Origin: Natronorubrum halalkaliphilum
GTDB lineage: Archaea; Halobacteriota; Halobacteria; Halobacteriales; Natrialbaceae
Assembly (NCBI RefSeq): GCF_009834785.1
Contig: NZ_WUYX01000069.1
Coordinates: forward strand, 145,697 to 209,696
Length of the DNA: 64,000 nt
Direction of reading: 5' to 3'
Part shown: positions 1-64,000 of the stretch, piece after piece
Position numbering within the stretch: position 1 is the first letter of the stretch
Layout: each line of letters begins with the position of its first letter
The notes under the pieces: generated by a model
The model's database searches: none
The model's input: only the letters and a program-made list of their open reading frames with translations
Told to the model about the DNA's origin: nothing
Made by a program: the position numbers and the translations under genes

Positions 1-34
<34 letters not shown>

Positions 35-218
35 GGCAACGGCAGAGTAGCGGTCCGGTACCGACCGTCCTGCCGTATTCATTCATACGGAGACATCGTG
101 GATACGACTGTCTCCAAACAAATTTGGGTTTATACCGGGCGAGAGGTCGATCGTGATACTGAGCGGTCGGTACGGCCCGAGCCAACAACACAGGCCGACA
201 CGAAAACGCAACACCCTC

Positions 219-235
219 GTTCACGGACAGTGAAC
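219..235. promoter_or_regulatory. Perfect dyad upstream of the 244 gene
   Basis: GTTCAC and GTGAAC form 6-bp inverted arms around the 5-bp spacer GGACA, ending 8 bp before the GTG start of the following small membrane protein gene. A TATA-like stretch (GGTTTATACC) lies near 128-137. The dyad could be a repressor operator or an RNA hairpin at the start region; no regulator is identified. Confidence 0.35.
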
Positions 236-243
236 AGTTCCCT

Positions 244-510
244 GTGATCGCTGCTCGAGAACTCGGCGGTCGACGCGTCGTCGTCGGCCTCGTCCTCGCA
301 CTGATCGTCGTGACCGCCGCCTTCGGTGCCGTCCTCGGCTTCGTCTTTCCCGCGCAGATGGGGATCGAGGAGATCAGTATTATCGATCTAACGGTACCGA
401 TTTCGCCGGTGTCGCTGGCCCTTTACGGCGGCGTGACGGTCGGCGTCTTTCTGGTGACGTTTCTGTTCGTAGTCGAGATCATTTCGCGGTTCGACGACGA
501 TGCGCTGTAG
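244..510 (+). CDS. Small two-TM membrane protein (DUF7520-like)
   Basis: An 88-residue hydrophobic protein with two predicted membrane helices, about residues 12-34 and 57-79, and a short acidic tail (FDDDAL). It starts at GTG; no ATG is available in frame. It resembles the small haloarchaeal membrane protein family I recall as DUF7520, often found near respiratory or acetyl-CoA genes, but this is recall rather than a search. It is convergent with acs (stop codons 69 bp apart). Function is unknown. Composition and GC3 fit a real gene; the main doubt is the start codon, since the TATA-like element lies about 110 bp upstream. Confidence 0.6.
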   Translation: MIAARELGGRRVVVGLVLALIVVTAAFGAVLGFVFPAQMGIEEISIIDLTVPISPVSLALYGGVTVGVFLVTFLFVVEIISRFDDDAL

Positions 511-578
511 GCCGTTCGGTGCCGTTTGGAACGGCCCGAACCTCAGAATCGGTCAACAGGAATTCGGTGCCGATCCGG

Positions 579-2705
579 TCAGTCCGAGTCAGCGTCGCTG
601 TCTTCGTCGGCGCCGTCCGAATCGGTGTCCGCGTCCTCCCCGGTCGCCTCCGAGGCCGTGCCGGACTCCGAGTCGGTATCGGCGGCCGCCGCTTCGTTCG
701 CATCCGAAGTATCGACAGCGGCCCGCTCGGCGATTTCGTCGACGATCTCAGGATTCCGCAGCGTCGAGGTATCGCCCAACTCGTCGCCGCTCGCGATGTT
801 CTCGAGCAGGCGGCGCATGATCTTGCCCGACCGGGTCTTCGGGAGTTCGGACGTGAAGACGACCGCTTCGGGGCGGGCGATCGGTCCGATGGCGTCTTCG
901 ACACCCTCGACGATCCGCTCGCGCATTTCGTCGGTTGGCTCGGAACCGTCCTCGAGGATGACGTAGGCGTAGACGGCTTCGCCTTTGACCTCGTGGTCGC
1001 CACCGACGACGGCGGCTTCGGCGACGCCGCCGATGCCGACGATCGCGGACTCGATCTCCATCGTGCCGAGGCGGTGGCCGGAGACGTTGAGCACGTCGTC
1101 GACGCGGCCGAGGACGGTCACGTAGCCGTCGTCGTCGATTTTCGCGCCGTCTTCAGGGAAGTAGACCCACTCGTCGGAGTCCTCGTCCGAGTACTCCTGC
1201 CAGTACTCCTGGATGAACCGTTCGTCGTTGTTGTACAGCGTTCGGAGCATCCCGGGCCACGGGTTATTGACCGTGAGATAGCCGGCGTTTCCGGGGTCGA
1301 CGGTTTCGCCCTCGGAATCGACGATCCGAGCGTCGATACCCGGCAGGGGCGGCCCCGCAGAGCCGGGTTTCATCTCGTTGATCCCCGGCAGCGTGGTGAT
1401 CATCATGCCACCGGTTTCGGTTTGCCACCAGGTGTCAACGATGGGACACTCCTCGTTGCCGATGTGTTTGTAGTACCACTTCCAAGCCCGCGGATTGATC
1501 GGTTCGCCGACCGTGCCGAGCAGACGCAGCGAGGAGAGGTCGTGGCGGTCCGGATACGTCTCGCCCCACTTCATGAACGAGCGAATGGCCGTCGGCGCGG
1601 TGTAGAACGTGTCGACTCTGTTGCGCTCGATGAGTTCCCAGAGTCGGTCCTTCTCGGGGTAGTCCGGCGTTCCCTCGTACATCATCGTCGTCGTCCCCAG
1701 CGCGAGCGGGCCGTAGACGATATAGGAGTGGCCGGTAATCCAGCCGATGTCGGCCGCACACCAGTAGGTGTCCTCGGGCTTGACGTCCAGAACCGCGCGG
1801 GAGGTCCAGGCCGTGTAGGCGAGGTAGCCCCCCGTCGTGTGTTTGACCCCTTTCGGTTCGCCCGTCGTTCCCGAGGTGTACATCAGGAACAACATGTCCT
1901 CGGCGTCCCGGGAAACCGGCTCGACGCTCGCCCCCTCGTGTTCCGCGACGAGTTCGCCGTAGTCGTAGGCGTCGTTGCCGAGGAAGTGCGTCAGTTCGTC
2001 GCCGAGTCGGTCGACGACGACGGTCTGAACGCCGTGCTCGACGCCGCGGAGTCCCTTGTCGGCCTTCTGTTTGTGATTCAGGGCGTCGCCGCGACGGTAG
2101 TAGCCGTCACAGGTGACCAGATACTCGCTCTCGGCCGAATTCATCCGAGTCGCGAGCGCGTCGGCCGAGAAGCCGGCGAAGACGACACTGTGTGGCGCGC
2201 CGATGCGGGCACACGCCAGCATGGCGATCGGTAACTCCGGAATCATCGGCATGTAGAGGGTGACGACGTCGTCCTCTTCGACGCCGAGATCCCGCAACGA
2301 CGCGGCGAAGGCCTCGACCTCGTTGAGCAGTTCGTTGTAGGTGTAGGTCCGCGTCTCGCCGAGTTCGCCCTCCCATTTGATCGCGGCCCGATTCTTCGCC
2401 CCCTCCTCGACGTGGCGGTCGAGACAGTTGTACGACGCGTTCAGTTTTCCGTCGGGGAACCACTCGTAGAACGGCGCGTTTTCGTCATTGAGGACTGTGC
2501 CGTACGCCTCGTTCCACGAGAGCAGGTCGGCGGCGCGCTCCCAGCACTCCGGCCAGTCCTCCTCGAACTCCTCGTAGATCCCCGGATCCGTGACGTTCGC
2601 TTGCTCGACGAACGACTCGGGCGGTTCGAATGTCTCCTGCTCCTCGAGGCGCGCCTCGAGTTCGACCTCGACCTCGGGCTCGCCGGATTCGTCGCTCATA
2701 ATCAC
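579..2705 (-). CDS. acs: Acetyl-CoA synthetase, AMP-forming
   Basis: Activates acetate with ATP to acetyl-adenylate and transfers it to CoA, the entry step of acetate use. Family motifs are in the expected order in 708 residues: adenylation P-loop YTSGTTGEPKG (about 276-286), WWQTETGG (426-433), hinge/C-domain SGHRLGTMEIE (542-552), and PKTRSGK (622-628) holding the catalytic lysine that is a known acetylation target in this family. After about residue 660 there is a 45-residue Asp/Glu/Ser/Ala tail that the standard enzyme (about 650 residues) lacks. The start is ATG 2705 or ATG 2699; a TTTATCC TATA box at 2727-2733 (minus) suits a leaderless transcript from either. Monocistronic. Confidence 0.95.
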   Translation of the reverse strand: MIMSDESGEPEVEVELEARLEEQETFEPPESFVEQANVTDPGIYEEFEEDWPECWERAADLLSWNEAYGTVLNDENAPFYEWFPDGKLNASYNCLDRHVEEGAKNRAAIKWEGELGETRTYTYNELLNEVEAFAASLRDLGVEEDDVVTLYMPMIPELPIAMLACARIGAPHSVVFAGFSADALATRMNSAESEYLVTCDGYYRRGDALNHKQKADKGLRGVEHGVQTVVVDRLGDELTHFLGNDAYDYGELVAEHEGASVEPVSRDAEDMLFLMYTSGTTGEPKGVKHTTGGYLAYTAWTSRAVLDVKPEDTYWCAADIGWITGHSYIVYGPLALGTTTMMYEGTPDYPEKDRLWELIERNRVDTFYTAPTAIRSFMKWGETYPDRHDLSSLRLLGTVGEPINPRAWKWYYKHIGNEECPIVDTWWQTETGGMMITTLPGINEMKPGSAGPPLPGIDARIVDSEGETVDPGNAGYLTVNNPWPGMLRTLYNNDERFIQEYWQEYSDEDSDEWVYFPEDGAKIDDDGYVTVLGRVDDVLNVSGHRLGTMEIESAIVGIGGVAEAAVVGGDHEVKGEAVYAYVILEDGSEPTDEMRERIVEGVEDAIGPIARPEAVVFTSELPKTRSGKIMRRLLENIASGDELGDTSTLRNPEIVDEIAERAAVDTSDANEAAAADTDSESGTASEATGEDADTDSDGADEDSDADSD

Positions 2706-2726
2706 CGATACTATCGGCGAAGATCG

Positions 2727-2733
2727 GGATAAA
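2727..2733 (-). promoter_or_regulatory. TATA box of acs
   Basis: TTTATCC on the minus strand, centred 25-31 bp before the two candidate acs start codons, the usual haloarchaeal distance for leaderless mRNA. Confidence 0.6.
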
Positions 2734-2842
2734 CGTTCGGTGTGTCGGTGTTCGGTTTCGCCTCGAACCCCCGACCGTATCGACGACGGTCCGGCGGCCG
2801 AGTGTCGCGGGAATTATCCTCACCCGCACGCAACGGTTCAGC

Positions 2843-3757
2843 ATGCCGCCAACGGACGTGATTCTCACCGGAGTCGTCGCGCTGTTCGGACTCGCGTTTC
2901 TCGGCGCCGGACTCTACGTCGCGTCTATCGGCGTCAGTCGAATTCAGGTCGCTCGAGGACTCCGTGCGGCCGGCCCGATCCCGCTGTCCGAGGTCGCCGA
3001 CTCGAGCGGCCTCGTCGAATTCGAAGGCACTGCGCGGGCGACCGACGAAGGAACGCTCGAGGGACCGCTCTCCGGCGCGGACTGTCTGGCGTACACGGTG
3101 TCTGCGCGGCGTCGAGACGGCGACGGGTCTTCGGGTACGGGCGGGGATGGGGGTGCGGGTTCGAAAGGTATCAGCGGGCCCGATTCGGACGGTTCGGACG
3201 GCCCAAGCGGCCCGACCAGCCTGGAAGACACGGACGGCTCGGGCGAGTCCTGGCAACTCGACGGGCGGGCGTCGGCCAGCACCCCGTTCGCGGTCGAAGA
3301 CGGGGCCGCCCGCGTCGCGGTCGACCCCACGAACGCCGTTCTGTCGCTCGACGACTGGGAGACGACACAGACGCCGTGGCTCGCTGCCGCCGACCTCGAG
3401 GCCGGCGCGCACGATCGATTGGATGCGATCGGCCTCTCCGAACTGGAGCGCGACGCGACCGCCGAGTCTTCGAACGCAACGGCTACCGTTCGTCAGTACC
3501 GCGAGCAGCGGCTCGAGCCCGGCGGCGACGTCCACGTCTTCGGCGGCTCGGTCGTCGACTCGGGCGATTCGACTCGCCCCGTCACCGTCGCCGGTGACGA
3601 CTGGTTCGAGGTTTCGGTCGGCGATCGGTCGTCGGTGCTCCCGGAGCGGCGCAGATCCGGCTCCATGTACGTCGTCTTCGGCGGACTGATCGCGGTACCG
3701 GGCGCGGGGTTGACGATCGCGGGAATCGTCGGACTGGTCTCTACGCTCCTGTTGTAG
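2843..3757 (+). CDS. GIDE-domain-like membrane protein
   Basis: 304 residues. A first membrane helix spans about residues 5-27 and a second about 276-300, bracketing a long soluble domain. The segment beginning SSGLVEFEGTARATDEG and continuing through PLSGADCLAYTV matches the start of the GIDE domain (PF12483), named for mitochondrial E3 ligase MUL1 and widespread in haloarchaeal membrane proteins. No RING finger is visible, so ubiquitin-ligase activity should not be inferred. A Gly/Ser/Asp-rich insert lies near 96-135. The gene is divergent from acs and convergent with the oxidoreductase at 3782. Role unknown, probably envelope-related. Confidence 0.75.
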   Translation: MPPTDVILTGVVALFGLAFLGAGLYVASIGVSRIQVARGLRAAGPIPLSEVADSSGLVEFEGTARATDEGTLEGPLSGADCLAYTVSARRRDGDGSSGTGGDGGAGSKGISGPDSDGSDGPSGPTSLEDTDGSGESWQLDGRASASTPFAVEDGAARVAVDPTNAVLSLDDWETTQTPWLAAADLEAGAHDRLDAIGLSELERDATAESSNATATVRQYREQRLEPGGDVHVFGGSVVDSGDSTRPVTVAGDDWFEVSVGDRSSVLPERRRSGSMYVVFGGLIAVPGAGLTIAGIVGLVSTLLL

Positions 3758-3781
3758 GAGAGTCAACCGCCAGTACGCGCT

Positions 3782-4546
3782 TCAAGAGTGCAGTCGGTCC
3801 TGTTCCGTCCACTCGAGTCCGTCCAGTCGCTCGAACTCCCAGCCGACGTTGACGAGGTTTCGCGGCGTGTCAGTCAGCCCGTCGCGGCTGACGACCTCGA
3901 AGGTGCGGTTTCGCGCATCCGCGGTAAACGGTGCTGCGGCCATCAGGCGCGCGACGTCGGCTCGCGGGATCGATCCCGACACGGAGTTGCCGCCCTCGCC
4001 GACGACCGGTTCCTCGCTGGGCGGCGCGTTCGTGAGTTTTCCGGGCCGGATGATCGTGTAGTTCAGTCCCGACCGACGCAACGCGGTCTCCGCGTCTTGC
4101 TTGGCCCGCAGCGATCCTCGAATCATGAGTCGGGCCGGCAGCGAGAGTCGGGCCTTCGAACTCCCGACGCCGATCGCGCTCTCGAGAACGAAATGCGAAG
4201 CGTCAGCGCCCATCGCGGCCGTCACGAGATTGATGACGCCGGTCCGGTCAACCAGTTTGCCGCCGATCATGTGGGCCAGACCCGGCGGCGTACCGAGCGC
4301 ACAGTAGACGAGATCACAGCCCTCGACGGCGGCGACCGCGTCGGCGGGTTCGAAGAAATCGGCGACGACGACCTCGTCAGCGCCGAGTCGCTCGAGGGTG
4401 TCGACGGCCGCGTACGATCGGGTGGTCGCGCGAACGGTGAGGTCGGTCGGCCGCAGGGCGGACAACAGTTCGTGTCCAGTGTCCCCGCTCGCTCCAGCGA
4501 TGAGTACACGGTCGGCCGTCGACGGTCTGGATCGAGTTCCTGCCAT
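3782..4546 (-). CDS. NAD(P)-binding oxidoreductase, atypical SDR
   Basis: About 254 residues. The N-terminal VLIAGASGDTGHELLSAL is a Rossmann nucleotide-binding loop of the GxxGxxG type found in atypical/extended SDRs (NmrA/YwnB-like, PF13460). Further family signs are DLVYCALGTPPG, the VLESAIGVGSS stretch and YTIIRPGKLTN, characteristic of NAD(P)H-binding flavin-reductase-like proteins. A longer frame runs to 4582, but ATG 4546 is preferred because the family starts close to the Rossmann strand and a TATA-like AAGATTATCCG sits at 4569-4579 (minus), 23-33 bp upstream. Substrate unknown. Confidence 0.85.
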   Translation of the reverse strand: MAGTRSRPSTADRVLIAGASGDTGHELLSALRPTDLTVRATTRSYAAVDTLERLGADEVVVADFFEPADAVAAVEGCDLVYCALGTPPGLAHMIGGKLVDRTGVINLVTAAMGADASHFVLESAIGVGSSKARLSLPARLMIRGSLRAKQDAETALRRSGLNYTIIRPGKLTNAPPSEEPVVGEGGNSVSGSIPRADVARLMAAAPFTADARNRTFEVVSRDGLTDTPRNLVNVGWEFERLDGLEWTEQDRLHS

Positions 4547-4649
4547 CGACCGAGGTACCGTCCGGGTACGGATAATCTTCACCAGTATACAGCAGGCCGG
4601 ACAGTCGCACTCGCCGAACGTTCGGTCCCGGACGAACGGTGCGGTCCGT

Positions 4650-5456
4650 CTACCCGTCCGACTGCAGCCGTTTCGTCGTCTGGACGAGCGGATGCCGTGC
4701 GTAGTCGACGACGTCGATGTCGTCGATTCGCTCTAACTCCTCTTTCGCCGCCGTGCGGGCCATCCCGAGATCGATCGTCTCGTCGATGACGATGACGTAG
4801 GCATCCATCTCGTCGATTTCCAGCCGATCCGCCGCGAGCACGCGATGGTGGCCGTCCGCGAGCAAGAGCGTTCCCGCGTTGTCGATAACCACCAGCGGTT
4901 CGGCCAGTCCGTGCTCGAGTTCGTACCGTCGCCCCTCGAGTTCGTCCGCGTAGACTCGCCCCTGCGTCGGCGTCAGCGCAGACAGCGAGACCGTGCGTCG
5001 CTCCTGTTCGAGTTCGATATCGTGAATCTGCTCGAGCGTTCGCATCAGCTTCCCCACTTTCTCGGGGGTCGCCCGCTCGATCTGGCTGCGGATGACGTCG
5101 GCGTTGGAGATGATCCCGACGAGGTTGCCGGCGTCGTCGACCACGGGAAGTTTCTGGATTCCCGACCGGAGGATAACGCGGGCCGCGTCGGTTACTTTCA
5201 TATCCGGGTGTGCGACGAGCAGATCCGTCGTCATCACCTTGAAAATCGGTTCGTCGTTGTCGGCTAGCAACAGGTCGCGAGCACTGACAAAGCCTTCCAC
5301 GCGCCGCCGCTCACAGACGGGAAAGCCGCTGTGTTCGTCGCTCTCGGCGATCCGGGTCGCGACGTCGCCGACGGTCGCGTCGGGGGCTACCGTCACCACG
5401 TCACGCGTCATGTACTCCTTGACCTGGGGTTTGGTTCTGTCCGACGCAACCTCCAT
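4650..5456 (-). CDS. CBS-domain pair fused to ParB-like domain
   Basis: About 268 residues from ATG 5456 (an open frame extends to 5564 but the extra N-terminus is not CBS-like). Two CBS motifs occur: the first begins at VKEYMTRDVVTVAPDATV and the second at FKVMTTDLLVAHPDMKV and runs to LVGIISNADVI. CBS pairs bind adenosyl nucleotides. The C-terminal half contains LLLADGHHRVLAAD, the DGHHR signature of ParB/sulfiredoxin-like nucleases and CTPases, flanked by helices typical of ParB N-domains. In haloarchaea this CBS-ParB fusion is chromosomal and solitary; no parA is adjacent, so plasmid partition is unlikely. The CBS part may sense ATP/AMP or AdoMet. Confidence 0.85.
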   Translation of the reverse strand: MEVASDRTKPQVKEYMTRDVVTVAPDATVGDVATRIAESDEHSGFPVCERRRVEGFVSARDLLLADNDEPIFKVMTTDLLVAHPDMKVTDAARVILRSGIQKLPVVDDAGNLVGIISNADVIRSQIERATPEKVGKLMRTLEQIHDIELEQERRTVSLSALTPTQGRVYADELEGRRYELEHGLAEPLVVIDNAGTLLLADGHHRVLAADRLEIDEMDAYVIVIDETIDLGMARTAAKEELERIDDIDVVDYARHPLVQTTKRLQSDG

Positions 5457-5594
5457 GGCCGAGATAACGGTCTCCGCGCGCAAAAGCGTGTCCTCCTGTC
5501 CGCTCGCCTGCGAGACGGTTGTTGGTACTGGTAGTCGAGTATGTGAACTACCGAACCACCACAACTAACCGAACGCGCCTGCAGCTCCACCCCG

Positions 5595-7139
5595 TCAGCT
5601 GGGCAGTTCGTCGTCGTCCTCGGATTGAGCGGAACCGCTCGCGGACCGAACGGCCTCGTCATCGACGGTAAACAGCCACTCGCTGGTCTGGGTGTAAGCG
5701 CCGACGGGCACCCCCGGTCGGCTGTCGATCGCCTCGAGGAATCGGTTCGTGATCACTTCCTCGACGACACTGACGATCGATTCGACCTCGTCCTCGTCGT
5801 CGGCACTGCCCAGGATACCGATCTCGAGCTGTGCACCGGCCATGTCGGCGTGGCCGCCGGCGCTGCCGATCCGGTCGAACGCGTCCCGGAGCGTCTCGCC
5901 GAGATCGACGTCGGCCGCTCGCGACCGCGCCGAGAGAAACGCCATTTCGTCCCGGAATCCGAAGACCAGCGTCGTCTCGACGCCCTGCATCGAGAGCAGT
6001 TGATCGGCCGCCTGGGGCAACGCATCGCGGTCGTTGATCCGGCCGACGCTCGCCACGGCGACCGAGTCTCGTTGGATGCGGTTCTTGATCGCCCGAGCGA
6101 TCGTCTCCAGGGTCTCCCCTTCGACCGTCGGCTGCTCGATCTGGCGCAGGACCGACGTGTCGACGTGAGGCCACAGGATCGACGCAGCGTTAAAATCGGC
6201 CGGCGACACCTCTCGAGTGAAATCGTTCGTATCGATGCGAATGCCGTACAACAGCGCCGTCGCCGTCGCCCGCCGCGGTTCCAGGCTGAACCGCTTGAGG
6301 TACTCGGTCAGGACGGTACTCGTTGCGCCCGCGTGTTCGCGCAGATCGACGAAGTCGCCGGGAACCGGACCGCGGGGCGGGTGATGGTCGATGACGATAG
6401 CGACGTGTAACTCCTCCGGCAGTTGATCGTTGACGCCGGGGCGGGAGTGATCGACCAGTGCGAACGCATCGTACCCCTCGAGCGAGTCCTCCGGCGAGAG
6501 GTTCCGGAGATCGAGATCGAGCAGATTGACCATCGCTCGGTTCTCCTGATGGGAGATATCGCCGAAGTAGCAGGCGTCGGCGTCGATACCAACCTCCGCG
6601 GCGATATCGGTTAGCGCGACGGCGCTCGCGATCGCGTCGGGGTCCGGGTTGTCGTGCATAACGACCGCCAGCCGGCCGTCGATCGCCGTGAGCCGTTTCC
6701 GAAGCCCGATCGCCGCGCCGGCAGACGCCCGCACCGACCCCTCGAGCACGTGGTCGACCATCGCGTTCTCGGCGTCGACGACGTGATCGGCAAGTTCGTC
6801 GAACCGCGTCCGATCGGCTGCCGTCGCATTCCCGCCGAGATACGCGACGATCGAGGCCAGCGGGAACCGGTCACGGGCGGACTCGAGTGCGGCCCGATTG
6901 ACGTCGGTGCGATCGCTGCCGACGAAGACGACGTCCGGGGCCTCGAGGTTCGCGAGCACCGACGGATCGGTCGGGTCGGCACATCGGGCGGGGACGCTCC
7001 CGTCCCGAAGCGCCTCGACGATGCTCTCGTCGTCGGTAACGACGAGTAAACGGTCGCGTTCATCGCTGTCGCGCTCGGGGAGCTGTTCGGCGACCTGACG
7101 GCCGACAGTTCCACAGCCGAGCACGAGCCGGAAAACCAT
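5595..7139 (-). CDS. RCK_N-DHH-DHHA1 phosphoesterase
   Basis: 514 residues in three parts. Residues 1-115 form a TrkA-N/RCK nucleotide-binding domain (VLGCGTVGRQVAEQL, then VVTDDESIVEAL). Residues about 150-300 form a DHH phosphoesterase domain with MHDNPDPDAIASA, VDHSRPG and VIDHHPPRG, the metal-binding Asp/His set. The C-terminal DHHA1 domain carries GSAGGHADMAGAQ. DHH-DHHA1 proteins hydrolyse cyclic dinucleotides, nanoRNA or related phosphoesters; the RCK part suggests allosteric control by NAD(H) or a cyclic nucleotide. It lies 55 bp downstream of nuoN on the same strand and could be co-transcribed with complex I. Substrate not determinable here. Confidence 0.9.
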   Translation of the reverse strand: MVFRLVLGCGTVGRQVAEQLPERDSDERDRLLVVTDDESIVEALRDGSVPARCADPTDPSVLANLEAPDVVFVGSDRTDVNRAALESARDRFPLASIVAYLGGNATAADRTRFDELADHVVDAENAMVDHVLEGSVRASAGAAIGLRKRLTAIDGRLAVVMHDNPDPDAIASAVALTDIAAEVGIDADACYFGDISHQENRAMVNLLDLDLRNLSPEDSLEGYDAFALVDHSRPGVNDQLPEELHVAIVIDHHPPRGPVPGDFVDLREHAGATSTVLTEYLKRFSLEPRRATATALLYGIRIDTNDFTREVSPADFNAASILWPHVDTSVLRQIEQPTVEGETLETIARAIKNRIQRDSVAVASVGRINDRDALPQAADQLLSMQGVETTLVFGFRDEMAFLSARSRAADVDLGETLRDAFDRIGSAGGHADMAGAQLEIGILGSADDEDEVESIVSVVEEVITNRFLEAIDSRPGVPVGAYTQTSEWLFTVDDEAVRSASGSAQSEDDDELPS

Positions 7140-7194
7140 ATACCGCGGTTTGCAACCCCGAGCGGGAAAAGTTACCGGGTCGTCGGTCTCGATC

Positions 7195-8730
7195 TCAGCC
7201 GACGATCGCTGTCGCGGCCTCGAGTGCGGTGTCGACGACCGGCCCGAAACCGGGCAGGATGACGACCGTCATCACGGCGGCGACGATGATCGCCGCGTAG
7301 AGCCCGGTTGGCTGGGCGAGTCGGTCGCGGGTCGTCGACGGCTCCTCGATCCAGAGGGCCTTGACCAGCCGCGAGTAGTAGTACAGCGAGAGCGCGCTGT
7401 TGACCACGAGCGCGGCGGCCACGGCGAGCATCGCCGTGGTCTCAGCAGAGGCCTCGATGGCGCCCATGAACAGGAAGAACTTGCTGAAGAAGCCGCCAAA
7501 GGGCGGGATGCCGGCGAGGCTGAACAGGAAGACCGCCATCGCCGCGCAGGCGACCGGCGCCTGCGTCGAGAGACCGTTGTAGTCCTCGAAGGTGCGGCCG
7601 ACTTCCCAGCGTTCGGCCAGGCCGACGAACAGGAACGCACCCGTGTTCATGAAGCCGTAGACGAGCAGGTGCATCATCGCGGCACCCATGACGAACTCGC
7701 CACCGTCGGCGGTAAGCCCCGCCAGTCCGATCAGCGCGTAGCCGGCGTGGCCGATCGACGAGTAGGCGAGCATCCGCTTGACGTTGTCCTGGGTCGCCGC
7801 CGCGAAGTTCCCGACCGTCATCGTGACGATCGCGAGGATGATGAACGCGTGGGTCCACTCGACGCCGATGAGGGCGGTCGTTTCGCCAAGCGGGAAGGCG
7901 GTCGTGAACACGCGGAACGCGATCACGAAACCGGCCGCCTTCGACGCCGAGGAGAGGAACGCACTAACCGGAGCCGGTGCCCCTTCGTAGGCTTCCGGTG
8001 CCCAGAAGTGGAACGGGACGCTCGCGGTCTTGAACGCGAAGCCGCCGATCAGCATGAGGATGCCGAGTCCGAGCAGGCCGCCGTAGCCATCGACGTCGCC
8101 GCCGCTGATGACGGCCGCGATGTTCTCGAGTTGCAGGTGGCCCGTCGCACCGTAGACCAGCGAGATGCCGTAGACGAAGATCGCCGACGACAGCGCGCCG
8201 ATCAGGAAGTACTTCAGGCCGGCCTCGACGCTCCCGCGGTTGTCCTTGAGGATCGCGACGAGGGCGTACGACGGCAGGCTCGCCAACTCGAGCGCGATGA
8301 AGATCGTCACGAGGCTGTTCGCGGCAGCCATCAGCGACATCCCGGTCGCGGCGAGGATAATGAGCGAGTAGTACTCTGCCTGATAGGTGTGGTCGACCAG
8401 ATAGTCGTAGCTCGCGACCGTGATCAGCGCGGTAACGATCGCGACGACGATCATGAAGTACAGCGCCAACTGATCGACGACGAGTTGGCCGCCGAGGATG
8501 CTGATTTCGCCGAGACCGCCGTCGACCGTCGGCGTACCGACGCCGGCGAACGTAAACCAGACCGCGACGGCCAGCGAAACGAGCGCGCCGCCGGCCGCGG
8601 TGCCAGCGAGCAGCGAGCGGTTGGTCGAGTTCGGCGAGATGCTGTCGAAGACGAACAACACCAGCCCGGTCACCGCCAGAATCAGCGCCGGTGCAAGCGC
8701 CGTCCATCCGGGGAGTTCGAACACTGCCAT
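7195..8730 (-). CDS. nuoN: NADH-quinone oxidoreductase subunit N
   Basis: 511-residue multi-spanning proton-pumping subunit, one of three antiporter-like subunits. Family marks include HFWAPEAYEGAPAPVSAF (loop with conserved Trp/Pro/Glu), the following SSASKAAGF lysine helix, and TQDNVKRMLAYSSIGHAGY. About 14 membrane segments fit the usual fold and length. It is the last gene of the nuo operon: its ATG overlaps the nuoM TAA by one base, so it is translationally coupled. Together with NuoM and NuoL it forms the membrane arm. Confidence 0.96.
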   Translation of the reverse strand: MAVFELPGWTALAPALILAVTGLVLFVFDSISPNSTNRSLLAGTAAGGALVSLAVAVWFTFAGVGTPTVDGGLGEISILGGQLVVDQLALYFMIVVAIVTALITVASYDYLVDHTYQAEYYSLIILAATGMSLMAAANSLVTIFIALELASLPSYALVAILKDNRGSVEAGLKYFLIGALSSAIFVYGISLVYGATGHLQLENIAAVISGGDVDGYGGLLGLGILMLIGGFAFKTASVPFHFWAPEAYEGAPAPVSAFLSSASKAAGFVIAFRVFTTAFPLGETTALIGVEWTHAFIILAIVTMTVGNFAAATQDNVKRMLAYSSIGHAGYALIGLAGLTADGGEFVMGAAMMHLLVYGFMNTGAFLFVGLAERWEVGRTFEDYNGLSTQAPVACAAMAVFLFSLAGIPPFGGFFSKFFLFMGAIEASAETTAMLAVAAALVVNSALSLYYYSRLVKALWIEEPSTTRDRLAQPTGLYAAIIVAAVMTVVILPGFGPVVDTALEAATAIVG

Positions 8731-10256
8731 TACAGCTCACCTCCGTTCTCGAGGATCGGATCGACTGCGTCAGTTATCATCTCGAAGATCAGGTCGGGAG
8801 CCACGCCGAGGGCGATAATGATCCCCAGCAACACGAACATCGGCGCGATGTCGTGAAGCGGCGCGCGGCTCACTTCGTAGTCGGTTTCGAGTCGGTACGG
8901 GCCGAAGACGGCGCGCTGGAGCGCAAACAGCAGGTAGCCGGCGACGAGCACGATGCCGAACATCGCCAGTGCGGTAAACAGCGGCGCGTAGTCGAATCCG
9001 GCGCCGAACGCGCCGAAGAAGATGAAGTACTCCGCCGCGAAGCCGGACATGAGTGGCAGTCCCATGTAGCCGAACGCGCCGGCGACCAGAATGCCCACGG
9101 CGACGGGCATCCGATCCGCCATCCCGGACATGTCGGTGACGAGCCGGGTGTGGGTCGCGTTGTAGATGACGCCGACGGCCATGAACATCAGCCCCGAAAT
9201 GAGGCCGTGAGAGACCATCTGGAAGGTCGCGCCGCCGATCCCGAACTGGGTGTAAGCGACCAGTCCGAGGATGACGTAGCCCATCGACGACACTGAAGAG
9301 TAGGCGACGATCCGTTTCAGGTCGGTCTGGGCCAGCGCGAGCATCGCGCCGTAGATGACGCTGATGACCGCGATAGCCGCGATCGGCACCGCGTACGTCT
9401 CGACCTGATCCGGGAACATCGTGAAGTTGAATCGCAGCAGTGCGTAGGTCCCCATCTTCAGCAGGACGCCGGCCAGCAGCACGGAAGCGGGCGTCGGCGC
9501 TTCGACGTGGGCGTCCGGCAGCCACGTGTGGAACGGCACGACCGGCACCTTCACCGCAAAGCCGAGGAACATCGCGACGAACACCACCGAGGCGAGCGTC
9601 GTGCCCTCGAGGCCGAACAGTCCGTCCGGACCGCCGTTGAGCATCGCGTTCGCGACTTCGGGGAGTGCGAAACTCGTCACGCCGTCGCCGAGGCCGAGAA
9701 CGAGCGCGATGAACGCACCGAACATCAGCAGCGACGCCACGTTCGTGTAGACGAAGAACTTGATCGCGGCGTACTTCCGGCGCGGGCCGCCCCAGATCCC
9801 GATCAACAGGTACATCGGGATCAGGACGGCCTCCCAGAAAATGAACCAGAGGAAGAAATCGAGCGCCGCGAAGACGCCGATCAGGTTCGCCTCGATGAAG
9901 AGGATGAGCCCGTAGAACTGGGACTCGCGGTTGTCGATCGGCGTCCACGAACTCATGATCGCGAGCGACGTGAGGATCGTCGTCAGGACCACGAGCGGCA
10001 GGCTGATGCCGTCGAGGCCGACGAACCACGAAATCGTGTAGCTGCCGAGGTCGATCCACTCGACCTGGGACTCGAAGGCGAGCGTGCCGTCGAGCAAGGC
10101 GTTACCGCTGCCGTCGAAGGCCGCGAACATCCACAGGCTGAGCGCGGCGGGCACCAGACTGATGGCGAACGCCAGTTTGCCGGCGATGCGATTCGGCGCG
10201 ACGAACGTGACCAGTGCGCCGACCAGTGCGACTGCGAGCAGTGCTTCGATCATCAT
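8730..10256 (-). CDS. nuoM: NADH-quinone oxidoreductase subunit M
   Basis: About 508 residues and 14 membrane segments. Antiporter-like subunit with the conserved glutamate helix FLWFIFWEAVLIPMYL, the HTWLPDAHVEAPTPASV loop and VLLKMGTYALLRF lysine helix, then TDLKRIVAYSSVSSMGY. The frame is open to a GTG at 10265, but ATG 10256 is preferred because it creates the same 4-nt ATGA overlap with the nuoL stop codon as several other junctions in this operon. Confidence 0.95.
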   Translation of the reverse strand: MMIEALLAVALVGALVTFVAPNRIAGKLAFAISLVPAALSLWMFAAFDGSGNALLDGTLAFESQVEWIDLGSYTISWFVGLDGISLPLVVLTTILTSLAIMSSWTPIDNRESQFYGLILFIEANLIGVFAALDFFLWFIFWEAVLIPMYLLIGIWGGPRRKYAAIKFFVYTNVASLLMFGAFIALVLGLGDGVTSFALPEVANAMLNGGPDGLFGLEGTTLASVVFVAMFLGFAVKVPVVPFHTWLPDAHVEAPTPASVLLAGVLLKMGTYALLRFNFTMFPDQVETYAVPIAAIAVISVIYGAMLALAQTDLKRIVAYSSVSSMGYVILGLVAYTQFGIGGATFQMVSHGLISGLMFMAVGVIYNATHTRLVTDMSGMADRMPVAVGILVAGAFGYMGLPLMSGFAAEYFIFFGAFGAGFDYAPLFTALAMFGIVLVAGYLLFALQRAVFGPYRLETDYEVSRAPLHDIAPMFVLLGIIIALGVAPDLIFEMITDAVDPILENGGEL

Positions 10257-12289
10257 AGGAACCACCCTCCGTAGAGTCCGAGGACGAGTAGTAAGCCGAT
10301 GAACCCGGCCACCAACAGCGCCGCGTAGTTCGTCACGATCCCCGTCTGGAGACGTTTCATCCAGCTACTGCCGAACAGGCTGGCGGTCGAGACGCCGTTG
10401 ACGGTGCCGTCGATGACCGTCTGATCGAACCGGTCGGCTGCGCGTGCAACCGGTCGCGTGAGGCCGTTCGCGAGCCAGACCTGATACTCGTCCTGATAGT
10501 AGTTGGCTTCGGCGGCGTCGCCGACGGTTCCGAGGCGGTCCTTGTACGGAACCGGCTCCGGAACGTTGTACAGTTTCCAGGCCAATCCGGCACCGGAGAA
10601 CGCGAGCAGCAAGGACAGGCCGGCCGCGATCAGGACGGTCAGCTGTTCGGAGCCGATGACGCCGGTCTCGTAGGCTACGAGTTCACCGTAGGCGCTGTAG
10701 GTCAGCCCCTCCACGGCCCCGTACTCGCCGTCGAGCCAGTGCTCGAGGAACGTGATGTCTGCACCCACGATCTTGGCGACCGGCGCGAGATTCGCGACGC
10801 CGGCGACGAGCGCGAGAACCCCCAGCGTAATCAGCGGAGCCTTGACGGCCCAGCCGATCGAGTGTGGGTCCTCGGCCGCTTCCGAGCGCGGTTCACCGTG
10901 GAAGGTCAGGAAGACCATCCGGAAGGTGTAGAAGCCGGTAAAGAAGACGGCCGCGAGCCCCATCGCGTAGGCCGCGAGAATGACGGGCTCCTCGAGGCCG
11001 ACGATCATGGCGTCGTACAGGATTTCGTCCTTGGACCAGAAGCCCGAGAACGGAATGATGCCGGCGAGCGCGAGCGCGCCCGCGAGGAACGTGTAGTAGG
11101 TGACGGGAGCCTTGTCCTTGAGCCCGCCCATCTTCCACATGTCCTGTTCGTGGTGCATGAGGATGATGACGGCACCGGCACCCAGGAACAACAGCGCCTT
11201 GAAGAAGGCGTGGTTCATCAGGTGGAAGACCCCGGCGACGTAGCCGCCGACGCCGAGCCCGAGCATCATGTAGCCGTACTGGCTGATCGTCGAGTACGCC
11301 AGGACCTGCTTGATGTCGTCTTTGACGACGCCCATCGTCGCGGCGAACAGTGCGGTAAAGCCGCCGACGAACGCGATGATCGCGAGCGTCGTCGGCGAGA
11401 GCGCGTAGTAACCGAACATCCGCGCCACGAGGTAGACGCCCGCCGCGACCATCGTCGCCGCGTGAATAAGCGCGGAGACGGTGGTCGGACCTTCCATCGC
11501 GTCCGGCAGCCAGGTGTGGAACGGGAACTGGGCGGATTTACCCAGCACGCCGCCCAGCACGAGCAAGCCGGTGATCGTCACCCACGTCTGAGCGTCGAAG
11601 CCGAACAGGGTGTCGCCGTCGTTGATCGCGGTCTCCGCTGCGGCGACAAACGAGTCGTCGCCCGCGAACGCGACTGTCCCGAACGTGGCCGCGATTGCGA
11701 CGACCCCGATCAGGAAGAAGTAGTCGCCGAATCGGGTGACCAGAAACGCCTTCTTCGCGGCCGAGGGTGCCGAGCGCGTGCGGAACCAGAACCCGATCAG
11801 CAGGTACGAACACAGGCCGACGAGTTCGAAGAAGATGAACGCCATCAGCAGGTTGTCCGCGTAGACGAAGGCGAGCATACTGAACGTAAAGAGCCCGAGT
11901 CCGGCGTAGTACCGCGGCAGACCGGTCTCGCCCTCGGCGTTCATGTAGCCGAGACTGAACACGTGGACGAGGAACGCGACGAGCGAGACGATGACCAACA
12001 TCAGCGCCGCGAGCGGGTCGATCAGGATCCCGAAGGTAAAGTCGATGCCCTCGGTACCGACCTCGCTTGCGGCCGCGCCGGCCGTCCACTCGTACAGCGT
12101 CTCGTGATACACTTCGCCGCTCGCGACCGCCGCCAGCATCCACAGCGAGAACAGCAGGGAGCCTGCCGTCGCCGCGATGCCCGGAATCGCGCCTTTCTTC
12201 GGCAACCACTTGCCGAAGGTAAGCGCGACTACGAAGGCCACGAGGGGGAACGCCGCTATCGCCGGTGCGTAGGAGAATGCCCCTTCCAT
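10253..12289 (-). CDS. nuoL: NADH-quinone oxidoreductase subunit L
   Basis: 678 residues, the largest antiporter-like subunit. Marks include FFELVGLCSYLLIGFW (glutamate helix), HTWLPDAMEGPTTVSALIHA, the VVKDDIKQVLAYSTISQYGY segment and a C-terminal membrane extension corresponding to the long lateral helix plus anchor. It starts at ATG 12289, one base after the nuoK stop, and overlaps nuoM by 4 nt. It acts at the distal end of the complex I membrane arm in proton translocation. Confidence 0.95.
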   Translation of the reverse strand: MEGAFSYAPAIAAFPLVAFVVALTFGKWLPKKGAIPGIAATAGSLLFSLWMLAAVASGEVYHETLYEWTAGAAASEVGTEGIDFTFGILIDPLAALMLVIVSLVAFLVHVFSLGYMNAEGETGLPRYYAGLGLFTFSMLAFVYADNLLMAFIFFELVGLCSYLLIGFWFRTRSAPSAAKKAFLVTRFGDYFFLIGVVAIAATFGTVAFAGDDSFVAAAETAINDGDTLFGFDAQTWVTITGLLVLGGVLGKSAQFPFHTWLPDAMEGPTTVSALIHAATMVAAGVYLVARMFGYYALSPTTLAIIAFVGGFTALFAATMGVVKDDIKQVLAYSTISQYGYMMLGLGVGGYVAGVFHLMNHAFFKALLFLGAGAVIILMHHEQDMWKMGGLKDKAPVTYYTFLAGALALAGIIPFSGFWSKDEILYDAMIVGLEEPVILAAYAMGLAAVFFTGFYTFRMVFLTFHGEPRSEAAEDPHSIGWAVKAPLITLGVLALVAGVANLAPVAKIVGADITFLEHWLDGEYGAVEGLTYSAYGELVAYETGVIGSEQLTVLIAAGLSLLLAFSGAGLAWKLYNVPEPVPYKDRLGTVGDAAEANYYQDEYQVWLANGLTRPVARAADRFDQTVIDGTVNGVSTASLFGSSWMKRLQTGIVTNYAALLVAGFIGLLLVLGLYGGWFL

Positions 12290-12290
12290 C

Positions 12291-12596
12291 TTACCACCTC
12301 ATCGTCGTCGGTACCGTGACGTCGACGTCACGGAAGTTGCGGTACAACACCAGAATGATCCCGAGCCCGACGGCGACCTCCGCGGCGGCGAGCGCCATGG
12401 TAAACAGCGCGAACACCTGCCCCGTGAGATTGCCGTGATAGAACGCGAAGGCGATCAGGTTGATGTTCGCCGCGTTCAGCATGAGTTCGACGGACATCAG
12501 GAACATCAGTGCGTTACGACGCGTCAGTACGCCGAACAGGCCGATACAGAACAGGCCCATCGACAGCAACACGTAGTACTCGATTCCGATACTCAT
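12291..12596 (-). CDS. nuoK: NADH-quinone oxidoreductase subunit K
   Basis: 101 residues with three membrane helices. GLFGVLTRRNALMFLMSVEL carries the conserved glutamate (E in SVEL) of helix 2, and AAAEVAVGLGIILVLYR the second conserved glutamate. Length and topology match NuoK exactly. The ATG overlaps the stop of the upstream nuoJ2 by 4 nt (ATGA). Confidence 0.95.
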   Translation of the reverse strand: MSIGIEYYVLLSMGLFCIGLFGVLTRRNALMFLMSVELMLNAANINLIAFAFYHGNLTGQVFALFTMALAAAEVAVGLGIILVLYRNFRDVDVTVPTTMRW

Positions 12597-13171
12597 CGAT
12601 CGTCACCTCCCGCCGTCTCGGTTTCGGTGTCGGTGTCGGTATCGGCTGGTCCGTCGTCGGACCCCGTCGACTCTGCGTCGACACCGGAACCAGCGTCACC
12701 GTCACTGCCACCGCCACTGCTACTGCCATTACCACCGCCACCGTCCGTCACCGTCGGCTCGGAGTGACCGAAACCGCTCGAGTCGGGTGCCGGACCGGCA
12801 CCGACACCGGGACCGGAGTCGCCGGGCCCCGTACTCGAGAGCGCGGCGACCGGTTCGCCCTCCTCCTCGCGCTTTGCGAGGACGAGCGAGGCGTCGAGTG
12901 CGGCGTCGAGCGTGACCGCGATCAGCAAGAACGCGGCGAGGAACGGCTCGGTTGCACCCATGTTGCCGTCAGTCGAACTCAGCGCATCGAGATCGAACAT
13001 CGCGTAGCCGATTTCGGACGTGATCGAAATCCCGTCCGGAAAGCCGGCGTCCGCCATCGTGGTCGTGAACGACGTATTCAGGACGACGAGCGCCATTATT
13101 CCGAACAGGGCGACGGCCAGAAGCCCGGGCAGTAGCGTCTTCCCGAGCCGGAGCTGTGGGCCGCTCGTCAT
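12593..13171 (-). CDS. NuoJ C-terminal-type subunit (J2) with acidic tail
   Basis: 192 residues. The first ~115 contain two membrane helices (about 12-31 and 84-104) in the position of the C-terminal half of bacterial NuoJ, which haloarchaea split into two genes. The last ~75 residues are a Gly/Ser/Pro/Thr/Asp-rich low-complexity tail (SSGGGSDGDAGSG, TDTDTETETAGG) with no equivalent in bacterial NuoJ. The tail codons are short imperfect repeats of ACC/GTC/GCC type. ATGA overlaps link it to nuoJ1 upstream and nuoK downstream. The tail probably lies in the cytoplasm and may aid solubility in high salt. Confidence 0.85.
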   Translation of the reverse strand: MTSGPQLRLGKTLLPGLLAVALFGIMALVVLNTSFTTTMADAGFPDGISITSEIGYAMFDLDALSSTDGNMGATEPFLAAFLLIAVTLDAALDASLVLAKREEEGEPVAALSSTGPGDSGPGVGAGPAPDSSGFGHSEPTVTDGGGGNGSSSGGGSDGDAGSGVDAESTGSDDGPADTDTDTETETAGGDDR

Positions 13172-13437
13172 GCCTGTACCACCTCTTCGGACGCCTCTTC
13201 TTCACGCTGGGTGAGCATCACGGCGAAGGTGATGAGGATGAGTACCCCGCCGACGTAGACGAGGATCTGCATCATGGCGACGAACTCGGCCGCCAACATC
13301 ACGAAGTGTACCGCGATGCTCATCAGCGCCACGCCGAGCATGAGCGCCGAGTGCCACGGATCCTTCAGCAGGACCACGCACAGCCCGCTGGCGAGCGTCA
13401 CGAACGCAAACAGCGCGAACGCGATCGTGTACATCAT
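13168..13437 (-). CDS. nuoJ: NADH-quinone oxidoreductase subunit J (J1)
   Basis: 89 residues from ATG 13437 (the frame is open further up but that part lies inside nuoI). Three membrane helices with the family stretch FVMLAAEFVAMMQILVYVGG, containing the pi-bulge region of NuoJ helix 3. It corresponds to the N-terminal half of bacterial NuoJ. The start lies 2 bp after the nuoI stop, and the stop overlaps nuoJ2 by 4 nt. Confidence 0.92.
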   Translation of the reverse strand: MMYTIAFALFAFVTLASGLCVVLLKDPWHSALMLGVALMSIAVHFVMLAAEFVAMMQILVYVGGVLILITFAVMLTQREEEASEEVVQA

Positions 13438-13439
13438 TG

Positions 13440-13901
13440 TTACTGGTAGTCGACCTCCCCCTCTCCCTCGCCGATCCACGCGCCGCGGTCGGGTTCGCGT
13501 GACTCGAGCGGGTCGATATCCTTGTACCACGGTACTGCCTTCAGCTGCTCTTTGTTGTAGACGAAGTCGTGTTTCGTGTCAGCAGTAAATTCGAAGTTCT
13601 GCGTGAGCAGGATGGCGTCGACGGGACAGACTTCCTCACAGAGCCGACAGTAGATGCACTGTCCGATGTGGAGGTTGTACTGTTCGCCGTTTCGCTGGTC
13701 GTCCATCACGATCTGGATCGTATCGTTCGGACAGACGTTCTCACACTGTCGACACCAGATACACCGCTCCTGGCTGAACTTGTGGACGCCCCTGAACCGC
13801 GGCGAAACGTCGGGTGCGGTCTCCGGATACTCGACGGTAAACGTCGAACCGTCCAGTGCGTGTTTCATCGTCGTGGCCATGGATTTGAGTATGCCGATCA
13901 T
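13440..13901 (-). CDS. nuoI: NADH-quinone oxidoreductase subunit I
   Basis: 153 residues with two ferredoxin-type 4Fe-4S sites: C47, C50, C53 and C57 (CIWCRQCENVCP) and C82, C85, C88 and C92 (CIYCRLCEEVCP). It relays electrons along the peripheral arm to NuoB. It overlaps nuoH by 4 nt. Because NuoE, F and G are absent from the operon, NuoI is the most upstream iron-sulfur subunit encoded here. Confidence 0.97.
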   Translation of the reverse strand: MIGILKSMATTMKHALDGSTFTVEYPETAPDVSPRFRGVHKFSQERCIWCRQCENVCPNDTIQIVMDDQRNGEQYNLHIGQCIYCRLCEEVCPVDAILLTQNFEFTADTKHDFVYNKEQLKAVPWYKDIDPLESREPDRGAWIGEGEGEVDYQ

Positions 13902-14992
13902 GTTATCAGCCCCACAATTGCTGCGGTGAGGAGAAGGTTAGCAAACGAAAGAACGAGCAGTCCTTTCCAGCCGATTTCGATCATCTGGTCGATTCTGACA
14001 CGCGGCACCGCCGAGCGGAGCCACTGAGTCAGCAGGAACACCGCCCAGATCTTGATGAGGAACCAGACGATACCGAGTTCCGCCGGTCCCGGTCCTGCCG
14101 GACCGCCGAGGAAGATCGTCGCGATAATCGCGCCGCCGAGGAAGATATGGAGGAACTCCCCGAGGTAGATCAACACGAAGTACACGCTCGAATACTCGGT
14201 CTGATAGCCGGCGACGATCTCGGTCGGCGCCTCCGGCATGTCGAACGGATTCCGCCCGACTTCGGCGAAGTTCGCGACGAGGAAGAGCACGAACGCGAAC
14301 GGGTTGACCAGCGCGTACCAGGCGGGAATGTCGATCGGGCCAAGCGGCACGAGCGTCGCGGCCTGGGCCTCGACGATCGTACTCATCTGCAGGGAGCCGG
14401 CGAAAATGACGACTGACAACCCGGTGACGACCAGCGGAATTTCGTAGGCGATGTTCTGTGCCACCGCGCGCAGGCCGCCAAGGAGCGAGTACTTGTTCGA
14501 CGATGCGTAGCCGGCCATCATCAGTCCGATGCTCGCGATGCCGGCGATCGCGAAGACGTACGCCAATCCGACCTCGGGATCGGCGAGATGGATCCCGCTG
14601 CCCATCGGGATCACGGCGAACCCGAGTAGCGCCGACGCGGCGACGACGATCGGTGCGAGATCGTAGGCTGGCCGGTCGGCCTGTTCGGGAATGACCAGTT
14701 CCTTCGAAAGCAGTCGTACGGAGTCGGCGACGATGATGAACAGTCCCGCCGGACCGAGCCGATTGACCGCGATCCGGTCGGTAAACGCGGCGGTGATCTT
14801 TCGTTTCGCCCACGGACCAGCGACGCCGGTCATCGCCAGCATCAGGTTCCCGACGATAAACGCGGCCAGAAACGCCGCGAGCAGTTCGCCGCCGACGCCG
14901 AACTGATCGAGCCCCGTCAGGTCGCCGATACGCTCGGGGAGGAGGATGGTCTCGTCGTTCTGGAGTGCGATCGGTGTGATTGCCTCGACCAT
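13898..14992 (-). CDS. nuoH: NADH-quinone oxidoreductase subunit H
   Basis: 364-residue membrane subunit that lines the quinone channel. Conserved segments include RLGPAGLFIIVADSVRLLSK, the acidic-loop stretch EVGRNPFDMPEAPTEIVAGY (contacting the NuoB/NuoD interface) and YSSVYFVLIYLGEF. Eight or so membrane helices. It starts 2 bp after the nuoCD stop and overlaps nuoI by 4 nt. Confidence 0.96.
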   Translation of the reverse strand: MVEAITPIALQNDETILLPERIGDLTGLDQFGVGGELLAAFLAAFIVGNLMLAMTGVAGPWAKRKITAAFTDRIAVNRLGPAGLFIIVADSVRLLSKELVIPEQADRPAYDLAPIVVAASALLGFAVIPMGSGIHLADPEVGLAYVFAIAGIASIGLMMAGYASSNKYSLLGGLRAVAQNIAYEIPLVVTGLSVVIFAGSLQMSTIVEAQAATLVPLGPIDIPAWYALVNPFAFVLFLVANFAEVGRNPFDMPEAPTEIVAGYQTEYSSVYFVLIYLGEFLHIFLGGAIIATIFLGGPAGPGPAELGIVWFLIKIWAVFLLTQWLRSAVPRVRIDQMIEIGWKGLLVLSFANLLLTAAIVGLIT

Positions 14993-14994
14993 AC

Positions 14995-16653
14995 TTACCG
15001 ATCCACCTCTCCGAGAACGATGTCCAAGCTACCGAGCGACGCGATCAGATCGGGGATGTACTCCCCTTCGCACATTTCTTCGAGCGCCGAGAGGTTGTGG
15101 TAACACGGGCTCCGGATCTTGAACCGGGCGGGCTTGTCCGTTCCGTCCGATCGAATGTAGATCCCGAGTTCGCCTTTCGCACCTTCGACGGCACGGTAGA
15201 TCTCCGCGTCGGCGTCCGGTTTCAGCGTCCGCGGCACGTTGGCCTGGACGGTCCGGTCGTCTTCGGGCCAGTCCTCGAGCAAGTCGAGACACTGCTCGAT
15301 GATCTTCGCGGACTCCTCGACCTCCTGCATCCGACAGAGGACTCGAGCGTAGTTGTCACAACCGTCCTTGGTGATGACGTCCCAGTCGAGGTTCTCGTAG
15401 TAGCCGTACGGATCGTCGCGTCGGAGGTCGTAGTCGACACCCGAGCCGCGGGCAACGGGCCCCGTACAGCCGTAATCTTTGGCGGTTTCGGGCTCGAGAA
15501 CGCCGGTGTTGGTACAGCGGACCTGGAAGATCTCGTTGCCGGTGATGAGGTCGTTGTACTCGTCGACCTTCGCCGGCAGTTCGTCGAGGAAGTCCCGCGT
15601 CTTCGCGATGAATTCCTCGCGGGGTTCCGGCAGATCCCAGGCGACCCCGCCGAGCCGGAAGTAGTTAAACATCAGTCGCTGGCCGGTGAGGTCCTCCAGA
15701 ATGTCCTGGACGACCTCGCGGTCGCGGAAGGCGTACTGGAAGACCGCGGTGAAGTCGCCGTAGACGTCCAGTGCGAACGTCCCCAGCGCGAGCATGTGAG
15801 AGGCGATCCGACACAGCTCGGCGCCCATGGTTCGGATGATCTGGGCGTACTCGGGAACCTCGATATCCGCCAGATCTTCGGCCGCGCGGGCGTAGGCCCA
15901 CTCGTTTAACAGCCCCGCGGAGACGTAGTCCCAGCGGTCGGGGTAGGGCATGATCTGGTGGCGGTAGGTGCCCTGCTGACACATCTGCTCTTCACAGCGG
16001 TGGAGGTAGCCGATGTCGGGATCGATATCGACGACCGTCTCGCCGTCGAGGACGGTCTTTACGTGGAGGACGCCGTGTGTCGCGGGATGGTGTGGCCCGA
16101 TGTTGAGAAACATCGTATCCGACTCGGCGTCGTGGTGGTCGGGCTGAATCGGATTGGCGTGCTCGGAAAGCGTGACGATCTGTGGCTTCTCCTGATCGTA
16201 GTCGAGCGAGAGCGGATGGCCCTGCCAGGTCTCCGGCAGGAGGATCCGCCGCGGATCCGGATGGCCCTCGTAGTCGATCCCGACGAGGTCGAAGGCTTCG
16301 CGTTCGTGCCAGTCTGCGGTCCGAAACACGGGCTCTGCGGACTGGCTGACGGGGTCGTCGATCGACGTCGGGACGACGATGGAAACCTCCTGGGTCGGAT
16401 CGGCGTACTTCTTCATGTGGTAGATCGATTCGTACCGATCCTCGTACTGCTGGGCGGTCAGACAGGACAGGTGATCGAACCCCGCCTGCTCTTTGAGATC
16501 GGTGAGGACCGCCTGGACGTCGTCCGGCCGAACGACGAAGCCGGGGGCGTTCAGGTGGTCGTCGCGTGCGAGCGCGCGATCGCCGATCAGCGCCTCGAGT
16601 TCGCCTTCGGTGACTTCGACCGGTCGTTGTTGGCGCTCGAGTTCCGTGCTCAT
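14995..16653 (-). CDS. nuoCD: Fused NADH-quinone oxidoreductase subunits C/D
   Basis: 552 residues. Residues 1 to ~175 are NuoC-like ([31 protein letters not shown]). The rest is NuoD, with [13 protein letters not shown] (quinone-site histidine), the [10 protein letters not shown] segment and GERGVDY-type loops near residue 410. The two subunits are separate genes in many bacteria and fused in haloarchaea and enterobacteria. NuoD forms the quinone-reduction site with NuoB. ATGA overlap with nuoB. Confidence 0.96.
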
Positions 16654-17357
16654 GGTGAATCAGCCCAGTTGTAGCGCATGACGAGGTCGTCCTCGTCGAT
16701 GTCGTTTGCGAGTTTCTGGACGAGTTCGTCTTTCGGCAGGTCGCCGAACTGCTCGAGTTCGTACGGTTTGACGACGACGGGCGACGATTCGCCGTTCTGG
16801 ATCCGCTCCTGTAGCTTTGCGACGCCGTAGATCAGCGCCTCCGGTCGCGGCGGACAGCCCGGAACGTGGATATCGATCGGAATGATCTCCTCGGCGCCTT
16901 TGACGACGTTGTAGCCCTCCTGGAAGGGGCCGCCGGAGATCGTACACGATCCCATCCCGACGACGAACTTCGGCTCGGGCATCTGGTCGTAAACGCGTTT
17001 CATTCGCGGTCCGAACTTGGAGACGATCGTCCCGGGGACGATCATCACGTCGGCCTGTCGCGGCGATGCGCGGGGGACGCCGGCACCGAAGCGATCGAGG
17101 TCGTGTTTGATCGCGTACGTGTGGATCATTTCGATGCTGCAGCAGGCGATTCCGAACTGCAGCATGAACATCGAGTTACCCCGCACCCAGTTCAAGAACT
17201 TATCGAACTTCGTAAGGATAAACGGCGACGCGCCGAACGCCTCCCGTAGTTTGGAGTTGAAGCGGTCGTCGACGCCCTCGCCGATCCGCGAGTCACGCGT
17301 ATCCGTCGACGGTGCGGTGCTGTCGTGGATCGATTGCCGTGGATTGTTGCTACTCAT
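16650..17357 (-). CDS. nuoB: NADH-quinone oxidoreductase subunit B
   Basis: 235 residues. N2-cluster ligands are visible: the double cysteine C72-C73 ([10 protein letters not shown]), C138 ([10 protein letters not shown]) and C168 ([12 protein letters not shown]). The first ~35 residues are a hydrophilic haloarchaeal extension. It transfers electrons to quinone at the NuoD interface. ATGA overlaps with nuoA and nuoCD. Confidence 0.97.
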
Positions 17358-17767
17358 TGTCGATCAGTGTCGGTCGCTGCCTGACGCGGTGTCTGTGCCC
17401 ACTGTACTGCACCGTTGCGCCACGCCCACGCGAGTCCGACCAGAAGGATGCCGACGAACAACAGCATCGGGCCGAGAATCTCGAGCAACGAGATAGCGTC
17501 CGATTCGACGGCATCCAGGTACACGACCGCCCAGGGGAACAGGAAGACGGTCTCGATATCGAAGACGAGGAACAGAAGCGCGACCATGTAGTACTGGATG
17601 TTGAACCGAACGCGTGTCCCGCCGGTCGGAATCTCACCGCTCTCGTAGGTGGCACGTTTGCTCGTTTCGGGAACGGTCGGTCGCAGGAGGTACGATACCG
17701 CCATCATGCCGAACGGTATCAGCAATCCTACGAGCGCCAGCGCCCCGATAGCGATCCAATCATTCAT
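17354..17767 (-). CDS. nuoA: NADH-quinone oxidoreductase subunit A
   Basis: 137 residues from ATG 17767. Three membrane helices and the family loop YESGEIPTGGTRVRFNIQYY (the haloarchaeal version lacks the bacterial loop cysteine), followed by FLVFDIETVFLFPWA, the conserved Asp/Glu motif of helix 2. An open frame extends to 18019, but the TATA box at 17799-17807 and the family length fix the start. First gene of the 11-gene operon. Confidence 0.95.
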   Translation of the reverse strand: MNDWIAIGALALVGLLIPFGMMAVSYLLRPTVPETSKRATYESGEIPTGGTRVRFNIQYYMVALLFLVFDIETVFLFPWAVVYLDAVESDAISLLEILGPMLLFVGILLVGLAWAWRNGAVQWAQTPRQAATDTDRQ

Positions 17768-18073
17768 CTCCGTAACGTTCGGGGATTCAGACCGCACGCA
17801 TATAAGGGTTGATTGTTCGTTTTGCGGCCGCAGACGGGCTACAGCGCCGACTTCTCTCGCACCGATCCATACTGAATAATCACTGGAAACAATAGATATT
17901 GGTTTCAGGGGCCAGCGAACTGGTATCGGACGATTACTGTCGGATGAAAACCACGGGACGGCGGCGCGAAACCCGTGTCTGTGCCAAGGAAGTACTGTCT
18001 CGAAGCCGCGACTACCCACCCCGCTTCCTGTTCGGAGTGTGAGTACGCAAACTCGATCGCGGCGTCCGGCCCG
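17768..18073. other. Intergenic region nuoA / purE
   Basis: 306 bp between the nuoA start and the purE stop (both on the minus strand). It contains the nuo TATA box on its left. I see no convincing gene or RNA; the remaining 260 bp shows no strong structure. Confidence 0.6.
17799..17807 (-). promoter_or_regulatory. TATA box of the nuo operon
   Basis: CTTATATGC on the minus strand, 32-40 bp before the nuoA ATG. It is the only strong TATA element ahead of the operon and predicts a very short 5' leader for an ~10.6-kb transcript. Confidence 0.7.
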
Positions 18074-18706
18074 CTACTGATCCGTGAATTCCATCGTCCC
18101 CCGGTCGTGAAGGTCTCTAGAGACGGTCCCAACGCCCTCGCGAAGGCCGTCGTGGTAGGCGACCAGTCGCTCGCGAACCTCATCGTGCTGGCGAGAGAGG
18201 ATCTGTGCGGCCGAGAGCGCGGCGTTGAACGACTTGCCGGCGTCGACGGCGACCAGCGGCGCGCCCGCGGGCATGCCGATGACGCTATCGACGGACTTCT
18301 CCTGTACCGGGACCCCGATCACTGGCAACGGGTACGCGATCGAAGCCGTCATGTTCGGCAGGTCCGCGGACTTCCCGCCCGCACCGGCGATGACGACCTC
18401 GAGACCTCGCTCTTCGGCAGTTTCGGCGTAAGCCGTCATTAAGTCCGGCGTGCGGTGGGCCGAGGTGACGTAGGTCTCGAACGTAAACCGCTCGTCGGGC
18501 GCGCTCTCGTAGTCGGTCTGCTCGGCGAAACCGAGTTCGTCGACGAACGCGTCGTAGGCCCCCCGGCGTTTCCCGCCGGTCATCATAACCTCGAGATCCG
18601 AGTCGCTGCCCATGACGACGCCGACGTCAGGGGTCTCCTCGTCCGGCCGATCCTGGTCGGCCTCGCGGTGGAGCCGATCGATCAGGTCGCGTACGCTGTC
18701 GCTCAT
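18074..18706 (-). CDS. purE: N5-CAIR mutase
   Basis: About 210 residues from ATG 18706. Class I PurE signatures: VGVVMGSDSDLEVM near the N-terminus, SAHRTPDLM (substrate-binding His) and AGAGGKSADLPNM, then VIGVPVQEKSVDSVIGMPAG. It converts N5-carboxyaminoimidazole ribonucleotide to CAIR in purine synthesis. It is 30-40 residues longer at the N-terminus than bacterial PurE (a hydrophilic lead of helices). It follows purK by 55 bp and is probably co-transcribed. Confidence 0.95.
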   Translation of the reverse strand: MSDSVRDLIDRLHREADQDRPDEETPDVGVVMGSDSDLEVMMTGGKRRGAYDAFVDELGFAEQTDYESAPDERFTFETYVTSAHRTPDLMTAYAETAEERGLEVVIAGAGGKSADLPNMTASIAYPLPVIGVPVQEKSVDSVIGMPAGAPLVAVDAGKSFNAALSAAQILSRQHDEVRERLVAYHDGLREGVGTVSRDLHDRGTMEFTDQ

Positions 18707-18761
18707 AGCTGTTGGTGGTCGGGCGACTGACTTCAATCCGCCCGCTTTACGCCGCGGCCGA

Positions 18762-19928
18762 TCACTCCGTCGCGAACGTCACGGCGTCCTCGAGTTCGCG
18801 TGCGGTCTCGAGGAGGGCCTCGACGTCGGCGTTCTGATCGGCCGCCGACACCGTCACGTGCCCCATCTTCCGCCCCGGGCGCGCCTGCCGCTTGCCGTAC
18901 CAGTGAAGGTTCGCGTCGGGGGTCTCGAGGACGCGGTCGATATCGTGCAATTGGGCGTCCTGCGTCTCCTCGACGTCGGCCAGGAGGTTCGTCAACGCCG
19001 TCGGCGATCGGAGGGCAGTCGACCCCAGCGGCCATCCCAGCACCGCTCGCACGTGCTGTTCGAACTGCGAGCTCTGTGCCCCTTCGATCGTCCAGTGACC
19101 CGAATTGTGCGGACGCGGGGCGATCTCGTTGAGTAGAATTTCCTCCTCTGGCGTTTCGAACAGTTCGATCCCGTAGATCCCACGCCCGTCCATAACCTCG
19201 AGGACATCGCGCGCGACCTCGTAGGCGCGCTCCGTCGCGGCCTCGCTCGAGCGGGCGGGCACGATCGTCTCCCGCAGGATCTCGTCCTCGTGGATGTTCT
19301 CCCCCAGCGGGAAGGTCGCGACCTCGTCCGCTCCCTTGACGGCGATCACCGAGACCTCGCGTTCGAACTCGACGAAGGCTTCGACCATCGCGGGGCCGGC
19401 GACCGACTCGAGGGCGGCCTCGGCGTCGACTTTCGACTCGACGGGGACGTTGCCCCGGCCGTCGTAGCCGCCGGTCCGGGCCTTGAGCATCACCGGCGCG
19501 CCGTAGTCGTCGATGGCGTCGCGAATATCGTCGGCGTCGTCGACCGCGCGGAACGGCGGGACCGGGATGCCAGCGGCCTCGAGTTCGCGTTTCTGGACGA
19601 GTTTGTCGTGGATCGTCCGCAGCGTCGACGGCTTCGGGTGGACCGGCGTGCCCGAGTCCTCGCTAATGCGCTCGAGAACGTCCTGATCGGCGAGTTCGAT
19701 CTCGAACGTGAGAACGTCTGCGCGCGCGGCGAGTTCGCGGATCCCCGCCTCGTCGTCGAAATCGGCGACGATCTGGTCGCGAACGACCGGTGCAGCCGGG
19801 CAGTCCGGCGTCGGATCGAGGACGATGATTTCGACGCCGAGCGGCGAGGCCGCCTCGGCGAGCATCCGACCGAGCTGTCCGCCGCCGACGACCCCGAGCG
19901 TCGGGCCTGGCGTCCGTAGCGTTGTCAT
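18762..19928 (-). CDS. purK: 5-(carboxyamino)imidazole ribonucleotide synthase
   Basis: 388-residue ATP-grasp enzyme. TLGVVGGGQLGRMLAEAA is the N-terminal Rossmann-like signature; KARTGGYDGRGN is the glycine-rich ATP-grasp loop; EIAPRPHNSGHWTIEGAQ is the C-terminal family motif. It carboxylates AIR with bicarbonate and ATP, making the substrate of PurE encoded next. The ATG at 19928 has a TATA box 24-32 bp upstream. Confidence 0.95.
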   Translation of the reverse strand: MTTLRTPGPTLGVVGGGQLGRMLAEAASPLGVEIIVLDPTPDCPAAPVVRDQIVADFDDEAGIRELAARADVLTFEIELADQDVLERISEDSGTPVHPKPSTLRTIHDKLVQKRELEAAGIPVPPFRAVDDADDIRDAIDDYGAPVMLKARTGGYDGRGNVPVESKVDAEAALESVAGPAMVEAFVEFEREVSVIAVKGADEVATFPLGENIHEDEILRETIVPARSSEAATERAYEVARDVLEVMDGRGIYGIELFETPEEEILLNEIAPRPHNSGHWTIEGAQSSQFEQHVRAVLGWPLGSTALRSPTALTNLLADVEETQDAQLHDIDRVLETPDANLHWYGKRQARPGRKMGHVTVSAADQNADVEALLETARELEDAVTFATE

Positions 19929-19951
19929 TGCGCGCCGGTTGTTCTCGCCCG

Positions 19952-19960
19952 CGCATAAGG
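19952..19960 (-). promoter_or_regulatory. TATA box of purK-purE
   Basis: CCTTATGCG on the minus strand, 24-32 bp before the purK ATG, predicting a leaderless or near-leaderless transcript. Confidence 0.6.
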
Positions 19961-20160
19961 ATTACTTACCGAGACGTCCATCGAACTCGAGGCGAAACCA
20001 GGTGCCAGGTGCCGCCGTCGCCGCGATCGGAATCGTGACGGCGATGACGACGGCACAGCTACGAACGAACGTAACCGCTGCCGGTGAACCCGACATCAGT
20101 GACGCCGCGTTCCTCGCCGAGAACGGTACCTCTTTTACTCACCCTCTCCACCGCTGGCAT

Positions 20161-20586
20161 ATGACCACGCTCGGACTGGTGGTCGCGGAGTTCAACCGTC
20201 CGATCACCGAGCAAATGGAGCAGGAAGCACTCGAGGCAGCGCAATCAGCGGGTGCCGAGGTGTACGAGACGGTCACCGTTCCGGGCGTGTACGACGCGCC
20301 CCTCGCGGCGGACCGACTCGCCCGACTCGAGGCCGTCGACGCCGTAGCCGTCATCGGGACCGTCATCACCGGCGATACGGATCACGATCAGGTGATTACA
20401 GACGCAGCCGCACAGCGGCTGTCCGACGTCAGTCTCGAGCGTGATACACCCGTTACACTCGGCGTGACGGGTCCCGGCATGTCCGCCGCCGAATCGCGCG
20501 AACGCGTCGAGAACGCGGCGAAAGCCGTCGACGGCGCGCTCGACCTCGTCGATCAACTGCCCGACCCCGATCCGCACTCAGCGTAA
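20161..20586 (+). CDS. ribH: 6,7-dimethyl-8-ribityllumazine synthase
   Basis: 141 residues from ATG 20161. LGLVVAEFNRPITEQM, the TVPGVYDAPLAADRLA segment (PGxxE/D substrate loop) and AVIGTVITGDTDHDQVI with the catalytic His mark lumazine synthase of the archaeal type. It condenses the ribityl-uracil amine with dihydroxybutanone phosphate in riboflavin synthesis. An open frame extends upstream to 19708 but is antisense to purK. A TTTTACT element at about 20133-20139 is well placed as a TATA box. The next gene starts 2 bp after its stop. Confidence 0.93.
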   Translation: MTTLGLVVAEFNRPITEQMEQEALEAAQSAGAEVYETVTVPGVYDAPLAADRLARLEAVDAVAVIGTVITGDTDHDQVITDAAAQRLSDVSLERDTPVTLGVTGPGMSAAESRERVENAAKAVDGALDLVDQLPDPDPHSA

Positions 20587-20588
20587 CA

Positions 20589-21737
20589 ATGTCCATGGAA
20601 TTCACCGACCGCTTGACCCGAGTCGAACCGTCCGCAACGCTTGCAATTTCTGCACTTGCCACTGAACTCGAGAACGACGGCGCCGACGTCGTCGACCTCT
20701 CCGTCGGCGAACCCGACTTCCCGACGCCCCAGAACATCGTCGACGCCGGCCAGGAGGCCATGGACGCCGGCCATACGGGCTACACGACCTCCGCCGGCAT
20801 CCTCGATCTCCGCGAGGCGATCTCGGACAAGTTGGCCGACGACGGCCTCGATCACGGTCCCGATGAGATCATCGTCACGCCCGGCGCGAAGCAGGCGCTG
20901 TACGAGATCGTCCAAGCGCTGATCGGCGAGGGCGACGAGGTCGCGCTGCTCGACCCCGCCTGGGTCTCCTACGAAGCCATGGTGAAGATGGCCGGCGGCG
21001 ACCTGACTCGCGTCGACCTCTCCGATTCCGACTTCCAGCTCGAGCCGGCTCTCGACGACCTCGAAGCCGCCGTCTCCGACGAAACGAAGCTGTTGGTCGT
21101 CAACTCCCCGTCGAACCCGACCGGCGCAGTCTACTCCGACGCGGCCCTCGAAGGCGTCCGCGACCTCGCCGTCGAGCACGACATCACCGTCATCTCCGAC
21201 GAGATCTACAAGGAGATCACCTACGGCGTCGAGCCGACGAGTCTGGGCACCCTCGAGGGGATGGCCGACCGCACGATCACGGTCAACGGCTTCTCCAAGG
21301 CCTACTCGATGACCGGCTGGCGGCTGGGCTACTTCGCCGGCCCCGAGGACCTGATCGACCAGGCCGGCAAACTCCACAGCCACTCCGTCTCCTCGGCCGT
21401 CAACTTCGTCCAGCACGCCGGGATCGAGGCGCTCGAGAACACCGACGACGCGGTCGCAGAGATGACGGACGCGTTCGCCGAGCGCCGCGAGTTGGTCGTC
21501 GATCTGCTCGAGGACCACGACGTCGACGTCGCCGTCCCCGACGGGGCGTTCTACATGATGCTTCCCGTTGCAGACGACGATCAGGAATGGTGTGAGGGTG
21601 CGATCGAAGACGCCCACGTCGCCACGGTGCCGGGCAGCGCGTTCGGCACCCCCGGCTACGCGCGGATTTCCTACGCCGCAAGCGAGGAGCGACTCGAGGA
21701 AGGGATCGAGCGACTGACCGAAGAAGGGTATCTCTAA
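20589..21737 (+). CDS. PLP-dependent class I/II aminotransferase
   Basis: 382 residues, fold type I aminotransferase of the AspC/AspB-like group. VGEPDFPTPQNIVDA begins the substrate domain; SPSNPTGAVYS holds the cofactor-contacting Asn/Pro; the PLP lysine is K237 in NGFSKAYSMTGWRLGYF; the carboxylate-binding Arg is in GYARISYA near the C-terminus. Likely an aspartate or aromatic aminotransferase; substrate cannot be fixed from motifs. Separated from ribH by 2 bp, so the two are one operon. Starts at ATG 20589 with a second ATG two codons on. Confidence 0.92.
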   Translation: MSMEFTDRLTRVEPSATLAISALATELENDGADVVDLSVGEPDFPTPQNIVDAGQEAMDAGHTGYTTSAGILDLREAISDKLADDGLDHGPDEIIVTPGAKQALYEIVQALIGEGDEVALLDPAWVSYEAMVKMAGGDLTRVDLSDSDFQLEPALDDLEAAVSDETKLLVVNSPSNPTGAVYSDAALEGVRDLAVEHDITVISDEIYKEITYGVEPTSLGTLEGMADRTITVNGFSKAYSMTGWRLGYFAGPEDLIDQAGKLHSHSVSSAVNFVQHAGIEALENTDDAVAEMTDAFAERRELVVDLLEDHDVDVAVPDGAFYMMLPVADDDQEWCEGAIEDAHVATVPGSAFGTPGYARISYAASEERLEEGIERLTEEGYL

Positions 21738-21949
21738 GACGGACTGCTGTAGTCAGTACCGGCGACTGCGAGCAATTGCGGCCGCTTTGACAACCACAGC
21801 AGACCGTATCCATCCCTGCACGGTAGGCGTCGCCGTCGGATGCCTTTCTAACGATTTACTCGCGATGGAACCGACACCGATAGCCTCGAGTCACACCGCT
21901 CGCAATGATCTGCCTCGAATTTATCCGGGATAGCGGGGCCACTCTCTTC

Positions 21950-22696
21950 ATGGACTGCCCTACGTGTGGCAAAACGCTGCAGACGGAGCAGGGGATGCGA
22001 CAGCATCATACGAAGGTACACGACGAGTCACTCCCGAATCGGACGTGTAAGGGGTGTGAATCCGAGTTCTACGACTCAAAAGCACGCCGAAGATTCTGTG
22101 AGGAATGCAATCCAAACGCCGGCGAGCACAACGGCAACTGGAAAGGTGGGAAAGAATCAGCGGCGTGTGAACGCTGTGGGTCGAACTTCACTTACTATCC
22201 ATCGGACAAACCAGGCGTCTACTGTTCAAATTGTGTTACAGACACAGACACGTTTCTCGGAACACCCTATTATGAATACCATGACATCAATCGAGTGAAA
22301 AGGGTTTGCGAGTGGTGTGGCCGAATTTCAACCGTTCTCGAGTCCAGAGCAAAACGAGAACCTGTTCGATTCTGCAGCCAAAACTGTCTCAGCCACTGGT
22401 TATCCGATCAATGGGAGGATGCTGATAACGTATACAATGGGCGGTGGAGAGAAATAAAACGAAAAGCCTTGAAACGAGATGATCATACCTGCCAACACTG
22501 TGGTATTTCTCGTGAAGAGATCGGACACGAACCGGATGTACACCACATCAGGCCTGTACGGGAGTTCAACGACCCACAACTTGCACACACTCTCGATAAT
22601 GTCATCTGTCTTTGCCGGAGTTGCCACCGGTACGCTGAAATTGAGGCAATCGACGAACTCACTCCCTCATCTTCGGCGGTAAACAATAACTCATAA
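21950..22696 (+). CDS. Zinc-ribbon/C2H2 HNH endonuclease
   Basis: About 248 residues. It begins with a C2H2-like finger (CPTCGKTLQTEQGMRQHH), followed by several CxxC ribbons, and ends in an HNH nuclease: CQHCGISREEIG, then DVHHIRPVREF, DNVICLC and CHRYAE, giving the paired CxxC zinc knuckle and the H-N-H catalytic set. An open frame begins at 21905, but related haloarchaeal nucleases start at MDCPTCGK. AT content and codon use (AAA, GAA, ATA, AAT) differ from neighbours, suggesting acquired DNA. It ends 33 bp before tRNA-Gln, a common integration neighbourhood. Resembles homing-type or phage-associated nucleases. Confidence 0.85.
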   Translation: MDCPTCGKTLQTEQGMRQHHTKVHDESLPNRTCKGCESEFYDSKARRRFCEECNPNAGEHNGNWKGGKESAACERCGSNFTYYPSDKPGVYCSNCVTDTDTFLGTPYYEYHDINRVKRVCEWCGRISTVLESRAKREPVRFCSQNCLSHWLSDQWEDADNVYNGRWREIKRKALKRDDHTCQHCGISREEIGHEPDVHHIRPVREFNDPQLAHTLDNVICLCRSCHRYAEIEAIDELTPSSSAVNNNS

Positions 22697-22729
22697 GCCG
22701 TTCTATTGCCAACACGGAATTGAAGATGA

Positions 22730-22802
22730 AGTTCCGTGGTGTAGTGGCCAATCATATGGGCCTTTGGAGCCCATGACGGCGGTTCGAATCCGCCCGGAAC
22801 TA
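22730..22802 (+). tRNA. tRNA-Gln (anticodon TTG)
   Basis: Acceptor arms AGTTCCG and CGGAACT pair over 7 bp with discriminator A at 22802. The anticodon stem TGGGC/GCCCA encloses loop CTTTGGA, giving anticodon TTG (reads CAA). The T arm GGCGG-TTCGAAT-CCGCC is canonical. The D stem is weak (three pairs, one G-U) with an 11-nt loop. No encoded CCA. T5 at 22808-22812 is a likely terminator. An antisense frame here produces a well-known false protein motif. Confidence 0.95.
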
Positions 22803-23559
22803 TACTATTTTTGACGCTTTCACAGCTGTGGATTACTCTGATCGGCCGATATTGGCTAAAATCGCTCGAGGTGCTTTGTTGTCGCTGGATACGAGAACGA
22901 GTGTCCGACTGATTGCTGTATACGGGGACTCGAGTAGCGACGACTGATTCTCGAGTTACAGCCGTCCCATTCCGTCTTTTCCAGAACAGCCAGTCTGTCG
23001 ATATATCGGTCGTTGTTCGGTCTAACTGACCGATACTGAAGTAGGTGCTCTCGCTCGCAGGACAGAGATGGGCGACAGAACGACCACCGCTGCCGTCGGT
23101 GTTGGGCCCCTGGGAACGGTCGAACGGGACCACTGGCGACAGCCGCGGATCACCGAACCGACGACTCCGACGTGTCGCGGTGACGGCACTGCATCGACTG
23201 AAAACGCCGGAACCGAATCGGGCTTTTAGCGGGTTGGACATGCTGTGTATCGGTATCAACGCGGCGTGTCTGCCCGTCTCCGAACGGCTCTTCGAAGATA
23301 ATTGGGTTCCGACGATCGGGCGGCGCAGTGACTCTCGGTACAGCACCGCTCGATCGTCGTCAACGCGCCGGTCACCCACCCGCCGGAGGAGTTCGACGGC
23401 GGACGAGCAAGCGAGGGGAAGCAACCGGCGGCGGTTGCACCGGTACTGACCGAAGCAGCTCGTGGCAGAATGTGGATGTTTTCCCGGATGCAACCGACTT
23501 AGCCGCGCGATAAGTATGGGCCGCCGAACCCGACGGCGGAGTACAACACCGATCACCAA
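22803..23559. other. Gene-poor gap with an inverted repeat
   Basis: 757 bp between tRNA-Gln and the HTH_10 gene. The left 250 bp is AT-richer, like the HNH gene. TATCGGTC (23004-23011) and GACCGATA (23028-23035) form an 8-bp inverted repeat around a 16-bp spacer that itself repeats CGGTC. Open frames exist on both strands but none resembles a protein family. It may be decayed mobile DNA next to the tRNA. Confidence 0.5.
22808..22812 (+). terminator. Oligo-T terminator after tRNA-Gln
   Basis: TTTTT begins 6 bp after the tRNA discriminator base; archaeal RNA polymerase terminates on such T runs. Confidence 0.5.
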
Positions 23560-24222
23560 ATGGGATTTATCACAGAAATCCACCTCGTTCACGACGACCT
23601 CCCGCTCGTGCCGACGATCGAGCGCCGTTCGGACGTGACGTTCAGGTACGAATACGGAGCGACGAGCGGCGGGCGACGCCTGCAGTTCGTCTCCGCGCTC
23701 GGCGGCGACGCCGAGACGCTCGAGCGGACGATACGCGCCGATCCAACCGTCTCGAACCCGACCCGCATCGCCGCGTTCGAGAACCGAGTGATCTACCGCG
23801 TCGACATCGACACTGATCTCGAGATCGTCCCCGGTCGGTGTGTCGAGGCCGGGTTGTTCATCTTCACGCTCAGGAGCGCCGACTGGGGCTGGGTCGCACG
23901 CGTGTACGTCCCCGATCGCGACGTGTTGTCCGCGTTTCGGGCCCGCTGTCGCGACCACGACGTCTCGTTTCGCGTGACCCAGCTCTACGATTCGTCAGTG
24001 ACCGACGACCGGACCGACTTCCTGACCGCACAACAACGGGAAATCCTCACGATGGCGTACTACGCGGGTTACTTCGACATTCCTCGGGCGGCTACACAGG
24101 ACGATCTCGCCGAGCGACTCGACATTACGGATTCTGCGGTGTCCCAGCGGCTTCGACGGGCGATTTCGGAACTGGTGGCGGCGACGCTCGAGACCGATTG
24201 TACGCCGGATCGATACGGGTGA
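23560..24222 (+). CDS. HTH_10 family regulator (Bat-like HTH)
   Basis: 220 residues. The C-terminal ~60 (DFLTAQQREILTMAYYAGYFDIPRAATQDDLAERL through DSAVSQRLRRAISEL, in pieces) is the HTH_10 domain of bacterio-opsin-activator type regulators: the characteristic LT..Q.E.L..A...GYFD.PR signature is complete. The N-terminal ~150 residues match the beta-strand input domain often paired with it. It lacks PAS/GAF sensors, so it is a short-form regulator with unknown ligand. Next gene is the Tat-exported beta-helix protein at 24444, 221 bp on; it may be a target. Confidence 0.88.
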   Translation: MGFITEIHLVHDDLPLVPTIERRSDVTFRYEYGATSGGRRLQFVSALGGDAETLERTIRADPTVSNPTRIAAFENRVIYRVDIDTDLEIVPGRCVEAGLFIFTLRSADWGWVARVYVPDRDVLSAFRARCRDHDVSFRVTQLYDSSVTDDRTDFLTAQQREILTMAYYAGYFDIPRAATQDDLAERLDITDSAVSQRLRRAISELVAATLETDCTPDRYG

Positions 24223-24443
24223 GCGCGGCAGACGGTCTGGCCCGTATTGGTTTACGTGATGTCTCCGGATTATCGGAAACGAAACTCTCCGCGCTGGGTC
24301 GACACCTCGAACCGCGCGATCGGCACAGCAGTGGATCCGCGGCGGTCGTCTCGACTACCGTGGGGTGGACTTTACATTTAAAAGCTTGCTATCCGAATCC
24401 GTAGTTACTGAACCCCTTCATTACTCACAAGAAACGACTTTCA

Positions 24444-26099
24444 ATGTCGGAACGAATCGATATGCAGTGCTCGAATCGTCGCGGTTCTCGTCGTTCTCAG
24501 TCGACCGATAGGAGTGATGATCGATCATCTCACGACCTCGATAAATCGAACGCGGGGAGCCGTTCGAGACGCCGGTTCTTGCGGGGAACGGTGGCCGCGT
24601 GTGCCGCCGGGATGGGGGTGGCGGCGACCGCAAGCGCGTCCGCGAGCCCGTATGGACAGTACGACGACGAGTACGAGAACGTCGTCGACATCACGGACGC
24701 CGGTGCGGACAACACCGGACAGGAATCGATCACGCCGATTCTCGAGACGCTCCGTGCCGACGACACCCTCCTCGTGTTTCCCGAGGGACGATACTACATG
24801 GACGAGCAGTTCAGGTTCACTGGGTTCGAGAATGTCGGCCTCGTCGGCGAAAACGCGACGTTGGTCCCGGCGAACTTTCACGAATTCGACGGCCCGCAGT
24901 ACCGACTGTTCCGTCTCGGCGTGTCGTACAACCCCGGACGAACGCTTCGCTTCGGAGGATTCGATGTCGATCAGACGGCCCCAGAGACGGGAATCCGGAC
25001 GATCGAGGCGTACGTATCCGATCGACTCGAGGTTCGAGATATCACCGTCCGCGGCCAACACGACAGCGGGACGTGGGGTCCCGGACTGTTCAATATCACC
25101 GACCCCGACGGGGTGGGGATCGTCGAACGGTTCCGGGCACCAGATGGCGGTGCATGGATCGATAACACACCGAACGCCGGGAACCGGTGGCGTGGCCCTA
25201 TCGGAATCGAAGCAAACCAGAACCGTGGGACGCTCGAGTTCAGACGCTGTGCGCTCGGCGGGTTCCCGAACAACGGCCTCTATGCGGCCGGGGGCGACGG
25301 AACGGTCGTCGTCCACGGAGGACTCTACAAGAACAGTAACGGTGCGAACGTCCGCGTCGGGGGACAGGACAGCGAAATCCGGTGGCCGACCGTCGTCGTC
25401 GACGAGACGCGACCGGAGGACCGCTCTCAGCGCGGGATCCGAGTCGAGTCCGGCCGCAATATCGAGATCTACGGGGCCGCCGTCGAAAACACCTCCCCGA
25501 AACCCACCAGCCACGCGATTTCGCTGATGAACTCCTGTGAAAGTGCGCGTGTCGAAAACACTCGGATCCAACTGAGCGGATCGGATGTCAACCACGGGAT
25601 CGTGATCTCACCCGACTGCGGCGAAGCCGTGATCGTTGATACGTCGATCAACCACGAGACCGCGGGCGGCTACCCGCTGTGGATTCGCGACAGTGACAGA
25701 CCCGACCGAGTCCTCGCCGAGCACCTCACGATTTCGGGGCGAGCGGGTGACGGCGGCGGCTTCCGTGACGGGGTTCGGTGTGAGCGAGACAACTGTCGCT
25801 TCAGCCACGTGGACATCGATCAGCCCGGTCGCGACGGCGTCGAGCGAAACGCGATCGTCAATACGGGTTCGGATCTTACCGTCTATCGGAGCGAGTTACG
25901 GGCCAGCCAGTATCCGTACGTCGACCTCGGCTCAGACGCGCTCGTTCGGGATTCGGTGCTCGAGTCGTCGGGCGGCGACGAGGCCGTCTGTCTCTATCCC
26001 GCCGCCGAAAATCCGGCGTTCAAAAAGAATCGGTTGGTTGACGGCATCCGGAATCTCGGCGCCAGCGGCGTGACGACCTGGGAGAACAGCTACCAGTAG
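24444..26099 (+). CDS. Tat-exported right-handed beta-helix protein
   Basis: 551 residues. A long N-terminus with RRRFLRG at 42-48 followed by a hydrophobic stretch ending ATASASAS is a Tat signal. The mature protein begins like a pectate-lyase-fold domain (VVDITDAGADNTGQESI, the polygalacturonase/tail-spike-type opening) and continues with repeating ~22-residue coils with DITV, NGLYAAGG, GIRVE, HGIVIS and DGVRCE rungs. No catalytic triad can be assigned. It probably binds or cleaves polysaccharide outside the cell; it opens the surface-glycan region. TTTACATTTAAAA at 24371-24383 is a plausible promoter. Confidence 0.85.
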   Translation: MSERIDMQCSNRRGSRRSQSTDRSDDRSSHDLDKSNAGSRSRRRFLRGTVAACAAGMGVAATASASASPYGQYDDEYENVVDITDAGADNTGQESITPILETLRADDTLLVFPEGRYYMDEQFRFTGFENVGLVGENATLVPANFHEFDGPQYRLFRLGVSYNPGRTLRFGGFDVDQTAPETGIRTIEAYVSDRLEVRDITVRGQHDSGTWGPGLFNITDPDGVGIVERFRAPDGGAWIDNTPNAGNRWRGPIGIEANQNRGTLEFRRCALGGFPNNGLYAAGGDGTVVVHGGLYKNSNGANVRVGGQDSEIRWPTVVVDETRPEDRSQRGIRVESGRNIEIYGAAVENTSPKPTSHAISLMNSCESARVENTRIQLSGSDVNHGIVISPDCGEAVIVDTSINHETAGGYPLWIRDSDRPDRVLAEHLTISGRAGDGGGFRDGVRCERDNCRFSHVDIDQPGRDGVERNAIVNTGSDLTVYRSELRASQYPYVDLGSDALVRDSVLESSGGDEAVCLYPAAENPAFKKNRLVDGIRNLGASGVTTWENSYQ

Positions 26100-26268
26100 C
26101 TCCGGTCGCCACAGAACCGGGTACCGCGGCGTTTAACACCCGTATAATAACGTCTTGCTCGCGCCACCGGTACGATACTGTGAGTCCGTCGGATGCCCTC
26201 CGAGCGGTAGCGTTGGCAGCGAGGATCGCCGACCGTTGGCTCGAGTTCGACTCCTCTCGGGTGAGACC

Positions 26269-27891
26269 GTGAACAGGAGCCTCGCGAGCGGGGTAGCGTC
26301 GGTCGTCAGTGCGAAGGTCGTCGTACTCGTCCTCACTCTCCTCTCGACGCCGCTTTTGTACCGGTTTCTCGGCGCGTCGGCGGTCGGCGAGTACGCGTTC
26401 TTGCTGTCGATCTTTGCCATCTACATGATCTTCGTCAGCTCCGGCATCACCGACGGGGTCCGGAAGTATCTCGCCGAGGACCGCTCTGTGGCGACCTGGA
26501 GCGAACACGTCGTCGGCTTCTATCTCCGATTGGCGATCGCACTCGCGGTCGTCGGCGGTTTGGGGCTCGTCCTCGCCGCCGAGAGTGGACTCGTCGCGCT
26601 CGCGTTCGGCGACGAGTTGACGCGCTACTTCTACGTCCTCGCCGCGCTCGTGGTCACGGCCCAGTTTCGCGACTTCGCTCGGAAGACGCTCATGGGTTTT
26701 GGCCTCGAGCGCTACTCGGAGCCGCTGAAGATCCTCGACAAGGTCGGCTTTGTCGCGGTCGCGATCCCGCTGGTCTACCTGGGTTTCGGCGTGACAGGTG
26801 CGCTCGCCGGCCACCTGATCGCGAGCGTGCTCGTGGCCGGCGTCGGACTGGCCCTCGTCCATCGAAAGCTCTCGTTAGCGTGCGTGTTCAGCCGTCCGGC
26901 GGATCGGTTCCCGCGGACGGAGATGCTTACGTTCAACACGATGAGCATCCTCCTCGTGTTCCTGCTGATGTCGCTCTATCACATCGACATCGTGATGCTC
27001 CAGCAGTTCAGGGAGAGTTCGGACGTCGGCAACTACCGAGCCGCACTCCAACTCGCCGAGTTCCTCTGGTTCGTCCCGCTGGCGATTCAGACCGTTTTCG
27101 TCCACTCGACGTCGGAGCTGTGGTCCCAGAACCGCCATCGCGAGATTTCGGAGCTCGCCTCCCGAACCACGCGGTACACGTTCCTGCTGACGGCAGTTAT
27201 GGCGGTCGGTCTCGCAGCGTTGGCCGACGTCGCCGTGCCGCTGTACTTCGGCACCGAGTTCGAACCGGCGATCGAACCGTTGTTGTTGTTGCTCCCGGGA
27301 GCACTCGGGTTCGCACTCGCGCGGCCGATTCTGGCTGTTTCACAGGGTGAAGGAACGCTCCGGTATCCGGTCGCGGCTACCGGCGGCGCGGCGGCGATCA
27401 ATCTCGCTCTTAACGCCGTTCTCATTCCGCGCTACGGAATGCACGGCGCCGCTATCGCGACCAGCGTCGGCTACGGAACGATGTTCGTTCTGCACTGCTG
27501 GAGTGCCAGACGCGTCGGCTTCGACCCGCTTACCGATGCGCGGATCGGTCGGACGACGCTGACCGCCCTCCTAGCTGCCGTTCCCATCTTCACGCTGGCG
27601 ACCGCGGTTTCGAATCCGTGGCTCGCACTCGCCGTCGTCCCCCCACTCGGATTCGGACTCTTCCTCGCCTTCGCGCTCCTCGTCGGCGCGCTCGATCCGA
27701 CGGAACCGTTCGAACTGCTGTCGCTGTTTCCGGAGCCGATCGGTTCGAGGGCTGAAGCAATTCACGGTCGGCTCGAGGGACGGCTGAACGAAGGATCGGC
27801 CTGGAACTGGTACCAGCAACTGCTGTTCGTCGCCGGCGTTTCCCTGTTCGTGTCGGGGCTTGCACTGGGTGTACTCGATCCTGGTGTGTGA
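26269..27891 (+). CDS. Polysaccharide flippase, Wzx/MATE-like
   Basis: 540 residues with about 14 membrane helices. The opening SLASGVASVVSAKVVVLVLT and RFLGASAVGEYAFLLSIFAI match oligosaccharide flippase (PF01943/PF13440) N-termini; PILAVSQGEGTLRYPV and NAVLIPRYGMHGAAIAT are the conserved second-half features. It likely moves lipid-linked glycan across the membrane. The frame is open from TTG 26155, but GTG 26269 is preferred because it leaves a normal short N-terminus ahead of helix 1. Downstream genes run convergently, so it appears monocistronic or paired with 24444. Confidence 0.88.
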   Translation: MNRSLASGVASVVSAKVVVLVLTLLSTPLLYRFLGASAVGEYAFLLSIFAIYMIFVSSGITDGVRKYLAEDRSVATWSEHVVGFYLRLAIALAVVGGLGLVLAAESGLVALAFGDELTRYFYVLAALVVTAQFRDFARKTLMGFGLERYSEPLKILDKVGFVAVAIPLVYLGFGVTGALAGHLIASVLVAGVGLALVHRKLSLACVFSRPADRFPRTEMLTFNTMSILLVFLLMSLYHIDIVMLQQFRESSDVGNYRAALQLAEFLWFVPLAIQTVFVHSTSELWSQNRHREISELASRTTRYTFLLTAVMAVGLAALADVAVPLYFGTEFEPAIEPLLLLLPGALGFALARPILAVSQGEGTLRYPVAATGGAAAINLALNAVLIPRYGMHGAAIATSVGYGTMFVLHCWSARRVGFDPLTDARIGRTTLTALLAAVPIFTLATAVSNPWLALAVVPPLGFGLFLAFALLVGALDPTEPFELLSLFPEPIGSRAEAIHGRLEGRLNEGSAWNWYQQLLFVAGVSLFVSGLALGVLDPGV

Positions 27892-28254
27892 ATCGCCTCG
27901 GGGTCAAGCCTCAGGATTCGCCTCGGCCGCCCGTAAAGCGTTGCTCCGTGAGCAAAACGAGGCCGGGGATTCCGAGCGTCGGCCCCCGCTACTGAAAGAC
28001 GGTGTCTTCTCTGTTGCGATCGGCCTCTTCGAACCGAAAATGGGTTATCCACACCGGAAACGCAATCGGTCGAGTGTACGTTGTCTCCCGTGTGACCTCC
28101 TCCTCGCCGTGAACGGAGAAGGCGGTCGGGCACAACCCGACGACGGCGAAGTGCATCTTGTGCCCGCTCTCTCGTATCCGCTCACTTGCAGCGGCGGCTT
28201 CGACGCGCTGAAGACGAAACGGTGACCGGCGTACCGACCCACGAAACCCCGTAG
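27892..28254. other. Convergent intergenic region
   Basis: 363 bp between the flippase (plus) and the GT2 gene at 28255 (minus). Open frames on both strands are unremarkable in composition and match nothing I recognise. No T-run terminator or RNA is evident. Confidence 0.4.
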
Positions 28255-29313
28255 CTACCGAATTTGCGTCTCGAGGTGTTCGCTCTCGCCCATATCGAAC
28301 ACCATCGCGAACAGCAGGAACGCGAGGCCGGCGACGAGCAGAAAGAGGATCGTCGAACCCTGGGCGAGCGCGGGAACGAGACTCGAGACCGACGCGATCA
28401 GACCCGCGCCGGTGGCCAGAAGGCCCGCGCCGGCCATCCCCGCCCCGAACAGATAGAACAGCGCGAGCGGGTGGAAATCCAGGACGAGGTACTTTCTTCG
28501 CAGTCGCCACAGGAAGTTCCGTAACAGCATCGTCGAGACCTTCGGAACGTAACTCGAGTACCGGATGCTCGACTCTTCCTCGCCGTAGACGGCCGGCATC
28601 GCGACGTCGGCGACCCGCATCCCGTGGACATTCAACTTCACCAGCAGGTCGTTGCAGTAGCCGTAGTACTCGTAGAGGTTCTCGAGGTCGATCGTCTCGA
28701 GTGCGTTACGGGAGATCGCCGTGTAGCCGTTTTGGGGATCCATCGTCTTCCAGTAGCCCGACGCGATCTTCGTCAGCCCGGTAAGCGTCGCGTTCCCGAG
28801 GAAGCGAAATCGCGGCATCGACGCCCGGTACGTTCTCGACAGGAGCCGGTTGCCCTTGGCGTAGTCCGCCTCGTCTTCGACGATCGGATCGAGCAACCGC
28901 GACATCTCCGTCAGATCCATCTGGCCGTCCGCGTCGACCGTGACCGTCGCGTCCACGCCGTCGGCGAGGGCGGCGAGATAGCCGGTTTTGATCGCACCGC
29001 CGGCGCCGAGGTTCTCGCGGTGTCGAATCGGGACGACCCGCCCGATACTGTCCCGTACTGAAGCGCGCGTTGTGAGCGCAGAGGCACCGCCATCGGCGAC
29101 GATCTGGGGCGCACTCACCGCATCGTCGGTCGAATCCGCGCTCGCGTCCTTCCTGGCAGCCTCGCGGATCTCGTCCCAGGTGTCGTCAGTCGATCGATCG
29201 TCGATCACGTAGATCCGATCGACGTAGTCCGGTAGCCCGCGGATCACGTCGCCGACGAACCCCGACTCGTTGTACGCCGGGATCACGACACCGACGGTCG
29301 CTTCCCGATACAT
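28255..29313 (-). CDS. GT2 glycosyltransferase, polyprenyl-phosphate type
   Basis: 352 residues. GT-A domain: VGVVIPAYNESGFVGDVI, the IDDRSTDDTW nucleotide loop, HRENLGAGGAIKTGY and the metal-binding TVDADGQMD, all typical of dolichyl-phosphate mannose/glucose synthase-like GT2 enzymes. MDPQNGYTAIS is the acceptor-loop motif of this subfamily. Two C-terminal membrane helices (about 285-340) anchor it. An Ala/Ser/Thr insertion at ~55-85 interrupts the usual spacing. Its ATG overlaps the stop of the upstream deacetylase-like gene (TGATG), so the two are translationally coupled. Confidence 0.9.
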   Translation of the reverse strand: MYREATVGVVIPAYNESGFVGDVIRGLPDYVDRIYVIDDRSTDDTWDEIREAARKDASADSTDDAVSAPQIVADGGASALTTRASVRDSIGRVVPIRHRENLGAGGAIKTGYLAALADGVDATVTVDADGQMDLTEMSRLLDPIVEDEADYAKGNRLLSRTYRASMPRFRFLGNATLTGLTKIASGYWKTMDPQNGYTAISRNALETIDLENLYEYYGYCNDLLVKLNVHGMRVADVAMPAVYGEEESSIRYSSYVPKVSTMLLRNFLWRLRRKYLVLDFHPLALFYLFGAGMAGAGLLATGAGLIASVSSLVPALAQGSTILFLLVAGLAFLLFAMVFDMGESEHLETQIR

Positions 29314-30586
29314 CAGACAGCCTCCAGAAGGTCCGTCGGCGTGACGACCTCGACGTCGGCGTCGTCGATGTACGCGAGCAGATCCGCAAACGCCGTCTCG
29401 GAGAGGCCGTCGTCGCCGATGTGTTCGAAGTGTAAGACCGCGAGTTGGCCGTACTCGGCCGCGTGATCGACGTAGGCTCTCGTCTCGGCGCCGGCGGCAC
29501 CGGAGAACGAACCCACGTTGTGGGGATCCGTCAGCGGTACCCCGTTCGGCGCCCCGCCGTAGCGAAACGCCAGTTCGTGGTGCTCTCTGACGAGGTCGAT
29601 TGTGTTCGGTCCGAGCACGTTTCGCGGCGTGACGAAGTGGTTCGCGCCGGCTTCGAAGCCACGGTTCTCGAGGAACGCTTTCGTTCGCCTGATCGCCCCC
29701 GCTTGCTCTTGGGCGGAGAACTCGTGGAGAAACTGCGCGCCGGTTCGCGGTCGCGCCGCCATCTCCCAGCCGGCGTCACCGAGTCGTTGAGCCGGGCAAT
29801 CGTGAGGCGGCCGCTTTCGCCGACCGCTTCGGGGATCACCGCCTCGACGCCGGGAACACCGTACGCCTCCGCGTGTTCGAGCGCGTGCGTGTAGTGACTC
29901 TCGAGGGTGCCATCGAAGAGCAATACGACCCGTCCCGTCTCGGGTCGGTCCGCGGCCCGTAGATCGTCGATTCGGCAGTCGATCGAGCCGGTCCGATCGC
30001 CGCGGCGGTGAACGGCCAGGCGAATCTCGGTGACGGCCGAGAGATCCGTCTCGGCGTCGGCATCGATCGTGCCGAAGTCGACGCGAACCCAGCGGTCGGT
30101 CGGTCCGGTGAGCGTCCGGCCGACGGTGTGAACGGCCCCCGAGTTCGGCGCGAACAACTCGAGCGTGAGTTGAAGCTGCTCACGGCCGGTAAAGGAAACC
30201 GCGAGCGAAAGGGTCCGTTCTCGCAGATCCATCCCATCGGAAAGCGTCGTGTAGATCGCCGCGCGATCAGTCCCCTCGTCCGCCGAAAGACGGGCGGACT
30301 GGGACCCGACGTACGGATCGTTCGTCTCGGCCTCGATCGTCCCCGCGTCGATCATCGACACCCAGCCGTCGAGGTCTTCGAAGCGCTCGAGCGATTCCCC
30401 GGGAAGACCCGACAGCGTGGCGGTTCCGGCTCCGTCGTCTGAACGCCCGTTGCTCGAGGGTGGCCGGGTCGTCGGTTCGTCGTCCGCTCCGCGCCGCTCG
30501 CGGACGCCCGAGAGACACCCGGCCAGCCCGAGCGTTCCGGTCGCTGCAACCGTAGTCACGAACGATCGTCTGGTTCGGTTCGTCAT
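29313..30586 (-). pseudogene. Tat lipoprotein, polysaccharide-deacetylase-like, frameshifted
   Basis: Two minus-strand frames make one protein: the first (stop at 29531) carries Tat motif TRRSFV and lipobox LAGC (C24), a carbohydrate-binding-like beta domain, and LLFDGTLESH; the second (to stop 29313) continues GDAGWEMAARP, then HFEHIGDDG, ending YIDDADVEVVTPTDLLEAV. Restoring one base at about 29783/29784 (GAC-CTC instead of GACTC in coding sense) joins them without loss. The paralog at 33895 is intact and shows the same order. Metal residues are altered: the DDG motif reads DGT and the HxxxH-type motif is missing, so deacetylase activity is doubtful even if repaired. Could be a real mutation or an assembly error. 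Confidence 0.8.
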
Positions 30587-30738
30587 CGACAGCGTCGACG
30601 GATCGGTCGCTCTTTCTTATACAGCCGTTAGCGACCGTCCCGGTCGGTCGAATCGGACCGATCGACTCGTCCGCAGGTGCTTCTCGACCGGGCCGCTCAT
30701 CGCGGCGTCGGACGCCAGCGCGCGGCGCTTAGCCACGC

Positions 30739-30747
30739 GATAATAAT
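30739..30747 (+). promoter_or_regulatory. TATA box of the 30774 glycosyltransferase
   Basis: GATAATAAT, 27-35 bp before the ATG at 30774. The core GCGATAATAA-CCC recurs before the DUF1616 gene at 39009. Confidence 0.55.
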
Positions 30748-30773
30748 CCCGCCCGAGCCGCTACGACCGGGAA

Positions 30774-31763
30774 ATGACTCGCGTCAGCGTCATTATCCCG
30801 ACGTACAACAGAGCATCGACGCTCGTTCGCGCGATCGACAGTGCGCTCGAGCAGACGATCGACGACCTTGAGGTAGTCGTCGTCGACGACGGCTCGACCG
30901 ACGACACCGCCTCGGTGCTGGCCGCCTACGACGAGCCACGGGTCCGACCGGTCGTTCACGCGACCAACCGCGGTGCGAACGTCGCTCGAAATACGGGGAT
31001 CGACCACGCTCGCGGCGAGTACGTCGCCTTCCTCGATTCTGACGACGAGTGGCATCCCGCGAAACTCGAGCGACAGTTGGCGGCCCTCGAGGCGCGCTCG
31101 GGCGACTGGGTCGGCGCTTACTGCGATACGGCCTACGACCTGTCGGGACCGAGCGGCGGGCTCCGATCGGCCGCCGCGGCTGTGCTCGCCCGCGGGGACG
31201 AGGAACCGACGAGGAACGGCGACGAGGAACTGGTCGGCGAGATTCTGGCGGACAACGTCCAGCCGGGTGCGGGATCGACGCTGCTCGTCCGAACGGACGT
31301 CGCCAGAGAAGTCGGAGGGTTCGACGAACGGCTCGACCGATTTCAGGATCCCGAGTTCTGTCTGCGGGTGCTCGAGGAGGGAAAGCTCGCCTACGTCGAC
31401 GAGAAACTCGTCGTCCGCGAGGAGACCGGACATCCGCCGGCCGACGTCGTCAGAGAGGCCGACGAGCAGTATCTGTCGATGTACGCGGACGAAGTCGACC
31501 GATTCGAAGCGGCGGGCTACCGGATTCGGGCGACTCACCGACTCCTCCTCGCGAAGCGGTACTTCGCGGAGGGGCGACTCCTTCGGGGTGCCTGGCACGT
31601 CCGTAACGCGTCGGTCTCGCCGCGACACGTTCCGGGCGTTTGCTGGGCTGTCGGGACCGGCATTCGGCGCCGACCGGTGGCGATCGTGGCGCTGGCCGTA
31701 ACCCTCTTCGTCGCGACCGCTCTCGGCCGGTATTCGATTGCACGCCGCGTTCTCACCGAGTAG
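30774..31763 (+). CDS. GT2 family glycosyltransferase
   Basis: 329 residues. VSVIIPTYNRASTLVRAI, VVVDDGSTDDTASVL, NVARNTGIDHARGEYVAF and the metal motif LDSDDEW define a GT-A GT2 transferase of the WcaA group. Acceptor side: AREVGGFDERLDRFQDPEFC. One C-terminal membrane helix (~303-322) attaches it to the membrane. It faces away from the frameshifted deacetylase-like gene (divergent pair 187 bp apart). Donor sugar unknown. Confidence 0.9.
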   Translation: MTRVSVIIPTYNRASTLVRAIDSALEQTIDDLEVVVVDDGSTDDTASVLAAYDEPRVRPVVHATNRGANVARNTGIDHARGEYVAFLDSDDEWHPAKLERQLAALEARSGDWVGAYCDTAYDLSGPSGGLRSAAAAVLARGDEEPTRNGDEELVGEILADNVQPGAGSTLLVRTDVAREVGGFDERLDRFQDPEFCLRVLEEGKLAYVDEKLVVREETGHPPADVVREADEQYLSMYADEVDRFEAAGYRIRATHRLLLAKRYFAEGRLLRGAWHVRNASVSPRHVPGVCWAVGTGIRRRPVAIVALAVTLFVATALGRYSIARRVLTE

Positions 31764-32419
31764 TCGCTTCTTCTCCGTGGGTCCGTCGCTGTAGTTGTAG
31801 TGACGACTGAAGCCGCCGACACGGCGATCACACGGCTGTCGAGCGATCACCGATACCGAACGATAACGGACCGTCTCGGTTTCAGCAGTTGCTTCGCAGA
31901 CGCTCATCGAGTATACGTCCGACACCGTTCCCGTCGCTCTCGCACCTGCAACGGTCTCGGCTGATGGGTAACTAACACGATCCGAACGGCAGGGGTCGTC
32001 GTGAACTGCCGATCGCTCTATCAGACGGGCAAAGGACCGCAAGGGTTTGCTGCGGCCGAACGCGAGTCGTCGGTCTCGCGATCGATCGGTCGTCGACTCC
32101 GGCTCTGGCGTCGCGGCTTCGTCAGCGAGTCCGACGCCGTCTACGACCTCGAGGAGTACCTCGTCTGCAAGCGTCACGACGTTTGCTATAGTAGCCACTG
32201 GAAGTCAGTGCACACCTGATCGCACGACTGCTGTGTGATTATGTGCAAACAGCTCCAGTTGTTACTACAGAACGATCGGCTCATCGCGACGGTTGTCCGT
32301 ACGAAACGGTCTCACAGGGGACCGACGCTATGGGAGGGACCGTTTCCGAACTGCAAGCAAACCGGCTCTCCGTTACCGTCGCGATAGTAAACACGACCGT
32401 CTCCGAAGTCGGTCGTGGA
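31764..32419. other. Long intergenic region before the aspartoacylase-like gene
   Basis: 656 bp. TATAGTAG at 32187-32194 partly matches the shared surface-gene element. GTGTGATTATG at 32234-32244 recurs before the GT2 gene at 52596. A long minus-strand frame crosses the region but is antisense to 30774 and is rejected. No RNA gene seen. Confidence 0.4.
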
Positions 32420-33646
32420 ATGCAAGGCGATAGGCTTTCACGAAGATCGGTACTGACTATCACGGCCGGCTGTGCGCTCACGAGCGTCGGCGTCGCCGCG
32501 ACTGGCGGCCCGGGCGGCGACGAGCCGACCGAAACCGACGCGGGAATCTCCAGGGACTCGTTTCCGATCATGGCCGGAACGGACCGAGAAACGACGGTCT
32601 ACGCGGCGGTTGCGGACGCGGACGGGCCGACGGTCGTCGTCGTCGGCGGCGTCCACGGCAACGAAGTCGCGGGCTACGTGGCCGCGAACGAGATCGCCGA
32701 CTGGACGATCGACGCCGGCACGCTCGTCACGATTCCCGAGGCGAACGCGGTCGCAGTCGAGCGCGGGACTCGGACCGACGACGAGGGCGTGGATCTCAAT
32801 CGACAGTTTCCCGAGGGGGATGATCCGGAAACGGCGCTCGCACGAGCCATCTGGGACGTCGTCAGCGAGTACGACCCGGACGTCGTCGTCGACCTCCACG
32901 AATCGACCGGCATCTACGCAGGCGATCCCGTCGACGGCGTCGGCCAGGCAGTTTTCCACTCCGAGGGCGACGACGCGGCCGAGACCGCGGCGGACGCTAC
33001 CGAGTACGCCACGCAGAACTACGTCGACGAGCCCGAGTACGCGTTTCAGACCGGGTCGTTTTCCGGCCCGGAGAACGACCCGCAGGGACTGCTCGTCCAC
33101 AAGGCCGCCCGAGAGCTGGGTGCCGACGCGTTCCTCGTGGAGACGCTCTCGACCGACGTGGATCTCGAGACCCGCGTCCAGTGGCAGACGGTGCTCACCG
33201 AACAACTGACGGGCGACGAGCTGTTTCCCGAGGACGAACCCGACAACGGACACGCACCCGGGGATCCGGACGAGCCAGAAGTGCCGGACGAGCCGGACGG
33301 GGACGATCCGGACGAACCCGATGCACCCGACGAAAACGAGCCTGACGACCCCGAGTCGCCGATCGCTACGATCAGAACGATTCCCGAAGACGCCGACGAA
33401 CTGGCGCTCGAGCCGGGTCAAACCGTCGACCTCGACGGCTCGTGTTCGTCCGTTCCGGACGGCGAAATCGGCCGTTACGAGTGGGGCGTGGGCGGGAACG
33501 GCTGTTTCGACGAAACTGGAGAGACGATCACCGTGACGATCGGTGCGAACGGTTCGCACTCGGTCGTCTTGCGCGTGGTCGACGACAGCGGACGAACCGG
33601 CACCGAATCGATCACGCTCTCGGCTGGCCGAAATCGAGAGCCGTAA
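32420..33646 (+). CDS. Tat-exported AstE/AspA-like zinc deacylase with PKD-like domain
   Basis: 408 residues from ATG 32420. RLSRRSVLTIT (RR at 8-9) plus a hydrophobic stretch is a Tat signal. The catalytic part matches succinylglutamate desuccinylase/aspartoacylase (M14-like): VVGGVHGNEVAGY (H79, E82 zinc ligands), DLNRQFPEG (R128) and VVVDLHEST (H160). A Pro/Asp/Glu linker built of DEPD-like units (about 265-310) leads to a PKD/Ig-like domain with VDLDGSCS and GRYEWGVGGNG. Known family members act on small acylated amino acids or, when exported, on peptides and glycans. Here it likely removes acyl groups from surface material. Confidence 0.82.
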   Translation: MQGDRLSRRSVLTITAGCALTSVGVAATGGPGGDEPTETDAGISRDSFPIMAGTDRETTVYAAVADADGPTVVVVGGVHGNEVAGYVAANEIADWTIDAGTLVTIPEANAVAVERGTRTDDEGVDLNRQFPEGDDPETALARAIWDVVSEYDPDVVVDLHESTGIYAGDPVDGVGQAVFHSEGDDAAETAADATEYATQNYVDEPEYAFQTGSFSGPENDPQGLLVHKAARELGADAFLVETLSTDVDLETRVQWQTVLTEQLTGDELFPEDEPDNGHAPGDPDEPEVPDEPDGDDPDEPDAPDENEPDDPESPIATIRTIPEDADELALEPGQTVDLDGSCSSVPDGEIGRYEWGVGGNGCFDETGETITVTIGANGSHSVVLRVVDDSGRTGTESITLSAGRNREP

Positions 33647-33894
33647 TTCGTCAGAGGGACCGGTTGCGAAACCGCTTCCCACGGGCCCGTAGCTCCACGG
33701 GCCCGCTTTCCGCTATTGCTCGCGTGCGCTCTGGACAGGTGACGCCGCGACAGAGCGCCGCCCTTTCGTACGGCTTCAGCTGGATCGTCACCCTCAGACA
33801 GCCGCTGAACGGCCACTGTCGTACGTGTCCCCACGGTCGGTACGCAGAGAACAATCCGTCGACGGATCGGCGGGGATCGACGACCGCAAAAAGC

Positions 33895-35220
33895 CTAGTA
33901 GTGCTGGTCGGTTCGGAGTTCCCACAGGTCGTCGAAGGTGATGACCTCGATATCGGCGTCGTCGATGTGCTTGAGCAGGTCCGCGTACTCGTCCTCGGCC
34001 ATCGTATTGTCCGCGTCGAACGTGTGGAAGTTCAGGATCGTACACTGGTTGTGCGCCGCGGCGAGGTCGACGCAGCGTTTCGAGATATCGAGGTCGTGTC
34101 CGATCGTTCGGGGGAGCGCAAGCGGATCGAAGCCGTAGACGTTCGTCGTGTTGACGGTGCCGGCCTGATTGAAGCCGCCGCAGTAGTGGTAATCGGTCGT
34201 GTACTCGAGGCTGGTCCGATCGTAGCTGTTGTGGGGATAGACGATGTAATCCGCGCCCTCGAACCCGTTCTGGATGTACCACCGTTTATCCTGTCGGAGG
34301 CGGGGCTCTACGTTCTCGTCGTCATACTGGTGGATCGGGTCGTGCGTGCCATGGACGACGATCTGGTCGCCTTCGTCCTGCCGGTCGAGGAGTTCCGAGG
34401 TGGACATGATGCCGTCTCGACCCTGTTCAGTCCACTGAGGGACCGGGGCCTGGACCGTCCGAAAGCCGTACTCGTCGTGAAGCGGCGACGCCGTCTCGTA
34501 GTAGTCGCGGAACCCGTCGTCCCAGGAAAGCATGACGTACCCCTGGTCAGGCCGGTCGTGGGTCCGCAGGTCGTCGATCCAGACCTCTGCCTCGGTCATC
34601 GAGTGAAGGACCTGAATTTCGAGCCGATCGAGGGCGTCCAGTGCGGGTTCGTACTCGCTTTGCTGGAAGACGCCGGGACTCGAGCGGAACCAGCCGACGT
34701 CGGGTGCGCGGTACGTGATCTCCCGAAGCGAGTACACCGTCTCGCTGCCGAACTGATCGACGAGACGCAGGTTGACCGTGAGGTTCTGTGGCGTCGTCGT
34801 TCGGATCGCAAACGAAAGGTCCGTCTCGCGCAGGTCTTCGCCACCGAGGGGGCGCTCTGCGACGATATTCTCGCTGCTGTCCGAAGTGAGTTTGAAGCTC
34901 TGGTCGCCGTCGAAGACGACGTCCTCGTCCGCCTCTCCGGAGCCCTGAACGACCGTCCAGTCGTCGAGATCGCTGAAATCGTCGAAGGACGATCCCGGTT
35001 GGCGATACCGCTCTCGGCTGTCGTACTCGGTTTCGAGCGGTGGAACGCCGTCCGCGAGCGCCGCGGCGGTCGTCGACTCCGTTTCGGGCACCTCGGGCGA
35101 GTCGTCGTCGGAACGGTCGGTCGCCGACTCAAGTCGGTCGGCACAGCCGGCCATTCCGGCGATTCCGGTCGCACTCGAGAGAGCGAGAAACCGTCGTCGC
35201 GTCGGTCGCTGCTGTGACAT
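33895..35220 (-). CDS. Tat lipoprotein polysaccharide deacetylase
   Basis: 441 residues. TRRRFLALSS (RR at 8-10) and lipobox MAGC (C26) mark a Tat-exported lipoprotein. Residues ~75-220 form a jelly-roll-like domain ending VWIDDLRTHDRPDQG. The NodB-type domain follows: LSWDDGFRDYY (D234/D235), VVHGTHDPIHQ (H290, H293/H297) and a C-terminal ILNFHTFDADN. The metal triad is present, unlike the frameshifted paralog at 29313. It would remove N- or O-acetyl groups from an extracellular polysaccharide. A TATA box is 31-40 bp upstream. It is divergent from the asparagine-synthetase-like gene. Confidence 0.88.
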   Translation of the reverse strand: MSQQRPTRRRFLALSSATGIAGMAGCADRLESATDRSDDDSPEVPETESTTAAALADGVPPLETEYDSRERYRQPGSSFDDFSDLDDWTVVQGSGEADEDVVFDGDQSFKLTSDSSENIVAERPLGGEDLRETDLSFAIRTTTPQNLTVNLRLVDQFGSETVYSLREITYRAPDVGWFRSSPGVFQQSEYEPALDALDRLEIQVLHSMTEAEVWIDDLRTHDRPDQGYVMLSWDDGFRDYYETASPLHDEYGFRTVQAPVPQWTEQGRDGIMSTSELLDRQDEGDQIVVHGTHDPIHQYDDENVEPRLRQDKRWYIQNGFEGADYIVYPHNSYDRTSLEYTTDYHYCGGFNQAGTVNTTNVYGFDPLALPRTIGHDLDISKRCVDLAAAHNQCTILNFHTFDADNTMAEDEYADLLKHIDDADIEVITFDDLWELRTDQHY

Positions 35221-35250
35221 TGGCGGGTCGGATCTACCGACAGCGACCCC

Positions 35251-35260
35251 ATTATTATGC
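35251..35260 (-). promoter_or_regulatory. TATA box of the 33895 deacetylase
   Basis: GCATAATAAT on the minus strand, 31-40 bp before the ATG at 35220. The core CGCATAAT recurs at 52641-52648 before another minus-strand glycan gene. Confidence 0.5.
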
Positions 35261-35316
35261 GTTTGATAGTCGAAACCGGACGCGGTTCAGATCATCACTC
35301 GAGGCCGATTTCAGGA

Positions 35317-35335
35317 CTTACCGATGTCATAGTAA
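35317..35335 (+). promoter_or_regulatory. Shared TTAY-N6-YATAGTRA element, copy 1
   Basis: TTAC, six bases, CATAGTAA, oriented toward the asparagine-synthetase-like gene whose ATG is about 134 bp downstream. It is one of four copies with identical spacing in this region. Confidence 0.4.
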
Positions 35336-35390
35336 TTGTCTGGTCGGCCGGAACGTCTCTGAGAGAGGCGGGCGTGAGCGCGGCTGGTCA

Positions 35391-35428
35391 AACGTGGAAC
35401 GTGGAACGCGGAACGCAGAACGCGTGAA
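35391..35428. repeat. Imperfect 7-bp tandem repeat
   Basis: About five units of GGAACGY/AGAACGC in tandem, lying in the leader between the shared promoter-like element and the start of the asparagine-synthetase-like gene. May be a slippage tract. Confidence 0.6.
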
Positions 35429-35468
35429 CTCAGCCCCAATCGCCCCGCAGCCGCAATGGTCTTCGACG

Positions 35469-37169
35469 ATGAACAGGGAACTCTTCGGTGTATTCGGCGG
35501 TATCGAGACGTTCGAACGATTTAGAGACGGTGACGAGTTCGACGAGGTCCTCGCCGGCTCGACCGTTACGGTCGGCATCAGCGACGCCGATCTCGGGACG
35601 CCCGGCTGGAGCGCTAGCTATGCCGGGGAGGACGGCTACTGCGTGCTCTGGGGGGAAGTGTACGTCCCCGCCGACACGGCAAACGCCGCACGCTGGCTCC
35701 TCGAGCGCTACGAGCGGGACGGCCGCGACGCGCTGTCGGCGCTGAACGGCTCGTACGTGGTCGTTCTCGACAGCACGGCGAGCGACGATAGCGAGACGTT
35801 CGTCGCCACGGACCCGGTTCGGTCTCGAGCGTGTTTTTACACGGACGAGCCCGGCGCTCGAGTCTTCGGAACCGACGGTGCCGCAGTCGGCCGCACGATC
35901 GCGGACCCGGCCGTGGATCGCGATGGCGTCCTCGAGTTCCTCCATCTCGGCGTGACACTCGGCGAGAAAACGGCTCTCGAAGACCTGCACCGGCTTCCGC
36001 TCGACAGTCGGCTCAGATCGACGTCGGTCGAGTCGCTCGAGCGGTTCGTCTACCGGCCCGAGACGTTCGACTACGTCGGCGAACTCGCGGAGCGACTCGA
36101 GCGCGCGCTCCGACGCCGTTCGGCGCTTCCCGGACCCAAAGGCGTGCTCCTCTCCGCGGGGTACGATTCGCGGATCATCCTCTCGCAGATCGACGATATC
36201 GAGGAGAGTTACACCGTCGGCGCGCCGGCCGCACAGGAGGTGCGCGGCGCAAAACGGATCGCCAATCAGTACGGCGCGGATCACACCGCGTTTCCGCCGG
36301 ACGAGCGGTATCTCCGGGCCGACGAGTCGAAAATCCGGTACTCGCACGGGATCAAAGAGTCGCTGCACATCCACCACGCCGGTTACGCGGACGAGATCGA
36401 GGTCGGGACGATGTACCACGGCCTCCTCTGTGACACGTTCTTTCGCGGGCACTTCACCGCACAGGAGACGGTCGACGTGCTCGGTAAACGCGTTCCGACC
36501 GGCCGACTCGATCCGGATCCGGATCCCGTCGACGCGCTACTCGAGAAGTTCGGCTACGACCGAGCCGCCAGCTTCGACCTCGCCGATCGGACGTCGTTCG
36601 ACGTCGCTCCGAACGCGTTCGTCGAGGGGGCGATCGACGACGAGTTCGACTCGAGGCGGTCGCGTGCGGCGTCGGTACAGAACGCTCTCACGTGCGTCGG
36701 CATCGCCAACCAGCCGTCGATGCCGTTTCACGACCACCTCTCGGACCGGTTCCTGACGTCGTTTCTGGCGACCGACCGCGAGTTGATCGACTGGCACCTC
36801 CGAACGCCGCCGAAATACCGGACGACGGACACCTTCCTCGAGGCCTGTGAGCGCCTCGACGGCGATCTGTTGCGGCACAGACCACCCGACCGGCCGTACG
36901 ACACCACACTGCTCAACGAAGCCGAACGGTTCGTTCGCCGGAAAACGCCGTTTCTCTCGTCGTTTCAGCCGTCGTGGCCGGATCGCCGGACGCTCTTCGA
37001 ACGCCACGACCTGGATCGGCACCTTCTGGGCGATCTCGAACACGTCCACGCGCTGCCGGCCAGACACAAACTCCGACTCGTCGATCTTCGGGGCTGGCTC
37101 GAGTGTTGTTCGGGCCCACAGGATCGACTACTCCCGTGGCTGGAGCCGCCTGCGCCCTCGATAACATAA
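35469..37169 (+). CDS. Asparagine-synthetase-like protein lacking the glutaminase Cys
   Basis: 566 residues from ATG 35469 (the frame is open from 35040 without family similarity). Residues 1-200 keep the class II amidotransferase fold pattern (ALNGSYVVVLDS, FVATDPVRSRACFY) but the second residue is Asn, so the catalytic Cys2 is missing and glutamine cannot be hydrolysed in the usual way. KGVLLSAGYDSRIIL (PP-loop SAGYDS at 229-234) marks the ATP-pyrophosphatase domain. Such proteins may use free ammonia or another amine to amidate a carboxylate or sugar acid. In a surface-glycan locus with a UDP-sugar dehydrogenase, uronate amidation is a reasonable inference. Confidence 0.85.
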   Translation: MNRELFGVFGGIETFERFRDGDEFDEVLAGSTVTVGISDADLGTPGWSASYAGEDGYCVLWGEVYVPADTANAARWLLERYERDGRDALSALNGSYVVVLDSTASDDSETFVATDPVRSRACFYTDEPGARVFGTDGAAVGRTIADPAVDRDGVLEFLHLGVTLGEKTALEDLHRLPLDSRLRSTSVESLERFVYRPETFDYVGELAERLERALRRRSALPGPKGVLLSAGYDSRIILSQIDDIEESYTVGAPAAQEVRGAKRIANQYGADHTAFPPDERYLRADESKIRYSHGIKESLHIHHAGYADEIEVGTMYHGLLCDTFFRGHFTAQETVDVLGKRVPTGRLDPDPDPVDALLEKFGYDRAASFDLADRTSFDVAPNAFVEGAIDDEFDSRRSRAASVQNALTCVGIANQPSMPFHDHLSDRFLTSFLATDRELIDWHLRTPPKYRTTDTFLEACERLDGDLLRHRPPDRPYDTTLLNEAERFVRRKTPFLSSFQPSWPDRRTLFERHDLDRHLLGDLEHVHALPARHKLRLVDLRGWLECCSGPQDRLLPWLEPPAPSIT

Positions 37170-37500
37170 CCACCGGGAGAACGGCCACAGATACCGTTAG
37201 CTTCTGCAGGTCGTATCGTTCTCGCGGCGACTGTACTCATACGGTTTACCGTAGTCAATTACCGCCGATCGCCGACCCCGTTCTGGCGATCGGCGATACA
37301 TAGTTACAGCAATCCGTACCAGTGCACAGCCGATCACACGCCGACTGTGTGAGTAGTGTATACACAGCCTCGATCAATGGGATATCTGTCACGTATTGAC
37401 CGACCGATGACTCACTGAAACAGCGATAATAACCGGATATATCGGTTGCGGTAGCCGAACCGAGAGAATACTTATATGCCAAGAGGTTATAGCGCGGAAT
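37170..37500. other. Intergenic region before the 37501 gene
   Basis: 331 bp, AT-richer near the right end. It holds a strong TATA box at 37471-37479. Otherwise no gene or RNA recognised. Confidence 0.5.
37471..37479 (+). promoter_or_regulatory. TATA box of the 37501 gene
   Basis: CTTATATGC, the same core as the nuo TATA box, 22-30 bp before the ATG at 37501; predicts a leaderless transcript. Confidence 0.7.
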
Positions 37501-38028
37501 ATGCGTCTGACGCCGTCCTGGGTCCGCTCGTCGTCGGCCGATTCCGAGAGGGATTGCGCCGGCGATCCCGAGACGACGTCGGGAGTGACGGTCTATCACT
37601 CGCCGGGTGAACTCTCCGACGACGGCCCCGGGTCCGACGAGCGAATAGCGGCGTTCGTGCCGGACGCCGACGCCGAACTGCTGGCGATCCTCGCAGAGAT
37701 GCAGACACCGGCGACCGTCGACGAAGTTACCGATGAGTTGATCGAGCCCGAACGACCGCCGGTCGAAACCTGGGCGGCCGTCCACGAACGACTCCACGAG
37801 CACCGGCTTCCGGAACTCGACGCGTCAGACGACATCCAGTTCGACGCGAGTCAGGGTATCGTCGACTGTCCGACGCCCGCCGCGAGGATTGAAATGCAAC
37901 AGTCCGCAGGTGTTCTCGGAGCGGTTTCGATTGATCTCCGGTTTGTACTCCGTGTCCTGCTCTCGGCTGTACTACTGGGTGCAGTGGCGTTCGTGGTCGC
38001 CACGACCGCGTTCGGGCTCGGATACTGA
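37501..38028 (+). CDS. Putative DUF7344-like wHTH with C-terminal TM helix
   Basis: 175 residues. The middle section (AELLAILAEMQTPATVDEV ... VHERLHEHRLPELDASDDI ... GIVDCP) follows the helix pattern of the haloarchaeal DUF7344 winged-helix domain, in which L..L.EH.LP.LD....I is the wing region, although the usual ERRR start is lost. Residues ~148-172 are a membrane helix. The strong leaderless promoter supports the start. It converges on another DUF7344 protein at 38067, 38 bp between stops. Likely a membrane-tethered regulator. Confidence 0.7.
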   Translation: MRLTPSWVRSSSADSERDCAGDPETTSGVTVYHSPGELSDDGPGSDERIAAFVPDADAELLAILAEMQTPATVDEVTDELIEPERPPVETWAAVHERLHEHRLPELDASDDIQFDASQGIVDCPTPAARIEMQQSAGVLGAVSIDLRFVLRVLLSAVLLGAVAFVVATTAFGLGY

Positions 38029-38066
38029 GTTCGGCTCGAGTCAATTCACACAACTGGTAGTCGCTA

Positions 38067-38654
38067 TCAGTTGATGATCCGACTCACAGTGAGGACGGTA
38101 AAGAGAAACAGTATCAGCGCACTCAGACCGATCCCCGAAAGGAACGAGGTAAAGGGCAGTTCCATTACTGCGCCGATCAAGACGGCATAACAGACGACTG
38201 TCGCACCGATATAGTAGTCGTTCCAGGCCGGATCGGACTGCTGTTCGTCCGTCGACTCGTCCTCCGGATCCAGATTGAGGTACCGATCGATCCGGCTGGC
38301 GAGCGGTCTTCGCTCGACGATTCCCCGGTTTTTTTGATACTCGATGATCCCCGCTTCGTCGAGTTTCGAGAGGTGGGACTGATAGAGCGGGATGTAGACG
38401 CGTTGACGCTGGGTGGACGTGAGCTCTTCGACGGTGGTATCGTGTTCCCACGCAGCGACCTGTTCTGCGACATCACGCATGCGAACGGGCTCGTCGGTAC
38501 CGCGAAGGTACCTGAGGACCATCCGTCGACGCTCGTTTTGCAGCAGATGGAAGATTTCGTCTTTCGAGAACGTCGTCGCTTCGGAGGGATGGTCAGACTC
38601 GTCATCTTCGTGCTGTCCATCCTGTTCTTCATATCTGATATGTTCTGCTTTCAT
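38067..38654 (-). CDS. DUF7344 winged-helix protein with two TM helices
   Basis: 195 residues from ATG 38654. FSKDEIFHLLQNERRRMVLRY (as two adjoining pieces), the AEQVAAWEHDTT helix, RQRVYIPLYQSHLSKLDEAG and IIEYQKNRGIVE reproduce the full DUF7344 domain at about 35-130. Two membrane helices (~147-166, 171-191) follow. The family is haloarchaeal, thought to be DNA-binding. A longer frame to 38720 is not needed: TATA CTTTATTACC sits 28-37 bp upstream of ATG 38654. Its position suggests regulation of the surrounding glycan genes by an envelope signal. Confidence 0.85.
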   Translation of the reverse strand: MKAEHIRYEEQDGQHEDDESDHPSEATTFSKDEIFHLLQNERRRMVLRYLRGTDEPVRMRDVAEQVAAWEHDTTVEELTSTQRQRVYIPLYQSHLSKLDEAGIIEYQKNRGIVERRPLASRIDRYLNLDPEDESTDEQQSDPAWNDYYIGATVVCYAVLIGAVMELPFTSFLSGIGLSALILFLFTVLTVSRIIN

Positions 38655-38681
38655 TGCGCCAGTCTTCCCTAAACAGAAGGG

Positions 38682-38691
38682 GGTAATAAAG
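38682..38691 (-). promoter_or_regulatory. TATA box of the 38067 gene
   Basis: CTTTATTACC on the minus strand, 28-37 bp before ATG 38654. Confidence 0.6.
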
Positions 38692-39008
38692 TCTCCAAAC
38701 CTTACATCCGAGACGTACACAGTTTCAGTTATTTCACGAATTTCTGAATTTGTTTTTCGCGGTTTTAAAACCGCTGAAAGTGCATTCTAAGACGCTCTAT
38801 CGGCAGCTTGGGAAATCGGGATCGGAAATAATTTCGCGCGATTTCGATCGATAGATACCGCCATATTGAATTCGAGTTTTCGATTATTCTATTTCCGGAA
38901 CAGTGTCAAGCCGGCAGCAGCCACGGACGGGAATACCAGTGTCGAGATACACATACTTCTGCGTCAGACGGACGTCAGATCGCCCCCGAAGATCGGGCTT
39001 ATCGGGGC

Positions 39009-39017
39009 GATAATAAA
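39009..39017 (+). promoter_or_regulatory. TATA box of the DUF1616 gene
   Basis: GATAATAAA, 27-35 bp before ATG 39044, within the same GCGATAATAA-CCC context seen at 30739. Confidence 0.55.
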
Positions 39018-39043
39018 CCCTCGCCGTGCCCACCGTCGAGGAA

Positions 39044-40030
39044 ATGAGCGATACTCACTGGTGGTTTTTCGATTTAGCGGTCGTCATCGCAGTCGCTGGC
39101 GTCGTCGCATTCGGCGTATTTTCTGGAATCGACGGTGCTGTAAGAATAGTGGCGATGATTCCGCTCGTCGTCTTTCTTCCCGGGTATGCCCTCGTTTCTG
39201 CGCTGTTTCCGGACAAGCCTGACGACGACTATCAATCGTTCGACGAAGAGAAAACGGGCCTCGGAAATCCACTGCTGGTCACCGGCGGACTCGAGACGAT
39301 CGAGCGGTTCGTTCTGTCAGTAGTGTGTAGCGTAGCACTCGTTTCGTCGATTGCCCTTCTGTCGTCCGCAACCCCTAGGGGTTTGACCCTCGAACCGGTG
39401 CTTTCCGGGATCTCGTTGCTCACGGTTATTCTAACACTCATTGCTATCGGTTGTCGCTATCGGTGTTCACCGGAGCGACGATACGCACCATCGTTCTCGT
39501 TCGGGTCACTGTTTTTCGGCCGGGATGGGCCGAATATCTACGCGCAAACGAATCCGCGACCGTACAACGTCGCAATCGTACTCGGCCTGGTGCTGGTGGT
39601 CGCGACCGCCGGCTTCGCGGTCGCGAACCCGCCGGAACGCAACGGGTTTACCGAATTTTCGGTCGAAACGGAGCCCGTTACTGGGGACGTAGAGACCATG
39701 TACGAGTCGACGTACACCGCTGGGGAGTCTCAGGAGCTACAGGCCGCGATCACCAATCAGGAAGGGGACGAACGCACGTACACGACCGTTGCGTTGCTCC
39801 AGGAGGTGAGTTACGAGGACGGTGTGACCGTCCGCGAGACCGCGGAGATGGATCGTCGGTCGACAACGATCGCAGACGGCGAAACACGCGAGCAGACGCT
39901 CGAGATTACGCCGACGACGGATGGACCGGAGTTCCGGTTGACACTGTTACTCTACGAGGACGAGCCGCCGACGGAGCCTACGGCGGACAGCGCATATCGC
40001 GTGATTCAGCTGCCGATCGACGTCGAGTAA
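39044..40030 (+). CDS. DUF1616 membrane protein
   Basis: 328 residues from ATG 39044 (a GTG six codons earlier is possible; the TATA position favours ATG). Four membrane helices in the first ~195 residues, with the DUF1616 opening VRIVAMIPLVVFLPGYALVS and GLETIERFVLSVVCSVAL. The C-terminal ~125 residues form an extracytoplasmic beta domain (ERNGFTEFSVETEPVTG; MYESTYTAGESQELQAAI) of the type that follows the membrane unit in this family. DUF1616 genes recur in archaeal glycosylation and pilin loci; activity unknown. Confidence 0.88.
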   Translation: MSDTHWWFFDLAVVIAVAGVVAFGVFSGIDGAVRIVAMIPLVVFLPGYALVSALFPDKPDDDYQSFDEEKTGLGNPLLVTGGLETIERFVLSVVCSVALVSSIALLSSATPRGLTLEPVLSGISLLTVILTLIAIGCRYRCSPERRYAPSFSFGSLFFGRDGPNIYAQTNPRPYNVAIVLGLVLVVATAGFAVANPPERNGFTEFSVETEPVTGDVETMYESTYTAGESQELQAAITNQEGDERTYTTVALLQEVSYEDGVTVRETAEMDRRSTTIADGETREQTLEITPTTDGPEFRLTLLLYEDEPPTEPTADSAYRVIQLPIDVE

Positions 40031-40409
40031 CCGATCTGGCGGAGCCTCCGCCACTCGAGTCCCTCGGTGATAGCGTATTGGGTTATAATGTGGGGGTCGG
40101 CCTTGCTATCGAGTGCGGTTTGTGTTATAGAGTGTCCGCTTCCTCCACGAGGTCAAGTCGTTCGAGAATCACCGATTCCTGTGCGCAGGGAAATCGCAGA
40201 TTTGCGGACGGCCTCGTCACGTCCGGTTCGCAGTTCTGTGAACGGAGATCACTGATCGGCCGAGATCGAACATTGGTTGTTGGTGTTTGCGTACGCACGT
40301 GATCCGTCGATATCGGCTACCCGTCGGCCGTCTCGAGCTGGTCGAGTGCGGCCGCTACTCACCGAATCGGCGAGAGCGCCACGAGAAAGAGCGGGCGGTG
40401 AAACGACGA
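40031..40409. other. Convergent intergenic region
   Basis: 379 bp between the stops of the DUF1616 gene and the 40410 membrane enzyme. The left 100 bp is AT-rich (GGGTTATAATG near 40080). No gene or RNA recognised. Confidence 0.4.
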
Positions 40410-42389
40410 CTACCCGGATACTGCCGAGGCCGTACACATCGTGACGTCGCCGTTCGTGTAGACGGTCGCTTGGTCCGGGGTACAGAGCCGGTCCTGTGAA
40501 ACCGGCTCGAGTCGCCCGTTCCCGTCGGCGTCGGTGAAGTACGTCCCGCCGGTCGACTGCGTCGATCGGGCGACGGCGTACTCGTGATCGGCGACGCCGT
40601 CGTCCGGGACCGTTGCGGTCGTCGTCGACGGATACGCCCCGGTTCGGCTGAGCAGCGTCTGGTACGGATGGTCGGTGTGGAGTTGCTGATCGGGACGGAT
40701 CTCGCCGCCGTCCGGCGAGCCGGTCAGTTCAGCGATCGACTCGGCTGCGGCGAGTTCCGATTCGTCGTACGCGAGTCGTTCGTGGCGGTCGTCGAAGACC
40801 GGATTGTCGACGTTGCTCTCGGCCGCCAAAATCATCGCACCCGGATAGACGAGCACGAACACCAGGAGGACGGAGAGGACGAGCGACGGGTTGAGTCCCC
40901 GGCTCAGCGTCCGCAAGCCGATCGCCCCGAGGATCGCCATCGGAGCGAAGAGAAACGCAAACCACCGCGTCGGGATGAAGTTTCGGATCCCGAACATCGG
41001 CAGTCCGAGGACGAATACCAGCATGAAGGCTGTCGCCAACAGGAGTGTAAACACCGACTGCTCGGCGCGGCGACGGTGGACGACGTACAGACAGCCGACG
41101 AACGTCGCGCCGAGTAAGAACAGAAAGCCGAGCGCGTCCACGTACGGAACGGCCTGCTCGAGCAGCGTCGGTGTGGCCTCGGCTCCCCCTTCGGCCGCGT
41201 CCGACGAGGAGTCACTGGCGATGTTGAGAAAGCCGGCGCTCTCCTCTAGCGTTTGGTTGAAGAAGCTCAGGACGGTTGCCAGAAACGACTGCTGGCGGTA
41301 CGGCGTCAGCGACCAGACGAAGATCGTCAGCCCGAAGTTGAAGATGACGAGACCGACGAGGTTGACGGGTTTTTTCGCCCGGAAAACGCTCGTGTCGAGT
41401 CGGCTCAGGCCGAGCGGCCCGATCTCGAACAGGAGTTGGGCGATAAACGCTGCGAGCAACAGAACGAGCATGATGAACGTCGACACCTGGTGGGTCAGGA
41501 TGACGGCGACGCTCAACAGGAGCAGCAGGGAGAAGTCCCGGAACGTGTACTCGATCCGCATCACGCGGATCAGTGCGTACAGCATGCCGAGGAAGAAGAC
41601 CAGTCCAAGACTCGTCGGGATGAGATGCATCCCCCACATCGCGACGTGACTGGCGAGGGCGTAACAGGCCGTCGCCAGCGTCGCCCACCGCGGCGAGACC
41701 AGCAGGTTCGTCGTCGCGTAGACGAGCAAGACCGAGAGCGGCATCACGAGGCCGACGGAGAGGACCACTGCGGTGCGGATCGAAACGTCGTACAGCAACG
41801 ACGACGCGGCGACTAACAGGTGGTAAAACGGCGAGGCGTAGTGTTTGTCGTCGGCGATTCCGCTCACGGACTGCTCGGCGAGAATCGCGCGTGTGAGTTC
41901 GGCGTGCGTCCAGATGTCGATTCCGATGTAGCCGGGGGTTGCATACAGCGCGGTAAACCGAAAGACGAACGCAAAGCAGACGATCTGGACCAACAGGAGT
42001 CCGACGTGAAGGTCACGGTCGTCCGCGAAGACGATCTGACCGATCACGAGCGTACCGACCATACCTGCCAGTCCGAAGAAGAGCGGCGTTCGCGTCCCCT
42101 GTGCGACGGTCAGGGCGATGAGTCCGGCGAGACCCGACAGGACGATGCTCGGGAGGGCCATCGACACCGCTGAGGGAAGCGTCGGGACCGCCCGCGACTG
42201 GTCCCGTTGATACAGGGAAACGAGATACAGCACACACGCGGTACCGAGGATCGGCGGGACCGTGTTGAGGTAGATCTGGGAGGCAAACAGCCGCAGCGGC
42301 AACAGCGCCAGCGCGATCAGGAGGCCGCCGATCGCCGCGACGGTATCGAGTCGCAACGGTCGCAGTTCCGACAGCGATCTATACTCCAT
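40410..42389 (-). CDS. Multi-spanning membrane glycosyltransferase, GT-C-like
   Basis: 659 residues from ATG 42389. About 13 membrane helices occupy residues 10-520, followed by a ~140-residue exterior domain. The first large loop has FTALYATPGYIGIDIWTHAE, with the acidic pair position expected of the catalytic Asp in GT-C (GT39/ArnT/PMT-like) enzymes; KHYASPFYHLLVAAS follows as in dolichyl-phosphate-sugar-dependent transferases. It would use a lipid-linked sugar outside the membrane. The start overlaps the stop of the GT4 gene by 11 bp. Last gene of the minus-strand glycan operon. Confidence 0.78.
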   Translation of the reverse strand: MEYRSLSELRPLRLDTVAAIGGLLIALALLPLRLFASQIYLNTVPPILGTACVLYLVSLYQRDQSRAVPTLPSAVSMALPSIVLSGLAGLIALTVAQGTRTPLFFGLAGMVGTLVIGQIVFADDRDLHVGLLLVQIVCFAFVFRFTALYATPGYIGIDIWTHAELTRAILAEQSVSGIADDKHYASPFYHLLVAASSLLYDVSIRTAVVLSVGLVMPLSVLLVYATTNLLVSPRWATLATACYALASHVAMWGMHLIPTSLGLVFFLGMLYALIRVMRIEYTFRDFSLLLLLSVAVILTHQVSTFIMLVLLLAAFIAQLLFEIGPLGLSRLDTSVFRAKKPVNLVGLVIFNFGLTIFVWSLTPYRQQSFLATVLSFFNQTLEESAGFLNIASDSSSDAAEGGAEATPTLLEQAVPYVDALGFLFLLGATFVGCLYVVHRRRAEQSVFTLLLATAFMLVFVLGLPMFGIRNFIPTRWFAFLFAPMAILGAIGLRTLSRGLNPSLVLSVLLVFVLVYPGAMILAAESNVDNPVFDDRHERLAYDESELAAAESIAELTGSPDGGEIRPDQQLHTDHPYQTLLSRTGAYPSTTTATVPDDGVADHEYAVARSTQSTGGTYFTDADGNGRLEPVSQDRLCTPDQATVYTNGDVTMCTASAVSG

Positions 42390-43341
42390 GGCCAACCCCC
42401 GTTCGACGGGCCGCCGACCCGTCTCGCTCGAGCACCCGACGGTACAGTCCGTGGAGGTTCTCGCCGAGCGTCTCGAGGGCCAGTCCATCGATCGCGTCGC
42501 GGCCATCGGATCGACGACCGGGTTCGACGACGGACTCGAGGCCGTCGACCAGTTGGCTATCGTCGTCGCTGACGAGACAGTCGGTAACCCCTTCGATCGT
42601 CTCGCGGACGAACCCGACGTCTGTCGAGACGACCGGCAGGTTACACGCGGCGGCCTCCTTGACGACCATCGGCCCGCTTTCGCGTTTCGAGGTCACGAGG
42701 AGGACGTCGCTCGCGTTCATGTAGTACGGCATCGCCTCGTGGTCCACGCCGGTGATCGGCCGCAGTTCAATATCGATATCAGCCCGTTCGACCAGGCGGC
42801 GAGCCCGGGGGAAGTCCTTGACAGCACGGCTGCGATCGTACGGGAACAGCGCGACCGGCCGGTCCGTATCCCAGCCGACACGTTCGCGGGCCCGCCGGCG
42901 GGAAATCGGCCGGAACAGGTCGGTGTCGACGCCGAAGGGGATCAGTTCGTGCTCGGTCTCGAGCGCTCGTGACAAGGTCCGGTTCGGAACGACCGCGGCG
43001 TCAGCACGGCGGGCTCCGTACCGACTGATCGCTCGGAGCCAACCCAGATCGCTCATTAGATCCGTCCCCCACAGAGACACCACGACCGGTCGGGTCGGCT
43101 GGGCGAACGCGAACGGGACGACGAGCCCGTAGTTCGCGTGAATAAGGTCGTACTCCGCGGATCGGACCGCCGAGAGGACCTTCGGATAGAACCGCGCGTA
43201 ATCCAGGGCCGACCGGTCCGAATTGCCGCCGTGAGAGCCGGGGACGCCGAGGACGGTGCAGTCGACGCCCTGCTCCTCGAGAGCCGCCACCTGCTGGTCG
43301 AAAAACGGCCGCGGCGAGGTAACCAACTGGAGGACCTTCAT
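42379..43341 (-). CDS. GT4 family glycosyltransferase
   Basis: 320 residues from ATG 43341. GT-B fold: MKVLQLVTSPRPFFDQQVAA, DLIHANYGLVVPFAF, VVSLWGTDLMSD in the N-domain; IPFGVDTDLFRPI at the domain link; and LLVTSKRESGPMVVKEAAAC with E7 motif (EAAACNLPVVSTDVG) in the donor domain, all diagnostic of GT4. Its ATG overlaps the DUF354 stop by 4 nt. Donor and acceptor unknown. Confidence 0.9.
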   Translation of the reverse strand: MKVLQLVTSPRPFFDQQVAALEEQGVDCTVLGVPGSHGGNSDRSALDYARFYPKVLSAVRSAEYDLIHANYGLVVPFAFAQPTRPVVVSLWGTDLMSDLGWLRAISRYGARRADAAVVPNRTLSRALETEHELIPFGVDTDLFRPISRRRARERVGWDTDRPVALFPYDRSRAVKDFPRARRLVERADIDIELRPITGVDHEAMPYYMNASDVLLVTSKRESGPMVVKEAAACNLPVVSTDVGFVRETIEGVTDCLVSDDDSQLVDGLESVVEPGRRSDGRDAIDGLALETLGENLHGLYRRVLERDGSAARRTGVGHGV

Positions 43342-44411
43342 CGGTAGCTCGTTCCGGTCGCGGGCGTCGATCGGTTCGCGGCGTGCGAACGAGCGAGCGT
43401 CCCGATCCGGCGGACGACGAATGCCGCCACATCGATCCGGTCGTCGAGGAGTCGGGCCCGGCGTCGCTCCCACGTGCCGGGTGACGTCTCGACGACGGCG
43501 TCGATCTGCTCGAGCGCTCGCCCGTGTCGATCGGCCCCGTCGAACCCGAACAGCAGTCCGTATTCGTCCTCGAGTTCGGCCGTGTAGCCGAGCGACGCCG
43601 GGTTCACGTAGACCGCCGGCGTGCCGAGGACGGCCGCTTCGGCAGCGGTCGTCGCGCCCTCGCTAACGACGATATCGGCGTAGGCGAGCAGATCGTGCAT
43701 GCACTCGGGCGGCGTCGTGAACTGGTACGGTTCGAGGTCGGCCGGCGGCGTTCCCTCTGCCGTCAGCAGGACCTGCAGTCCCGCCGCCTCGAGTCTGTCG
43801 ATGACGTCTCGCGGGTCGTCGAACCCTCCGTTTCCGACGTCGTGTGAGGCGTCCCAACTGCTGAGTCGAACGACGGCGAACTCGTCGTCCGGCGACAGGC
43901 CGGCTTCCTCGATGACCGACGGATCGGGGTCAAACCGGTCGGGGTGGAGATAGGCGAGTTCGTGATAGCCAGGGTACCGCTCCTGTCCGGAGTCGAGCGT
44001 CTCCCGATAGCACGCCGGGGTGCAGATCACGTCCGCGAACGGGTAGGCGAGTTTCGTGATGAGCGTCGCGTGTTCGGTGTCGTAGAAGACGAGACTCTTC
44101 GTGCCCAACACCGTGGCGACGTGGGCAGCGGCGACGCCGCCGATGGCCGCGATCACGTCCGGACCGATCCGTCGGACGCGACGCAGCAGTCGCGTCTCGT
44201 AGGTCGCCTGTACGGCGGCGAGCGAGAGCAGCGAGTCGGACTCGGCGGCCAGCACCTCGTGGTCGATCCCGTAGGCCTCGAGGAGGTCGATCGCCACGTC
44301 GTTCTCGCGGGCGAAGACGTGGACCTCGTGCCCGCGGGACTCGAGTTCGTTGATCGGGTGGCGAAAGAAGTGGACGTGTCCGGGATGCTGGACCGTGATC
44401 ACTATTCGCAC
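43338..44411 (-). CDS. DUF354 glycosyltransferase
   Basis: 357 residues. DUF354 (archaeal MurG/UDP-GlcNAc-epimerase-like GT-B) features: IVITVQHPGHVHFFRHPI, HEVHVFARENDVAIDLL, DVIAAIGGVAAAHVATVLG, FYDTEHATLITKLAYPFADV, then SEGATTAAEAAVLGTPAVYV in the donor domain. Begins with GTG 44411. Four-nt overlap with the next gene and a 2-bp gap from the small ORF upstream. Probably adds a sugar to the lipid carrier or growing glycan. Confidence 0.9.
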   Translation of the reverse strand: MRIVITVQHPGHVHFFRHPINELESRGHEVHVFARENDVAIDLLEAYGIDHEVLAAESDSLLSLAAVQATYETRLLRRVRRIGPDVIAAIGGVAAAHVATVLGTKSLVFYDTEHATLITKLAYPFADVICTPACYRETLDSGQERYPGYHELAYLHPDRFDPDPSVIEEAGLSPDDEFAVVRLSSWDASHDVGNGGFDDPRDVIDRLEAAGLQVLLTAEGTPPADLEPYQFTTPPECMHDLLAYADIVVSEGATTAAEAAVLGTPAVYVNPASLGYTAELEDEYGLLFGFDGADRHGRALEQIDAVVETSPGTWERRRARLLDDRIDVAAFVVRRIGTLARSHAANRSTPATGTSYR

Positions 44412-44413
44412 GG

Positions 44414-44614
44414 TCAGCCCACCTCCGCGATGCCGTCGCCGTTTCGGCCGGTACTCGGAACGGTCGGGTGCTCCAGTCCGCTCCCCCCGTACGGATCGGT
44501 ACTGCGCGGTCCCGGTGATCGCCCGAACAGGGCAGCGATCGCCGGGGCCGAACGACGACGGGCCGTACCAGTCCCGTCGTTCTCGGTATCGAACGCGTGA
44601 CTCCGGCCCATCAT
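44414..44614 (-). CDS. Possible 66-residue ORF in the glycan operon
   Basis: The ATG (44612-44614) overlaps the stop of the UDP-sugar dehydrogenase gene by 4 nt in ATGA form, and the stop is 2 bp before the DUF354 start, exactly filling an otherwise empty 200 bp of a tight operon. The protein (MMGRSHAFDT...GDGIAEVG) is hydrophilic with no domain, membrane helix or family I know. It may be real, or just a spacer. Confidence 0.35.
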   Translation of the reverse strand: MMGRSHAFDTENDGTGTARRRSAPAIAALFGRSPGPRSTDPYGGSGLEHPTVPSTGRNGDGIAEVG

Positions 44615-46011
44615 ACCCTCCGGTAGACGAACCCCGCCTCGGTGGCTGGTGCTTCCTCGAGCGCCCCCGTCACGTCGATCAGCGCCGGGTCCGCCGCGAG
44701 TTGGCTCGCCACGGCCTCGAGATCCAACTGCTCGAACTCCGCGTGGGGCGTCGCGAGCAGGACGGCGTCGAACCCTTCGAAGGAGAGTCGGTCCTGAACG
44801 TCGATGCCGAGCGATTCCCGGACCGCATCGTCGTCCGTAAACGGATCGAACCCCTTGACGTCGATATCGTACTCCCGGAGCGTGTCGACGACGTCCGTGA
44901 CCTTCGAGCTTCGAATGTCGCCGACGCCGGGTTTGTAGGCTAATCCCAGGACCAGCACGCGGCTGTCTCGAAGCGTCTTGTGACACTCGTTGAGCGCCTT
45001 AATCGTCAGTTCGGCGACGTAGTCAGGCACCGACTCGTTTACCTTGCGGCTCGTCCGCATGAGTTCGGGGTCGAACCCTTCCCGGGCCGATCGATACGTC
45101 AAAAAGTACGGATCGACCGGGATACAGTGACCGCCGACCAGTCCCGGCCGGTAGTCGTGGAAGTTCCACTTCGTCCCCGCGGCCTCGAGAACCGCCTGAC
45201 CGTCCACGTCCAGCCGCTCGAGGGCCATCGAGAGCTCGTTGACGAACGCGATGTTGAGGTCGCGTTGGGTGTTCTCGACGACCTTACACGCTTCGGCGAC
45301 CTCGATCGACGGCGCACGGTGGACGCCCGCGTCGACGACCGACTCGTAGAGGCTTGCCACGTCCTCGAGTACCGCCTCGTTCTGTCCGCTAACGACTTTG
45401 ACGACGTCCGCGAGCCCGTGTTCCTCGTCCCCGGGCGTCGCCCGCTCCGGCGAGTAGCCGACGAAGAAGTCCGATCCCGCGGCGAGATCGGACGCGTCCT
45501 CGAGCGCCGGCACGAGTACCTCGCGTGTCGATCCGGGGTAGACGGTCGACTCGAGAACGACGGTCGTTCCGGGCCCCATCTTCGAGCCGACGGTGGTCGC
45601 CGCGCTCTCGACGTAGCTGAGATCCGGCTGCTCGTCGCCGTCGATCGGCGTCGGCACGGCGATGATGACGTAGTCCGCGTCGCGAATCTCGGCCGCGTCG
45701 GTAGTGTAAGTAATGTCGTCGTCCTGTACCGCCTCGTCGGAGAGGTCGCCGGTCGTGTCCGTCCCCGCTCGAAGCCGTTCGACCGTCGATTCGTCGACGT
45801 CGTACCCGATCACGCGGTAGTTCGACCGCGCGAAGCCGACCGCGAGGGGCAGGCCGACGTAGCCGAGTCCGACGACGCAGACCGTCGCCGTCTGAGCGAC
45901 CCCGTCCTCGGTGTGCTCGAAGGTCGTTCCCCGCTCGCTCGATCGCAGTGCGTACCGATCGCGCTCTCGTTCATCTGCCCGGTTCTCAGTGTCGGTGATT
46001 GTCGTGGTCAT
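44611..46011 (-). CDS. UDP-sugar dehydrogenase, WecC-like
   Basis: 466 residues from ATG 46011. NAD loop CVVGLGYVGLPLAVGFA (45-61), IAVPTPIDGDEQPDLSYV, the VVLESTVYPGSTRE and YSPERATPGDEEH substrate motifs, EACKVVENTQRDLNIAFVNE, and catalytic C296 in GLVGGHCIPVDPYF. The YSPERxxPG and ENTQRDxxIA motifs favour the UDP-N-acetyl-mannosaminuronate/GlcNAcA (WecC/WbpA) branch over plain UDP-glucose dehydrogenase. It supplies uronic acid donors. A 40-residue hydrophilic N-terminus precedes the Rossmann fold. First gene of a five-gene minus-strand operon. Confidence 0.92.
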   Translation of the reverse strand: MTTTITDTENRADERERDRYALRSSERGTTFEHTEDGVAQTATVCVVGLGYVGLPLAVGFARSNYRVIGYDVDESTVERLRAGTDTTGDLSDEAVQDDDITYTTDAAEIRDADYVIIAVPTPIDGDEQPDLSYVESAATTVGSKMGPGTTVVLESTVYPGSTREVLVPALEDASDLAAGSDFFVGYSPERATPGDEEHGLADVVKVVSGQNEAVLEDVASLYESVVDAGVHRAPSIEVAEACKVVENTQRDLNIAFVNELSMALERLDVDGQAVLEAAGTKWNFHDYRPGLVGGHCIPVDPYFLTYRSAREGFDPELMRTSRKVNESVPDYVAELTIKALNECHKTLRDSRVLVLGLAYKPGVGDIRSSKVTDVVDTLREYDIDVKGFDPFTDDDAVRESLGIDVQDRLSFEGFDAVLLATPHAEFEQLDLEAVASQLAADPALIDVTGALEEAPATEAGFVYRRV

Positions 46012-46354
46012 GGGTTGATACGGTGTCGTTGGGCCGCCACACAGCCGCGTGCGACGGTATCTGACCGACCGGTTCGGTTCGCGGTCGTCGATCCAGCCAA
46101 GACACGTCGGGCGGTTTACTATAGCGCGGATAAACGGTTTCAGCGCGCTCATTCGGCGACGGAAGCGGTTCACAGGATGGCTACTCGAAGATCAGTACAG
46201 ACTCGTCCGATCGCCGAGACGGCAGCTTAGAACGGTGTTAAATCCGGCTATACACATCCATAATGAAGGTTCCGCGGAGCACAGGACCAGTGCGGTCGGC
46301 GACAGTGCGTTCGCAGTGCTCCGTTGACACGCCGACCGCACACACCGCAAATCC
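46012..46354. other. Divergent region between UDP-sugar dehydrogenase and the membrane wHTH
   Basis: 343 bp. Contains copy 2 of the shared promoter-like element (46111-46143). TTAAATCC and CTATACAC occur near 46240-46257. No gene seen. Confidence 0.5.
46111..46143 (-). promoter_or_regulatory. Shared TTAY-N6-YATAGTRA element, copy 2
   Basis: Minus-strand TTTATCC followed by GCGC and TATAGTAA, about 105-120 bp before the UDP-sugar dehydrogenase ATG. The match with copy 4 at 51388-51420 extends over ~33 bp, including TGAAACCG before the TATA box and ACCGC after the element. Confidence 0.5.
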
Positions 46355-47014
46355 ATGGCGCCCACTTCCCACCTTGGAGTCAGAACCGTGCTCGCGTCGA
46401 TCCAGTCCGCCGTATCGACCGACGGGGTTCCGGCTTCGAGTCTCCAGTTCGACGGACACGTGATCGCATCGACGCTACTGCCGAGGATCAGCGATCGATC
46501 CGGTGGACCGATATCCTGGCCGTCGATCGTCCGCGGCCCGTCGTTCTGGGAGGGGGCCTTGATCGTCGCGTTGTTCCTGTTGATCAGCGGACTCGTCGGA
46601 ATCCGTCTCGCCGAGTTCGTGTCGGATCGCGACCTCGAACTCGAGCGTCCGACGCTCCCGCCCGAAGCCGAGACGTCGGTCGAAACGCCCGCGACGGACG
46701 AAAGGGATCGCTCACCCACCGCGGATCACCGGCCCTACGAGCAGTACCTGTCGCCCGACACGCCGCCCGAACTCCTGAGCGACGACGGGAAGGTGGTTCG
46801 GCTGCTCGTCGAGAACGACGGCCGCATTCGTCAACACCGGATCGCCGACGAAACCGGCTGGTCGAAGTCGAAAGTCAGTCGCATCTGCTCGCAGATGCAC
46901 GCCGATGGGACGATCGAGAAACGGTCTGTCGGCCGCGAAAACCTCATCACCCTGTCCGAACGGCAGGCAGACGAGACGACGGAGTCGGACGATATCGAGA
47001 ACCCCGCTGCGTAA
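46355..47014 (+). CDS. Membrane-anchored winged-helix regulator
   Basis: 219 residues. One membrane helix (GALIVALFLLISGLVGI, ~67-85), an acidic linker, then a C-terminal winged helix: LLSDDGKVVRLLVENDGRI, RQHRIADETGWSKSKVSRI, and the wing DGTIEKRSVGRENLITL. This is the MarR/DUF7343-type domain seen in haloarchaeal membrane regulators. It sits between the divergent UDP-sugar dehydrogenase operon and glmS, both of which carry the shared promoter element, so it is a candidate controller of amino-sugar supply. ATG 46355 is the first start after an in-frame TGA. Confidence 0.82.
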   Translation: MAPTSHLGVRTVLASIQSAVSTDGVPASSLQFDGHVIASTLLPRISDRSGGPISWPSIVRGPSFWEGALIVALFLLISGLVGIRLAEFVSDRDLELERPTLPPEAETSVETPATDERDRSPTADHRPYEQYLSPDTPPELLSDDGKVVRLLVENDGRIRQHRIADETGWSKSKVSRICSQMHADGTIEKRSVGRENLITLSERQADETTESDDIENPAA

Positions 47015-47488
47015 CGGCCGTTCCGTCGAGAAGACGGGTATTTTCCGGGAGCGTCATCCGATTGTCACACGTCGTCGGGTCCTGCTCGGACGGCGACTCG
47101 AGCCGACGACCTGTCGACGCGGGCGCACGCGTTCTACGTTCGAGTGAGGTCAACCGAGCCGGCCGGGCGTGAGACTGACGCGACTGGCCGCCGAAACGAT
47201 TGTTGTACACAGCGCAATCGAACGCGGCGTCATACGGGCGACGGCGTCGGGCTTATTCGTGGTATAGTAATGGCCCGTACCGCAGTTGGGATGGGTAGCG
47301 GCCCGCCTCCGTCGCGTCGACGGCAACGGGCCGGAGACAACAATGATACGCACCAGCACTGTTCCGCAGGCAGCCGTCTCGCACCGACCGGATACGACCG
47401 ACCCGAACGTGGTCCGTCGCGTCGCACGCCGTTCGTTCGGCAGTGGGTCGTGGCCGACAGCCGTCGCCGGGACGAAGGTGACCGGCTG
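47015..47488. other. Long leader region of glmS
   Basis: 474 bp. The shared element at 47253-47270 would give glmS a leader of ~200 nt. A frame from ATG 47270 reads into glmS, but GlmS needs Cys as the residue after Met, so this part is untranslated or a separate leader. I could not identify a riboswitch or ribozyme fold. Confidence 0.45.
47253..47270 (+). promoter_or_regulatory. Shared TTAY-N6-YATAGTRA element, copy 3
   Basis: TTAT, TCGTGG, TATAGTAA on the plus strand, about 219 bp before the glmS ATG. Confidence 0.45.
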
Positions 47489-49297
47489 ATGTGCGGAATC
47501 ATCGCGCGTATCGGCCACGGAAACGCGACCGAAACGCTGCTTTCCGGCCTCGAGAACCTCGAGTACCGAGGCTACGACTCGGCCGGAATCGCCGTGCAAA
47601 ACGGGTCCGGCGTCAAGGTCCACAAATGCTCGGGCCAGGTGTCGGACCTCAAGTCGTCGCTCGAAGGGCGTCCGCACGGAAATATGGGCATCGGCCACAC
47701 CCGCTGGAGCACGCACGGTCCGCCGACCGACGAAAACGCCCACCCGCACACGGACACGGCGGGCGACGTTGCAGTCGTCCATAACGGCGTCATCGACAAC
47801 TACGACGAACTCAAAGCCGAGTTGCGGGCGCTGGGTCACGAGTTCGAAAGCGATACCGACACCGAAGTCATCCCGCACCTGATCGATGAGTACCTGGGGA
47901 CGTGCGACGACACCGAGCGGGCCGTCCGGCGGGCCGTCGACACCCTCGAGGGAAGCTACGCCATCGCCGCGATCGTCGACGGCGAAGAACGCGTGTACGC
48001 CGCACGGAAGGGCTCTCCACTCGTGCTGGGCCTCGACGACTCGGAGTGGTTCCTCGCCAGCGACGTCCCGGCGTTTCTCGATTACACTGACGAGGTTATC
48101 TACCTCGAGGACGGTGATATCGTCGTCCTCGAGCCGGATTCCTACTGGATTTCCGATCTCGAGGGGAACCCGGTCGACCGGTCGGTCGACACCGTCGACT
48201 GGGATCCGGAAGACGCGGGGAAAGGTGAGTACGACCACTACATGCGCAAAGAGATCGATAGTCAGCCGACGGCTCTCGCCAACACGATCGAGGGCCGGAT
48301 CGACGGCGACGATGTCGTCTTCGAGAACCTCCCGCCCGGGTCGTTCGAGGAAATCGAGACGGTCCAGTTCGTCGCCTGTGGGACGTCCTATCACGCGGCG
48401 ATGTACGGCGGTCAGCAGTTGCGGGAGGCCGGCGTTCGAACGGAAATCCTCCGTGCGACCGAGTACGGTGCCACGTCCGGTCCCGTCGACGAACGCACGC
48501 TCGTCGTGGCGGTTACCCAGAGCGGCGAAACGGCGGACACGCTCGATGCGGTCCGACGGGCGACCGATCAGGGTGCCCGGTCGCTCGCCGTGACCAACGT
48601 CGTCGGCTCGACGGCCGCTCGCGAAGCCGACGAGGCGGTTTACATCCGGGCCGGGCCGGAAGTCGGCGTCGCCGCGACGAAGACCTACTCCTCGCAGTCG
48701 GTGACGCTCGCCTTGCTCACTCAGCGTATCGCCGCGGACGTTCCCGACGCGACGCCCGTCGCCGATCGAGCGGAGATGCTCGAATCCCTCACGGCCCTCC
48801 CGGATCACCTCGAAACCGTCCTCGAGACGAGCCAGGCTGAGACGCTCGCTCGAGAGTATCTCGACAGCGAGTCGTACTTCTTCATCGGGAACGGGCTCGG
48901 CCACTCGGTGGCTCTGGAGGGTGCACTGAAGTTCAAGGAGATCACCTACGAACACGCCGAAGGCTTTTCGTCTGGTGAACTCAAACACGGCCCGCTCGCG
49001 CTCGTGACCGAGGAATCGCCGATATTTGCGGTTTCGACGGGCAGCAACGACGAGAAGACGAAAACAAACGCGATCGAGGCCCGGTCTCGTGGCGCCCCGA
49101 TCGTCGCCGTCGGTCCGGAAAACGCCCCGCTAGCCGATGTCACCGAAACGCAGCTGTCGGTGCCCGATACCCATCCCGTCTGGGCGGGCCTTCTCGCGAA
49201 CGTCCAGTTGCAGTTACTCTCCTATCACGCCGCGGAGCTACGCGATCGGCCGATCGATAAGCCGCGCAATCTCGCGAAGAGCGTCACGGTCGAATAA
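47489..49297 (+). CDS. glmS: Glucosamine-6-phosphate synthase
   Basis: 602 residues. Starts MCGIIARIGHG: Cys2 is the glutaminase nucleophile, fixing the start at 47489 though the frame is open to 47144. YRGYDSAG and HTRWSTHGPPTDENAHPH complete the amidotransferase site. Two SIS domains follow: VACGTSYHAAMYG, TQSGETADTLDA (first) and the C-terminal EGFSSGELKHGPLAL and YHAAELRDRPIDKPRNLAKS. It converts fructose-6-phosphate and glutamine to glucosamine-6-phosphate, the source of UDP-GlcNAc for the surrounding glycan genes. Confidence 0.96.
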   Translation: MCGIIARIGHGNATETLLSGLENLEYRGYDSAGIAVQNGSGVKVHKCSGQVSDLKSSLEGRPHGNMGIGHTRWSTHGPPTDENAHPHTDTAGDVAVVHNGVIDNYDELKAELRALGHEFESDTDTEVIPHLIDEYLGTCDDTERAVRRAVDTLEGSYAIAAIVDGEERVYAARKGSPLVLGLDDSEWFLASDVPAFLDYTDEVIYLEDGDIVVLEPDSYWISDLEGNPVDRSVDTVDWDPEDAGKGEYDHYMRKEIDSQPTALANTIEGRIDGDDVVFENLPPGSFEEIETVQFVACGTSYHAAMYGGQQLREAGVRTEILRATEYGATSGPVDERTLVVAVTQSGETADTLDAVRRATDQGARSLAVTNVVGSTAAREADEAVYIRAGPEVGVAATKTYSSQSVTLALLTQRIAADVPDATPVADRAEMLESLTALPDHLETVLETSQAETLAREYLDSESYFFIGNGLGHSVALEGALKFKEITYEHAEGFSSGELKHGPLALVTEESPIFAVSTGSNDEKTKTNAIEARSRGAPIVAVGPENAPLADVTETQLSVPDTHPVWAGLLANVQLQLLSYHAAELRDRPIDKPRNLAKSVTVE

Positions 49298-50196
49298 TCG
49301 GGACGGCTCCGTCTCGAGGACTGATCGACGCGTCCGTTCGATAGTTCGAACCCGGTGTCGGTACGACCGTACTGGCCGTTTCTTCGATCGATTATCAACG
49401 AACCAGACGACAGCGGCGCGGCTCTCGAGCGCCCCTCGCGAATCCGCTCGAGACGGAACTCGGACCGGCGGTAGCCACCCATCGTCGCGGCGTCCCCCGA
49501 ACGGCCGACGAGCGGAGACCGGCGTTCAAACGCTTCGTCCCAGAGCGTGTCGCACGGGTCGTCGAAGGGAGCGCCATCCCCTCGAGAGGGCGCAAACGAT
49601 GACGAACTGTTCGAGCGAATCGCCGACACCTACGAGGACGTCGGTCACCACCAACCCGAAAGGAACGGAAGCGATTCGTCGACACCGATCGTTCGTACTC
49701 CGCAACCTCGGCTACTCTGGACGTGTCGTTTCGCGGACGGACGCCTCGGCCGGAAGGGAGCCTCGAAACCAACCGTCGACTCATCTCCATCGCCGCCGTT
49801 CTCGTCGATCGGCAGCCGGGTATCTGGAGCGGATGTAACGGTATCAGACGGGGACGGTACGGGTCGCGTGTCGGTTTCGGAACGTGTGACGTCGGGACCG
49901 AAGCGTCATCGATATTCGTCGATCGAGTCGGGAAGAACGGTGCTGAACTGACAGTCGCTCCTGAAACGCTTGACACACCAATGAGAACGCGATCCTGCGG
50001 TCGGATGTGTATTGTGGCAACCGCTACGCTAGTTTCGTTCCGGGCGTCGACGGCAGGATCGAACCAGATCGCGGGGACCGGTTCGACCCTTCCGTTCAGG
50101 CCTGGGGAGGAACGAGCGGCCTCTCGTGCGTGAACTGCTGAGCGAAGTCGTGCGACGGGTGGCGATTTCGCTCGTCAGTCGAGGCTTGGGAGGGTA
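49298..50196. other. 900-bp region without a convincing gene
   Basis: Open frames occur in all phases but show shadow-like, Arg/Ser-rich composition. A few short segments look protein-like (for example DDELFERIADTYEDVG read from about 49600 on plus), suggesting decayed coding DNA. AGTTCGAACCC at 49340 resembles a tRNA T arm but no acceptor or anticodon arm is present. Transcription from glmS and from 51093 would converge here. Confidence 0.5.
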
Positions 50197-51093
50197 CTAG
50201 TCGTCCGTCTCCTCGAGCGTCAGCGTGACCGTTTCGTCTCCGCCGTCGATCTCGACCGTTTCCTCCGTCTCCTCGTAGCCGTCCGCTTCGGCGATGATCA
50301 CGTAGTCGTCGTCCGCGAGGTCGAACTCGATCTCGCCGTCGTCGTCGACCGAGTCGGGCTCGCTCGAGCCGGAGTCGGCCTCGACCACGACGGTGGCTTC
50401 GTCTATCGGATCACCGTCGCCGTCTTCGACGATCGCCGTCAGCGTGTGGGTTTCGGTGCCACCATCGCCGTCGTCACTCTCGTCGTCTGCGTCCTCGAGC
50501 GTCAGCGTGACCGATTCGTCGTCGCCGTCGACTTCGACCGACGCTTCGGTATCTTCGTAGCCGTCCGCTTCGGCGATGACCGTGTACTCGTCGTCCGCGA
50601 GGTCGAACTCGACCTCGCCGTCGTCGTCGACCGAGTCGGGCTCGCTCGAGCCGGAGTCGGCCTCGACTACGACGGTGGCTTCATCTATCGGATCGCCGTC
50701 GTCGTCTTCGACGGTGGCCGTGAGCGTGTGCGTGTCGGTGTCGTTATCGGCGTCTCGAGAGTCGTCGGTGTCATCGCTTTCATCACCTGTATTCTCGTCG
50801 TCGCTCCCGGTGTCGTTCTCGTTGTCACTCTCGTTGTCGTTGTCGCCGTCTTCATCGTCGCTTCCGCCCCCGGCACCGTCCGCGTCGTCGGTGGCGTCGA
50901 CATCGCCTTCGCGGGGCTCCCCCTCGCTCCAATCGTCGCTGATCGAGCCGATCGCGCCGCCGACGGACGCCCCGCTCGCCGCGAGAACCAGTCCGGCCAC
51001 CAGAAACGCGATGCCACTGACGGTGAGCAAGAGCTGAACGCTGGTCTGAATCGATCGGTTCTCCGCCTGCCGTCGTCGGATGTTGGGGCCCAT
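50197..51093 (-). CDS. Membrane-anchored surface protein with duplicated beta-sandwich repeat
   Basis: 298 residues from ATG 51093. One N-terminal membrane helix (VQLLLTVSGIAFLVAGLVLA, ~19-40), a ~70-residue Asp/Glu/Asn/Gly linker, then two nearly identical ~80-residue repeats, each opening HTLTA.VED, passing DPIDEATVVVEADSGSSEPD, and closing with VTLTLE. The pattern (AdGYEdTE..VEVdG) is that of CarboxypepD_reg/PEGA-like beta-sandwich domains. The repeats are also nearly identical as DNA (about 50280-50470 and 50565-50750), implying recent duplication. Probably displayed on the cell surface; function unknown. A copy of the shared promoter-like element lies ~300 bp upstream. Confidence 0.75.
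   Translation of the reverse strand: MGPNIRRRQAENRSIQTSVQLLLTVSGIAFLVAGLVLAASGASVGGAIGSISDDWSEGEPREGDVDATDDADGAGGGSDDEDGDNDNESDNENDTGSDDENTGDESDDTDDSRDADNDTDTHTLTATVEDDDGDPIDEATVVVEADSGSSEPDSVDDDGEVEFDLADDEYTVIAEADGYEDTEASVEVDGDDESVTLTLEDADDESDDGDGGTETHTLTAIVEDGDGDPIDEATVVVEADSGSSEPDSVDDDGEIEFDLADDDYVIIAEADGYEETEETVEIDGGDETVTLTLEETDD
50217..50760. repeat. Direct duplication inside the surface-protein gene
   Basis: Two units of roughly 240 bp, start-to-start distance about 285 bp. The best-conserved core (covering TCGAACTCGATCTCGCCG and TCGGGCTCGCTCGAGCCG) differs by only a few bases between copies. Confidence 0.75.
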
Positions 51094-51609
51094 TGTGGTA
51101 CTGAGAGTGGCTGCGGTCGTTGATCGGTTACGGACTCGCCGTTCTACCTGTTCTCGAGGCGACGGGATCCGACCCGGCGGTGGCCGAGGGGCGGGGAGTT
51201 GCCGCTCGGTCGAGGTCCGCAACCTCCAGCGTTCCGCAACCGTTTCCAGTCGTCGAGGGACGCCGATCCGGCGGTCGGTTCGGGCACCATCGCTGGCACG
51301 AGAATCGGTTCGGGCTCCACTGCCGGCGCTGTCGTCTAAATCGCAGCGGCGTGGACGGATACATTACGCGGCAGTTGTTCCGCTCGGCGGTTCACTATAC
51401 GGTGGATAAAACGGTTTCACCGGCCGAAACGGTACCGAAAAGCGTACCGCTGCGTTCCGTCATCGAGACGCTGGACCGGTGGCTCGAGCATATCCCGTCG
51501 CTCGAGACCGGGTCCGTTTGAAAACCGTAACCCGATCGGACTGAGCGGTTCCAGTCAGCGCCGGCGGAGAACGCGACCAGTGTCTCCCGTCGCGGCTGAC
51601 CCCCGTCGG
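51094..51609. other. Intergenic region with shared element
   Basis: 516 bp between the starts/stops of two minus-strand genes. Contains copy 4 of the shared element at 51388-51420. No gene is supported; the open frames are Arg/Ser-rich shadows. Confidence 0.45.
51388..51420 (-). promoter_or_regulatory. Shared TTAY-N6-YATAGTRA element, copy 4
   Basis: Minus strand: GTGAAACCG, TTTTATCC, ACCG, TATAGTGA, ACCGCC. Matches copy 2 at 46111-46143 at nearly every position except the 4-bp centre and one inserted T. Points toward the surface-protein gene starting at 51093. Confidence 0.5.
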
Positions 51610-52596
51610 TTACGCTCTCGGATCCAGTTTGGTCTCGGCCGATTGATCGAACTGCGAGTCGACGACGGTATCGCGGACGGAGCGAACGAAATCGAGTGCC
51701 GCCGGTCCGAGGAGCGCGAAACAACAGACCGCGAGGCTGGCGACCGACGGCCCGAATTTCGTCGCTTTCCAGCCGTATTTGAACGCGCGCTGTCGGTTGT
51801 TGCGGTCGATTTCGGTCCAGCCGTAGGAGACGTGGCGACTGTACCGCAATCGGCGTTCGATCTCCGGATACCGTTCGATCTCCTTGCGGTACTTGGACCA
51901 GAGTTGTCCCGAGATATCCATCGCCTTGTCGAGATCGAGGTGTGGCTGTTCGACCTGTTCGGCGAACCCCTGACTGACGTTCTGTTCGTGAAACTGCCGA
52001 ACGACCAGCGGTTCGTCGACGTACTCGTACTCGTACTCGCGGGCGAGTCGAATCGTGTGGTCCCAGTCTTCGCCGCACTCGAAGTCGGTGTCGTAGCCGC
52101 CGACCGTCTCGAAACACTCCGCACGGATCATGTGACTCGAGTACGGTTTGAGGCTGAACCCCGCGAGTATTTCCGGGTAGATATCACCGCGCATCGACGG
52201 CGAGTAGGTGCCGACGATCCGACCGTTCTGGCGAACGAATCCGCCGGTGTAGACGACGCCGCAGTCCGGATTGGCGTCCATCACGGCCAGCTGTTTCTCG
52301 ACCTTGTCCGGATCCCAACGGTCGTCGTCGTCCAGAATACAGAGATACTCGCCCCGTGCGTGCTCGATCGCGCGATTCCGGCTCGCCGCGATCCCGAGCC
52401 GCTCCTCGTTGTAGATCGGGCGCACGCGATCGTCGTCGTCGTATCGCTCGAGAACGTCCCGCGTTTCGACGGCCGGCGGATCACAGACGATCACGACTTC
52501 GAGTTCGTCGTGGGTCTGGGCGAGCGCCGTCTCGACCGCTCCCTCGATGAACGCTGGCCGATCGTAGGTGGGAACGATTACGCTGACGAGCGTCAT
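51610..52596 (-). CDS. GT2 family glycosyltransferase
   Basis: 328 residues. GT-A marks: VSVIVPTYDRPAFIEGAVET, then LGIAASRNRAIEHARGEYLC and the metal-binding ILDDDDRWDPDK. VVYTGGFVRQNGRIVGTYSP and ETVGGYDTDFECGEDWDHTI form the acceptor side, as in EpsE/WcaA-like transferases. A hydrophobic segment near 283-303 could attach it to the membrane. Divergent from the GT2 gene at 52913. CGCATAAT on minus at 52641-52648 is a probable promoter core. Confidence 0.9.
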   Translation of the reverse strand: MTLVSVIVPTYDRPAFIEGAVETALAQTHDELEVVIVCDPPAVETRDVLERYDDDDRVRPIYNEERLGIAASRNRAIEHARGEYLCILDDDDRWDPDKVEKQLAVMDANPDCGVVYTGGFVRQNGRIVGTYSPSMRGDIYPEILAGFSLKPYSSHMIRAECFETVGGYDTDFECGEDWDHTIRLAREYEYEYVDEPLVVRQFHEQNVSQGFAEQVEQPHLDLDKAMDISGQLWSKYRKEIERYPEIERRLRYSRHVSYGWTEIDRNNRQRAFKYGWKATKFGPSVASLAVCCFALLGPAALDFVRSVRDTVVDSQFDQSAETKLDPRA

Positions 52597-52912
52597 GGCC
52601 GAAGTTCACCTGTCGGGCCGATCTGGCGAGCGAGGGTGTGATTATGCGCGACTGTACACATATCCGGAGCAATCAGTCTGAGATACTTATTCTTACAGCG
52701 GATTCTCGTTGTTTGATGACTACTATGGAGAGCTAGCCGTGTCGTTCGATCGAGAGATTTCGATCGCTCGCTCAAAACGCGATATATGGCATCCTGGCGT
52801 GTCTTACGGTAAATTAGCGGTTGGTTTCGTACCGGTTACGATCGAGATTCGGTGACCGTCGGTCGGGGAATGCGGTCGCTACTTTTCCCGATCCGTCTCG
52901 GGACCACAGGGG
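52597..52912. other. Divergent promoter region of two GT2 genes
   Basis: 316 bp, AT-richer than the flanks. Contains CGCATAAT (minus, 52641-52648), CTTATTCTTAC (about 52687) and ACTATGG (52723). Nothing coding. Confidence 0.5.
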
Positions 52913-53869
52913 ATGACAGCGGAAACCGAGGCCGGCGACGGGAACCGAGGCGAGGACGAGTGGCCCGTCGTCTCGGTCATCGTCCCGGTGTACAACGACC
53001 CGGAAGGACTCCGAGACACGCTCGACGCGCTGATGGCCCAAACGTATCCGGGAACAGCCCACGAGATTCTGGTCGTCGATAACGATTCGACCGACGAAAC
53101 GCCGGCAGTTGCCCGAGCCTACGCCGCCGAGCACGACCAGGTCACGTTTCTGGTCGAAGCCGACCGACAGAGTTCCTATGCGGCGCGAAACACGGGTATC
53201 GAGAACGCACGCGGTGACGTGTTCGCGTTCGTCGATGCGGACATGCTCGTCGACGAGACGTGGCTCGTCGACGCGATTTCCGCGTTCGAGCGCAAGGACG
53301 CCGAATACATGGGTTGTAACGTCGAGATGGTTCCCTCGGAGGGCGGCGACTCCCTCGCAGAACGCTATAACCGGCAAACCGGCTTCCCGATCGACTACTT
53401 CATCGAGGATCTCGGCTTTGCGCCGACCTGCTGTCTGTTCGTGCGCAGGTCCGTCCTCGAGGACGTCGGTTCGTTTGATTCGCGACTGATCTCGAGCGGC
53501 GACCGAGAGTTCGGTCATCGGGTGCGCGATTCGGGACGAGAACTGCAATACGCGGCAGACGTGACGATGTACCACCCCACGAGATCGACATCCGAAGCGC
53601 TGATACGGAAGTCCCGGCGGATCGGTCGGGGGCTCTACCAGCTGCGGCGGTTCCATCCGAATCGATACGACGATCCGGTGCCGGTTGCACTCAATCCGTG
53701 GCCGTATCTCCCGCCGCGACCCGCACAGATTCGAGGCATCGACGGCTGGGATACCCTCTCGCGTCGCGAAAAGGCGGGGTTCTACCTGCTGTCGTACGCT
53801 CGCGGCGTGTCGAACGGACTCGGCCGGATCGAGGAGACGGTCCGTCGGCATTTACCGACGAGAGCCTAG
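52913..53869 (+). CDS. GT2 family glycosyltransferase
   Basis: 318 residues. A 17-residue acidic lead precedes VVSVIVPVYNDPEGLRDTLD; VVDNDSTDETPAVA, SSYAARNTGIENARGDVFAF and DADMLVDETWL complete the GT-A core. SFDSRLISSGDREFGHRV is the ED/HRV-type acceptor motif of GT2 enzymes that extend polysaccharides. No clear membrane helix before the stop. After the TAG stop the same frame stays open and encodes a hydrophobic protein (see 54059). Confidence 0.9.
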   Translation: MTAETEAGDGNRGEDEWPVVSVIVPVYNDPEGLRDTLDALMAQTYPGTAHEILVVDNDSTDETPAVARAYAAEHDQVTFLVEADRQSSYAARNTGIENARGDVFAFVDADMLVDETWLVDAISAFERKDAEYMGCNVEMVPSEGGDSLAERYNRQTGFPIDYFIEDLGFAPTCCLFVRRSVLEDVGSFDSRLISSGDREFGHRVRDSGRELQYAADVTMYHPTRSTSEALIRKSRRIGRGLYQLRRFHPNRYDDPVPVALNPWPYLPPRPAQIRGIDGWDTLSRREKAGFYLLSYARGVSNGLGRIEETVRRHLPTRA

Positions 53870-54058
53870 CCTCGTCGTCTCTCTCCACCTCGTCGGTCGA
53901 GGACGTTCGAACTCCCGGAAGCGAACGGCCTCGATCGGGAAGTAGTACCTGTAGCTCTGCTGTTCGTCTCCGAGTACTTCCTCGAGGCGGTCGACGACGA
54001 AACGACCGAAGCACCGTTCGCCGTTCACGCCGGAACACTCCGGTCTCATTACCGAGGC

Positions 54059-54319
54059 GTGGCGGTGTACTCGCTGTTCGGATATCTCGTGGTCGTCGTC
54101 GGAGCGGTGCTCTGGGGATCAACGCCCGCGGTCACGGGGATGATTGTCCTGACGCTGACCCTTCCGTTGCCGGTACTCTGGGCTGCACGACGGGCGCGCT
54201 TTCGGACGGACGACTACGCGGGCGATGTCGCCGGCAGGGAGACCGTCGCTCGGACGGCGGATCGCGCGATTGAAAGGCGGATAACGGGGGAGCGGCCGTC
54301 CGCTACTTGCGCGCGATGA
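54059..54319 (+). CDS. Possible small membrane protein after the GT2 gene
   Basis: 86 residues from GTG 54059: VYSLFGYLVVVVGAVLWG and VTGMIVLTLTLPLPVLWAA are two membrane helices, followed by a basic/acidic tail. GC3 is coding-like. The same frame is open, with coding-like codons (EVVPVALLFVSEYFLEAVDD at about 53939-53998), right back to the TAG of the GT2 gene, but has no ATG or GTG before 54059. It may be a separate protein with an unusual start, or a detached C-terminal membrane part of the transferase. It overlaps the end of the convergent methyltransferase gene by 17 bp. Confidence 0.4.
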   Translation: MAVYSLFGYLVVVVGAVLWGSTPAVTGMIVLTLTLPLPVLWAARRARFRTDDYAGDVAGRETVARTADRAIERRITGERPSATCAR

Positions 54320-55358
54320 GTTCGATCGAGTGATCGCTCTCGACCATCGCCCGCCGCAGGTCGTCGAAATCGTCGACGTCACACTCGAGGCCGTGCCAGC
54401 GACGCTCGTCGTCGACGCCGGCCGCGGCGTCCGTTCGAACGGCCGAGACGACCTCGAAGTCGTTGTCCGCAAACCGATCCACGAGCTCCATTTTGGCGGC
54501 TGCGGAGAGCTCGAGCGGGTGGAGTTCGACGTAGACGACCGTCGGTCCGGGCGCGGCCAGGACGTCCGTCAAGCCCTCGAGTACCTCGCACTCGTAGCCC
54601 TCGACGTCGAACCGGACGACGTTGACCGACGCGGGGTCGATATCGCGGTCCGCGAGGTACTGGCTTCCGGTGGTCTGCTCGACGGCGAGCGTTTCGCGCG
54701 CGTCGCCGTCGTCGCTCGAGGACCGTCCGGTGGCCCCGGACCCCGAGGAATCGAGAACCCGGTGCTGGTTCGAGTGGGTACTCAGTTCCATCTCGACCGG
54801 CGCCGTCGCGTCGCCGATAGCGAGTCGCTCGATGTCGACGAGGTCCGCGTAGCCGTTTCGCTCGACGTTGTGCTCGAGCAGTTCGACGTTCGAGGGGATC
54901 GGTTCGACCGCGTGGATTCGAGCGCGGTCGCCGAGGATCCCCGCCTCGATCGTACAGAAGTAGCCGATGTTCGCGCCGACCTCGAGGACCCGGACGGGGC
55001 CCTCGACGACCTCGGTGAGACGCTCGAGTTCGCGCTCGAAGGCCGCCGTCGAGCAGTACTCGTGGACGCCGTAGGCGAGCAGGGTTCGGGAAATCCCGGC
55101 GTCGTCGGTGTCGACGACCAGTTCATGACCGTTGGTCTCGACCAGTTGGTAGCGTCCGTCCTCGAGCCGGTACTCGTAGTACGGGTTCCGGCCGGTCAGC
55201 AGTTCGGCGACCGAGCCGGCGACCGCACCGGGTCGACCGGCCCGCAGTAAGCGCTCGAGTTTTCGCCCCTCGAGTGCCAGATACCGGGCGACCCGCGGTG
55301 CGGTGTCGGTCGCCGAGCGGAGCCGTTTCGCGGGGATCCGTATCCGTGACGTCGTCAT
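54303..55358 (-). CDS. FkbM family methyltransferase
   Basis: 351 residues. SAM-binding VRVLEVGANIGYFCTIEAG (~123-141), acidic strand end IHAVEPIPSNVELLEHNVER, the FkbM signature VVRFDVEGYECEVLEG and a C-terminal IVYVELHP-like strand (VVYVELHPLEL). A ~100-residue N-terminal part with a basic helix precedes the fold. FkbM enzymes O-methylate sugars or lipids; in this locus the target is probably the surface glycan. A Ser/Gly/Asp-rich insert sits near 200-220. Confidence 0.9.
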   Translation of the reverse strand: MTTSRIRIPAKRLRSATDTAPRVARYLALEGRKLERLLRAGRPGAVAGSVAELLTGRNPYYEYRLEDGRYQLVETNGHELVVDTDDAGISRTLLAYGVHEYCSTAAFERELERLTEVVEGPVRVLEVGANIGYFCTIEAGILGDRARIHAVEPIPSNVELLEHNVERNGYADLVDIERLAIGDATAPVEMELSTHSNQHRVLDSSGSGATGRSSSDDGDARETLAVEQTTGSQYLADRDIDPASVNVVRFDVEGYECEVLEGLTDVLAAPGPTVVYVELHPLELSAAAKMELVDRFADNDFEVVSAVRTDAAAGVDDERRWHGLECDVDDFDDLRRAMVESDHSIELIARK

Positions 55359-55658
55359 CGGTCGTGGAGTGAAGCGGATCGGAGACGTGTTTGAAGCGCT
55401 CGGGTACCCATATGTAAGGAGCCGATAGTTCGGGAACGGGAATAAATCCGGAGTCGTCTTTCGATTCGTGAGAGCGCGTGGGAAAGTCGTCCGTCCAAGC
55501 CCGATTCTGAATCTGCGGTCCGGACCGAGACGCGAGTAGTCCGTACGGCCTCTGCACCGGTTTTCGACGATCCGAAGACGGGACAGCGGCGAGTCCTACC
55601 GACTCGAGGAGCCCGATTCCGATGTCGATTCCGATTCGAAGTTCGATTTCGGTTTCGA
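55359..55658. other. Intergenic region with degenerate hexamer tract
   Basis: 300 bp between two minus-strand genes. Near 55614-55662 a degenerate 6-bp tract (GATTCC/GATGTC/GATTTC/GGTTTC units) resembles the coding sequence of an Asp/Glu/Ser-type tail in other frames. No gene supported; promoter of the 54303 gene is not obvious. Confidence 0.4.
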
Positions 55659-56552
55659 TCACGAGTCGGGGACGCGACGCTCGAGCAGCGACAGAACGGG
55701 CTCGCTCGCGACGATTCGAACGGCGAGCCGCGAAAGTCGATCCCGAACCGCACCCGGAACGAGCGTGCCGTACAACGAACCGAGCAGCGGGAGCGGACCC
55801 ACGCGGTAGTGCGTGGACGGCTTTCGGACGGACGCGGCCCGAAGGATCGTCCCGGCGACGCGGTCGGGTTCGTTGAGCAACGGCCCGCCGCCTTCGACGG
55901 CTCGGAGGCCCCGAAGGGCGCGGTACAGATCGGCGTAGTGAGTCGGCGACGCCGTCGCCTCGGTGTCGTCGAGTTCCGCGCTAACGCGGTCGTAAAACGA
56001 CGTCCGTACGACGCCGGGTTGGACGGTCACGACGTCGATATTCGTCCCGAAGAGATCCTGGCGAAGCGCGTCGGTGAGTCCGGCCATCGCCCATTTCGAG
56101 GCGTTGTACCCGCCGATCCCGGTGAGCGCGAGTCGATCCGCCGCGCTGGTTACGGTGATGATTCGGCCGCGGCCTCGCTTGCGCATGTCGGGAAGGACGG
56201 CTCGAATCAGCCGGTGGGGACCGAAGCAGTGGACGGCGAACTGTCGCTCGAGTCGGTCCGTCGGGACGTCTTCGACGGGGCCGAACTGGCCGTAGCCCGC
56301 GTTATTGACGAGACAGTCGACGCCGCCAGTTTCGGACCGAATTCGGCCGACGACGCGTTCGATAGCATCCGGATCGGCGAGATCGAGGGCGGCGAGTTCG
56401 GCCCCGCGGGCCTCGAGTTCGCGGAGTCCGTCGCAGTCTCGATCTCGAGCGGTGGCGTACACCCGCCAGTCTCGATCGGCGTCCAGAAACGCGCGAGCGG
56501 TCGCGAAGCCGATGCCGGACGAACAGCCGGTGACGAGGACGGTTTCGGTCAT
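55659..56552 (-). CDS. Classical SDR family oxidoreductase
   Basis: 297 residues. TGCSSGIGFATARAF (TGxxxGIG), LDLADPDAIE, LVNNAGYGQFG (NNAG), catalytic Ser in TVTSAADRLALTG and the YNASKWAM motif (YxxxK) give the complete N-S-Y-K set. PGVVRTSFYD follows. It resembles the SDR group often annotated as ketoreductase or retinol-dehydrogenase-like; substrate unknown. Could alter a lipid or sugar, but it may be unrelated to the glycan locus. Confidence 0.9.
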   Translation of the reverse strand: MTETVLVTGCSSGIGFATARAFLDADRDWRVYATARDRDCDGLRELEARGAELAALDLADPDAIERVVGRIRSETGGVDCLVNNAGYGQFGPVEDVPTDRLERQFAVHCFGPHRLIRAVLPDMRKRGRGRIITVTSAADRLALTGIGGYNASKWAMAGLTDALRQDLFGTNIDVVTVQPGVVRTSFYDRVSAELDDTEATASPTHYADLYRALRGLRAVEGGGPLLNEPDRVAGTILRAASVRKPSTHYRVGPLPLLGSLYGTLVPGAVRDRLSRLAVRIVASEPVLSLLERRVPDS

Positions 56553-56633
56553 ACGGCTTCAGACGGGGGTGACGGTGAAGAAAGTCGGGCTCGCTGGCGC
56601 GACGACGGTGCTCGAGGCGCTGCCGAGACGGAT

Positions 56634-57245
56634 TCACGGCGGGCCGGCGTCGTCCGGCGGCCCTGCATCACTCGGCGCGCCAGCGTCGTCGGGTGGGCCG
56701 GCGTCGTCGGGTGGTCCGGGTTCCTCCTCGTCCACGTCGTCATCGGTATCGTCATCGTCGGCCGGCCCGGTATCATCCGCTGAATCAGCATCAACCGAGT
56801 CGTCAGCCTCGTCGCCGTCGAACGGATCACCGACCGATTCGCCGGCCGGGTCATCGTCGTCCGTTTCCGTCGGCGAGTCCGATGGATCGTCGTCCCCAGT
56901 CGATTCGTCGGCCGACTCAGCCGGCTGGTCATCGTCTGCGTCATCCGCTGGTGGCCCCTCGTCGTCACTCTCCTCCGACTCGGACGCAGTCGATTCGTCG
57001 TCGGTCGATTCCGCCTCGGAATCGTCCCCTGGGTCCGCGTCGTCATCAGCACCGGCCGTCGGTATTTCGTCGTTCAGGTCGTTCGCCGACGGATCGCCCT
57101 CGGCGTCCCCGGCCTGTCCGAGCGGGTCGGGACCGATGGTTGGGACGAAGACCAGCGCGAGGGCGGTGAAGGTTAGCAACACAACTACGAGCGTCACGAG
57201 CACGGTCGTCGTCGCCGGCTCCGGGTCGTCGCGTGAACGAGCCAT
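56634..57245 (-). CDS. Single-TM protein with long acidic tail
   Basis: 203 residues from ATG 57245 (an upstream ATG at 57272 is possible). One membrane helix (TTTVLVTLVVVLLTFTALAL, ~12-33) and then ~165 residues almost wholly Asp/Glu/Ser/Ala/Pro, ending in tandem PPDDAG units. The composition is typical of haloarchaeal surface stalks but also of frame-shadow DNA; the helix, the start context and the GC3 pattern favour a gene. Function unknown. Confidence 0.6.
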   Translation of the reverse strand: MARSRDDPEPATTTVLVTLVVVLLTFTALALVFVPTIGPDPLGQAGDAEGDPSANDLNDEIPTAGADDDADPGDDSEAESTDDESTASESEESDDEGPPADDADDDQPAESADESTGDDDPSDSPTETDDDDPAGESVGDPFDGDEADDSVDADSADDTGPADDDDTDDDVDEEEPGPPDDAGPPDDAGAPSDAGPPDDAGPP

Positions 57246-57505
57246 TCGGTCGACCCGTGTTTTCGTCCCCACAGGCTTTGTTAAGCTCTGCCCACAGCCG
57301 GCGGGAGCGCTCGAGACTGATACGGGCTGCTGTCAGCCGGTGCCGGAACGACTGCGAGCAGTCTTGCCATCGCTCCGGGACACGATGGCAGTGAACGGAT
57401 GCGAATTCGGGCTCGCTCGCGGCCGTCACTGCGACGAACGTATCGCGAGCAGCCGAACAATGATATAGCCGGCACACCCAGTACTCGGCAAGACCGCTCG
57501 CTACA

Positions 57506-60268
57506 ATGACGACTCACTACGATCACGCGCAGGTCCAGGAGTTCTGGCAGTACGTCTGGGAGCGCGACGACGTCTACGCGCTGCCGGCGGACGCGACGGA
57601 CCCGACCTACGTGCTGGGCATGTTCCCCTACACGTCGGGAACGCTGCATATGGGACACGTCCGTAACTACGCGATTACGGACGCCTACGCGCGGTACCGC
57701 CGGATGCAAGGTGACGACGTGTTGCATCCGATGGGATGGGACGCGTTCGGCCTGCCGGCCGAGAACGCCGCCTACGAACGGGCGAGCGATCCCGAATCCT
57801 GGACGCAGGCGTGTATTCGGCGCATGCGCGAAGAACTCGAGACCATGGGGTTTGGCTACGACTGGTCTCGAGAGATCACCACCTGCGACCCCTCCTACTA
57901 CCGGTGGAACCAGTGGCTGTTTAAGCGACTCTACGAGGCGGGGCTCGTCGAGTACGAGGGAGCAACGGTCAACTGGTGTCCCGACTGCGAGACCGTCCTC
58001 GCGGCGGCTCAGGTCGAGGAACGCGAAGCCTCGGCGGGAGCGAGCGGCGACGCCCCGAGCCGCGAACCCAAACGCAGTGAGACCTCGAGTCAGGTCACCA
58101 CCGACCGGGTCTGCTGGCGCTGTGAAACACCCGTCGACCGGCGCGAACTCGACCAGTGGTTCTTTTCGATCACTGACTACGCGGAGGAACTCCACGAGGG
58201 ACTCGACGACCTCGAGGGGTGGCCCGACGGCGTCCGCGAGATCCAGCGAAACTGGATCGGTCGACAGGAAGGGGCCAAAATTACGTTCGAGACGGCGGAC
58301 CACGGATCCGTCGACGTCTTCAGCACCCGTCCGGAGACGATCTACGGGGCGACGTCGCTCGTGGTGTCGCCCGGCCACGACCTCGCTCGCACGCTCGCGG
58401 ACGACTCCGAGGCGGTCGCCGACTACATCGACGCCGTCCGCGAACAGGATCCCGACGAGGTCGGCTTTTCGGGCGTCGAGACCGACGCGACGGCGATCCA
58501 TCCGCTGACCGGCGCCGAACTGCCGGTCTACGTCGCGGGCTACGTCCTCGACGACGTCGGCACCGGCGCGGTGATGGGCGTTCCCGGCCACAACGAGCGC
58601 GATCACGAGTTCGCACTCGAGCACGACGTGCCGATCGAACGGGTGATCGAACCGACGGACGGTGACGGTACCGGCGACCTGCCGTACACCGGCGACGGGA
58701 CACTAACCGCGAGCGGCGAGTACGACGGCACCGCGAGCGAGGCCGCTCGAGAGCGGCTCGTCGCCGATCACGGGGCCCTTGAGGAGGACGTCACCTACCG
58801 GCTTCGGGACTGGTTGATCTCCCGACAGCGCTACTGGGGGACGCCGATTCCGGTCGTTCACTGCGACGACTGCGGCCACGTCCTCGTACCCGACGAAGAG
58901 CTCCCGGTCGAGTTGCCGGAGTTCGTTCGCACGACGGGGAACCCGCTCGAGGAACACGATTCGTTCCGCGAGACGACGTGTCCCGACTGCGGCGGGCCCG
59001 CTCGGCGCGAGACGGACACGATGGACACGTTCGTCGACTCCTCGTGGTACTACCTGCGATTCCTCTCGCCGGATCTCGAGGACGCGCCGTTCGATACGGA
59101 ACTCGCCGACGAGTGGCTGCCGATCGACGTCTACGTCGGCGGCGACGAACACGCCATCCTCCACCTGCTCTACACTCGGTTCTTCACGCGCGCGCTCGCC
59201 GACCTGGGGCTGCTCGATCGCCGGGAGCCGATCGAGGAGCTCAGAAGTCAGGGGACGGTACTGTACGACGGGGAGAAAATGTCCAGTTCGAAGGGGAACG
59301 TCGTCGCGCCACAGGAGTACGGCGCGGAGACGACGCGGCTGTTCGTGCTCTCGGCGGCCCACCCCGAACAGGACTTCGAGTGGACCGCGAACAACGTTCG
59401 GGGTGCCTACGACCTCCAGCAAACCCTGTACGGCATGGCGACGGCGTTCGTCGACGAGGGCGATACGCGAGTCGAGCGGCGGAGTCACGACGAGTACGTC
59501 GCCCGGGAGATCGACCGGACGATCGCCGCGGTCACCGAAGAGTACGAGCGGTTCCGGTTCCACCGAGCCGCGACGGAGATTCGGGAACTGGCGCGACTGC
59601 TCCGTCGGTACCGAGGGTACGACCGGCCACACGGCGAACTCTACCGGCGCGGCCTGCTGGCGCTTGCGGCCATGATCTCGCCGATGGCACCCCACCTCGG
59701 CGAGGAATGCTGGAACAAGCTTCGGGGCGACGGGCTGGTCGTCGAAGCCGACTGGCCCGAACCCGAACGCGACGTGGCCGACTATCGGCGAGAGCGCCGA
59801 CTCGTCGAGACGACGCTCGCCGACGTCCGCGACATCGTCGACACCGCCGCAATCGACGAACCGGAACGAATCGAACTCGTCGTCGCCCAGGAGTGGAAGT
59901 ACGAGGTCGCCAGACTGCTTGGCGAGCGACTCGACGACGCGACCGACAGCGTCGAGACCGCGTCGGTCGTCGATCGGGTGCTGGAAGCCGAGCTAGCTGT
60001 TGATCTCGAGTCCAGAGCCGACGCCGAGGCCGAAGCCGAGGTCGACCGCGAAACCATCGCGGCGTTCGCCGCCGAACTGGCCGAACGAGACGGGCATCAG
60101 GATCTCGAGCACGGGCTTACGGCCCGGACCGAACTGGCGATCCTCAATCGGAGCACGTGGCTCGTCACCGACGAGTTCGACGCCGACGTCACCGTTCGGA
60201 GGGGGGCCGAGGACGACGAGCTGGGGGAGAAAGCACGGCCCGGCAAACCGGCGATCCACATCAGTTGA
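57506..60268 (+). CDS. leuS: Leucyl-tRNA synthetase with bacterial-type core
   Basis: 920 residues. Class I motifs: PYTSGTLHMGHVRNY (HMGH at 48-51) and EKMSSSKGNVV (KMSKS, ~590-600). A zinc knuckle (NWCPDCETVL ... CWRCETPV) is followed by the CP1 editing domain (STRPETIYGAT; GTGAVMGVPGHNERDHEFA). An editing domain placed after the zinc knuckle, and these motif spellings, are of bacterial type; archaeal LeuRS has the insertion elsewhere and a different HIGH region. The C-terminal ~200 residues do not look bacterial. This fits the chimeric LeuRS described from Natrialba magadii. Charges tRNA-Leu. Confidence 0.95.
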   Translation: MTTHYDHAQVQEFWQYVWERDDVYALPADATDPTYVLGMFPYTSGTLHMGHVRNYAITDAYARYRRMQGDDVLHPMGWDAFGLPAENAAYERASDPESWTQACIRRMREELETMGFGYDWSREITTCDPSYYRWNQWLFKRLYEAGLVEYEGATVNWCPDCETVLAAAQVEEREASAGASGDAPSREPKRSETSSQVTTDRVCWRCETPVDRRELDQWFFSITDYAEELHEGLDDLEGWPDGVREIQRNWIGRQEGAKITFETADHGSVDVFSTRPETIYGATSLVVSPGHDLARTLADDSEAVADYIDAVREQDPDEVGFSGVETDATAIHPLTGAELPVYVAGYVLDDVGTGAVMGVPGHNERDHEFALEHDVPIERVIEPTDGDGTGDLPYTGDGTLTASGEYDGTASEAARERLVADHGALEEDVTYRLRDWLISRQRYWGTPIPVVHCDDCGHVLVPDEELPVELPEFVRTTGNPLEEHDSFRETTCPDCGGPARRETDTMDTFVDSSWYYLRFLSPDLEDAPFDTELADEWLPIDVYVGGDEHAILHLLYTRFFTRALADLGLLDRREPIEELRSQGTVLYDGEKMSSSKGNVVAPQEYGAETTRLFVLSAAHPEQDFEWTANNVRGAYDLQQTLYGMATAFVDEGDTRVERRSHDEYVAREIDRTIAAVTEEYERFRFHRAATEIRELARLLRRYRGYDRPHGELYRRGLLALAAMISPMAPHLGEECWNKLRGDGLVVEADWPEPERDVADYRRERRLVETTLADVRDIVDTAAIDEPERIELVVAQEWKYEVARLLGERLDDATDSVETASVVDRVLEAELAVDLESRADAEAEAEVDRETIAAFAAELAERDGHQDLEHGLTARTELAILNRSTWLVTDEFDADVTVRRGAEDDELGEKARPGKPAIHIS

Positions 60269-60427
60269 AAACGTGGGGTAGTGTCAGTACTGACCATCGG
60301 CCCGGAATTGCACAAATCGAAGGTTCCGCGACGTTCAATAACTGCCGTCAAATAGGTATCGGTCCTTGCTTTCGATATCGAAGGCGGCCGGGAATATTTC
60401 TCTCATATACGCGATCAGGAAGGACAG

Positions 60428-60450
60428 TTTTATTCTACCGGATTTGGTAG
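60428..60450 (+). promoter_or_regulatory. TATA box and palindrome before the HalOD1 gene
   Basis: TTTATTCT at 60428-60435, 25-32 bp before ATG 60460, followed at once by CTACC (60435-60439), GGATTT, GGTAG (60446-60450): a 5-bp dyad lying between the TATA box and the start, where a repressor would block transcription. Confidence 0.5.
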
Positions 60451-60459
60451 GGTGGCTAT

Positions 60460-60756
60460 ATGACGGAGGGGGACGGTGACAGTGTCGATTCGTGGTGTCA
60501 GAAACCGCCAAGTCAGGCGATTATCGAAGCCGTTGCCGAAGCAGAAGGAGTGAGTCCCGAAGACGTCCATCCACCGACGTACGACGCATTGCACACCGTC
60601 GTCGATCCGCAGGCACTCGATGCCCTCTTCGCCACCCGACCCGACGGCGCACCGCGGGCCGGCGGCGACGTCTCGTTTCTGTACTGTGGCTACGAGGTTA
60701 CGGTCGAACGGGACGGCTCGATCACACTCGAGGAGTCGACCGACCACGCCGAATAG
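60460..60756 (+). CDS. HalOD1 output-domain protein
   Basis: 98 residues, essentially one HalOD1 domain (PF18545): PSQAIIEAVAEAEGVSPEDV, TYDALHTVVDPQALDALFA, VSFLYCGYEVTVERDGSITLE. The domain is a haloarchaeal signal-output module usually found alone or after receiver domains. Its molecular action is unknown. The TATA box and dyad support ATG 60460. A PAS/GAF sensor starts 1.3 kb downstream, though with other genes between. Confidence 0.88.
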   Translation: MTEGDGDSVDSWCQKPPSQAIIEAVAEAEGVSPEDVHPPTYDALHTVVDPQALDALFATRPDGAPRAGGDVSFLYCGYEVTVERDGSITLEESTDHAE

Positions 60757-60814
60757 CGTGATACGAGACGGCCGAACAGCAAGACAAATACGGAGTCTCT
60801 GCTAACCTTCAATA

Positions 60815-61417
60815 ATGGCAACCGCCGACGCGAGACGACGGCTTCGTAAACGGCCGATCGGCACCACGATTTTCCTGACGATCATCGGCTACGCGCTGGT
60901 TATCGGCACGTTCGTTCTCGACATCCCGTTGTATCCGGATCTCACGCTCGAGCAGATCAATCTGTTGACCCACGCGATTGCGGTTATCAATCTGGCCGCG
61001 ACGGTGTTTCTGGTGGCCGGCTGGTACTGGATTCGGGCCGGCGAGGTCGCGAAGCATCGGTTGGCGATGCTCAGTGCGTTCGCGCTGATCCTGCTGTTTC
61101 TGGTCGTTTATCTGGTCAGGGTCGGCGGCGGCGGCGAGAAGGTGTTCGTCGGTCCCGATCTGGTCAGGTACGCCTATCTCATCATGCTCGCGATCCACAT
61201 TCTGCTCTCGATCGTCTCGGTTCCGGTCGTCCTCTACGCGCTGATCCTCGGTGTGACCCACACGCCCGCTGAACTGCGAGAAACCGCTCACGCGAAGATC
61301 GGACGCATCGCGGCCGCCTCGTGGATTCTGAGTCTCGTTCTCGGCGTCGTCACCTACGCGTTGCTCAACCACATCTACAGCTACGAGTTCGGGATCCTGC
61401 TCGTGCCGCTGTGGTGA
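60815..61417 (+). CDS. DUF420 membrane protein
   Basis: 200 residues, five membrane helices. LTLEQINLLTHAIAVINLAA, AGEVAKHRLAMLSAFALI, YLIMLAIHILLSIVSVPVVL and TAHAKIGRIAAASWILSLVLG, with histidines in helices 2-4, match DUF420 (related to CtaM/YozB), linked to haem-copper oxidase maturation. No oxidase genes are adjacent. A T6 run follows 24 bp after the stop. Confidence 0.92.
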   Translation: MATADARRRLRKRPIGTTIFLTIIGYALVIGTFVLDIPLYPDLTLEQINLLTHAIAVINLAATVFLVAGWYWIRAGEVAKHRLAMLSAFALILLFLVVYLVRVGGGGEKVFVGPDLVRYAYLIMLAIHILLSIVSVPVVLYALILGVTHTPAELRETAHAKIGRIAAASWILSLVLGVVTYALLNHIYSYEFGILLVPLW

Positions 61418-61441
61418 CCGACCGCCCGTTTGGCAGGTCGC

Positions 61442-61447
61442 TTTTTT
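61442..61447 (+). terminator. Oligo-T run after DUF420
   Basis: TTTTTT 24 bp after the DUF420 stop and 25 bp before the next ATG. Possible terminator, or the TATA region of the next gene. Confidence 0.35.
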
Positions 61448-61471
61448 GTGCTCGCGATCGTTGCAGCAGGT

Positions 61472-61966
61472 ATGCAACGCCGTGGTAGCCTTTCACAGTC
61501 CGAGATCGTAACGTTTCTCGAGGGGGCGACGATCCCGGTTCGGCTCGGCTGTCGGACGCCCGAGGACAACCTTTGGATGTGTTCGCTGTGGTTTCGACTC
61601 GTCGACGCCGACGGCGATCCGATCGGAGCCGAGTCGGCGACCGACCGCGAGGACTGGACGCTCCAGTGTGCCACGTCTGCGCAAGCGGACATCGTCTCCT
61701 TCCTCGAGCACGATTCGGGCGTTTCCTTCGAGGTATCGACGAACGACCCCCCGTACGCGGGCGTGAGGGGGCGTGGCTCCGTCTCGATCGATCCCGACCC
61801 CGAAAAGGAAACGCTTCGGGCACTCCTCGAGCGGTATCTCGAGGATACGGAGTCCGGACTGGCCCAGAGCCTGCTCGACGACGGGCGCGACGAGGTGACG
61901 ATCACGGTCGATCCTGCCGTTGTCTACGGCTGGGACTTCTCGGATCGAATGCGTGACACGCAGTGA
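61472..61966 (+). CDS. PPOX-class split-barrel FMN protein
   Basis: 164 residues from ATG 61472. The order IVTFLEGATIPVRLGCRTPE, NLWMCSLWFRLVD, LQCATSAQADIVSFLE, VSFEVSTNDPPYAGVRGRG is that of pyridoxamine-5'-phosphate-oxidase-like (PF01243) split barrels in haloarchaea, where PPYAGVRG is the cofactor-contacting segment. It could bind FMN, F420 or haem; substrate unknown. Appears monocistronic. Confidence 0.85.
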   Translation: MQRRGSLSQSEIVTFLEGATIPVRLGCRTPEDNLWMCSLWFRLVDADGDPIGAESATDREDWTLQCATSAQADIVSFLEHDSGVSFEVSTNDPPYAGVRGRGSVSIDPDPEKETLRALLERYLEDTESGLAQSLLDDGRDEVTITVDPAVVYGWDFSDRMRDTQ

Positions 61967-62082
61967 ACGCGCGGGTTTGCAGGCCGAATTCTGTGAGCGC
62001 GTCGACACGAAGGCAGTTCGTACCGTCGGGGAAGAGAGTCCGGCGAAAGTCTTTAGCAGTGACTACGGGTTATACTGTATCA

Positions 62083-64000
62083 ATGGATCCCCCCTTCGAT
62101 AGCGCTGGCGCGAACCAAAACCACCGTCTTCGCCAGCAACGGGTCGTCGCCGACCTCGGCACCCAAGCGCTCGAGGGCACCGACCTCGACGACTTATTTC
62201 GGGAGGCGGTAACCGCTGTCGCGACGACGCTGGAGACGGATTCGTGCAAGATTCTCGAGTTGCAACCCGGGAACGACGAGTTCCTGCTTCGGGAGGGGAT
62301 CGGGTGGAGCGACGGGCTCTTGGGAACGGCGACGGTTTCGACCGACCGCGACTCGCAGGCAGGCTACACGCTAGAGGTGGAGGATACAGTCGTCGTCGAC
62401 GACCTGCGAACGGAGGACAGATTCGCCGGCCCGGAGCTCCTTCGCGAGCACGACCTCGTCAGCGGAATCAGCGTCGTCATCGGATCGGCCGACGACCCGT
62501 GGGGCGTCCTCGGCACGCACGCGACCGCACAACGGGCGTACGACGAGGGTGACGCGGTCTTCCTCCGGAACGTGGCGAACGTCCTCGCCTCGGCGATCGA
62601 GCGCGACCGGGCGGACCGACGCCGCGATGCGGAGGCAATGCTCAGGCAGAAGATCGTCGACACGAGCCCGATCGGTATCACGATCGTCGGCGAGAACGGC
62701 GAGCTGCGGTTCGCCAACGACCGCGCCGAGGAAATCTTCGGCCGGAGTCGGGAGCGGATCAGTGAACTCGAGTTCGACGATCCCGCGTGGGACGAGATCG
62801 GTCCCGACGGTGATCCCCTCACCGCCGAGGAACTCCCGTTCCCGCGGATCGTCGAGTCGGGTGAGCCGCTGTTCGATCAGGTTAGCGGCGTGTTGCGGCC
62901 GAACGGGGAGCGAATCTGGATCTCCGTCAACGGTGCTCCGCTTTGGAACGACAATGGAAATATCGACGGCGTCGTCTTCGCCATCGAGGACGTCACCGAC
63001 AGGTTCCACCGGGATCGCAAACTCGAGCGCTACGAGACCATCGTCGAGACGGCCCACGACGGTATCTACGTGCTCGACGAGGAGCGTCGGTTCGAACTGG
63101 TCAACGACGCGTTCGCCGAACTGACGGCGTTTTCTCGCTCGGAATTACGCGGCAGCCACGCCTCGCTCGTCTTCGGCGAGGAGTTCGCGTCGACGGAGGC
63201 CCAGCAGTTAGAAGCCGCGTCTGCACCGGAGAGCCCGACGTTCGAAGAGACGATCGAAACCGGTCCGGACGAGACGCTGGCGATCGAGAACCGATTTACC
63301 ATCCTGCCGGTAGACGACGGCACGGGAACGAAGCGAGTCGGCGTCGTCCGCGACATCAGCGAACGCAAACACCTCGAGGCCGAACTGCGCGCCGAACGCG
63401 ACCTGAAGGATCGGATCCTCGAGACGAGTCCGATCGGGATCACGCTCATCGACGCCGACGGGATGAACGTGTTCGCCAACGACCGAGCCGAGGAACTGTT
63501 CGGGCGCTCGCTCGAGGAACTTCGGTCGTACGTCCACGACGACGACCGGTGGAACCTCGTCGACGAGGACGGCCGGCCGCTGTCGGGCGAGGAATTGCCG
63601 TTTACGACCGTCAAGGAGACCGGGGAGCCGGTGTACGGGGACGTCCTCGGTCTCGACCAGCCCGACGGCACGCGGGTGTGGCTCTCTGCACACTGCGGCC
63701 CGCTTTTCGACGCTGACGGGACGTTCGACGGAGCCGTCTACGCGCTCCGTGACATCACCGAGCGAAAACGCCTCGAGAACGAACTCGAGCGGACGCTCGA
63801 CCGGGTCAGTGACGCGTTCAATTCGATAGATACGGACTGGAACTTCACCTACGTGAACGACCACGCCAAGGAGTTGCTCGACGTCGAAGACCGCGAACTC
63901 GTCGGGACCAACGTCTGGGAGGAGTTCCCCAGCGCCGTCGGCTCGCGGTTCGAGGAGGAGTACCGGCGAGCGATGGATACCCAGGAGACGGTCAGGTTTG
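62083..64000 (+). CDS. GAF and multi-PAS sensor protein, truncated by window end
   Basis: Frame open from ATG 62083 to the edge, at least 639 residues. A GAF domain (~15-175: FREAVTAVATTLETDSCKIL; WGVLGTHATAQRAYDEGDAV) is followed by four PAS domains starting about 189 (VDTSPIGITIVGENGELRF), 315, 443 (LETSPIGITLIDADG) and 571. The first and third PAS domains share DTSPIGIT, FANDRAEEIFGRS-type and EELPF motifs, showing internal duplication. No kinase or HTH_10 output is reached, so it could be a histidine kinase or Bat-like regulator. Confidence 0.9.
   Translation, partial: MDPPFDSAGANQNHRLRQQRVVADLGTQALEGTDLDDLFREAVTAVATTLETDSCKILELQPGNDEFLLREGIGWSDGLLGTATVSTDRDSQAGYTLEVEDTVVVDDLRTEDRFAGPELLREHDLVSGISVVIGSADDPWGVLGTHATAQRAYDEGDAVFLRNVANVLASAIERDRADRRRDAEAMLRQKIVDTSPIGITIVGENGELRFANDRAEEIFGRSRERISELEFDDPAWDEIGPDGDPLTAEELPFPRIVESGEPLFDQVSGVLRPNGERIWISVNGAPLWNDNGNIDGVVFAIEDVTDRFHRDRKLERYETIVETAHDGIYVLDEERRFELVNDAFAELTAFSRSELRGSHASLVFGEEFASTEAQQLEAASAPESPTFEETIETGPDETLAIENRFTILPVDDGTGTKRVGVVRDISERKHLEAELRAERDLKDRILETSPIGITLIDADGMNVFANDRAEELFGRSLEELRSYVHDDDRWNLVDEDGRPLSGEELPFTTVKETGEPVYGDVLGLDQPDGTRVWLSAHCGPLFDADGTFDGAVYALRDITERKRLENELERTLDRVSDAFNSIDTDWNFTYVNDHAKELLDVEDRELVGTNVWEEFPSAVGSRFEEEYRRAMDTQETVRF

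Follow-up and report, generated by a model that had tools for sequence, protein, structure and literature searches.

Leucyl-tRNA synthetase (LeuRS) was described by Andam et al. (2012; PMC3436685) in three forms, A, B', and B'', with the B types at the base of the bacteria and a separate history left possible for the C-terminus. In their account, B'' never stood alone among 14 genomes. Halobacterial LeuRS2 is reported, in a review citing Fang 2014 (PMC9437257), to show drastically reduced aminoacylation and to keep its affinity for tRNA-Leu. Both the chimera and the paired LeuRS copies are already published (Andam 2012; Fang 2014, cited in review PMC9437257). In the LeuRS of N. gonorrhoeae (NgLeuRS), as described in PMC9424281, Glu169 pairs with a Trp and Arg178 holds the gamma-phosphate of ATP. 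The NgLeuRS E169G variant activates leucine with 24-fold lower efficiency, transfers it unimpaired (78 versus 52 per s), and still aminoacylates (1.35 versus 5.8 per s).

Here, we analyze a LeuRS gene in a 64-kb stretch of Natronorubrum halalkaliphilum DNA (the window). What is new is the B'' identity of the window copy, the observation that 132 of 133 genomes with B'' also hold another LeuRS, and a candidate mechanism for the reported weakness.

RESULTS

A bacterial-type core joined to an archaeal C-terminus

A reading of the window made from the sequence alone had recognized a LeuRS gene with a bacterial-type core and had pointed to the chimeric LeuRS enzymes, with bacterial cores and archaeal tRNA-binding parts, of Natrialba magadii, which has two copies. 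The gene corresponds to an open reading frame at exactly the coordinates given there (Table 1). Its product scored 793.7 bits against the bacterial NCBIfam model TIGR00396 (leuS_bact; cut-off, 548.4 bits), compared to 234 bits against the archaeal model TIGR00395 (leuS_arch), which is under the A-type threshold of 648.5 bits. Pfam models identified a class I core, a LeuRS editing domain, and an anticodon-binding domain, and the top PDB match was 2v0c (E = 1.3e-195), which we take to be the T. thermophilus enzyme; E-values of this order rule out chance.

Table 1. Features of the B'' leuS locus in the window (residue numbers are those of the window LeuRS; Ec, E. coli position)
Feature	Coordinates	Strand	Remarks
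Block GCCGAACAATGATATAGCCGGC, probable promoter (BRE/TATA-like)	57452..57473	+	Conserved upstream of B''
leuS, LeuRS-B'' (LeuRS2 type)	57506..60268	+	920 aa, ATG start
HIGH motif HMGH, residues 48-51	57647..57658	+	H at both positions in 60/60 B'' rows
Ala168, aligned with Glu169 of the CP1-hairpin latch in E. coli and N. gonorrhoeae LeuRS	58007..58009	+
Variable zinc-knuckle linker, residues 171-202	58016..58111	+	Linker length comparison; median dN 0.316
Ile246 (Ec M219)	58241..58243	+	Four residues ahead of the Trp pairing with Glu169
CP1 editing domain, residues 252-428	58259..58789	+	PF13603 match over cut-off, residues 248-419, after the zinc knuckle
CP1 site residues			Thr278 = Ec T252, Asn363 = Ec D342, Asp366 = Ec D345
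Priming loop GGDEHA, residues 545-550	59138..59155	+	Asp547 in place of Ec I531
KMSSS, residues 591-595 (KMSSSK, 591-596)	59276..59290	+	Ec K622 = Ser; K kept in 16/60 B'', 70/72 B', and 83/83 bacterial rows
Anticodon-binding domain, residues 641-762	59426..59791	+	PF08264 match at residues 662-779
Archaeal-type C-terminal domain, residues 763-920, and stop	59792..60268	+	hhalign
HalOD1 protein, downstream neighbor	60460..60756	+	PF18545

Mean identities followed the same division along the protein. Over 60 B'' rows, the core was 54% identical to bacterial and 29% to A-type LeuRS, and CP1 was 38% and 26% identical, respectively. The anticodon-binding domain gave 24% and 22%, and at the C-terminus the order was 20% to bacterial versus 27% to A-type. 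The C-termini of the B types matched the A-type profile at 99.8% in hhalign (E = 2.6e-29), compared to 0.2% for the bacterial profile, and 39 bacterial records among 65 matched align with the window LeuRS only up to residue 733-802. Judged by these domain affinities, the window gene encodes a catalytic core and CP1 of bacterial type followed by a C-terminal domain of archaeal type; its anticodon-binding domain, almost as close to A-type as to bacterial LeuRS, could be of either origin.

Domain-by-domain trees agreed with a core lying outside archaeal LeuRS. In the tree built for the core from 16 B'', 16 B', 18 bacterial, and 18 A-type rows, the A-type rows formed a clade of their own (support, 100), set off by a branch of 2.4 changes per column, and therefore the B'' core is not placed inside archaeal LeuRS, the outcome by which the sequence-only reading would have been refuted. 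The bacteria formed one clade (87), B'' formed one clade that included the window LeuRS (100), and B' would need two changes to do so. The A-type rows were again one clade in the CP1 and anticodon-binding trees (100 and 99). As any two of three groups make up one side of a branch, the core, CP1, and anticodon-binding trees, built without an outer group such as IleRS, show B outside A, not B within the bacteria; the bacterial affinity of the core comes from the identities and TIGR family scores rather than from the trees by themselves.

The B-type C-terminus grouped with haloarchaeal A-type LeuRS and one further lineage (L184), apart from the other A-type rows, in 981 of 1,000 bootstraps under 6-state recoding. 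A sister placement to haloarchaeal LeuRS-A had 95/90 in one tree but fell to 197 of 1,000 after the recoding, in which haloarchaeal LeuRS-A and L184 without the B types gained 802 of 1,000, and it was rejected. A three-group C-terminus tree was dropped as a test of this placement because any two among three groups always make up one side of a branch.

The window copy is B'', paired with a B' elsewhere in the genome

A second leuS, which the sequence-only reading had suggested looking for, was found on another contig (C54) of the source genome (4.56 Mb, 72 contigs, 99.8% complete). It is 53% identical to the window LeuRS over residues 201-919 and 67% over residues 4-172, has the canonical KMSKS, and is a LeuRS-B' (LeuRS1 type). 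No LeuRS-A over the TIGR00395 cut-off was present in this genome. The window LeuRS groups with B'' by scores and by trees, which identifies it as B''/LeuRS2, the divergent one of the two paralogues, rather than B', the housekeeping one; the earlier reading had missed both this identity and the KMSKS copy on C54. The B'' label rests on clustering and on a named relative (L189) from Halorhabdus, a genus with B'' according to Andam et al. (2012; PMC3436685), and B'' presumably corresponds to LeuRS2.

At least 133 of 391 Halobacteria genomes carry B'', a count that for part of the genomes rests on identity to the window LeuRS and may miss divergent copies. B' or LeuRS-A was also present in 132 of the 133, which broadens the 2012 observation, drawn from 14 genomes, of B'' always having a companion LeuRS. 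B' accompanied B'' in 108 genomes (65 of the window's family, 41 of other families, and G289 and G381, in which B'' is divergent and fragmented, respectively). B'' was the only B type matched in the other 25, and 24 of these have a LeuRS-A over the cut-off (21 of 22 genomes in one set, plus G137, G246, and G212). Since the partner is LeuRS-A without a matched B' in these 24 genomes, the role of B'' cannot depend specifically on B'. The sole B'' genome without a matched partner (G315) is 89% complete. Outside the Halobacteria, a B-type match at E = 1e-80 was found in 0 of 53 genomes from a 60-genome sample of the phylum, compared to 5 of its 7 Halobacteria.

Several arrangements of these genes were seen along the way. 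All three forms occur together in two genomes, G004 and G378. In G004, about 19 kb separates A from B' on a shared contig, and in G378 (C1:1235730-1241561; L285 and L311) a gene for a full-length LeuRS-A immediately precedes B', about 100 nt upstream and in the same orientation. The divergent B-type LeuRS of G289 (L294) carries, by alignment, Ala where Glu169 would be expected; another residue takes the place of one zinc Cys, the priming loop reads GGQEH, and the gene converges with that for B', about 1.9 kb away. In Haladaptatus caseinilyticus, a plasmid of 607 kb carries a B'-type leuS (L269, 4986-7625), with a ParA gene about 4 kb away.

Surroundings of the gene

Upstream, the minus strand encodes an acidic protein that matches no Pfam family, a short-chain dehydrogenase, and an FkbM methyltransferase; downstream of leuS lie HalOD1, DUF420, an open reading frame without a match, and a PAS/GAF protein. 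HalOD1 followed leuS at no more than 700 nt, in the same orientation, in 36 of 39 B'' loci of the window's family (f1) and in 0 of 21 other loci. Being confined to this one family, it probably reflects descent, and the neighborhood was set aside as a functional clue. The 22-base block upstream of the gene is similar, not identical, across 12 aligned B'' loci, differs from the block upstream of B', and probably serves as the promoter. It has a single genomic copy at up to 3 mismatches, and a regulon was discounted on that account. No sigma-70 promoters were found, and terminator-like sites numbered one, on the minus strand, where 1.5 were expected. ARAGORN found no tRNA-Leu gene in the window; the one tRNA gene there is for Gln.

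Residues altered and kept in B''

The alignment comprised 60 B'' rows (a subset of the at least 133 B'' genomes, with 39 of the 60 belonging to the same family as the window), 72 B', 83 bacterial, and 51 A-type rows. There were 21 B''-specific sites at which B' and bacteria agree, compared to 5 B'-specific sites in the reverse test. Among the 114 columns with at least 98% invariance across B' and bacterial rows, B'' departed at four (E169, M219, D342, and D640), compared to 0 of 103 in the reverse control.

Some trends were apparent. First, the E169 position was Ala in all 60 B'' rows, whereas every B' row (72/72) and every bacterial row (83/83) had Glu; Ala was also found there by motif in six further B'' genomes (G137, G315, G378, G338, G262, and G381). 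Second, M219 was Ile in 51/60 B'' rows and Met in 71/72 B' and 82/83 bacterial rows. D342 was Asn in 57/60 and D640 was Glu in 60/60 B'' rows. Third, I531 of the priming loop was Asp or Glu in 58/60 B'' rows, compared to I or V in 70/72 B' and 81/83 bacterial rows. Other B''-specific sites are M568 (Thr in 59/60) and 541, which adjoins Tyr540. Fourth, the zinc-knuckle linker, just after E169, was 12 to 59 residues long in the 60 B'' rows; where measured, it had 10 residues in 62 of 70 B' rows and 8 in all 13 bacterial rows. An insertion noted earlier in the zinc region, EREASAGASGDAPSREPK, does sit between the two Cys pairs of the knuckle, but these lengths do not bear out its description as a general haloarchaeal segment.

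Finally, the second Lys of KMSKS was kept in 16 of 60 B'' rows, with four state changes on the best tree. The HMGH and KMSSSK motifs, and a CP1 following the zinc knuckle, are present as the sequence-only reading stated; KMSSSK, however, is not the bacterial form that it was taken for, since bacterial rows have Lys without exception and Ser is the state of 21/21 haloarchaeal A-type rows. Nor is KMSSS proof of a dead enzyme, a reading dropped because the same Ser occurs in A-type LeuRS and AMSSS occurs in two genomes with a single matched LeuRS. The latter are G073 and G044, in which the B'-type LeuRSs of family f8 (L087 and L090) have lost both Lys of KMSKS; without a second B-type or LeuRS-A match in either genome, they appear to be the sole LeuRS. 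Retention of K622 seemed tied to a LeuRS-A partner (11/15 with versus 5/44 without), a link that a comparison of independent pairs did not bear out (8 pairs, on starred branches; median p, 1).

Most of the remaining machinery is intact. Y43, H49, H52, D80, R418, F493, Y499, Y527, E532, H533, and H537 were kept in 60/60 B'' rows, so that the leucine-pocket and transfer residues examined are conserved. The latch partners Trp223, Tyr540 (the E. coli place of Tyr554), and Arg178 were each present in 60/60. At the editing site, T252 was retained in 59/60 and D345 in 58/60.

Selection on B'' and B'

Rates were compared in 15 genomes with both genes (105 pairs). B'' is under purifying selection: median dN/dS was 0.21, compared to 0.14 for B', and dN was higher in B'' than in B' in 105/105 pairs. 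The core was the slowest B'' domain, with a median dN of 0.054 versus 0.037 for B', followed by the anticodon-binding domain (0.124 versus 0.131), CP1 (0.17 versus 0.114), and the C-terminus (0.332 versus 0.101). These rates suit a gene retained for catalysis with looser contacts to tRNA and do not suit one in decay.

DISCUSSION

From the chimera, the pairing, the purifying selection, and the residue pattern, we infer what B'' may do. Our favored reading, which we hold with moderate confidence, is that B'' is an auxiliary LeuRS with a weakened activation latch, kept beside a complete LeuRS (here, B'). B'' would be slow in forming leucyl-adenylate because of changes to the latch by which the CP1 hairpin is closed over leucine and ATP: Glu169 is replaced by Ala; Met219, near the partner Trp223, by Ile; the priming loop gains an acidic residue; the zinc-knuckle linker is lengthened; and, in most members, the second Lys of KMSKS is lost. 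The enzyme would still bind leucine and tRNA-Leu, transfer the leucyl group, and carry out post-transfer editing. The simplest reading of the residues is a loss of strength at the activation step that spares transfer, tRNA binding, and editing. The role of such an enzyme would most likely be that of a low-turnover, condition-specific LeuRS whose output is set by leucine level or an inhibitor, and not that of the supplier of bulk translation.

Loss of Glu169 may be the cause of the weakness reported for LeuRS2. The effect of E169A is borrowed from that of E169G, a variant that still aminoacylates, and so the change predicts slowness, not inactivity. Our searches of the literature on haloarchaeal LeuRS showed, among the results listed, no account of the B''-specific residues, and among the listed results for E169 and leucyl-tRNA synthetase, only PMC9424281 concerns LeuRS catalysis. 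The residue pattern translates the reported weakness into a handful of changes that can be tested, beginning with Glu169. Some observations speak against a weakened latch. An eroded KMSKS is tolerated in haloarchaeal A-type LeuRS and in the two genomes in which only a B' type was matched, the strong constraint on the core equally fits an ordinary working LeuRS, and a C-terminal dN about 3 times that of B' is awkward with full tRNA affinity. The AlphaFold model of B'' is poor (mean pLDDT, 64) and gives the latch geometry no structural support.

It is also conceivable, if rather doubtful, that B'' is no longer a translation enzyme and acts as a leucine/tRNA-Leu-binding regulator or a non-ribosomal leucyl donor with its latch permanently loosened. 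If this were true, B'' would be a protein always found beside a working LeuRS, of bacterial or archaeal type, across the Haloarchaea.

Another reading is that B'' is a resistant isoform comparable to the AgnB2 enzyme of Agrobacterium radiobacter K84, with slower catalysis as the price of insensitivity to a natural LeuRS inhibitor; the presence of another LeuRS in all but one B'' genome would suit this. Thr replaces Pro44 just before HIGH in 59/60 B'' rows, a change associated with resistance in AgnB2 (PMC5059758), and the KMSKS Lys is lost in 44/60. However, Thr44 also occurs in 35/72 B' rows, the site of AgnB2 A102 is Cys in every aligned B' and B'' row, and AgnB2 Q573 and Q413 are absent from B''. 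AgnB2, one of the 83 bacterial rows, retains Glu169, and the seven neighbors examined gave no sign of an antibiotic cluster. We consider resistance an unlikely explanation.

Equally improbable, in our judgment, is that B'' is an ordinary second translation LeuRS whose differences are post-duplication drift. The constraint on its core and the retention of nearly all examined active-site residues would be expected of such an enzyme, but drift sits poorly with four columns invariant in B' and bacteria being altered in nearly all B'' rows with none in the reverse control, with B'' being the sole LeuRS found in just one, incomplete, genome of 133, and with the low aminoacylation reported for LeuRS2 (PMC9437257). 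A B'' serving mainly as a trans-editing factor that clears mischarged tRNA-Leu is very unlikely: T252 and D345 are retained and tRNA affinity with little charging is reported (PMC9437257), but the synthetic core, needless for an editing factor, is the most constrained part, D342 is mostly Asn, CP1 evolves faster than in B', and E. coli LeuRS is reported to edit mainly in cis (PMC9023258).

How the weakened-latch LeuRS proposed here stands among described enzymes can be seen by comparison. A canonical bacterial LeuRS differs from the window LeuRS in its C-terminal domain, in Glu169 (Ala168 in the window), and in KMSKS (KMSSS). NgLeuRS E169G has lost the same CP1-hairpin Glu169 (PMC9424281), but by an engineered single change, compared to Ala plus further changes in B''. 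AgnB2 is, like B'', a second LeuRS with residues altered near HIGH and in KMSKS (PMC5059758); unlike B'', it keeps Glu169 and has agrocin genes of pAgK84 as neighbors, and of its residues T42, A102, Q573, and Q413, only the Thr is common to the window LeuRS. LeuRS-I of Sulfolobaceae, as described by Weitzel et al. (2020, via PMC9437257), is likewise auxiliary, binds tRNA-Leu without charging it, and has a divergent C-terminus, but its CP1 is disrupted (PMC9437257), whereas B'' keeps T252 and D345 nearly throughout and a PF13603 match over the cut-off. The LeuRS-B' on C54 shares the chimeric architecture and, unlike B'', retains Glu169, I531, KMSKS, and a short zinc-knuckle linker. The closest likeness is to LeuRS-B'' of Andam et al. 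(2012; PMC3436685) and LeuRS2 of Natrialba magadii, the latter known by description, not sequence; each is likewise a bacterial-type second copy beside B', and no defining feature given for them differs from the window LeuRS, which has the bacterial-type core, the place in the B'' clade, the archaeal C-terminus, and a partner LeuRS, the B' on C54.
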